DNA of 36,794 nt from positions 1 to 36,794 of the forward strand of contig JAMPXO010000041.1 in NCBI GenBank assembly GCA_023701125.1, in the 5' to 3' direction. Origin of the DNA: Vicinamibacteria bacterium. GTDB taxonomy: Bacteria; Acidobacteriota; Vicinamibacteria; Fen-336. Shown here piece by piece: positions 1-36,794 of this stretch; the first letter of the stretch is position 1, and each line of letters begins with the position of its first letter. The notes below the pieces were generated by a model that was not told where the DNA came from, made no database searches, and worked only from the letters and a program-made list of their open reading frames with translations. The position numbers were made by a program, and so were the translations under genes.

Positions 1-2520
1 ACGGGCCTCGGGCTGCAGTTGTACTTCTTCGAGCGCTTCCCGCAGCCCGTGCTGTTCGGCGATCCCGCCGGCTACCTCAAGGTGGGCGACGCGTTCCAGG
101 ACGCGCTCGTCCGGGTGGGCGCGGGCGAGAGCGTGGCCAGCGCCTTCGAGCGCGTGCGCGGCTACTTCTACCTGCTCGGCACCGGGGCGCTGTTCGCGAT
201 GCTCGACGCGCTGTTCCCCGGTGACCTCGCGGCCTGGCGGCGGGTGATGGCGCTGTGGAACACGCTGGCCATGCTGGCCGCGTTCCTGCTCGGCGGTCGC
301 CTCGCGCGACACCCCGCCGGCGGCTTCGTCGCGCTGACCCTGGCGGCGCTCTATCCGCCGTTCTCGGTGCAGACGGGGCGCCTCTATCCCGACCCCGTCA
401 CCGGTGCCCTGTTCGCGTTCGCCGCGTGGGCGCTGCTGCGCGCGATCGACGACGGCTCGCGGCGCGCCGCGCTGGCCGCCGGGGCGCTGCTGTGCGCGGC
501 CGGCGTGGTGCGCACCCAGATCGCGCCCGTGCTGCTGGCCGTGGCCACGGCCCTCGCCGTCGTCTCGTGGCCGTGGTGGCGCCGCGAAGCGGGCGCGCGG
601 CGGGTGGCCGCCGGTTTCGGCCTGGGCCTCGCCCCGCTCGCGTTGTGCTGGGGTCTCGTCACCTGGTCGGTCGGCGACCGCGACGACGTGATCCAGCTCG
701 GCAACGTCACGTTCAAGACGCCCTACCCGATGGGCTTCTGGATGTTCGTCGACTCCGGCGGCTGGCCCGGCACCTACAAGCTGAAGACCGAGCCCTACTA
801 CCAGGACCTGGCCCGCGCGGCGCAGGCGGACCCGGACCTGCTGCGCAGCAAGCCGCGCCAGTACGTGTTCACGCTGCGCTGGCTGCTCTCGCGCCCGAAG
901 GACGCGATCCGCCAGCCGCTGGTCAACGCCTACCGGCTGTACGAGCGGCCCGCCAACGATTACAAGTGGGACTACCCGTTCGACTACGCGCGGCAGGTCG
1001 ATCTCCAGCGCGCGCTGGCCGTGCTCGCTCTCGCCGGCGTCGCGCTGACCCTGGCCGAGGCGCCGGCGCGAGGGCTGGCGCTGGCTTTCCCGCTCGCGCT
1101 GTTGCCGCTGCACGCCGTCGTCTTTTCCTGGCCGCGCTACAACCTGCCGGCGATGCCGATCGTGCTGGCCGTCGCTGGCGCCTTCGTGGCCCGGGCCGCC
1201 TTGGCCGCGGTCGATCGGCGTGTGCTGCGCGGCCCCGGCCTCGCCCTCGGCGGCGCACTGCTCGCGACCGCGGCCGCGGCGCTGCTCGCCGACCCGGCGC
1301 CGGGACTGGCGCGCACGACGGGGGAGCTCGCGGTGCTGGCCGCGATCGGCGCGCCGCTGGCGCTGGCCGCGAATCTCGGCAGGCCTCACGGCAAACTCGT
1401 CGCCGGCTCCGCCTTCGCCCTCGCGGCGCTGCTGCGGCTCGGTCACGTCGCCCAGGACCGCACGTGGCACGAACGCGAGATCCCGCTGGGCGCCAGGACG
1501 ACGGGCGTGCGCCAGCAGCTGGACCTCGGGGCCGACGCGCTCGCCGCGCTGCGCAGGGCCGACGCCGTGGCGCTGATGCTGGACCTCCGCGTCCCGCGCG
1601 GGGACCTGGGCGGCGCGCGGCTCCGGGTGGGCGGGCACGAGCTGCCGCAGGGAGCGCTGCAGCCGACGATGCCACGGCTGCCCGAGTCCACTTCCACCGG
1701 CGGCCGCGACTGGCGCGGGTATCCGCAGTGGTGGGCGGTGCTGCTGCCGGCGGACTCGCTGCCGGCGACACCCGGGCCGCTCGAGATCGCGCTCGACGTC
1801 GATCCCGGCGACGAGATCGCGCTGCGCGCGGATCGTTTCGCAGAACAGGAGCGCTTCTACGACGGACCGTCGTTCGGCGACTGGCCGCACTTCGTTCCGC
1901 TCAAGCTCGAGGTCGATGGCGACTACCGGCTCGGCGTGCGGCGGCCGCTGGGCAGTGCCGGCACGCGGACGAGCCTGGTCACGGGCGGCGCCGCGCGACC
2001 CTCGCCTGCGGTCGCCCGCGTGCGCCTCGTCGCGCTCGCCAACGCCGCCGCCGGCACCCGCTGGACGAGCGCGCCGACCCCTGCCCGCGGCAACGTGGCG
2101 CTCGGCTTCTTCGCCTGGAGCGGGGTGCGCCAGGACGCGAGCCTGTGGATCGACGGTGTGCATGCCCTCGACTTCGTGCTGTCCGAGCGCGACGGCCTGT
2201 GGCGCGGCGGCGGCTTCCGGCTGTGCCAGCGCGGCCTCGGCGACCGCGGCGACAAGGCGTACGCGGCGCTGGTCCTGGAGGGCCCGTCGAGCGGCGCGCC
2301 GCGCACGCTCGAGGTTCGCTTCAGCACCGCGTTCGCGCGCCAGCGCGCGTACTTCGTCGCCGACCGCAAGGGCGACTTCGCCGCGCTCGCCCCGCACTTC
2401 GCGGCCTGCGGAGTGGCGGAGACCACACCGCGGGCGGCCGGCGTCGCCAGCGTGCTCGAAGCCAGCCGCAACTCCTACCCCGAAGACACGGGCCTGTGGC
2501 GGGTGGAGTCGGTGTACTGA
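1..2520 (+). CDS. GT-C (GT39/PMT-like) membrane glycosyltransferase, 5'-partial
   Basis: The frame is open from the first base, so the true start probably lies upstream; 839 residues are visible. The first ~460 are dominated by hydrophobic helices separated by short Arg-rich loops. An early GDPAGY motif in the first periplasmic loop resembles the acidic loop motif of GT-C enzymes that use polyprenyl-phosphate sugars. A second acidic/Tyr motif, LYPDPVTG, follows. The last ~350 residues look soluble and beta-rich with few hydrophobic stretches, consistent with a periplasmic C-terminal domain. Known GT39-like proteins transfer a sugar from a lipid carrier to protein or lipid A on the periplasmic side; the substrate here cannot be read. 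The next gene follows 77 bp downstream. The GT-C fold is likely; the family assignment is moderate. Confidence 0.7.
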   Translation, partial: TGLGLQLYFFERFPQPVLFGDPAGYLKVGDAFQDALVRVGAGESVASAFERVRGYFYLLGTGALFAMLDALFPGDLAAWRRVMALWNTLAMLAAFLLGGRLARHPAGGFVALTLAALYPPFSVQTGRLYPDPVTGALFAFAAWALLRAIDDGSRRAALAAGALLCAAGVVRTQIAPVLLAVATALAVVSWPWWRREAGARRVAAGFGLGLAPLALCWGLVTWSVGDRDDVIQLGNVTFKTPYPMGFWMFVDSGGWPGTYKLKTEPYYQDLARAAQADPDLLRSKPRQYVFTLRWLLSRPKDAIRQPLVNAYRLYERPANDYKWDYPFDYARQVDLQRALAVLALAGVALTLAEAPARGLALAFPLALLPLHAVVFSWPRYNLPAMPIVLAVAGAFVARAALAAVDRRVLRGPGLALGGALLATAAAALLADPAPGLARTTGELAVLAAIGAPLALAANLGRPHGKLVAGSAFALAALLRLGHVAQDRTWHEREIPLGARTTGVRQQLDLGADALAALRRADAVALMLDLRVPRGDLGGARLRVGGHELPQGALQPTMPRLPESTSTGGRDWRGYPQWWAVLLPADSLPATPGPLEIALDVDPGDEIALRADRFAEQERFYDGPSFGDWPHFVPLKLEVDGDYRLGVRRPLGSAGTRTSLVTGGAARPSPAVARVRLVALANAAAGTRWTSAPTPARGNVALGFFAWSGVRQDASLWIDGVHALDFVLSERDGLWRGGGFRLCQRGLGDRGDKAYAALVLEGPSSGAPRTLEVRFSTAFARQRAYFVADRKGDFAALAPHFAACGVAETTPRAAGVASVLEASRNSYPEDTGLWRVESVY

Positions 2521-2597
2521 ACGGCACGGGCGGCCCGCCCCCATTCGCGTGGAACTTTTCGGCGCGGCCTGCGTTCACCCTGTTGGAGGACCCTGCG

Positions 2598-2819
2598 ATG
2601 ACCCATGCCGGGACGGCCGCCGTGCTCAGCTTCTTCGTTCCCGGTGTCGGCCAGATCTACAACGGCGACTTCCTGCGCGGGCTCTTCTGGCTGATCGTGA
2701 CGCCCGGCTTCTGGCTGGGCAGTGGCGGCCTGCTCGGCTGGGTCTGCCACCTGATCGCGTCGTACACGGCCTACGGCCGCGGCCAGAAGAAGGCCCGCGC
2801 GGAGGCGAACTCCGCCTGA
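2598..2819 (+). CDS. Small TM2-domain-like membrane protein (73 aa)
   Basis: The ATG at 2598 is preceded by GGAGGA (2585-2590) at 7-nt spacing. The 73-residue product has two hydrophobic segments (about residues 7-19 and 27-55). Between them is PGVGQIYNGDFLRG, which matches the conserved turn of TM2-domain proteins (proline, GxGQxYNG, then a second helix). The tail is Lys/Arg/Glu-rich (GRGQKKARAEANSA) and probably cytoplasmic. TM2 proteins are small two-helix membrane proteins, mostly of unknown function. A strong hairpin begins 8 bp after the stop, so the gene probably ends a transcript that started in or before the glycosyltransferase gene. Confidence 0.8.
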   Translation: MTHAGTAAVLSFFVPGVGQIYNGDFLRGLFWLIVTPGFWLGSGGLLGWVCHLIASYTAYGRGQKKARAEANSA

Positions 2820-2826
2820 AGGCCAA

Positions 2827-2850
2827 GGCGCCGGATTGGGTTCCGGCGCC
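2827..2850 (+). terminator. GC-rich hairpin after the TM2-like gene
   Basis: A perfect 9-bp stem, GGCGCCGGA / TCCGGCGCC, closes a 6-nt loop (TTGGGT), starting 8 nt after the stop codon. There is no T-run after it, so it is either a non-canonical intrinsic terminator or a 3'-end stabiliser. The stem is seen directly; its role is inferred from position. Confidence 0.55.
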
Positions 2851-2881
2851 GGGGTGAACCCGTCGCCGGTCCCGCGGGCCT

Positions 2882-2950
2882 GGGCGGAGGAGCGAAGCGA
2901 CGGAGCCCAGCGGCCCGAGCGCCGGGATTCACTCCCGGCGCGAGCCGCCC
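2882..2950 (+). repeat. Dispersed structured repeat, copy 1
   Basis: The copy begins with GGGCGGAGGAGC (2882-2893), continues with GCGACGGAGC and GGCCCGAGCG, and forms a perfect 9-bp hairpin GCGCCGGGA-TTCAC-TCCCGGCGC (2919-2941). It ends in GAGCCGCCC (2942-2950). The same blocks in the same order occur on the minus strand at 29012-28939 and in part at 2963-3027. Between copies the stem sequence differs but pairing is kept. It lies in a 313-bp stretch without genes. Confidence 0.7.
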
Positions 2951-2962
2951 TCGGGGGCTTGG

Positions 2963-3061
2963 GGGCGGAGGAGCTTCCGTTCGCGACGTAGCCCCCATGG
3001 GACCGGCGACGGGCTCTGCCCGGCGTCGGAACCCGACGACGCTCACGCCGCGAACGGACGC
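2963..3061 (+). repeat. Dispersed structured repeat, copy 2, with outer inverted arms
   Basis: It begins 81 bp after copy 1 with the identical 12-mer GGGCGGAGGAGC (2963-2974), then TTCCGTTCGCGACG, close to the minus-strand copy. A 10-bp stem with one mismatch (3005-3014 / 3018-3027) closes the same TCT loop seen in copy 3. The segment 2973-2992 is also inversely repeated at 3041-3061, sharing the core TCCGTTCGCG, so the whole unit can fold as a long outer stem with an inner hairpin. It ends about 70 bp before the kinase start. Confidence 0.65.
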
Positions 3062-3132
3062 GGCCCCGCACCCCGGTCAGCGCTCGCCGCCGGACGTTCT
3101 TCTGCTAACGTCCGGGCTTCACTGGAGCGCGC

Positions 3133-5340
3133 ATGATCGGCGAGTCGGTCTCCCACTACCGGATCAAGGCCCGGCTGGGAAGCGGGGGCATGGGCGTCGT
3201 CTACGAGGCCGAGGACCAGAAGCTCGGCCGTCACGTCGCGCTCAAGTTCCTGCCGGCGGAAATGGCGCAGGACAAGGGCTCGCTCGAGCGCTTCCAGCGC
3301 GAGGCGCGGGCCGCCTCGGCGCTGAACCACCCCGGCATCTGCACGGTCCACGAGATCGACCAGCACGAGGGGAAGCACTTCATCGCGATGGAGCTGCTGG
3401 AGGGCGAAACGCTCGCCGACCGCGTTCGCCGCGGCCCGTTCGACCTGGGAGCACTGCTCGACACGGGCATCCAGATCGCCGATGCGCTGGAGTCGGCCCA
3501 CGCCAAGGGCATCGTCCACCGCGACCTGAAGCCGGCCAACGTGTTCGTCAACGCGCGTGGCCAGATCAAGATCCTCGACTTCGGCCTGGCCAAGATCGAC
3601 CGCACCCGCGCCGCCATCGCGGGCGACCACTCCGAGGCGCCGACCGCGGTGCAGCCGCACGAGCTGACCACGGCCGGCACCATGCTCGGCACCGTCTCCT
3701 ACATGTCGCCCGAGCAGGCCCGCGGCCAGGTCACCGACGCCCGCACCGACCTGTTCTCGCTGGGCACGCTGCTGTACCAGCTCGCGACCGGCACCCTGCC
3801 CTTCCCTGGCGAGACCTCGGCCGTGGTGTTCGACGCGATCCTCAACCGCGAGCCGCTGCCGATCCACCAGGTCAACCCGTCGCTGCCGGGCGAGCTGGGC
3901 CGGATCGTCGGCCGCGCGCTGGAGAAGGACCGCAACCTCCGCCACCAGACCGCCACGGATCTCAAGACCGAGCTGATGCGGCTCCGGCGCGAGCTGGACT
4001 CGGGCGGTCGCCGCAGCGCCGAGCCCGACTCCCGCAGCGGGGTCCACAAGGCCGCCGAGAAGTCGGTCGCGGTGCTCTACTTCGAGAACCTGTCGGGGGT
4101 GAAAGAAGACGAGTACCTGCGCGACGGCGTCACCGAGGACATCATCTCGGAGCTGTCCAAGATCAAGGGCCTGAAGATCTTCGCGCGCTCGACCGTGCTC
4201 GCCTTCCGCGACAAGGAAGTGGCGCCGGCGCAGGTCGGCAAGCAGCTCGGTGCCGCCTACCTGCTGACCGGCAGCCTGCGCCGGGCGGGCCAGCGGCTGC
4301 GCATCAACGCCGAGCTGGTCGACACCCAGACCGACTTCCCGATGTGGTCCGAGCGCTTCGACCGCGAGATGGCCGACGTGTTCGAGGTCCAGGACGAGAT
4401 CGCCCGCAAGATCGCCGAGGCGCTGCGCATCAAGCTCTCGGCCCAGGAACAGGAAGCGCTGGCCACCCGGCCGACCGACAACCTGCAGGCCTACGACCAG
4501 TACCTGCGCGGCAAGGCCTACGCCCGGCGGCTGACCCGCCAGGACCTCGAGTTCGCGCTGCAGTGTTTCCAGAACGCGGTGGCACTCGATCCGCGGTTCG
4601 CGCTCGCCCACGCCGCCATCGCCAGCTCCTGCGCCCAGTACTACCAGCACTTCGACCGCGGGCCGCAGTGGCTGGAGCGGGCCCGCGCCGCCAGCCACGA
4701 GGCGAGCGCGCTCGGCACCCAGGCGCCCGAGATCCTGATCGCCGAGGCCTGGATCCTCTACACCGAGTCGCAGCACGAGGAGGCCATCCAGCGCGTGCGC
4801 AAGGCGATCGAGCGCAAGCCTGACGTCGAGGGCGCCTACTACCTGCTCGGCCGCGCGCTGTTCGCCGCCGGCCGCTACCAGGAAGTCGCCGACATGGCGG
4901 ACGCCGCGGTGGCCGCGGCGGGCGAGGACTACAACATCTACGTCCCGCTCCACAACGCGTTCGGTGCGCTCGGCAAGAAGGACGGGCTGCGCAACATGGT
5001 GCTGCAGCGCATCCAGGTGATCGAGGGCCACCTCAAGAAATTCCCGGAGGACGCCCGCGGCCGCACCCTGCTGGCCACGGACTACGCCCAGGTCGGCCGC
5101 CAGGAGGACGCCTTCCGCGAGGCCAACCTGGCGATGGCGCTGCGCGCCGACGACGCGATGGTGATGTACAACGTCGCCTGCGTCTTCGGCCAGCTCGGCA
5201 AGCCGCCCGAGGCCCTCGACGCGCTACGCAAGGCCAAGGAGGCCGGCTGGAAGGACGCGACCTGGGCGCGCCGCGACCCGGACCTCGCGATCCTCCACGG
5301 CCTGCCGGAGTTCGACAAGCTGTACCCGTCCGCCGACTGA
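3133..5340 (+). CDS. Ser/Thr protein kinase with TolB-like (FlgO/TolB_N) and TPR domains
   Basis: The 735-residue protein has three parts. Residues ~8-285 are a Hanks-type kinase: glycine loop GSGGMG (16-21), ATP lysine K38, catalytic HRDLKPAN (H129, D131), DFG at 149-151 and an activation segment ending [10 protein letters not shown]. Residues ~310-430 match the TolB-like N-terminal domain found with adenylate cyclases and kinases ([34 protein letters not shown]). Residues ~440-735 are TPR-like helices ([24 protein letters not shown]). No transmembrane segment is visible, so the protein is probably cytosolic. GGAG (3123-3126) precedes the ATG, and TAACGT with a TG extension (3103-3111) could be its -10. 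Such kinases are numerous in Acidobacteriota and Myxococcota. Substrates are unknown. The exported asparaginase follows after 17 bp. Confidence 0.93.
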
Positions 5341-5357
5341 GTCTTCTGGAGGACCCG

Positions 5358-6470
5358 ATGCCCGCTCCGCTCGATCGCCGCAGCTTCGTCCGCGCCTCGC
5401 TCGTCGCCGGGGTGGCCGGCGCCGTGGGCCAGGCGCCCGCCGTGCGCGCCGCCGGCGTCCGCCCCGTCGTGGTCGCCTCGTCCAACGGCAACCGCTTCAA
5501 GAACGGAGGGACGCAGACCGGCGTCGCGGTCGCCTTCGAGCGGATGACGAAGGGCGAGGACGTGCTCGACGCGCTGATCGCGGGCGTCAACCTCTGCGAG
5601 CTGGACCCCGCCGACGACAGCGTCGGCTACGGCGGCCTGCCCAATGCGGAGGGCGTCGTCCAGCTCGACGCGTCGGTGATGCACGGGCCGAAGCGCCGCG
5701 CCGGCGCCGTCGCCTGCATCGAGGGCGTGCGCGCGCCGTCGCTGGTCGCCAAGGCAGTGATGGAGCACACCGACCACCACCTGCTGGTCGGCGCGGGGGC
5801 GCAGCTCTTCGCCCGCCAGATGGGCTTCGCGATCGAGGCCGACCTCAACACCGAGAACTCGCGGCAGAAGTGGCTGGAGTGGAAGCGGCGGATCGACCCC
5901 GACCACTACCTCGACCCGGCGAAGCGCGAGGCGGCGGCCGAGGCGGCGCGCGAGGCGATGATGGCAGCGGGCCGGCTCGACCCGCTGCACGCGTACGGCA
6001 CGATCAACTGCAACGGCATCAACGCCAAGGGCGAGGTCTGCGGGGTGACCACCACATCCGGCCTGGCGTGGAAGATCCCGGGCCGCGTCGGCGACAGCCC
6101 GATCCTCGGCGCCGGGCTGTGGGTCGACGGCGAGGTCGGCGCCGCCGGCTCGACCGGTCGCGGCGAGGCCAACCTGTACAACCTGTCCTCGCACCTGATC
6201 GTGGAGAACCTGCGGCGCGGCATGAGCCCGAAGGACGCGGGCATGGACGCGCTGCGCCGCATCCGCGCCAACACGGTCGAGAAGCGGTTGCGCAACGCCC
6301 AGGGCAACCCCGGCTTCTACGTCAACTTCTACATCCTGAACGCGAAGGGCGACTTCGCCGGCGTCAGCACCTACGGCACCTACAAGGGGCGCAAGGTCGA
6401 GTACGCCGTGTGCACCGAGAACGGCCCGGAAACCCGCCCGGTCGAGGCGCTGATCCCCGAGCATCCCTAG
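5358..6470 (+). CDS. N4-(beta-N-acetylglucosaminyl)-L-asparaginase family Ntn-hydrolase, Tat-exported
   Basis: This 370-aa protein opens with a twin-arginine signal: DRRSFVRA (6-13), a hydrophobic Ala/Val/Gly segment and a probable cleavage after AVRA near residue 32. The body matches glycosylasparaginases: GTINC carrying the predicted autoprocessing/nucleophile threonine (T215), then TTTSGLAWK, GRVGDSPILGAG and the glycine motif in GAAGSTGRGE. Family members self-cleave before the threonine into alpha and beta subunits and hydrolyse the GlcNAc-Asn bond; some bacterial members act on isoaspartyl or other substrates. SD GGAGGA (5348-5353) precedes the ATG, and the gene lies 17 bp after the kinase, so co-transcription is likely. 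Family is secure; the exact substrate is not. Confidence 0.9.
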   Translation: MPAPLDRRSFVRASLVAGVAGAVGQAPAVRAAGVRPVVVASSNGNRFKNGGTQTGVAVAFERMTKGEDVLDALIAGVNLCELDPADDSVGYGGLPNAEGVVQLDASVMHGPKRRAGAVACIEGVRAPSLVAKAVMEHTDHHLLVGAGAQLFARQMGFAIEADLNTENSRQKWLEWKRRIDPDHYLDPAKREAAAEAAREAMMAAGRLDPLHAYGTINCNGINAKGEVCGVTTTSGLAWKIPGRVGDSPILGAGLWVDGEVGAAGSTGRGEANLYNLSSHLIVENLRRGMSPKDAGMDALRRIRANTVEKRLRNAQGNPGFYVNFYILNAKGDFAGVSTYGTYKGRKVEYAVCTENGPETRPVEALIPEHP

Positions 6471-6499
6471 CCGATAGGAGCCGCGGGGGCGCTCGCCCT

Positions 6500-6505
6500 T
6501 ACAAT
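6500..6505 (+). promoter_or_regulatory. -10 box TACAAT for a probably leaderless SNF2 transcript
   Basis: TACAAT (5 of 6 to TATAAT) ends exactly 6 nt before the GTG at 6512, which places the transcription start at or next to the start codon. There is no Shine-Dalgarno sequence at normal spacing; the GGAG at 6477-6480 is over 30 nt away. No convincing -35 is visible. Confidence 0.5.
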
Positions 6506-6511
6506 CCGTCA

Positions 6512-9500
6512 GTGCTCTGGTCTCAGGTAATCGCGGGCCAGGTGCCCGCACTCGCGCGTGCCCGCGGCGCGACCTACTTCGACCAGGGCCGGGTGGTGGC
6601 CCTCTCCGGCCGCGGCCACTCGCTGCTGGCCCGCGTGCGCGGCACCCTCGTCTACGACGTGCGGATCGAGGTCGACGGCGCGCAGCTCAACGCGACCTGC
6701 ACCTGCCCCGCGGCCGGCCGCGCGCCGTGCAAGCACGTGTGGGCCGCGTTGCTCGAGGCCGAGCGGCTGGGACGGATCTCCAGCCCCGCCGAGGTCTCGC
6801 CCGCCGGCGCCTCCGGCCCCTCGCCCAGCGGCCTGACCCGCGGGCCCGACCGCCCGCTGGCCCTGTGGCGCGACCGGCTGGAGGTGATCGCCACCACCCA
6901 GGGCACGACGGGCCTGCGCCCGCCGGCGCCGGCCCTGGCCCAGGAGGGCGACGAAATCCTGTACGTGCTCGACCTGCCGTCGAGCCTGGCCCAGGGCGCG
7001 CTCCACGTCGAGACCCACATCGCGCGCCGGCGGCGCGACGGTCAGCCCGGCGAGCCGCGCCCGTTCCCGATCGGCCGCGGCGAGGCCGCGCTGCTGCCCG
7101 ACGCCGCCGACCGCCGCGCGCTGCTGCTGCTGCTGGGCGCACGCCGCGGCCTGTACGAGGAGCACCTGGGCCGGGCCGACACCTTCCGCATCGGCGCCGA
7201 CGCCGTGCCGGCGCTGGTCGAGGTGCTGGCCCGGACCGGGCGGGCCCGGGTGCAGGTCACGCGCGAGGGCGCGCCGGTCGCCCTGCGCTGGCAGGCCGAG
7301 CCCGGTTTCGAGCTACAACTGCGGGTCCGCGAGCGCGACGAGGACTACGTGCTGGCCGCGTCGCTCCGCGCCGGCGAGGTCGAGCGGCCGCTGGCCGACG
7401 CGGCGCTCGTGCTGCGGCAGGGCGCCGTGTTCTTCGCGGACGGCGTGGCCGGTCCGTTCGACGACCGCGGGCTGTGGCCGTTCGTGCGCGACCTGCGCCA
7501 GCACCGCGAGCTGGCGGTGCCGATCCGCCACGCCAGCCGGCTGCTCTCGGCGCTGGCGGCCGCCGGGCCCGGCCCGCTGGCCGCGGTCGAGTTGCCCGCG
7601 GACCTGCAGGTCGCGGTCGTGCAGGCCGCGCCGCGCCCGCGGCTGCGGGTCGATCCCGACCCGCGCGACCCGCGGCGCCTGCTCGCGCAACTGGCCTTCG
7701 ACTACGACGGCGGGCTGGCCCCGGACGACGCCGGCCCCGCGGCGTTCCACTTCGACGCCGCCACTCGCCGCCTGCTGGTGCGCGACACGGAAGCCGAAGA
7801 GGGCGCCCGCGACGAGCTGCTGGCGCTGGGCCTGCGGCGGGTGAACACCGGTGCCCAGTTCTACCTGGCGCCGCGGCGGCTGGCCGAGGTCGTGCGCGCG
7901 CTGGCCCCGCGCGGCTTCCTGATCGAGGTCGACGGCCGCGTCCAGCGGCCGAGCGGCTCGGTGCGCTACCGGGTGTCGTCGGGCGTCGACTGGTTCGACC
8001 TCGACGCCGAGGTCGACTTCGGCGGCGGCGCGACCGCGCGGCTGCCCGCGCTGCTGGAGGCCGCGCGCACGGGCTCGGCGACGGTCGTGCTCGACGACGG
8101 CTCCTCCGGCCTGCTGCCCGAGGAGTGGCTCGCGCGGCAGGGTTTCCTGCGCGCGCTGGGCGAACTGGAGGGCGGCCGGCTCCGCTTCCGCTCCGCGCAG
8201 GCCACGCTGATCGGGGAACTGCTCGCCGAGGCCTCCTCACTCGAGGCCGACGAGGGCTTCCACGAGGCGCGGGCGCGGCTGCGGGCGTTCTCGCGGGTGC
8301 GCGCGGCCGACCCGCCGGCCGGCTTCCACGGCACGCTGCGGCCGTACCAGCGCGAGGGCCTCGGCTGGCTGCGCTTCCTGCGCGAGTTCTCGCTCGGCGG
8401 CTGCCTCGCCGACGACATGGGCCTGGGCAAGACCGTGCAGGTGCTGGCGCTGCTCGAGGAGCGCCGCGCGACGGCCCGCCACCCCTCGCTGGTCGTGGTC
8501 CCGCGCTCGCTGGTCTTCAACTGGCAGGAAGAGGCGGCGCGCTTCGTGCCCGGCCTGCGCGTGCGCGACCACACCGGCCTCGAGCGGGCCCGCGGCGGCG
8601 AGGCGTTCGCCGACGCCGACCTGGTGCTGACGACCTACGGCACGCTGCGCCGCGACATCCGGATGCTCGAGGGCCTGCGCTTCGACTACGTGATCCTGGA
8701 CGAGGCCCAGAACGTCAAGAACCACCGGACGGAGGCGGCGCGCGCCGTGCGCCGGCTGCGCGCCGACCACCGCCTGGCGCTGACCGGCACCCCGCTCGAG
8801 AACCACCTCGGCGAGCTGCGCAGCCTGCTCGACTTCCTGAACCCCGGCCTGCTCGGCGCCTCCTCCGCCTTCCGCGGCGGCGACGCGCCCGGCGACGAGG
8901 TCGCGCGCCGCGCGCTGGCCGAGGGCATCCGCCCGTTCGTGCTGCGCCGGACCAAGGAGCAGGTCGAAGGCGACCTGCCGGCGAAGACCGAGCAGACCCT
9001 GCACTGCGCGCTGGAGGGCAAGGCGCAGACGCTGTACCGCGAGCTGGCGACCCACTACCGGCGCACGCTGCTGGCCCAGGTCGACGAGCGCGGCATGGCG
9101 CGCTCGAAGATCCAGGTGCTGGAGGCGCTGCTGCGGCTGCGCCAGGCCGCCTGCCACCCCGGCCTCGTCGACAAGCGCTACGCGGCCGTGGCCTCGGCCA
9201 AGATCGAGGCGCTGGTGCCGCTGCTGCACGAGGTCGTGGCCGAGGGCCACAAGGCGCTGGTGTTCTCCCAGTTCACGAGCTTCCTGGCCCTCGTCCGCCA
9301 GCGGCTGGGGCAGGAGGGGCTGATCCACGAGTACCTGGACGGCCGCACCCGCGACCGCGCCTCGCGCGTCAAGCGCTTCCAGGAGGACACGGCCTGCCCG
9401 CTGTTCCTGGTCAGCCTCAAGGCCGGCGGCACCGGCCTCAACCTGACCGCGGCCGACTACGTGTTCCTGCTCGACCCGTGGTGGAACCCCGCCGTCGAGT

Positions 9501-9700
9501 CGCAGGCGATCGACCGCGCCCACCGCATCGGCCAGCAGCGCCACGTGTTCGCCTACCGGCTGATCGCGACCGACACGGTCGAGGAGAAGGTGCTGGCGCT
9601 GCAGCAAGGCAAGCGCGAGCTGTTCGACGCGATCCTGGGCGAGAAGCTGAGCCTGATCCGCTCGCTGCGCCGCGAGGACCTCGAGCACCTGCTGTCATGA
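6512..9700 (+). CDS. SWIM zinc-finger SNF2-family DEAD/DEAH-type helicase/ATPase
   Basis: The frame is open further upstream, but the start is placed at GTG 6512 because a -10 box sits 6 nt before it and the asparaginase gene covers earlier sequence. The product is 1062 aa. A SWIM zinc finger lies near the N terminus: C63-T-C65 then C73-K-H75. A long, poorly conserved middle follows. The SNF2 ATPase has motif I DDMGLGKT (K640), motif II DEAQ (D730), LTGTPLENH (motif III) and the C-terminal helicase lobe with [21 protein letters not shown] and DRAHRIGQ. Family members are ATP-driven double-strand DNA translocases; bacterial SWIM-SNF2 proteins are often linked to repair, transcription or defence, without a settled role. 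No nuclease or methylase lies nearby. The stop overlaps the next start (ATGA). Confidence 0.92.
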   Translation: [1062 protein letters not shown]

Positions 9701-11019
9701 CGGACGAGGGGGTCGGCATCGAGCTGGCGCTGGTCGCCGTGCTGATCCTGTTCAACGGGTTCTTCGCGGGCGCCGAGCTGGCGCTGGTGTCCGCCCGCCG
9801 CTCGCGGCTGCAGACGCTGGCCCGCGCCGGCGACCGCCGCGCGAAAGCCGCGCTGGGCCTGCTCGACGACCCGGACCGGCTGCTGGCGACGGTGCAGATC
9901 GGCGTCACCCTGGTCGGCACCCTGGCCTCGGCCGTCGGCGGCGTGGCCGCGGTGGAGAAGCTGGAGCCGATGATCGCGGAGCTGCCCTACACGTGGGCGA
10001 GGACCGTCGCCGAGCCGATCGCCGTCAGCGTCGTCGTGTTCGGCATCGCCTACGCGTCGCTGGTGGTCGGCGAGCTGGCGCCGAAGCAGATCGCGGTGCG
10101 CCACGCCGAGGCCTTCGCGCTGCTGGTGGCGCGGCCGATCGCGTGGCTGGCCCGGCTCTCGGGCCCCGTCGTCGCACTGCTCAACGCCTCGTCGGGCGTG
10201 TTCCTGCGGCTGTTCGGCCAGCGCGCGCAGCGCGAGAACGCGTTCCACACCCTCGACGACCTGCGCGCGCTGGTGCGCGAGGCCGAGGAGCAGGGTGTCG
10301 CCGAGAAGGGCCTGCTGGCGGGTGCCATCGAGTTCCAGGACCGCGACGTACGCGAGATCCTGACCCCGGTCACCCGCATGCGCTACGTACGGCTCGGCGC
10401 GCCGATCGAGGAGGCGCTGGCGGTCGCGCGGGAGAGTGGCCACACCCGCTTCCCGGTCAGCGAGGGCGGCGTCGACGACGTGATCGGCCTGGTCCGCGCC
10501 CGCGACCTGTACGAGGCCTCGCGCGACGGGCGGTTGCGGCTCGACCGCACGCTGGTCCGCCCCGCCGCGATCGTGCCCTGGACCAAGAAGGCGACCGCGC
10601 TGCTGGCCGAGATGAAGCGCTCGCACTGCCAGATGGCGGTCGCGGTCGACGAGCACGGCATGGTCAAGGGCCTGGTCACGCTCGAGGACCTCGTCGAGGT
10701 GATCATCGGCGAGATCCGCGACGAGCACGAGGTGCCCGAGGCGCCGGTCCGGCGGCTGACGGACGGCGCGGTGGAAGTCGAGGGCGCCGTCAAGCTGGCG
10801 GACCTCAACGAGCGCTGGGGCTTCGCGCTGCCCGAGTCGAGCGACTACGTCACCGTGGCCGGCCTCGTCCTCCACGAGCTGGACCGCATGGCTGCAACGG
10901 GCGACGAGGTGGCCGTCGCCGGTGTGCGCCTGCTGGTGAGCGCCGTCGAGGGCCGGCGCATCACGAAGGTGGTGCTTCGCAAGGACGACGGCCCGACCGC
11001 GCCCGCCCCGCTCACATGA
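9697..11019 (+). CDS. CorC/HlyC-family (DUF21-CBS) membrane protein
   Basis: The ATG is inside ATGA, overlapping the SNF2 stop, so translation is coupled. The 440-aa product has an N-terminal DUF21/CNNM-type membrane domain (about residues 5-175: FFAGAELALVSARRSR, TVQIGVTLVGTLASAVGG, LVVGELAPKQIAVRH). A CBS pair follows (about 205-330; LTPVTRMRYV, GHTRFPVSE, VDEHGMVKGLVTLEDLVE), then a C-terminal CorC_HlyC domain (about 345-430). Family members are linked to Mg2+/Co2+ efflux and magnesium homeostasis; older 'hemolysin' labels are misleading. Its 3' end overlaps the convergent clc gene by 8 bp, leaving no room for a separate terminator. Confidence 0.93.
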   Translation: MTDEGVGIELALVAVLILFNGFFAGAELALVSARRSRLQTLARAGDRRAKAALGLLDDPDRLLATVQIGVTLVGTLASAVGGVAAVEKLEPMIAELPYTWARTVAEPIAVSVVVFGIAYASLVVGELAPKQIAVRHAEAFALLVARPIAWLARLSGPVVALLNASSGVFLRLFGQRAQRENAFHTLDDLRALVREAEEQGVAEKGLLAGAIEFQDRDVREILTPVTRMRYVRLGAPIEEALAVARESGHTRFPVSEGGVDDVIGLVRARDLYEASRDGRLRLDRTLVRPAAIVPWTKKATALLAEMKRSHCQMAVAVDEHGMVKGLVTLEDLVEVIIGEIRDEHEVPEAPVRRLTDGAVEVEGAVKLADLNERWGFALPESSDYVTVAGLVLHELDRMAATGDEVAVAGVRLLVSAVEGRRITKVVLRKDDGPTAPAPLT

Positions 11020-12358
11020 GCTGGCCGAGCGGATCGCGCTCCGTCTCGTCCGCGTGCAGCCCCTCGGCCGCGAGCTGCGACTCGACCAGCGTGCGCGGCG
11101 AGTAGCGGCGGGCGACCAGCGAAGCCAGCGCGACCGCCAGCATCAACGGGGTGACCAGGCCGTAGTCGCCGGTCAGCTCGAACACGATCACGATGGCCGT
11201 GATCGGCGTGCGCAGGAAACCCGCGAAGAAGGCCCCCATGCCGACCAGCGCCCAGGCGGCGGGCTCGATCGGCAGGCCGGGCGCCAGCAGCAGCGCGCCG
11301 TGGGCGAGGGCAGCCCCGAGCGCGGCGCCGAGGAACAGGCTGGGCGCGAAGACGCCGCCGAAGAGCGGCGCCGCCAGCGCGATCACGAAGCCCGCGAGCT
11401 TGGCGAAGAAGGCGAGGCCGGCCGTGTGCGCTTCGCCGGCACCGTGCAGGAACGCGCCGATCGTGTGGTAGCCGGTACCCAGGATCTCGGGGGCCAGCAG
11501 CCCCAGCAGGCCGCACCAGGCCCCGGCCAGCGCGCCGCGCGCCGCCCCGTCGCGCCCGGCCGCCTGCGGCCAGCGCGCGCGCAGCCGGCCGTGCAGGGCG
11601 GTGACGAGGCGAGGCACCCAGCCCGCGGTCAGGCCGGCCGCCAGGCCGAGAAACGTGAAGCCGGCGAACTCCCACGGCTCCTGCCACGTGGCCGGCGTAG
11701 CCGGCAACAGGTGGTGGCCGCCGCCGAGCTGCTTCTGGACGACGGCGGCCGCGACCGCCGCCACGATCGCGCCGCCCAGCACGCCGCGCGAGGCCGTGCC
11801 GATCACCTCTTCGAGCGCGAACAGCACGCCGGCGATCGGCGTGTTGAAGATGGCGGCGATGCCGGCGGCGACGCCGACTGGCACCAGCCCGCGCTCGACC
11901 CGCGGTCCCATGCCGAGCAGGCGTCCGAGGCCGACGGCGACGCTGCTGGTCAGCACCACGGTCGGTCCTTCGGGCCCGAGCGGAGCGCCGGAGCCGAGCG
12001 ACAGCGGCGTCGCCAGGAACGTTGTAGCGACGGCGCGGCCACCGAGCCGGCGCGGACCCTGGGCATAGGCGCCGCGGACCAGGCCGAGGCCGCCGCCGCG
12101 CGGCATGAAGCGCGGCACCACCGCTCCCAGCAGCGCGCCGACGACGAGCGGGATGCCCACGGCGAGGGCGACCCGGGCGGCGCCGGCCGGGGCTGCCGCC
12201 AGCGCCTGGCGCATCGCATCTTCCGCCGCCACCAGCGCTGCGTGGAACAGGAACGCGGCCAGGCCGCAACTGGCGCCGATCAGCGCCAGCACCGCCAGCA
12301 GCGGGCGGCGCGCCTGGCGGCGCAGGAAGGCGAGCGCGCGGAGCGGGCGGCGATTCAC
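11012..12358 (-). CDS. CLC-family chloride channel/transporter
   Basis: The 448-aa polytopic protein starts at a GTG overlapping the marR stop (GTGA). CLC signatures are present: LGSGAPLGPEGPTV with the gating glutamate (E130), FNTPIAGVLFALEEVIG with the paired glutamates (E183/E184) that include the internal proton glutamate position of exchangers, and GGVFAPSLFLGAALG in the second half. This suggests an H+-coupled anion exchanger rather than a channel. The first selectivity motif (GSGIPE in well-studied members) is not evident; the aligned region reads PRGGGLGLVRGAY, so anion preference is uncertain. There is no C-terminal CBS domain. It is translationally coupled to a MarR regulator and overlaps corC tail-to-tail by 8 bp. 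Confidence 0.9.
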   Translation of the reverse strand: MNRRPLRALAFLRRQARRPLLAVLALIGASCGLAAFLFHAALVAAEDAMRQALAAAPAGAARVALAVGIPLVVGALLGAVVPRFMPRGGGLGLVRGAYAQGPRRLGGRAVATTFLATPLSLGSGAPLGPEGPTVVLTSSVAVGLGRLLGMGPRVERGLVPVGVAAGIAAIFNTPIAGVLFALEEVIGTASRGVLGGAIVAAVAAAVVQKQLGGGHHLLPATPATWQEPWEFAGFTFLGLAAGLTAGWVPRLVTALHGRLRARWPQAAGRDGAARGALAGAWCGLLGLLAPEILGTGYHTIGAFLHGAGEAHTAGLAFFAKLAGFVIALAAPLFGGVFAPSLFLGAALGAALAHGALLLAPGLPIEPAAWALVGMGAFFAGFLRTPITAIVIVFELTGDYGLVTPLMLAVALASLVARRYSPRTLVESQLAAEGLHADETERDPLGQLM

Positions 12359-12894
12359 CGCAAACGCGAGCGCGCCGGCTTCCGTGCCACGGCGCGAGCG
12401 ACAGCGGCGGTTGCGGGCGTGGGCAGGTCGATGTCGAAGAAGGGGGCGTCGACGCGGTCGGTCTCGGTGCGCCGCGCGATCTCCTCGAGCGCCGCCCGCA
12501 GCGCCCGTCGCCGCGCGGGCTTCATCGCCGCCAGCGCGTCGACCAGCGGCTGCTGCACGGGCGGCGGGCTGCTGGCGGCCAGCCGCTGGCCGCTCGTGGT
12601 CAGGCTCAGCCGCACCCCGCGGCGGTCCTCGGGGTCCGGCAGCCGCGCCACGGCGCCGCGCTCGACCAGGCGCTCGACGACGCCCGACACGGTCGACGGG
12701 TGCGCGTACATGCGGGCCGCCAGTTCACCGAGCGAGAGGCCGGGGCTGGCGGCCAGCAGCCGCAGCGCCCAGACCTGGGGACCGGTCAGCCCGGTGCGCT
12801 TGTGAATCGCCTTCGAGTGCTCCTGCACCCCGCGGAACAGCCGCCGCAGGGCCTGCACCACGGCCGACGCATCGTCCGTCTCCGCGTTCGCCAT
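12355..12894 (-). CDS. MarR-family winged-helix regulator
   Basis: The 179-aa product has a MarR winged helix at about residues 30-105: TGPQVWALRLLAASPG, LSLGELAARMYAHPSTVSG (recognition helix) and the wing DPEDRRGVRLSLT. Helices for dimerisation flank it. A basic C-terminal tail (AVARKPARSRLR) extends beyond the usual ~140-150 residues. TACGAT lies 6 nt before the ATG, implying a leaderless message. The divergent region contains overlapping palindromes that are candidate operators. From position it could control itself, the coupled clc gene and the divergent trehalose operon; the ligand is unknown. Confidence 0.9.
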   Translation of the reverse strand: MANAETDDASAVVQALRRLFRGVQEHSKAIHKRTGLTGPQVWALRLLAASPGLSLGELAARMYAHPSTVSGVVERLVERGAVARLPDPEDRRGVRLSLTTSGQRLAASSPPPVQQPLVDALAAMKPARRRALRAALEEIARRTETDRVDAPFFDIDLPTPATAAVARAVARKPARSRLR

Positions 12895-12900
12895 CGCCCC

Positions 12901-12964
12901 ATCGTACCGCGCCAGGCATTTCGTTTGTGTTCAAATGATTTGTGGTCCATGTTCGGGCTAGACT
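12901..12964. promoter_or_regulatory. Divergent control region of marR-clc and the trehalose operon
   Basis: On the minus strand, TACGAT (12906-12901) ends 6 nt before the marR ATG. On the plus strand, TAGACT (12959-12964) ends 7 nt before the ATG at 12972. Between them is an island conspicuously poorer in GC than its surroundings, with two overlapping palindromes: TTTG-TGTT-CAAA (12924-12935) and CAAAT-G-ATTTG (12932-12942). TTTGTG is also directly repeated at 12924 and 12939, 15 bp apart. These are good candidates for MarR dimer sites; no strong -35 is visible for either direction. Confidence 0.55.
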
Positions 12965-12971
12965 GGGCGCC

Positions 12972-13625
12972 ATGGCCGAACCCTTCCGCTTCTGGGGCTG
13001 CACGGAGCTCGCACAGAGCCTCGGCGCCCTCGCCGAGGGCGAGCGCGAGCTGCACGAGCGGCTGGAGCGAGCGCCCCACGACTCGCTGCTCTACCACACG
13101 GCCCGCACCCTGTTGCGGCGGCGGGCGGCGCCGCTGGCGTGGCCCAACGACTTCGCGATCTGGGCGGCCACGGACCTGCACGACCCGGAGCTGGCCGAGC
13201 GCCTGGCCTTCGGCACGCCCTTCGACTTCGCGTCCGTGGAGGCCTACCGCGACCACCTGCTGGGCGTCCTCGACGACCACCTGGCCCGACTGTCGCGGCG
13301 ACCGCGGCCGACGCCGCTGCGGCCGTTCCGGTTCCTGCGCGGCCACCTCGCCGCGGTGCCGATCGGGCTCGAGGCCGTCGACCTCGCCAGCTTCCGGGCG
13401 GCGCTGGCCGAGGCGGACGAGAGCAGCGTCTACTTCCACGCCGTCGAGTCGCTCGGGCGTGGCGTCGACCGCCGCGGCGACTTCGCGGCCTGGGTCGGGG
13501 ACGTGCTGGGAGAACCGGCGGCGGCGGCGGCGCTGCAGGCGCCGGACCCGTTCGTGCTCGGCCTGGGCGGCGCTCGCGCGCGGATGATCGCCGGGCTCGA
13601 CGCCGTGCTGGCGAGGACCACGTGA
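12972..13625 (+). CDS. DUF5752-like protein, first gene of trehalose operon
   Basis: The 217-aa product has no signal peptide or transmembrane segment. It starts MAEPFRFWGC and has a repeated pattern: FWGCTELAQSLGALAEG in the first half and PFRFLRGHLAAVPIGLEAVD in the second, suggesting two related modules. This matches my recollection of the DUF5752 family, which I associate with glycosyltransferase genes; I could not check. A -10 box lies 7 nt before the ATG (probably leaderless). Its stop overlaps the treT start in GTGA, so the two are translationally coupled. A partner or regulatory role for the trehalose enzymes is inferred only from context. Confidence 0.72.
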   Translation: MAEPFRFWGCTELAQSLGALAEGERELHERLERAPHDSLLYHTARTLLRRRAAPLAWPNDFAIWAATDLHDPELAERLAFGTPFDFASVEAYRDHLLGVLDDHLARLSRRPRPTPLRPFRFLRGHLAAVPIGLEAVDLASFRAALAEADESSVYFHAVESLGRGVDRRGDFAAWVGDVLGEPAAAAALQAPDPFVLGLGGARARMIAGLDAVLARTT

Positions 13626-14826
13626 GCGCGCCGCGGCTCGACGACTACGCCGGCGTGGCGCCGGCCGGGGCGATCCGCCTGGTCCGCCACCTCGCCCGGG
13701 ACCTGCGCGGACGCAGCTTCCTGCACGTCAACTCGACCAAGCGCGGCGGCGGCGTGGCCGAGATCCTCAACCGGCTGCTGCCACTGCTGGACGAGCTGGA
13801 GATCCGCACCCGCTGGGAGGTGATCACCGGTCCGCCGGAGTTCTACGACGCCACCAAGCGGATTCACAACACGCTGCAGGGCGCCGACCTGCCGTTCCCG
13901 AAGGCGATGCAGGAGACCTGGCGCGAGGCCTCGACCCAGGCCCTGCGGCACATGGACCTCGACGCGGACCTGGTGATGATCCACGATCCGCAGCCACTGC
14001 CGCTGATCGACGGCCGGCGCGAGGGCAGCCGCTGGATCTGGCGCTGCCACATCGACCTGTCGCAGCCGCAGCGCGAGACGTGGTCCGCGCTCGAGCCGTT
14101 CGTGCGTCGTTACGACGGCGCCGTGTTCCACCTCGCCGACTTCGCGCGGCGGCTGCCACTGCCCGCCTACCTGATCCACCCCAGCATCGACCCGCTGGCG
14201 GACAAGAACCGCGACCTGCCACGCGCCGAGGTCGAGCACCGGGTGGCGGCACTCGGCGTGCCGCTCGACCGCCCGATCCTGCTCCAGGTCTCGCGCTTCG
14301 ATCCGTTCAAGGACCCCGTCGGCGTGATCCGCGCGTTCCGCCTGGTGCGGCAGGTGACGGACGGCGTGCTGGTGCTCGCCGGAGGCAGCGCCGACGACGA
14401 CCCCGAGGGTGCGGAGATGCTGACCCGGGTCCACGAGGCGGCCAACGGGGACCCCGACATCCACGTGCTGCTGCTGCCCCCCGACGCCCACCTCGACATC
14501 AACGCGCTGCAGCGGGCGGCGACGGTCGTGATCCAGAAGTCGACCCGCGAGGGCTTCGGCCTGACCGTGGCCGAGGCGATGTGGAAGGGCAAGCCGGTCG
14601 TGGGCGGCGCCGTCGGCGGCATCGTGGCCCAGATCCGCGACGGCGTCACCGGCCACCTGGTGCACACCGTCGAGGGCTGCGCCCACGCGCTGCGTCGGCT
14701 GCTCGCCGACCGCGAGGCGCGCGAGGCGATGGGTGCGTTGGCCCGCGAGCACGCGCGGCGCCACCTGCTGATCACCCGCCACCTCGCCGACTACCTGCAC
14801 ATGCTGCGACTGCAGACCGCAGGCTC

Positions 14827-14830
<4 letters not shown>
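13622..14830 (+). CDS. treT: Trehalose glycosyltransferring synthase (TreT-type, GT4)
   Basis: The 402-aa GT-B enzyme starts at a GTG overlapping the upstream stop. It resembles the TreT proteins of Thermococcus and Pyrococcus in length and blocks: SFLHVNSTKRGGGVAEIL near the N terminus, VITGPPEFYDATKRIHNTLQG, HDPQPLPLI, WRCHIDLSQPQRETW, QVSRFDPFKDPVGVI and the donor-site motif STREGFGLTVAEAMWKGKP. TreT makes trehalose directly from ADP- or UDP-glucose plus glucose, and can run in reverse in some organisms. Its stop overlaps the next start (TTGA). The match across many blocks makes TreT much more likely than a generic GT4; nucleotide preference cannot be read. Confidence 0.88.
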
Positions 14831-17019
<2,189 letters not shown>

Positions 17020-17031
17020 CGACGGGACCCG

Positions 17032-17853
17032 TCAGTTCACGCCCGCCAGGTTCCACTTGCGGATCGTGTCTTCGACCAGGCCGGCCACCTTGGCGTTGAC
17101 CTTGTCGAAGTAGAGCTTCGCCTTCGCGCGGTCGAAGGTCGGGTAGCCCTGGCCCTGCTTGTAGAGCGTGATCGACGACGGCGCCGGGTAGGCCGACCAG
17201 GTGCCGGGCGCGGGGTTGGGCGTGACCATCTCCTTCGAGTAGCGCTCGGGATGGGCGAGGGTCGGGTCGATCCCCATCATGTAGGCGGTTTCGTTCTCCG
17301 CCGCGTGGCCGCCGTCCTGGCCGAACACCTCGAGCGTCACGTCCGTGCAGTAGCTCCACCAGTTGACGACCAGGATGCGCACCTGCTGCTCGCGTCCGAC
17401 CTCCTCGGCCAGCGCATTGAGGATCGCGGTCTGGCCGCCGCCGTGGCCGTTCAGCACCACGATGTTGCGGAACCGGTTCTTCGCCAGCCCCACCAGCACC
17501 GCCTTCACGTACGCGCGGTAGGCGGGCTCCGGGATCGTGAACGCGCCGGGGAACGCGTCCATCGCGCCGGTGAAGCCGTACGCCACGCCGGGCGCGACCA
17601 TCGCGTTGACGCGCTCCGCGATCGCGTGGGCCATCGCCACCGGGGCCAGCAGGTCCGCGCCGTTGGCGGTGACGCCGTGCGGCTCGAGCGTCCCGGTCGC
17701 CAGCAGCACCGTCTCGACCTGCGACGGCACCACCTCGCGGAACTCCATCCAGTTGATGCGCGCGAGGTCGCGCGTGGACGGCGCGGCCGGCGGTGCCGCG
17801 GCGAGCCCCGGCGCGACCGACAGGGACAACACGACCAGCGCGATTCGCTTCAT
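17032..17853 (-). CDS. Exported creatininase-family (metal-dependent amidohydrolase-like) protein
   Basis: The ATG at 17853 is chosen over an in-frame GTG at 17862 because AGGTGAGG precedes it at good spacing. The 273-aa product has a signal peptide (MKRIALVVLSL, cleavage after about GLAAA, residue 20). Creatininase motifs follow: GTLEPHGVTANGADLL (E57, H59, D67 as probable metal ligands), VLNGHGGG (H137; the family usually has NGHGGN) and GGHAAENETAYM (H183, E186). The fold includes creatininase, mycofactocin MftE and formamide hydrolases, mostly cytosolic, so export is unusual. It lies 37 bp after the methyltransferase gene in the same direction and may be the last gene of the LPS transcript; a weak -10 (GACAAT, 17878-17873) could give it its own promoter. 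The substrate is unknown. Confidence 0.85.
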   Translation of the reverse strand: MKRIALVVLSLSVAPGLAAAPPAAPSTRDLARINWMEFREVVPSQVETVLLATGTLEPHGVTANGADLLAPVAMAHAIAERVNAMVAPGVAYGFTGAMDAFPGAFTIPEPAYRAYVKAVLVGLAKNRFRNIVVLNGHGGGQTAILNALAEEVGREQQVRILVVNWWSYCTDVTLEVFGQDGGHAAENETAYMMGIDPTLAHPERYSKEMVTPNPAPGTWSAYPAPSSITLYKQGQGYPTFDRAKAKLYFDKVNAKVAGLVEDTIRKWNLAGVN

Positions 17854-17890
17854 GGTCCTCACCTCGGCCGCGATTGTCGCTCCGGCAGGC

Positions 17891-18433
17891 TCAGAGCCGC
17901 GAGCGCAGCCAGAGGGCGAGCACGAACAGCGGCAGCGCGATCGCCGTGCGCCACTCCTTGTTCTTCGCCACTCGTGCCCACGAGAAGGTGGAGCTGCGCG
18001 GGCCGCCCGCGGTCAGGCGCGGGAAGAAGGCCGGCACCTGCGCTTCCCAGGCTCGGTACACGTCGCCGAACTTGGCGCGCAGGAAGTCGGCTTCTTCGCG
18101 GATCACCGCCGGATAGAACGCGGCGAAGTAGACGAACACCAGGCCGACCACGACCGGGCTGGCCGCGGCGACCGCGAGGCCGACCGCGAGCAGCAGGCTG
18201 CCGAAGTAGAGCGGGTTGCGGGTATGGGCGTACGGGCCGCCGGTCGCCAGCGTCTCGGTCTTCTCGATGTGCCCCGAGGCCCACAGCCGGATCGCCTCGC
18301 CACAGGCGCCGAGCAGGACGCCCGCGAGCAGCGTCTCCGCCCGCGGCTGGGCGATCGCCAGCACCACGGCCCCCGCCGCCCAGCCCACGGCGACCCGGAC
18401 CCGCGACAGGCGGAACCTAGACGGGCCGGGCAT
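17891..18433 (-). CDS. Isoprenylcysteine carboxyl methyltransferase (ICMT/PEMT)-like membrane protein
   Basis: The 180-aa protein has about four to five hydrophobic segments and the ICMT/PEMT signature: TGGPYAHTRNPLYFGS (about 64-79), then EEADFLRAKFGDVYRAWEAQVPAFFPR, which lines the SAM pocket in this family. Bacterial members methylate small or lipid substrates; few have assigned functions. Its ATG lies inside waaC (17-bp overlap), making it the next gene in the LPS core operon. A role in modifying lipid A, core or another envelope lipid is inferred from position only. Confidence 0.82.
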   Translation of the reverse strand: MPGPSRFRLSRVRVAVGWAAGAVVLAIAQPRAETLLAGVLLGACGEAIRLWASGHIEKTETLATGGPYAHTRNPLYFGSLLLAVGLAVAAASPVVVGLVFVYFAAFYPAVIREEADFLRAKFGDVYRAWEAQVPAFFPRLTAGGPRSSTFSWARVAKNKEWRTAIALPLFVLALWLRSRL

Positions 18434-19442
18434 GGAGCCTCTCCTCCGCCGCGATCCGCGTCAGCACCGCGGTCGCCACCTCGTCGGCCGGGATCGAGGC
18501 CATCACCCCGTCGTGGATCGGGCACCCGCGCTTGTGGCACGGCGCGCACGGCGGGACCCGGCGCACGACGCGATCGACGGGCGAGAACGGGCCGTTGCGC
18601 GCGGGGTCGGTCGGACCGAACAGGGCGACGACCGGAGCGCCGACGGCGCAGGCGAGATGCAGCGGGCCGGTGTCGGCGGCGACGACCACCGCGGCCCGCC
18701 GCGCGAGCGCGACGTACTCGAGCAGCGTGGTCGGGAACGCCGGTGCGGCGGCGCCGCCGGAAGCCGCGGCGATCTCCTCGGCCCGCGCGCGCTCGCCCGG
18801 GCCCCACGCCACCAGCGACGCGAGCCCCTGCGCCGCCAGCGCCCGCGCCAGCTCGGCCCAGCGCTCGGCCGGCCACAGCTTGCTCTCCCAGCCGCCGCCC
18901 GGATTGAGGAGCGCGAAGCGCCCCGCGCCGCGCTCGGCGAGCTGCGCCGCCACCGACGCCTCGGCCTGCGGTGCCTGCGGCAGCGGGAACTCGCGCAGGC
19001 CGACGGCGTCGAGACCGAGCGCCTTCAGCAGCGCCAGGTTCTTGTCGATCACGTGGACGGCACTCGCCGGCAGCGGTTGCCGTTCCGCGAGCAGCAGCGC
19101 CGAGGCCGGCTCGCGCCGGGCCGCGGACTCGAAACCAATCGCGCGCGCGCCCGACAGCGCCGCCCAGGCCGCGGACTTCCACAGCCCCTGCAGGTCCAGC
19201 GCCACGTCCCAGCGCCCCGCCCGCAGCGTGCGCACCGCTTCGGCGGCCGGGCCGAACGCGAAGGCCTTCGCCGCGGGCGCAGCGATCAGCTCGGCGAGCA
19301 GCGGCTGGCCCTGGAGCAGCGGGCGTGCCGCCGGCTCGGTGACCCAGCCCACCTCGTGCCCGGCGCGGTGCAGCGCGGCCAGCACCGGCAGCGTGTGGAC
19401 CACGTCGCCGATCGCCGACAACCGCACGAGCAGGACGCGCAT
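18417..19442 (-). CDS. waaC: ADP-heptose:LPS heptosyltransferase (GT9, WaaC-like)
   Basis: The 341-aa GT9 enzyme starts [19 protein letters not shown], the classic N terminus of heptosyltransferases. It has LDLQGLWKSA, LLNPGGGWESKLWPAERW and the donor-site block VAADTGPLHLACAVGAPVVALFGPTDP. A C-terminal Cys-rich segment, PPCAPCHKRGCP, is shared with the second heptosyltransferase upstream. WaaC adds the first L,D-heptose to Kdo on the cytoplasmic face of the inner membrane. The start overlaps the hldC stop (TGATG). The split between heptosyltransferase I and II rests on similarity (SAIGDVVHTLP is WaaC-like) and is moderately sure. Confidence 0.88.
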   Translation of the reverse strand: MRVLLVRLSAIGDVVHTLPVLAALHRAGHEVGWVTEPAARPLLQGQPLLAELIAAPAAKAFAFGPAAEAVRTLRAGRWDVALDLQGLWKSAAWAALSGARAIGFESAARREPASALLLAERQPLPASAVHVIDKNLALLKALGLDAVGLREFPLPQAPQAEASVAAQLAERGAGRFALLNPGGGWESKLWPAERWAELARALAAQGLASLVAWGPGERARAEEIAAASGGAAAPAFPTTLLEYVALARRAAVVVAADTGPLHLACAVGAPVVALFGPTDPARNGPFSPVDRVVRRVPPCAPCHKRGCPIHDGVMASIPADEVATAVLTRIAAEERLHARPV

Positions 19443-19921
19443 CAGCTCCGCAGCCGCGCCAGCAACGCGCGGGTGTCGTGGTCCTTGGGGTCGCCCACGA
19501 TCGCGACGCGACCGCCGTACGAGCGCACCACCTCGCGCTCCGGCACGGTCTCGGTCGTGTAGTCGGTGCCCTTGCAGTGGACGTCCGGGCGCAGCTCCAG
19601 CAGCAGCCGTGCGACGTCGTCGTCGGGGAAGACCACGACCAGGTCGACGCAGCGCAGGCCGGCGACCAGTAGCGCACGATCGCCCTCGGGCATCACGGGC
19701 CGGTCCGGCCCCTTCAGGCGGCGGACCGACGCGTCGCCGTTGATGGCGACCAGCAGCAGGTCGCCTTCGGTCCGCGCGGCCTGCAGGTAGCGGATGTGGC
19801 CGACGTGGAGCACGTCGAAACAGCCGTTGGCGAAGGCGACCGACTTCTTCTCCGCGCGGGCCGCGGCGATCCGCGTCTTCGCCTCGTCGAGGGTGCAGAG
19901 CTTGGACGCCGCGAGCCTCAC
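19442..19921 (-). CDS. hldC: D-glycero-beta-D-manno-heptose-1-phosphate adenylyltransferase (RfaE2/HldC)
   Basis: The 159-aa nucleotidyltransferase has [21 protein letters not shown], with the HxGH motif at 39-42, and [14 protein letters not shown] downstream. It corresponds to the C-terminal half of E. coli HldE and transfers AMP from ATP to heptose-1-phosphate, giving ADP-heptose. The GTG start overlaps the kinase stop in GTGA, so the two halves of HldE are separate but translationally coupled here. Its stop overlaps the waaC start. Confidence 0.93.
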
Positions 19922-20940
19922 GCGCCGGGCTCCACGACCGCGGCGCGCAGCTCGTCGGCGGACACCGTGGCCGTGCCGCGCTTCATCACTACCAGCCCGC
20001 CCGCGACGTTGGCGAGCCGCGCCGCCTGGGCGGGACGCGCGCCCGCGCTGAGTGCCAGCGTGAAGGCGGCGATCACGGTGTCACCCGCGCCGGTCACGTC
20101 GGCGACCTGGTCGCTGCCGTGGACGGGGATGTGGAGCGGCGGCTGGCCGGGCTCGAACAGCGCCATGCCGTCGGAGCCGCGAGTGACCAGCGCGGCGCGC
20201 ACGCCGAGCCGCTTCAGCAGCTCCTCGCCCGCGCGCTCCAGCTTGCGCAGGTCGTGGCCGATGGTCAGGCCCAGCGCCGCCTCGAGCTCCGGCTCGTTGG
20301 GCGTGACCGCGGTCATGCCGCGGAAGGCGAGCAGGCCGTAGCGGGAGTCGACGGTGACCGGCACGCCACGCTTGCGGGCAAACGCGATCGCGGCCCGGAC
20401 GAGCTGCGGCGTCAGCAGGCCGAGGCCGTAATCGCTGACCAGGACGCCGTCGACGGGCCCGCGGAAATCGCGCAAGCGGCGCAGCGCCGCGGCCCGCGCC
20501 TGCGACGCAGGCGGCAGCGGCTTGACGCGGTCGATGCGGACGATCTGCTGCTTGGTCGAATGAGTGCCGCCGCCGAGCACGCGGCTCTTCACCGCCGTCG
20601 GCCAGCCCGGCTCGCGGGTCACGCCCGCCGTGGGGATGCCCTTCTCGCGCAGCAGCTCGAGGATCGCGCGGCCGTGGGCGTCGTCGCCGACGGCGCCGAC
20701 CGGCAGCGCGCGCCCACCCAGCGTCGCCACGTTGTGGACCGCGTTGGCGCCGCCGCCGAGCCGGACCTCGGTCCGCTCGTGCTCGAGGATCACCACCGGC
20801 GCCTCGCGCGACAGCCGCTGCACGCGGCCGTGGACGAATTCGTCGGCGACCAGGTCGGCCAGCACCAGCAGCCGGCAGCCGGCCATGCGGTCGACGACCT
20901 CGCAGAGCGCCCGCGGCGGCACGGCGGAACCGCGCTTCAC
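19918..20940 (-). CDS. hldA: D-glycero-beta-D-manno-heptose-7-phosphate kinase (RfaE1/HldA)
   Basis: The frame is open upstream, but GTG 20940 is the start because it forms GTGA with the gmhB stop and has GAGG 7 nt before it; the product is 340 aa. It is a PfkB/ribokinase-fold enzyme: [16 protein letters not shown] (61-76), [22 protein letters not shown] and the signature [13 protein letters not shown] with catalytic base D287. It phosphorylates heptose-7-phosphate to the 1,7-bisphosphate, the substrate of the upstream GmhB. E. coli has this domain fused to the adenylyltransferase. Confidence 0.94.
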
Positions 20941-21518
20941 GCGCCAGCCTCGCGCAGGATCGTCTCGACCGCCTCGAGCACGTGCTCGGCGACGAGGTCG
21001 GGTCGGCGCTTCCAGTGCGGCGCGTGCCAGGTCATCTCGCCCAGGCCGTAGCCGGTCTTGACCAGGCAACCGCGGGCGCCGACCGCCCACGCCAGCGCGA
21101 GATCGCCGTGGCGGTCGCCCAGCACCCACGAGCTCTTCAGGTCGATGTCGAGCTCGCGCTCCGCCTGTCGCGCCAGGCCCGGCCGCGGCTTGCGGCAGTC
21201 GCAGTCCTGGCGATAGGGCGGCTCGCCCGCGCTCGGGTGGTGCAGGCAGGCGTAGATGCCGTCGAGCCGCGCCCCGCCGCGCTCCATCGCCGCCCGCACG
21301 CCGTCGTGGACCTCGTGCACCACCGACTCCGGGAAGTAGCCGCGGGCGACGCCCGCCTGGTTGGTGACGATCGCCGCGACCCAGCCCGCGCGGTTGACGC
21401 GGCGCACCGCGTCGACCGCGAACGGCAGCAGCTTGAAGCGGCTGGCGTGGTTCACGTAGCCGATCTCGTGCGACAGCGTGCCGTCGCGGTCGAACAGGAT
21501 CGCCGGCCGGCCGCTCAC
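20937..21518 (-). CDS. gmhB: D-glycero-D-manno-heptose-1,7-bisphosphate 7-phosphatase
   Basis: The start is GTG 21518, overlapping the waaF stop (GTGA); the product is 193 aa, the usual GmhB length. It is a HAD phosphatase: ILFDRDGTL with D10 and D12, VTNQAGVARG, a zinc loop C91-x-H93 ... C106-x-C108, the RKPRPGL motif and WVLGDRHGDLALA with the metal-binding aspartates. It removes the 7-phosphate from heptose bisphosphate before adenylylation. The zinc loop separates it from histidinol phosphatases. Confidence 0.93.
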   Translation of the reverse strand: MSGRPAILFDRDGTLSHEIGYVNHASRFKLLPFAVDAVRRVNRAGWVAAIVTNQAGVARGYFPESVVHEVHDGVRAAMERGGARLDGIYACLHHPSAGEPPYRQDCDCRKPRPGLARQAERELDIDLKSSWVLGDRHGDLALAWAVGARGCLVKTGYGLGEMTWHAPHWKRRPDLVAEHVLEAVETILREAGA

Positions 21519-22513
21519 GCCCGCCCCCCGCTCTCGCCGCGCAGCAGCGCGCGGGCGGTCTCGGCCACTCGCGCGGGCTCCAGCCGCTCCATGCAGCGGT
21601 GGTCGATCGGGCACTCGCGGAAGCGGCACGGCGCGCACTCGACCGGTTCGCGGGCGATCGCCGTGCGACCGCCGAAGGGGGCGGTCTCGCGCCAGTCGGT
21701 CGGGCCGAAGGTTGCGACCACGGGGGTGCCGAGCGCGGCCGCCACGTGCATCGGTCCGGAGTCGTTGGTGAGCAGCAGGTCGAGTTCCGCGAGCACACCG
21801 ACCAGCTCCGGCAGCGAGGTGCGCCCGCACAGGTCGAGCGCGCCGCACTCTCTGGCGAGGAGCGCCCCCGCAGGCCGCTCGGCCGCGGTACCGACGACCA
21901 CCACCCGCGCCCCGCGCTCGCGCGCGAGCAGGCCGGCCGCCGCCGCGAAGCGCGCCGCCGGCCAGCGCTTGGCGCCGCCGTAGGCGGCCCCCGGGGCGAC
22001 TCCCACGAAGTGCTCGCCCCCGCCCAGCAGGGCCCGGGCGGACGTGCGCCAGGCCTCGGGACAGGTGAGCGACGCGTCAGGCGCGCCGCTCGTGGCGACG
22101 CCGATCTGCTCCAGCATCGCGCGATAGTAGAACACCTGGCTGCGTCCGCCCGTGGCCGCGGGCCGGCGCGCGGCCCGCGTCAGCAGCAGCCCGCGCCCGT
22201 CGCGGGCGTAGCCCCAGCGCTCGCGGACCCCGGCCAGCCGCATCGCCAGCGCGGTGCCGAGCGAGTTGGTGAACAGCACGCCGACGTCGAAGCCGCGCAG
22301 CGCCGCGACCTCGGCCCGCAGGCCCTTCACCTCGCGGATGCCGTCGAGCGCGGGCACCGCGCCGTAGAGGGGCGCCACCGCCGGTCGCGCGACGACCTCG
22401 AGCCGCGCCGCCGGGAACGCGGCCCGCAGGTCGCGCAGCGCCGGCAGCGAGAGGACCGCGTCGCCGAGCCAGTTCGGGGCGCGCACGCCAATCGTCTTCG
22501 GCTCGGCGTTCAC
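21515..22513 (-). CDS. waaF: Lipopolysaccharide heptosyltransferase II (GT9, WaaF-like)
   Basis: The start at GTG 22513 overlaps the acyltransferase stop (GTGA); the product is 332 aa. It has IGVRAPNWLGDAVLSLPALRDL, the WaaF-type N terminus (NWLGD), VAPGAAYGGAKRWPAARF and LLLTNDSGPMHVAAALGTPVVATFGPTDW. A Cys-rich segment, VECAPCRFRECPIDHRC, is near the C terminus. It should add the second heptose to the inner core using ADP-heptose made by the neighbouring GmhB, HldA and HldC enzymes. Confidence 0.92.
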   Translation of the reverse strand: MNAEPKTIGVRAPNWLGDAVLSLPALRDLRAAFPAARLEVVARPAVAPLYGAVPALDGIREVKGLRAEVAALRGFDVGVLFTNSLGTALAMRLAGVRERWGYARDGRGLLLTRAARRPAATGGRSQVFYYRAMLEQIGVATSGAPDASLTCPEAWRTSARALLGGGEHFVGVAPGAAYGGAKRWPAARFAAAAGLLARERGARVVVVGTAAERPAGALLARECGALDLCGRTSLPELVGVLAELDLLLTNDSGPMHVAAALGTPVVATFGPTDWRETAPFGGRTAIAREPVECAPCRFRECPIDHRCMERLEPARVAETARALLRGESGGRA

Positions 22514-23430
22514 GCGCCCACCCCGCCGTCCTCGCCGGGCTCCGGCCGGGTGTGCCAGCGCCGGTGCATCCACAGCCACTGCTCGGGCGCCTCGCGGATC
22601 CAGTCCTCGATCCGGGTCGTGATCGCCTGTGTCTCGCGCGCGATGTCCGCGTCCTTGTCACCGGTCGAGCGCAGGCGCAGCGGCGGGTCGAGCTTCAGCC
22701 GGTAGCGGCCGTCGGGCATCAGCAGGCAACGGCCGCCGACGATCGGCACGCCCAGCCGCAGCCCGAGCGAGGCCGCCACGGTGGTGGTGCAGGCCGGGCG
22801 GCCGAAGAAGGTGACGAAGATGCCGTCGTGGCGCTGCACGTTCTGGTCGACGACGAACGCCGCGCTGCCGCCGCCGCGGATGCGCTTGATCACCGCCTTC
22901 AACGCGTCCCACTTGGGGATCACCTCGTTGCCCGCGCGGGCGCGGAAGGCGGCGATGCGGCGGTCGAGATGCGGGTTGTCGAGCGGGCGGCCGACGACGC
23001 CCGAGGGCTGCAGCAGCCAGCCGAGGTACAGGCCGGCGACCTCCCAGTTGCCGAAGTGTGCGGTCAGCATCAGCGAGCCGCGGCCTTCGTGGATCGCCGC
23101 CAGCGCCTCGTCGCGGCCCTCGACGTCGACCAGCGCGAGGATCTCGTCCTTCGTCCGCCGCTGCAGCCACAGGATGTCGAGCAGCACGCGGCCGAAGTGC
23201 TCGTAGACCGCGCGCGCCGTGCGCTGCACGCGGGCCTCGTCCCACTCCGGGAACGACCGGCGCAGGTTGTCGGCCGCGATCCCGGTGTGACGGCGGTCGA
23301 AATCCGAGAGCGTGCCGCCCAGCCCGCCGCCGAGCTTCAACATCGCGCGCCGCGGCAGCAGGCCGACCGTGAACGCGGTCGCGCCGACCACCGCGTCCTC
23401 GAACCAGTGGCGGAACGGGGAGTGCTTCAC
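22510..23430 (-). CDS. lpxL: Lipid A biosynthesis acyltransferase (LpxL/HtrB family)
   Basis: The 306-aa protein has a hydrophobic segment near residues 14-26, then the LpxL/LpxM HX4(D/E) catalytic motif LTAHFGNWE (H125, E130). It also has RPLDNPHLDRRI, FVVDQNVQRHDGIFVTFFGRPA and the C-terminal PEQWLWMHRRW. This family transfers a secondary acyl chain from acyl-ACP to Kdo2-lipid IVA at the inner membrane. The GTG start forms GTGA with the lpxK stop and has no SD of its own, suggesting reinitiation. Whether it is the first (LpxL) or second (LpxM) acyltransferase is not decidable. Confidence 0.92.
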   Translation of the reverse strand: MKHSPFRHWFEDAVVGATAFTVGLLPRRAMLKLGGGLGGTLSDFDRRHTGIAADNLRRSFPEWDEARVQRTARAVYEHFGRVLLDILWLQRRTKDEILALVDVEGRDEALAAIHEGRGSLMLTAHFGNWEVAGLYLGWLLQPSGVVGRPLDNPHLDRRIAAFRARAGNEVIPKWDALKAVIKRIRGGGSAAFVVDQNVQRHDGIFVTFFGRPACTTTVAASLGLRLGVPIVGGRCLLMPDGRYRLKLDPPLRLRSTGDKDADIARETQAITTRIEDWIREAPEQWLWMHRRWHTRPEPGEDGGVGA

Positions 23431-24479
23431 GCCGCTGCCGCCCGGCGCGCGAGCACCAGCAGCGGCTCGACCAGTCGCGCCTCGTCGTCGAGCGCCACGG
23501 AGATCCGCAGCGTCAGCAGCGGCGGGCCCGTCAGCAGTTCGAGGCCACCTTCGCCCTCGAGCCGGACCCGGTCCTTCTCGGTGGTGACGACCGCGTCCGC
23601 GCCGGCGGCCCGCGCGGCATCGCGCACCGCGGCCAGCTCGGCCGCGGCGAAGGCGTGGTGGTCGCGGAAGAAGCGGGTGCCCACCGGCTCGCCCGCGGCG
23701 CGACGCACGTCGGTCTCGAAGCGGCCGGGCCGCGCGATGCCCGCGAGCAGGAACGGGCGGGTGGGCGGGGCCGCGGCGCGCCCCTCGTGGTCGAAGAAGC
23801 CGATCACGCGGCGGCGCGCGACGACCACGCGATCCACTCCGGCCAGGGCCGCGAGCTGGGCCACGGCGCGGCGCTCGGCGTTGGCGTCGACGTCCGCCGC
23901 AGGCTCGGCCGAGAGCACCGCGACGTCGGCGCAGGCGAGCGCCCCGGCGAACTCGCGCAGCCGGCCCGCGGGCAGCGGCCGCGAGCGCAGGTCCTCCGCC
24001 CGCACGCAGACCACGTCGAGGTCGCGGGCGAGGCGCAGGTGCTGGAAGCCGTCGTCGAGCAGGACCAGTTGCGGCGCGAAGCGGCGGCAGACCTCGCGCC
24101 CGACCTCGTCGCGGCGGGGACCGACCGCGACCACGACGCCGGGCAGCGCGCGCGCCAGCAACACCGGCTCGTCGCCGGCGGCGCGGCTGTCGGCCAGCAC
24201 CCGCTCCCCGTCCGAGACGAGCAGCACGGGGCTCTCCGCGCGTCCGCCGTAACCGCGCGACAGCACAGCCACGCGGTAGCCGGCGTCACGCACGGCGGCG
24301 GCGAGGAAGGCGACGAGCGGGGTCTTGCCGGTGCCGCCGACGCTGAGGTTGCCGATGCTGGCGACGGCGACCGGCAGCCGGGTCGAGGCCCGCCAGCCGC
24401 GCGCGTAGGCCCGGCGGCGCAGGGCCGCGACGCCGCCGGTGACCCAGCCGAGCGGGGCGAGCAGGGCCCCGGGGCTCAC
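23427..24479 (-). CDS. lpxK: Tetraacyldisaccharide 4'-kinase
   Basis: The start is GTG 24479, in GTGA with the waaA stop; the product is 350 aa, the usual size. An N-terminal hydrophobic/Arg segment (LLAPLGWVTGGVAALRRRAY) anchors it to the inner membrane. The Walker A is SIGNLSVGGTGKT (41-53, K52), followed by VLSRGYGG, DEPVLLARALPG, LVLLDDGFQHLRLARDLDVV and VVTTEKDRVRL, all LpxK hallmarks. It phosphorylates the 4' position of the lipid A precursor before Kdo addition. Confidence 0.94.
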   Translation of the reverse strand: MSPGALLAPLGWVTGGVAALRRRAYARGWRASTRLPVAVASIGNLSVGGTGKTPLVAFLAAAVRDAGYRVAVLSRGYGGRAESPVLLVSDGERVLADSRAAGDEPVLLARALPGVVVAVGPRRDEVGREVCRRFAPQLVLLDDGFQHLRLARDLDVVCVRAEDLRSRPLPAGRLREFAGALACADVAVLSAEPAADVDANAERRAVAQLAALAGVDRVVVARRRVIGFFDHEGRAAAPPTRPFLLAGIARPGRFETDVRRAAGEPVGTRFFRDHHAFAAAELAAVRDAARAAGADAVVTTEKDRVRLEGEGGLELLTGPPLLTLRISVALDDEARLVEPLLVLARRAAAA

Positions 24480-25765
24480 GCGCGGGCGGGGCCGAGCAGC
24501 GCGGTCAGTGCGTCGATGGTGCGGGCGAGGGCGCCGCGGTTGCGGTCGATCAGGGCCCGCGCCCGCTCGCCCAGCTCGCGGCGCCGCGGCTCGTCGCGCA
24601 GCAGCGCCTGCAACTCGTGACCCAGCTCCGCCGCCGAGCCGACCTGGACCAGCGCGTGCTCGGTGCGGAACAGGTCGGCGATCTCCTGGAAGTTGGTCAT
24701 GCTGGGGCCGACCACGATCGCGCGCCCGGCCACCGCGGCCTCCAGCACGTTGTGGCCGCCGGTGGGCACCAGGCTGCCGCCGACGAAGACGGCGGCCGCC
24801 AGCGGGTAGACCTGGGCCAACTCGCCCAGCGTGTCGAGCAACATCACCTCGCCCGCGCGCCAGCGACCGGGCTCGGTCTGGGAGCGCCGCACGCAGCGGA
24901 AGCCGGCCGCCTCGACGAGGGCCGGCACCTGGTCGAAGCGCTCGGGGTGGCGCGGCGCGATCACCAGCCGCGCCTCGGGCACCGCCTCGCGCACCGCGTG
25001 GTAGGCCTGCAGCACCAGCACCTCTTCGCCGGCCATCGTGCTGCCAGCCACGATCAGAGGGTGAGGCACCTGCCCTCCCGGCGCGAGTATCTGGCGGAGG
25101 CGGTCGGGGCTGCGCGGCGCCTCGAGGGCGTCGAACTTGAGGTTGCCCGTGACCTGCACGCGGTCGGCCGGCGCGCCCAGCGCGATGATTCGTTCGGCGT
25201 GCGCGTCGGCCTGCATCAGGAACAGGTCGACCTCGGCCAGCACCTTCGCCAGCAGCGGCCGCACGAGCTTGTAACGCTCGAACGAGCGCGGCGAGATGCG
25301 GCCGTTGACCAGCGCGACGCGCGAGCCGCGGGCGCGGGCCTCGTGGATCAGGTTCGGCCACAGCTCGGTCTCGACCAGCACCAGCAGGTCGGGGTTGAGC
25401 GTGTCGAGCGACGCCCGCACCGGGTGCGGCCAGTCGAACGGCGCGTAGAAGATGCCGTCGAGGCCGACGGCGTGCTTCTGGGCGACCGCGTTGCCGGTCA
25501 TCGTCGTGGTCGACAGGAACAGCCGGCGACCGGCGGCGCGCTCGCGCAGCGGCGCGACCAGCGTGCGCGCGGCCAGCACCTCGCCGACCGACACCGCGTG
25601 GATCCAGATCGAGCGCTCGCCGTCGACGTTCAGGTAGACGGGCAGCCGCCCCATGCGCTCGCTGAACGTGCGCAGGTACTTGCCTGTCGCGCGGCCCTTC
25701 CAGAAGAAATAGGGAAGGGCCAGCAGGAACAGGACGCCCGTGACGACGCTGTAGGAGAAATACAA
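24476..25765 (-). CDS. waaA: 3-deoxy-D-manno-octulosonic acid (Kdo) transferase
   Basis: The start is placed at TTG 25765 (MYFSYSVVTGVL), giving 429 aa and a correct N-terminal membrane anchor. An in-frame GTG at 25861 lies upstream of the -10 box TATACT and would add an unusual Arg/Pro-rich leader. Motifs: IHAVSVGEVLAA with catalytic E62, STTTMTGNAVA, YAPFDWP, LVETELWPNLI, LVNGRISPRSFERY and FVGGSLVPTGGHNVLE. It adds Kdo from CMP-Kdo to lipid IVA. It is the first gene of the operon running to at least 17891. The TTG start without a clear SD may keep expression of this membrane enzyme low. Confidence 0.93.
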   Translation of the reverse strand: MYFSYSVVTGVLFLLALPYFFWKGRATGKYLRTFSERMGRLPVYLNVDGERSIWIHAVSVGEVLAARTLVAPLRERAAGRRLFLSTTTMTGNAVAQKHAVGLDGIFYAPFDWPHPVRASLDTLNPDLLVLVETELWPNLIHEARARGSRVALVNGRISPRSFERYKLVRPLLAKVLAEVDLFLMQADAHAERIIALGAPADRVQVTGNLKFDALEAPRSPDRLRQILAPGGQVPHPLIVAGSTMAGEEVLVLQAYHAVREAVPEARLVIAPRHPERFDQVPALVEAAGFRCVRRSQTEPGRWRAGEVMLLDTLGELAQVYPLAAAVFVGGSLVPTGGHNVLEAAVAGRAIVVGPSMTNFQEIADLFRTEHALVQVGSAAELGHELQALLRDEPRRRELGERARALIDRNRGALARTIDALTALLGPARA

Positions 25766-25806
25766 GGGCGGTTGGCCAGGGTGCCGACCGGGTGGCCGGA
25801 CGCGTG

Positions 25807-25812
25807 AGTATA
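25807..25812 (-). promoter_or_regulatory. -10 box TATACT of the waaA-lpxK-... operon
   Basis: Read on the minus strand, TATACT (25812-25807; 5 of 6 to TATAAT) is preceded by a weak -35-like TTCCGG at a 19-bp spacer. It would give a leader of about 34 nt before the TTG at 25765. It is the only good -10 between the EF-hand gene and waaA. Confidence 0.5.
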
Positions 25813-25958
25813 CCCGTGGGCCCCTGCGCACCCGGAAAACGGCAGGCGTGCGCGGGCTCACGGTTGTTCACCCTCCTTTGCAGTCGTGTGCCCAACCCCG
25901 GACGCCACTTCCGGTCCAAGCCAGTGAGTCGACAAACGAGGGGCAAGGGAGGACGGCG

Positions 25959-26372
25959 ATGACGAAGAAGAACCTGATCGCGGTGGTGGCGGGGCTGGGG
26001 CTGCTGGGGGCCGGCGTGGCGCAGGCGGGGCCGGGCGGGCCGGGGCAGGGCGGCGGGCGGCGCGGGCCGGGAGCGGCCCACCTGCTCGAGAAGTTCGACC
26101 TCGACAAGGACGGCCAGCTCTCGGAGGACGAGCGGGCCAGGGCGCGGGCCGCGTTCGTGGCAAAGCACGACAAGGACGGCGACGGAGAGTTGTCGCAGGG
26201 GGAGAAGCAGGCGGCCCGCTTCGACCGCCGGATCGATCGCGCGGAGCGCGCCGCGGAGATGCTCAAGCGCTTCGACACCGACCAGGACGGCAAGCTGAAC
26301 GACGCCGAGCGGGCGGCGCTCCGCGCCGAGGGCGAGGCGAAGCGGGCCGAGCGCAAGGCCGGGAAGAGCTGA
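25959..26372 (+). CDS. Exported EF-hand (calmodulin-like) calcium-binding protein
   Basis: The ATG at 25959 has SD GGGAGGA (25947-25953) 5 nt before it; the product is 137 aa. A signal peptide covers MTKKNLIAVVAGLGLLGAGVAQA with cleavage near residue 23, then a Gly/Arg-rich linker. Three 12-residue EF-hand loops follow: DLDKDGQLSEDE, DKDGDGELSQGE and DTDQDGKLNDAE. All have Asp at positions 1, 3 and 5, Gly at 6 and Glu at 12, so Ca2+ binding is likely. The C terminus is Lys/Arg-rich (AKRAERKAGKS). Bacterial proteins of this kind are periplasmic and mostly uncharacterised. It is divergent from the LPS operon and convergent with the permease gene. Confidence 0.9.
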   Translation: MTKKNLIAVVAGLGLLGAGVAQAGPGGPGQGGGRRGPGAAHLLEKFDLDKDGQLSEDERARARAAFVAKHDKDGDGELSQGEKQAARFDRRIDRAERAAEMLKRFDTDQDGKLNDAERAALRAEGEAKRAERKAGKS

Positions 26373-26388
26373 CGACCGGCCCGGGAGC

Positions 26389-26408
26389 GGGGGCGCGCCA
26401 GCGCCCCC
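26389..26408. terminator. Hairpin between convergent EF-hand and permease genes
   Basis: A perfect 8-bp stem GGGGGCGC-GCCA-GCGCCCCC sits 16 bp after the EF-hand stop and reaches the first base of the permease stop codon. It can fold in RNA from either strand, so it may end both transcripts. There is no long T-run on either side. Confidence 0.6.
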
Positions 26409-29062
26409 TACTCCTCGCGGAGCGCCACCAGCGGGTCGACGCTGGCCGCGCGCAGCGCCGGCGGCAGCGCCGCCGCCGTCGCCGCGGCCAGCAGCGCCAA
26501 CGGCACCAGCGCGTACACGAAGGCGTCGAACGCCTGCAACTGGGGCACGCGCGACGCCAGCAGCGCGGACAGCGCGAGGCACGGCAGCGCGCCGAGCGCG
26601 ATCCCGATCGCCGCCCGCCGGGCGGCATCGCCGAGCACCGAACCCAGCACGCCGCCGCGGGTCGCGCCCAGCGCCATCCGCACCCCGATCTCGCGCGTCG
26701 CCTGCGCGACCGCGAAGGCCACCTGGCCATGCAACCCGAGACAGGCGAGGCCCAGGGCCAGGCTGCCCAGCCCGAGCGCGATCCGCGCCAGCACCGTGAA
26801 CGGCACCCGCTGCCGGCCGAAGAGGTCGGCCAGCGTCCACGGCTCGCACAGCAGTCCCTCCGTGGCGCAGGCCTCGCGCAACGGAGGCAGCGCCGCGTGC
26901 GCGTCGCCCGCCACCCGCACGAGCAGGTTGTCGACGCCCGCCTCCCCGAATCGGCCCGGGAGATAGACCGCACTCGTGTCGCGGCCCTGGAAGAAGAAGC
27001 CGCTCGCCACGTCGGCCACCACGCCCACGACCTCGAACCGGCGCGGCGCGGCTTCGTCGAGCTCCAGCTCGAGCGTGCGGCCGAGCGGGTCGCGGCCCGG
27101 CCACAGCAGCCGCGCCGTGTTCTCGCTGACGACCACCACCGCGGTGCCTGCGTCGGCGGCGGCCAGCCCGCGGCCGCGACGCAGCGCGATGCCGAGGGTG
27201 TCGAAGAAGTTCGCGTCGACGGCGTTGAAGCCGAGCCGCAGGCGCGTTCCGTCCACCGTCGCGTCGACCCGCGGCAGGAAGCCCGCGAGCGGGGTGAACA
27301 GGCTGGCGCCAGCGCCGCGCACGTCAGGCCGCTCGCGCAGCCGTTCCGCGAGCGCCGGGTCGGCGCGTTCCGCGTTGAGGTCGACCACGCCGGCCAACTC
27401 GAAGCCGACGTCCAGGTCGTCGGCGCGGGCCGCGTTGCGGGCGATCAGCCCGGCACCCACCAGCAGGATCACGCTGGCGGCCACCTGCGCGACCACCAGC
27501 CCGCCGCGCAGGCGGCCGGCGCTGACGCGCCCGCCGAACCACGCGCCGTCGCGGGTGAAGCCCGAGCGCAGGTCGACGCGGGTCGCCTGCAGCGCCGGCA
27601 ACAGGCTGCCGAGCACCGCGACGGCGAGGCCGACCACGGCACCGGCGACGGCCACGCGCGCGCTGATCGCCACTGGCGAAACCACCATCCCGGCCTGGGT
27701 GACGAGCGAGAACATCGCGCCCTGCAGGCCAGCGATCGCCGAGCTCGACAGCGCCCAGGCCAGGCCGAAGGCCAGCAGGCCGACGAGGACGCCCTCGACG
27801 AGCAGTGGCCGCAGCAGCCGCGCCCGCGAGGCGCCGAGCGCGGCGCGCAGCGCGACGTCGCGGCGCCGGGCGGCCGCCCGCGCCAGGTGCAGCCCGGTCA
27901 GGTTGGCCGCCGCGACCGCCGTCACCAGCACGAAGGCGAGGATCAGGCTGGCCGTCAGCGGGGCCAGGTCGCGGCCCTCGCGCAGCAGCGTGGTCCGCGA
28001 CTCGACGAAGGCCGCGCGCGGGCCAGTTCCCGGCTCCGCGCGCAGCGCCGCGGTGAGCGCGGCCGCCGCCTGCTCGGCCGTCGCGCCCGGGCGCAGCAGC
28101 GCGCCGACCGCGTAGGTCCACGCCTCGCCGCGGGCGGCGAGCAGGCGTTCTGCTGCGGGAGCGGGCAGCCAGAAGTCCGGCACGACGGGCTCGAGCCCGG
28201 TCACGCTCTCGGCCAGCACGCCGACGACCGTGAACGCCACGCCGTCGACCAGCAGGCTGCGGCCGATCACGTCGGGCGCGGCGTCCGCCAGCCGCTGCCA
28301 GCCGCTGTGGCTGAGCACCAGCACGGGTTCGCTGTCGGCGAGGCCGGCCCGCGGACCGAACGCCCGCCCGTGCGCCACCGCGGGGCGCAGCAGGTCGAAG
28401 TAGCCGCCGCTGACGACCGCGGCGTGGGCGCGGCGCGGCACGGCCCCGCCGATCGTGAAGCGGCGATCGTCGAAGACGTAGCCCTGGTCGAGCACGCTCG
28501 CGGCGCCCTGCAACAGGCGCAGGCCGCGCTCGCGCTCGAGGGCGGTCTGCCGCTGGTCGCCCGCGGTCACCACCAGCTCCACGTGGCGTTGCGCCCCGTC
28601 GAAGGGGAGCGGGCGCAGCAGCCAGGCGTCGGCGAAGGCGAAGGCCACCAGGTCGGCCGCCAGCACCAGTCCCAGCACGGCGCAGGCGATCGCCGTGAAG
28701 GCGGGGCTGCGGCGCAGGGCGCGGGCCGCGTCGCGCAGGTCGGCGCCCAGCTCGTCGGCCAGCCGGTAGCCGGCGGCCTCGCGACACTCCTCCTTGTAGT
28801 GCTCGGTGGCGCCGAACTCGAGCCGCGCGCGGCGCTGCGCCTCCGCCGGCGCCAGGCCCTCGCGCTCCAGGTCGGCGGCGCGCAGCGCGAGATGGGCCGC
28901 CATCTCCTCGCGCATCCCGGCCTCGAACTCGCGACGTCGGGCGGCTCGCGTCAGGCAGAGCCTGACGCTCGGGCCCTCGGGAGCTCCGTCGCCAACGGAC
29001 GCTCCTCCGCCCCCGAACCCCCGCCGGCGCGCGAGGCGCGACAACGCCGACAGCGCGCTCAC
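26408..29062 (-). CDS. MacB/FtsX-type ABC permease (acidobacterial ADOP-like)
   Basis: The start is GTG 29062, in GTGA with the padR stop; the product is 884 aa. The N terminus carries the soluble helix pair typical of acidobacterial orphan permeases (REFEAGMREEMAAHLALRA, AEAQRRARLEFGATEHY). Then come a first transmembrane helix, a large periplasmic MacB-core domain (~110-360), three helices (~365-500, including LRAALGASRARLLRPLLVEG), a second MacB core and three final helices (with IGVRMALGATRGGVLGSVLG). The duplicated MacB_PCD-FtsX layout without a nearby ATPase gene fits the ADOP group. Oddity: residues ~15-44 (GFGGGGASVGDGAPEG onwards) interrupt the usual RR(R)-x-FE junction and are encoded by a dispersed repeat. 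Transported substrate is unknown. Confidence 0.9.
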   Translation of the reverse strand: MSALSALSRLARRRGFGGGGASVGDGAPEGPSVRLCLTRAARRREFEAGMREEMAAHLALRAADLEREGLAPAEAQRRARLEFGATEHYKEECREAAGYRLADELGADLRDAARALRRSPAFTAIACAVLGLVLAADLVAFAFADAWLLRPLPFDGAQRHVELVVTAGDQRQTALERERGLRLLQGAASVLDQGYVFDDRRFTIGGAVPRRAHAAVVSGGYFDLLRPAVAHGRAFGPRAGLADSEPVLVLSHSGWQRLADAAPDVIGRSLLVDGVAFTVVGVLAESVTGLEPVVPDFWLPAPAAERLLAARGEAWTYAVGALLRPGATAEQAAAALTAALRAEPGTGPRAAFVESRTTLLREGRDLAPLTASLILAFVLVTAVAAANLTGLHLARAAARRRDVALRAALGASRARLLRPLLVEGVLVGLLAFGLAWALSSSAIAGLQGAMFSLVTQAGMVVSPVAISARVAVAGAVVGLAVAVLGSLLPALQATRVDLRSGFTRDGAWFGGRVSAGRLRGGLVVAQVAASVILLVGAGLIARNAARADDLDVGFELAGVVDLNAERADPALAERLRERPDVRGAGASLFTPLAGFLPRVDATVDGTRLRLGFNAVDANFFDTLGIALRRGRGLAAADAGTAVVVVSENTARLLWPGRDPLGRTLELELDEAAPRRFEVVGVVADVASGFFFQGRDTSAVYLPGRFGEAGVDNLLVRVAGDAHAALPPLREACATEGLLCEPWTLADLFGRQRVPFTVLARIALGLGSLALGLACLGLHGQVAFAVAQATREIGVRMALGATRGGVLGSVLGDAARRAAIGIALGALPCLALSALLASRVPQLQAFDAFVYALVPLALLAAATAAALPPALRAASVDPLVALREE
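28939..29012 (-). repeat. Dispersed structured repeat, copy 3, inside the permease gene
   Basis: Read on the minus strand it starts with GGGCGGAGGAGC (29012-29001), then GTCCGTTGGCGACGGAGC and GGCCCGAGCG. It forms a perfect 9-bp hairpin GCGTCAGGC-TCT-GCCTGACGC (28968-28948) and ends with GAGCCGCCC (28947-28939). Similarity to copy 2 continues upstream to about 29024. The order matches copy 1 throughout and the hairpin stem shows paired changes. It encodes permease residues from about 15 on, in frame. Confidence 0.7.
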
Positions 29063-29397
29063 CGGGCCAACGCCTTCGAGCGCAACACCTGCTCCATCGC
29101 CTCGACCAGCCGCTCCCAGGAGGCCAGCTCTTCGGACAGTCGCCCGCGGCCCGCGGCGGTCAGCGCGTAGAACTTCGCGCGGCGGTTGTTCTCCGAGCTG
29201 CCCCACTCGCTGCGGACGAGGCCCTGCTTCTCGAGCCGATAGAGGGCCGGGTACAGCGCCCCCTGCTCGATCTGGAGCTCGCCTTTCGAGAGCTGCCCGA
29301 GCCGCTGCAGCACGCCGTAGCCGTGCTCCGGCCCGAGCGAGACGGCCTTCAGGATCAGCAGGTCGAGGGTCCCGGGCAGGATCTGCGCGCCGCTCAC
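29059..29397 (-). CDS. PadR-family transcriptional regulator
   Basis: The 112-aa protein starts at GTG 29397 and has the PadR winged helix: GTLDLLILKAVSLGPEHGYGVLQRL, IEQGALYPALYRLEKQGLVRSEW and the wing with NNRRAKFYALTAAG. The C-terminal helix (WERLVEAMEQVLRSKAL) is the short dimerisation type. It lies directly after a strong promoter and palindrome, so autorepression is likely. The permease is translationally coupled to it (GTGA), a very common pairing in Acidobacteriota. The signal it senses is unknown. Confidence 0.93.
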   Translation of the reverse strand: MSGAQILPGTLDLLILKAVSLGPEHGYGVLQRLGQLSKGELQIEQGALYPALYRLEKQGLVRSEWGSSENNRRAKFYALTAAGRGRLSEELASWERLVEAMEQVLRSKALAR

Positions 29398-29402
29398 GCC
29401 AC

Positions 29403-29454
29403 TTCCCTAATCATCTTAGGGAAACAAGCTAGGACCGCTCCCCTAAGCTGTCAA
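29403..29454 (-). promoter_or_regulatory. padR promoter with palindromic operator
   Basis: On the minus strand the -35 is a perfect TTGACA (29454-29449), a 17-bp spacer follows, then the -10 TAGCTT (29431-29426). Immediately downstream, over the expected start site, is TTCCCTAA-N5-TTAGGGAA (29423-29403), an 8-bp perfect inverted repeat. A related half-site, CTTAGGGGA, lies inside the spacer (29447-29439). The operator also reaches the AGGGA that could serve as ribosome-binding site. This is the best-defined regulatory site in the window; PadR as its binder is inferred. Confidence 0.8.
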
Positions 29455-29468
29455 GGAGAAAGCCGCGT

Positions 29469-31403
<1,935 letters not shown>

Positions 31404-31423
31404 TCGGGCCTGCAGGTGGCCGG

Positions 31424-31429
31424 ATCATA
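31424..31429 (-). promoter_or_regulatory. Candidate -10 box TATGAT for the hybrid kinase
   Basis: TATGAT (5 of 6 to consensus, minus strand) lies 20 nt before the ATG at 31403. No convincing -35 at 16-18 bp and no strong SD are visible, so this is a single-box call. Confidence 0.4.
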
Positions 31430-31487
31430 CGGCAAGCCATGGCCCGAAGTGCATTGCCTTCAATCTTTTCCATGGCTCGGCCGTTCC

Positions 31488-31517
31488 TTGACGGCCGCTT
31501 CGGGCGCGGCATAGACT
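31488..31517 (+). promoter_or_regulatory. Promoter of the gap-pgk-tpiA operon
   Basis: TTGACG (31488-31493), an 18-bp spacer and TAGACT (31512-31517) make a sigma-70-type promoter. The same -10 hexamer occurs before the trehalose operon. The leader of about 33 nt carries the strong SD GAGGAGG (31542-31548), 8 nt before the gap ATG, fitting a highly expressed operon. Confidence 0.7.
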
Positions 31518-31556
31518 CGCGGCGCGAAGAAACGACGGCACGAGGAGGGCGTTTTC

Positions 31557-32555
<999 letters not shown>

Positions 32556-32582
32556 CACTTCTTTCTTTCCCGGGAGGCGGCC

Positions 32583-33767
<1,185 letters not shown>

Positions 33768-33775
33768 AGGTCGAC

Positions 33776-34534
33776 ATGCGCAAGGTGCTGATCGCCGGCA
33801 ACTGGAAGATGCACAAGACCGCCGCCGAGGCCGAGGCGCTGGCCACCACGATCCGCGACTCGATCGCCGCGTCGTCCGTCCCCGCGGAAGTCGTGATCGC
33901 GCCGCCGTTCACGGCGCTCGACCGCGTCTCCCGCGTCGTCAAGGGCAGCGCGGTGGCTCTCGCCGGCCAGACGATGCACGCCGAGGACAAGGGTGCGTTC
34001 ACGGGCGAGATCTCGCCCGCGATGCTCAAGGACCTCGGCTGCACGCACGTGATCCTCGGCCACTCCGAGCGCCGGCAGCTCTTCGGCGAGACCGACGAGG
34101 GCGTGATGAAGAAGGCGCGGGTCGCGGTCGATCGCGGCCTGGTGCCGATCCTGTGCATCGGCGAGACGCTGGACGAGCGCGAGGCCTCGCGCACCTTCGA
34201 CGTCGTCGGCCGCCAGCTCGAAGCCGCGCTGCGCCGGCTGACCCCCGACGAAGCCGCGGCAGCCGTGATCGCCTACGAGCCCGTGTGGGCGATCGGCACC
34301 GGCCGCACCGCAACGCCCGAGCAGGCGCAGGAAGTCCACGCCTTCATCCGCCGCGAGATCGCCCGCTCCCACGGCGACGCGGTGGCCGGCGCGATCCGCA
34401 TCCTCTACGGCGGCAGCGTCAAGGCCGACAACGCCGCGGCGCTGCTGGCCCAGGCGGACGTCGACGGTGCGCTGGTCGGCGGCGCCTGCCTCGAAGCCGA
34501 CTCCTTCCTGAAGATCGTCCGCGCCGGCGCCTGA
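33776..34534 (+). CDS. tpiA: Triosephosphate isomerase
   Basis: The 252-aa TIM barrel starts MRKVLIAGNWKMHK with N9 and K11. It has the electrophile H96 in VILGHSERRQLFGE, catalytic base E168 in AYEPVWAIGTGRTATP (including loop 6), and phosphate-binding ILYGGSVKADNAAAL and DGALVGGACL. SD AGAGG (33766-33770) overlaps the pgk stop. It interconverts dihydroxyacetone phosphate and glyceraldehyde-3-phosphate, closing the gap-pgk-tpiA operon. Confidence 0.98.
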   Translation: MRKVLIAGNWKMHKTAAEAEALATTIRDSIAASSVPAEVVIAPPFTALDRVSRVVKGSAVALAGQTMHAEDKGAFTGEISPAMLKDLGCTHVILGHSERRQLFGETDEGVMKKARVAVDRGLVPILCIGETLDEREASRTFDVVGRQLEAALRRLTPDEAAAAVIAYEPVWAIGTGRTATPEQAQEVHAFIRREIARSHGDAVAGAIRILYGGSVKADNAAALLAQADVDGALVGGACLEADSFLKIVRAGA

Positions 34535-34905
34535 ACCGGGTCGGCTGTCCGCGCCAGTCCCCGGCTACAGAGCCTCGCCGCCGAACCGGGACGAGCCAGG
34601 CTCAGCGCAGCTCGCTCTCGCCGGGCTCCGACTGCGCGATCCTGGCGCGGTTCCTGCAAGCGGCCCTCTCCCAGAGGTGCACGATGTCTCGAGGTCCTGT
34701 CGTCCCTGGAGCGGAGGCCTGCCGGCCCGGCTGGGGGCGTTCTGACGTCGTGCAAAGCGACGGCGCGCCGCGAGGCTGCTCGCAAATTGTAGAAGTCGAC
34801 GCCGACCCGGTATCCATGCCCAGATGGGTGGGGCGCTCTGCGCGAGGCATGTGATCGAGGGGAGTGCTCCCGCGCATCGCGGTCAGCCCCTCAGAGGAGG
34901 ACGTC
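34535..34905. other. 371-bp stretch without a recognisable gene
   Basis: No tRNA-like cloverleaf and no coding frame with homology-like motifs were seen. Just after tpiA there is only a weak CCGGG...CCCGG pairing. A nested imperfect hairpin is possible at 34595-34646: outer GCCAGG/CCTGGC, inner GCGCAG/CTGCGC, 21-nt loop. It could be the operon terminator or a small RNA. The last ~120 bp hold the LysM gene promoter and SD. The stems are short enough for a GC-rich sequence to produce by chance. Confidence 0.35.
34787..34816 (+). promoter_or_regulatory. Candidate promoter of the LysM gene
   Basis: TTGTAG (34787-34792), an 18-bp spacer and TATCCA (34811-34816) form a weak sigma-70-like pair in a locally AT-richer spot, leaving a leader of about 80 nt. 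The -10 matches only at its first three bases. Confidence 0.35.
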
Positions 34906-35196
34906 ATGGTGGCTACTGGAGACAAGAATCCCGCGGCACCGGGGAACAAGAAGCCGGCCGACGACGAGATGCCGGACTTCTCCGACGTGCAGAGCGGAGC
35001 CTCGTCGACGGCTCCCGCGGCGCAGGCGTTCGAGACGTATGTCGTGGTGAAGGGCGACACCCTGTCCAAGATCGCCAAGCGCGTCTACGGGAGCGCCAAC
35101 TCCTGGCAGAAGATCTTCGAGGCCAACACCGACGTCCTCAAGGACCCGAACAAGATCTTCCCCGGCCAGAAGCTGAAGATCCCGGCCAAGAGCTAG
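34906..35196 (+). CDS. Short LysM-domain protein without signal peptide
   Basis: The ATG has a strong SD AGAGGAGG (34893-34900) at 5-nt spacing; the product is 96 aa. Residues 1-43 are a charged, Pro/Ala/Asp-rich, probably disordered segment (NKKPADDEMPDFSDVQSG). Residues ~44-94 are one LysM: YVVVKGDTLSKIAKRVYG, WQKIFEANTDVLKDPNKI, FPGQKLKIP. The YG-x(n)-WQKIFEAN form is that of E. coli YgaU/Kbp, but without the BON domain. Since no signal peptide or lipobox is present, it looks cytoplasmic; cytoplasmic LysM proteins of this type are linked to K+ sensing or stress rather than peptidoglycan. A lipoprotein gene follows after 20 bp. Confidence 0.9.
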   Translation: MVATGDKNPAAPGNKKPADDEMPDFSDVQSGASSTAPAAQAFETYVVVKGDTLSKIAKRVYGSANSWQKIFEANTDVLKDPNKIFPGQKLKIPAKS

Positions 35197-35216
35197 ACCA
35201 GGAGCGAGGAACTGTC

Positions 35217-35690
35217 ATGAAGAGAATCGGTCCGAGCTTGATCGCCGCGACGCTGGTCGTGGCCCTTGGCGGAATCGGCTGCAAGAAGAGCGAGCCGCCC
35301 CCGCCGCCCCCGCCGCCGACCACCACCACCCCCACGACCACGCTGCCCGCGGCGTTCGGGGTTTCGGCCGTGACGCTGGGCAACGCGATCGGGGCCGACA
35401 AGAAGGTCACCGCGGCGTCCGAGACGTTCGGCGTCAACGACACCATCTACGCGTCGGTCGACACCGCCGGCGCCGGCCACGCCCGGCTGCGCGCGCTGTG
35501 GAGCTTCGTCAAGGGCGAAAAGACGGCCAAGGTGGACGAGACCACGATCGAGTTCGAGTCCGCGGCCCCCACGGTCAGCGAGTTCCACATCTCGAAGCCC
35601 GGCGGCTGGCCGAAGGGTGACTACAAGGTCGAGATCTTCGTCGGGGATGCGACCACGCCGGCAATGACCAAGGCCTTCAAGGTCGGCTAG
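35217..35690 (+). CDS. Proline/threonine-linker lipoprotein of unknown function
   Basis: The 157-aa product starts MKRIGPSLIAATLVVALGGIGC, with a lipobox-like GIGC cysteine at residue 22, so it is probably a lipoprotein. The -3 position is not the usual Leu. A linker of eight prolines and TTTTPTTT follows, then a beta-rich domain from about residue 48: VTLGNAIGADKKVTAASETF, TIYASVDTAG, LRALWSFVKGEKT and YKVEIFVGD. The domain reads like an immunoglobulin-like fold, similar to 'commitment' sequences in which a value is compared with DNDTIYA-type strands. SD-like GGAGCGAGGA (35201-35210) precedes the ATG. It is probably co-transcribed with the LysM gene. Confidence 0.8.
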   Translation: MKRIGPSLIAATLVVALGGIGCKKSEPPPPPPPPTTTTPTTTLPAAFGVSAVTLGNAIGADKKVTAASETFGVNDTIYASVDTAGAGHARLRALWSFVKGEKTAKVDETTIEFESAAPTVSEFHISKPGGWPKGDYKVEIFVGDATTPAMTKAFKVG

Positions 35691-35739
35691 CGGCCGGACG
35701 CACCGCCGCCTGAAGAGCGTCACCTCGCGCGGCTGACGA

Positions 35740-35790
35740 CCTCCACTGGCGCGCGCCCGTCGCGCGCGACCGATCGGGCGTCAGTGGAGG
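35740..35790. repeat. 9-bp inverted repeat with inner GC stem
   Basis: CCTCCACTG (35740-35748) and CAGTGGAGG (35782-35790) are perfect inverted arms separated by 33 bp. The interior holds a second 7-bp stem, GCGCGCG-N5-CGCGCGC. It lies 50 bp after the lipoprotein stop. It could be a transcription terminator for the LysM-lipoprotein unit, or a boundary of the fragment beginning at 35784. Confidence 0.45.
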
Positions 35791-35978
35791 CCCATGTCCA
35801 GGCCCTCCCGCTCGTCTGCGACATCGTGTTCTCGGCAGCGCGCGACCGGGTGGGCGCGCCACTCGGCAAGAGCGGGCGGGCCACGCTGGTGGGCGAGGGG
35901 ACGTTCAAGGGTGGGGCGCTCGACGGCTACCGCTGCCGGATGACCTACCGCGGGCGGGTGTCGCCGATGCCGTGGTAG
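35784..35978 (+). pseudogene. Possible gene fragment or tiny ORF (64 codons)
   Basis: A GTG-started frame encodes a short segment with a patterned C-terminal part: ATLVGEGTFKGGALDGYRC followed by RMTYRGRV. This looks like a beta-hairpin ending with a Cys, as in C-terminal repeats of larger exported proteins. There is no signal peptide and no SD, the frame has no stop back to 35690, and its 3' end overlaps the convergent gene by 34 bp. A remnant of a larger gene is the simplest reading, but it may be non-coding. Confidence 0.25.
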
Positions 35979-36526
35979 CGGGATGCGGGAGGATCGGGGC
36001 CGCGGAACAGCAAGAGGACCGACCCCAGCCCGGCGAGAAGGACGGGGAGCGGCAGCGACGAGAACCGGTCGTCCTGCACGAGGGCGAAGCGGTCCCCTTC
36101 GCCAGCGAGGAAGCGGGTGAACCCGGAGACATCCGCGGTCCCGGGCGGGCCGCCGGGGAGCAGGGAGACGAGGCCCTGCCGGGTGAAGATGACGACGCTC
36201 GACGAGCTGGAGCCGCTCCTCCCGGCAGCGGGACGTGTCACCCAGAGCCTCTCCGCCGACACGTCCTGCATGCTGCGGGCGCGGGCGAGCGCCTCGCGGG
36301 CTCCCGGGGACTCGTCCCAGTACGAGTGTTTCGCGCCGGCCCCGAGCACGTCTGCGAGGGGGATGTTGCGCGCGGGCACCGCCCCGTTCAGCCGCTCGAC
36401 GGTGTGGAGGCACGTGCCGACGGCGCGCTCGCAGGCGAACGTGCCCTTCTCGGCCATGTCGGCGTAGACCAGGCCGGCGACGACGACCAGCCCGAGCCCC
36501 ACGAGACGGCGGAAAAGCGTCACCAT
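35945..36526 (-). CDS. Unrecognised protein with N- and C-terminal membrane segments
   Basis: The ATG at 36526 is chosen because GAGG lies 5 nt upstream; the frame is open further back. The 193-aa product has a hydrophobic segment at ~9-22 (LVGLGLVVVAGLVYA), a soluble domain of ~125 residues with two cysteines (FACERAVGTCLHTVERLNG) and a second hydrophobic segment at ~159-174 (LPVLLAGLGSVLLLF) before a short Arg-rich tail. The soluble part contains a run of serines (GRSGSSSSSVVIFTRQG). The likely topology is cytoplasm-periplasm-cytoplasm. I do not recognise the family. A candidate -10, TATTCT (36555-36550), lies 23 nt before the start. Confidence 0.7.
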   Translation of the reverse strand: MVTLFRRLVGLGLVVVAGLVYADMAEKGTFACERAVGTCLHTVERLNGAVPARNIPLADVLGAGAKHSYWDESPGAREALARARSMQDVSAERLWVTRPAAGRSGSSSSSVVIFTRQGLVSLLPGGPPGTADVSGFTRFLAGEGDRFALVQDDRFSSLPLPVLLAGLGSVLLLFRGPDPPASRYHGIGDTRPR

Positions 36527-36618
36527 CGGCACCTCGACATCGGACCCGGAGAATAGTCCCACTCGCCGTGGTCCGAGGACATGCCACCCGCGTTCCCGGA
36601 CCCGCAAGGAGGGCCCCG

Positions 36619-36794
36619 ATGAAAGCCGTCGGCCTCACCCGCTATCTCCCGATCGACGAACCGGAGTCGCTGGTCGACCTCGACCTGCCCGCGCCTGTCC
36701 CCGCGGGCCGCGACCTGCTCGTCCGCGTCAAGGCGGTCTCGGTCAACCCCGTCGACACGAAGGTTCGCCGTCCGCGGCCCGAGATCGAAACGTC
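36619..36794 (+). CDS. Zinc-type alcohol dehydrogenase / quinone oxidoreductase-like (MDR family), 3'-partial
   Basis: Only the first 58 codons are inside the window. The ATG is preceded by a strong SD AAGGAGGG (36606-36613) at 5-nt spacing. The protein begins MKAVGLTRYLPIDEPESLVD, then LPAPVPAGRDLLVRVKAVSVNPVDTKVRR. This is the GroES-like N-terminal pattern of medium-chain dehydrogenases (the VNPVD motif) and is most like the ZADH/quinone-reductase subgroup that lacks the catalytic zinc ligands at this position. It is divergent from the two-TM protein gene with a 92-bp gap. Confidence 0.85.
   Translation, partial: MKAVGLTRYLPIDEPESLVDLDLPAPVPAGRDLLVRVKAVSVNPVDTKVRRPRPEIET

Follow-up and report, generated by a model that had tools for sequence, protein, structure and literature searches.

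A probably mobile repeat of two hairpins dispersed through the genomes of one Acidobacteriota genus

The window analysed here, the 36,794 nucleotides of contig JAMPXO010000041.1 from Vicinamibacteria bacterium, carries members of a dispersed repeat family. One island spans 2836-3080, because an inverted copy is interrupted there by two plus-strand copies; it is flanked by a small gene whose end is at 2819 and by a kinase-like gene that begins at 3133. A further copy is situated between two minus-strand predicted genes (26408-28915 and 29059-29397). The components, with their cmsearch matches to covariance model R1, are as follows.

2836..2878, minus strand: hairpin II half of the interrupted inverted copy, the minus strand reading GGGACCGGCGACGGGTTCACCCCGGCGCCGGAACCC; R1 match 2836-2923 (-), 39.7 bits.
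2880..2949, plus strand: short-loop variant copy, nested in the inverted copy; R1 match 2875-2951 (+), 29.9 bits.
2951..3038, plus strand: canonical copy; R1 match 2954-3036 (+), 103.7 bits, E 3e-17.
3042..3080, minus strand: remaining half (hairpin I) of the inverted copy, the minus strand reading GGGGTGCGGGGCCGCGTCCGTTCGCGGCGTGAG, assigned by comparing it by eye with L156:1453-1536, which is intact, and L001, which is interrupted; R1 match 2997-3080 (-), 20.8 bits.
28937..29021, minus strand: copy 3, with hairpin II CCGAGCGTCAGGC TCT GCCTGACGCGAGCC; R1 match 28937-29021 (-), 64.1 bits.

A first-pass annotation had described three copies sharing short sequence blocks and a hairpin with compensatory changes. 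The common block GGGCGGAGGAGC occurs exactly at 2882 (+), 2963 (+) and 29001-29012 (-), and the 10-mer GGCCCGAGCG ascribed to copies 1 and 3 at 2912 (+) and 28966 (-). The stems GCGCCGGGA/TCCCGGCGC of copy 1 and GCGTCAGGC/GCCTGACGC of copy 3 (minus strand) are both present, and their positions 4, 6 and 9 are indeed altered on both arms together. The stem given for copy 2, 10 bp around TCT, needs amendment: the TCT loop is there, but the arms CCGGCGACGGGC/GCCCGGCGTCGG are longer and pair imperfectly, with an A.G mismatch and a G.T pair. The annotation had missed the minus-strand orientation of copy 3, the inverted copy split into 2836-2878 and ~3042-3080, and a second, sequence-fixed hairpin (GGGGGC..GCCCCC) located 5' of the one described; the real unit is ~84 nt long.

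As read from aligned copies, this unit consists of GGGGGTTT, hairpin I, AT, hairpin II and G. In the canonical copy, hairpin I occupies 2961-2996 (GGGGGC..GCCCCC) and hairpin II 2999-3034 (GGGACCGG..CCGGAACCC), and the right end is CCCGACG. The short-loop copy reads TGGGC GGAGGAGC GAA GCGACGGA GCCCA, followed by GGCCCGAGCGCCGGGA TTCAC TCCCGGCGCGAGCCGCC. The segment 2836..2878 forms an inverted repeat (I2) with 2994-3034, and an intact copy of its subtype is found at L156:1453-1536. An inverted copy with the same short-loop variant nested between its hairpins is seen not only in the window but also at L001 and L019.

Hairpin I, GGGGGC-GGAGGAGC-7 or 8 nt-GCGACGTA-GCCCCC, is near-invariant in sequence with a purine-rich core (GGAGGAGC..GCGACG). 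Its inner part comprises GC/GC flanked by would-be tandem G.A mismatches, for which we infer a G.A geometry. In a second subtype these positions become GGAGCCGC..GCGGCGTGA, read from the sequences as two C-G pairs, and pairing in the inner part of hairpin I is therefore supported. Hairpin II, GGGACCGGCGCCGGG-loop-CCCGGCGCCGGAACCC, is variable in sequence with compensatory changes. A plain MAFFT alignment of 23 copies has 7 pairs in which both sides change, a value seen in 0/500 shuffles; among 111 distinct copies, aligned by fitting to the covariance model and hence leaning towards it, such change affects 16 pairs and 79 cells over the whole structure, neither value being reached in 500 shuffles, and 95% of cells are paired. 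RNAalifold alone gave only 14 pairs because the mixed subtypes were misaligned. The covariation had been taken to point to selection on a folded RNA or a DNA cruciform; it is real and folding matters, the RNA and DNA forms being indistinguishable by sequence. In some arrays (L206:4001-4168, L231:12326-12496 and L204:8426-8595), adjacent units have hairpin I in common and differ in the sequence or subtype of hairpin II, as if the hairpins had been exchanged as modules.

That the copies belong to a dispersed family, as the first three had suggested, is borne out by a covariance-model search, which gave at least 150 matches in the 5.4-Mb host genome (G000); within the 1.33 Mb of it taken as regions around matches there are 230 distinct copies. 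The whole genome contains 166 occurrences of the exact pattern GGGCGGAGGAGCN{3,12}GCGACG and none of its reversed control, well beyond chance. With the covariance model, 44 and 61 copies were found in the two congeners and none in a further 27 genomes from the same family, order and class. The exact core plus stem, present at 149 places here, is absent from all 395 other Acidobacteriota genomes in a draw that excluded the congeners. Among the genomes searched, the family is found only in its genus. All are draft assemblies, with completeness of 95% for G000 and 85% and 92% for the congeners G001 and G002. Contigs C72, C73, C38, C140, C179, C218, C222, C227 and C123 of G000 begin or end inside or beside arrays. 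Since contigs end inside arrays and the assembly breaks there, copy number and array lengths are underestimated. A plasmid or phage origin was rejected, neither collection containing a similar sequence, and a literature text search did not find the core sequence. A contig filed under an Armatimonadetes MAG, L087 (JACPDV010000033.1), is ~95% identical to L204 of G000 and holds two repeat copies; it is probably mis-binned or mis-named.

Orthologous sites with and without a copy define the ends of the unit. In the cleanest case, the filled site at L156:4001 reads ...GGGAGTC[GGGGG...CCCGTC]GGGGACGG, whereas its orthologue L283 is empty and reads ...GGGTGTCGGGGACGG (in short form, ...GAGTC[GGGGG...CCCGTC]GGGG versus ...TGTCGGGG). 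Similarly, L058 in G001 carries a copy and the orthologous site in L156 has none (...GAGGTCGGC). Although many such comparisons are blurred by 10-20% divergence, the empty sites place the element ends at GGGGG and CCCG plus at most ~3 ambiguous bases. No long target duplication was seen, any duplication amounting to at most ~3 nt. The left flank is CCCGNC-like in 18 of 67 copies, where a background of 1.8% would be expected ahead of GGGG, and the left and right flanking dinucleotides match in 23 of the 67, where 11.9 are expected (0/5000 shuffles). This is a weak target motif, and some of the left flanks consist of what remains of older copies. Multi-copy islands make up 36 of 181, and in 34 of these 36 the copies lie on the same strand, head to tail, usually with a period of 83-88 nt. 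The median identity of array neighbours is 97.5% compared with 84% for dispersed pairs, so arrays grow mostly by local duplication. Together, the empty sites, nesting and arrays suggest that the copies are mobile.

Overall, we consider it likely that the repeat is a mobile but non-autonomous DNA element, specific to the genus, ~84 nt long and with two hairpins, which a recombinase spreads in trans. This enzyme would read hairpin I by its fixed, purine-rich core and hairpin II by its fold, probably as a DNA hairpin or cruciform, and the copy ends GGGGG...CCCG[A/T]C would be joined at CCCGAC-like targets, duplicating little or nothing of them. Arrays would then arise through local tandem duplication, and selection would retain copies behind genes or, at a length of 28 codons, within them. 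Part of the spread could be accounted for by arrays, recombination and descent alone. That tandem duplication, recombination and palindrome-correcting template switching made and scattered the whole family with no mobility is, in our judgement, extremely improbable. It would explain the near-identical array neighbours, and template switching can mimic covariation, but clean single insertions occur at sites that are empty in congeners, and the mismatch at columns 91/112 is kept in 52 of 111 copies, so palindrome correction is not general.

The position of the copies relative to genes was assessed with genes called by a simple codon-usage method written for this analysis, and the counts are drawn from regions picked for holding copies. 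Of 103 inter-gene islands, 31 lie between convergent genes, compared with 111 convergent pairs among the 968 gene pairs without a copy (p 2e-6), and the median distance is 11 nt to gene 3' ends and 70 nt to 5' ends. This proximity to gene ends, the enrichment in convergent gaps and the strong covariation would suit a cis-acting structured RNA (a 3'-end stabiliser, attenuator or terminator) multiplied through its usefulness behind genes. Such an RNA is nevertheless unlikely. Relative to both flanking genes, 31 copies have the same orientation and 26 the opposite, and this lack of strand preference argues against a cis-acting RNA, all the more as the sequence of hairpin I is asymmetric. Moreover, the consensus has no T tract, and Rfam gave no match at the gathering score in the window, the best permissive match scoring 20.9 bits against a cut-off of 71. 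The copies inside genes, considered next, are also at odds with it, about half of these 50 islands being antisense. The evidence favours mobile DNA over regulatory RNA.

Real genes contain at least 50 of the islands, the coding signal being present to either side of the element and weak or absent across it; the inserts are in-frame, ~28 residues long and antisense in roughly half of the islands. Orthologues without the 28-residue insert were found in four cases, two glycosyltransferases, a peptidase and a membrane protein (names read from the sequences), and the DNA shows the same for an acyl-CoA synthetase-like gene in G001. Genes hold 22 of the 60 cases with a 7-nt loop (84 nt, equal to 28 codons) and 10 of the 83 with an 8-nt loop (Fisher p 0.0009). 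In the sense orientation a single frame, with the peptide GLGAEELRSRRSPHGTGAGFTPASEP, takes 17 of 21. These biases in loop length and frame are consistent with selection favouring inserts that keep the reading frame and contain no stop.

It is chiefly in Rickettsia that palindromic repeats are known to insert often, and in frame, into protein genes. A review from 2024 describes the frequency of in-frame fusion of the RPEs there as unusually high and such events in other prokaryotes only as supposed (PMC10969869). The islands described here, several of them with insert-free orthologues in sister species of the Acidobacteriota host, make its occurrence elsewhere testable. Like our repeat, the RPEs are short and palindromic with many in-frame copies in unrelated protein genes, and some bear the CGTC tag of a super-family that has no dedicated transposase (PMC10969869, PMC3733652). 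Compared by description, they differ in being ~150 bp long, against ~84 nt, two separate hairpins, head-to-tail arrays and an Acidobacteriota host here, and sequence homology to them is unlikely because of the high G+C content of the present sequence.

A resemblance to REP-type elements had also been proposed, and it holds in so far as the family is dispersed and REP-like; it breaks down in that the Y1 transposase is absent, the unit is 2-4 times the 20-40 bp of literature REPs, there are two hairpins and copies are often in genes. The GTAG REPs and REPINs, with their RAYTs, likewise comprise dispersed hairpins between genes spread in trans, but theirs is a single 20-40 bp hairpin with GTAG at one end, whereas here two different hairpins are present, frequent copies lie in genes, and GTAG, when it occurs, falls within hairpin I, many copies having GGAG instead. 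A classical REP whose Y1 (HUH) RAYT transposase was missed or lost is very unlikely. The hairpins, high copy number and position behind genes agree with it, and hairpin II, at whose foot a paired GGG/CCC adjoins a target-like end, may recall the end architecture of IS200/IS605. Against this, the search for a Y1 transposase recommended by the first-pass annotation gave no PF01797 match in G000 (95% complete) or the congeners G001 and G002 (85% and 92%), control genomes being positive, so that a Y1/RAYT mover was rejected for all three copy-bearing genomes; in addition, GTAG is not terminal and multi-copy islands are mostly head to tail rather than inverted pairs.

A 2013 survey divided palindromic repeats into GTAG and CGTC super-families, the latter including the Rickettsia RPEs and having no dedicated transposase (PMC3733652). 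The CGTC-tagged REPs, among them Neisseria dRS3, RPE-4 and RPE-6, are listed in five phyla, Acidobacteria not being one (PMC3733652). They resemble our repeat in their location behind genes and at convergent pairs and their want of a dedicated transposase, and may do so in the tag at the end of the hairpin (PMC3733652). They have one stem of 8-9 bp, almost always starting with AT, a CCA tail and a mostly inverted-pair arrangement, clusters being rare (PMC3733652). Our unit contains two hairpins, the second of which (hairpin II) has 14 pairs and starts with GGG, the arrays run head to tail (34/36 multi-copy islands same-strand) and the tag is variable: on the minus strand the right end is CGTC-GGGTTCC in 30 of 97 single copies, CATC in 19 and CGAC in 14. 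MITEs are characterised by terminal inverted repeats and a target duplication matching an IS; the repeat has a weak end similarity by eye (GGGGGTTTGG / CGGGTTCC) and a duplication of at most ~3 nt, and no parental IS was found in the 1.33 Mb sampled. Pneumococcal BOX elements are likewise modular repeats with tandem units whose mover is not known, but their sequence and module layout are probably unrelated. The repeat works like REP, RPE or MITE elements, and its anatomy fits none of the families checked. With the transposase expected of a REP missing, the family is well suited to a search for what moves CGTC REPs, RPEs and similar palindromic repeats that have no transposase.

Other movers were sought in the same genomes. 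A SINE-like, reverse-transcriptase mover was rejected, there being no RVT_1 in G000 or G002 and one copy with stops in G001; at G001:C12:262115-262766 (L314-L316) a reverse-transcriptase gene is broken by in-frame stops or frame breaks. A multicopy IS as parent was also rejected, as no transposase-like paralogue family occurs in the 1.33 Mb sampled. This result, the failure to find any transposase gene flanked by copies and the weak target motif count against a mobile element. Each copy-bearing genome does contain one intact, single-copy gene for an IS110-type DEDD recombinase (~359-382 aa).

G000:C211:1180-2235 (L318), IS110-type gene.
G001:C40 (L319:916-1992), IS110-type gene.
G002:C121 (L320), IS110-type gene.

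Between the two congeners the protein is 98% identical and its gene appears to occupy the same location; in G000 the identity is 68%. Outside these genomes, the nearest homologues are matches, partial or split, in family members that carry no copies. We regard this recombinase as a candidate mover, but only as a lead. As a special case of the mobile element favoured above, its mobilisation of the repeat in a partnership like that of REP and RAYT, with another enzyme, is unlikely. IS110 elements use sequence-specific sites, have no inverted repeats and often target REPs (PMC11208160), and such site use agrees with the weak target motif and the dinucleotide match; the presence of one intact gene in each copy-bearing genome also speaks for it. 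However, no repeat copy adjoins the gene, and IS110 relatives are also present in other, copy-free genomes. It is a more speculative and improbable suggestion that the repeat and the solitary recombinase would form a domesticated pair, continually adding 28-residue peptides to host proteins, with the hairpin I core as a recognition structure that recurs in Armatimonadota.

A different repeat family, at L106, L076 and L322-L349 (Armatimonadetes SZAS-2, G060), L111 and L124 (Fimbriimonadaceae) and L108 (Clostridia), has the hairpin I core, GCGGAGGAGCGNAGCGACGAGGGnnTGGCCCGGGC, between long outer arms, and this likeness to the repeat described here may reflect either homology or convergence. The outer arms of this family differ from copy to copy and remain complementary, and the core pattern has 16 matches in G060 against none for the reversed control.
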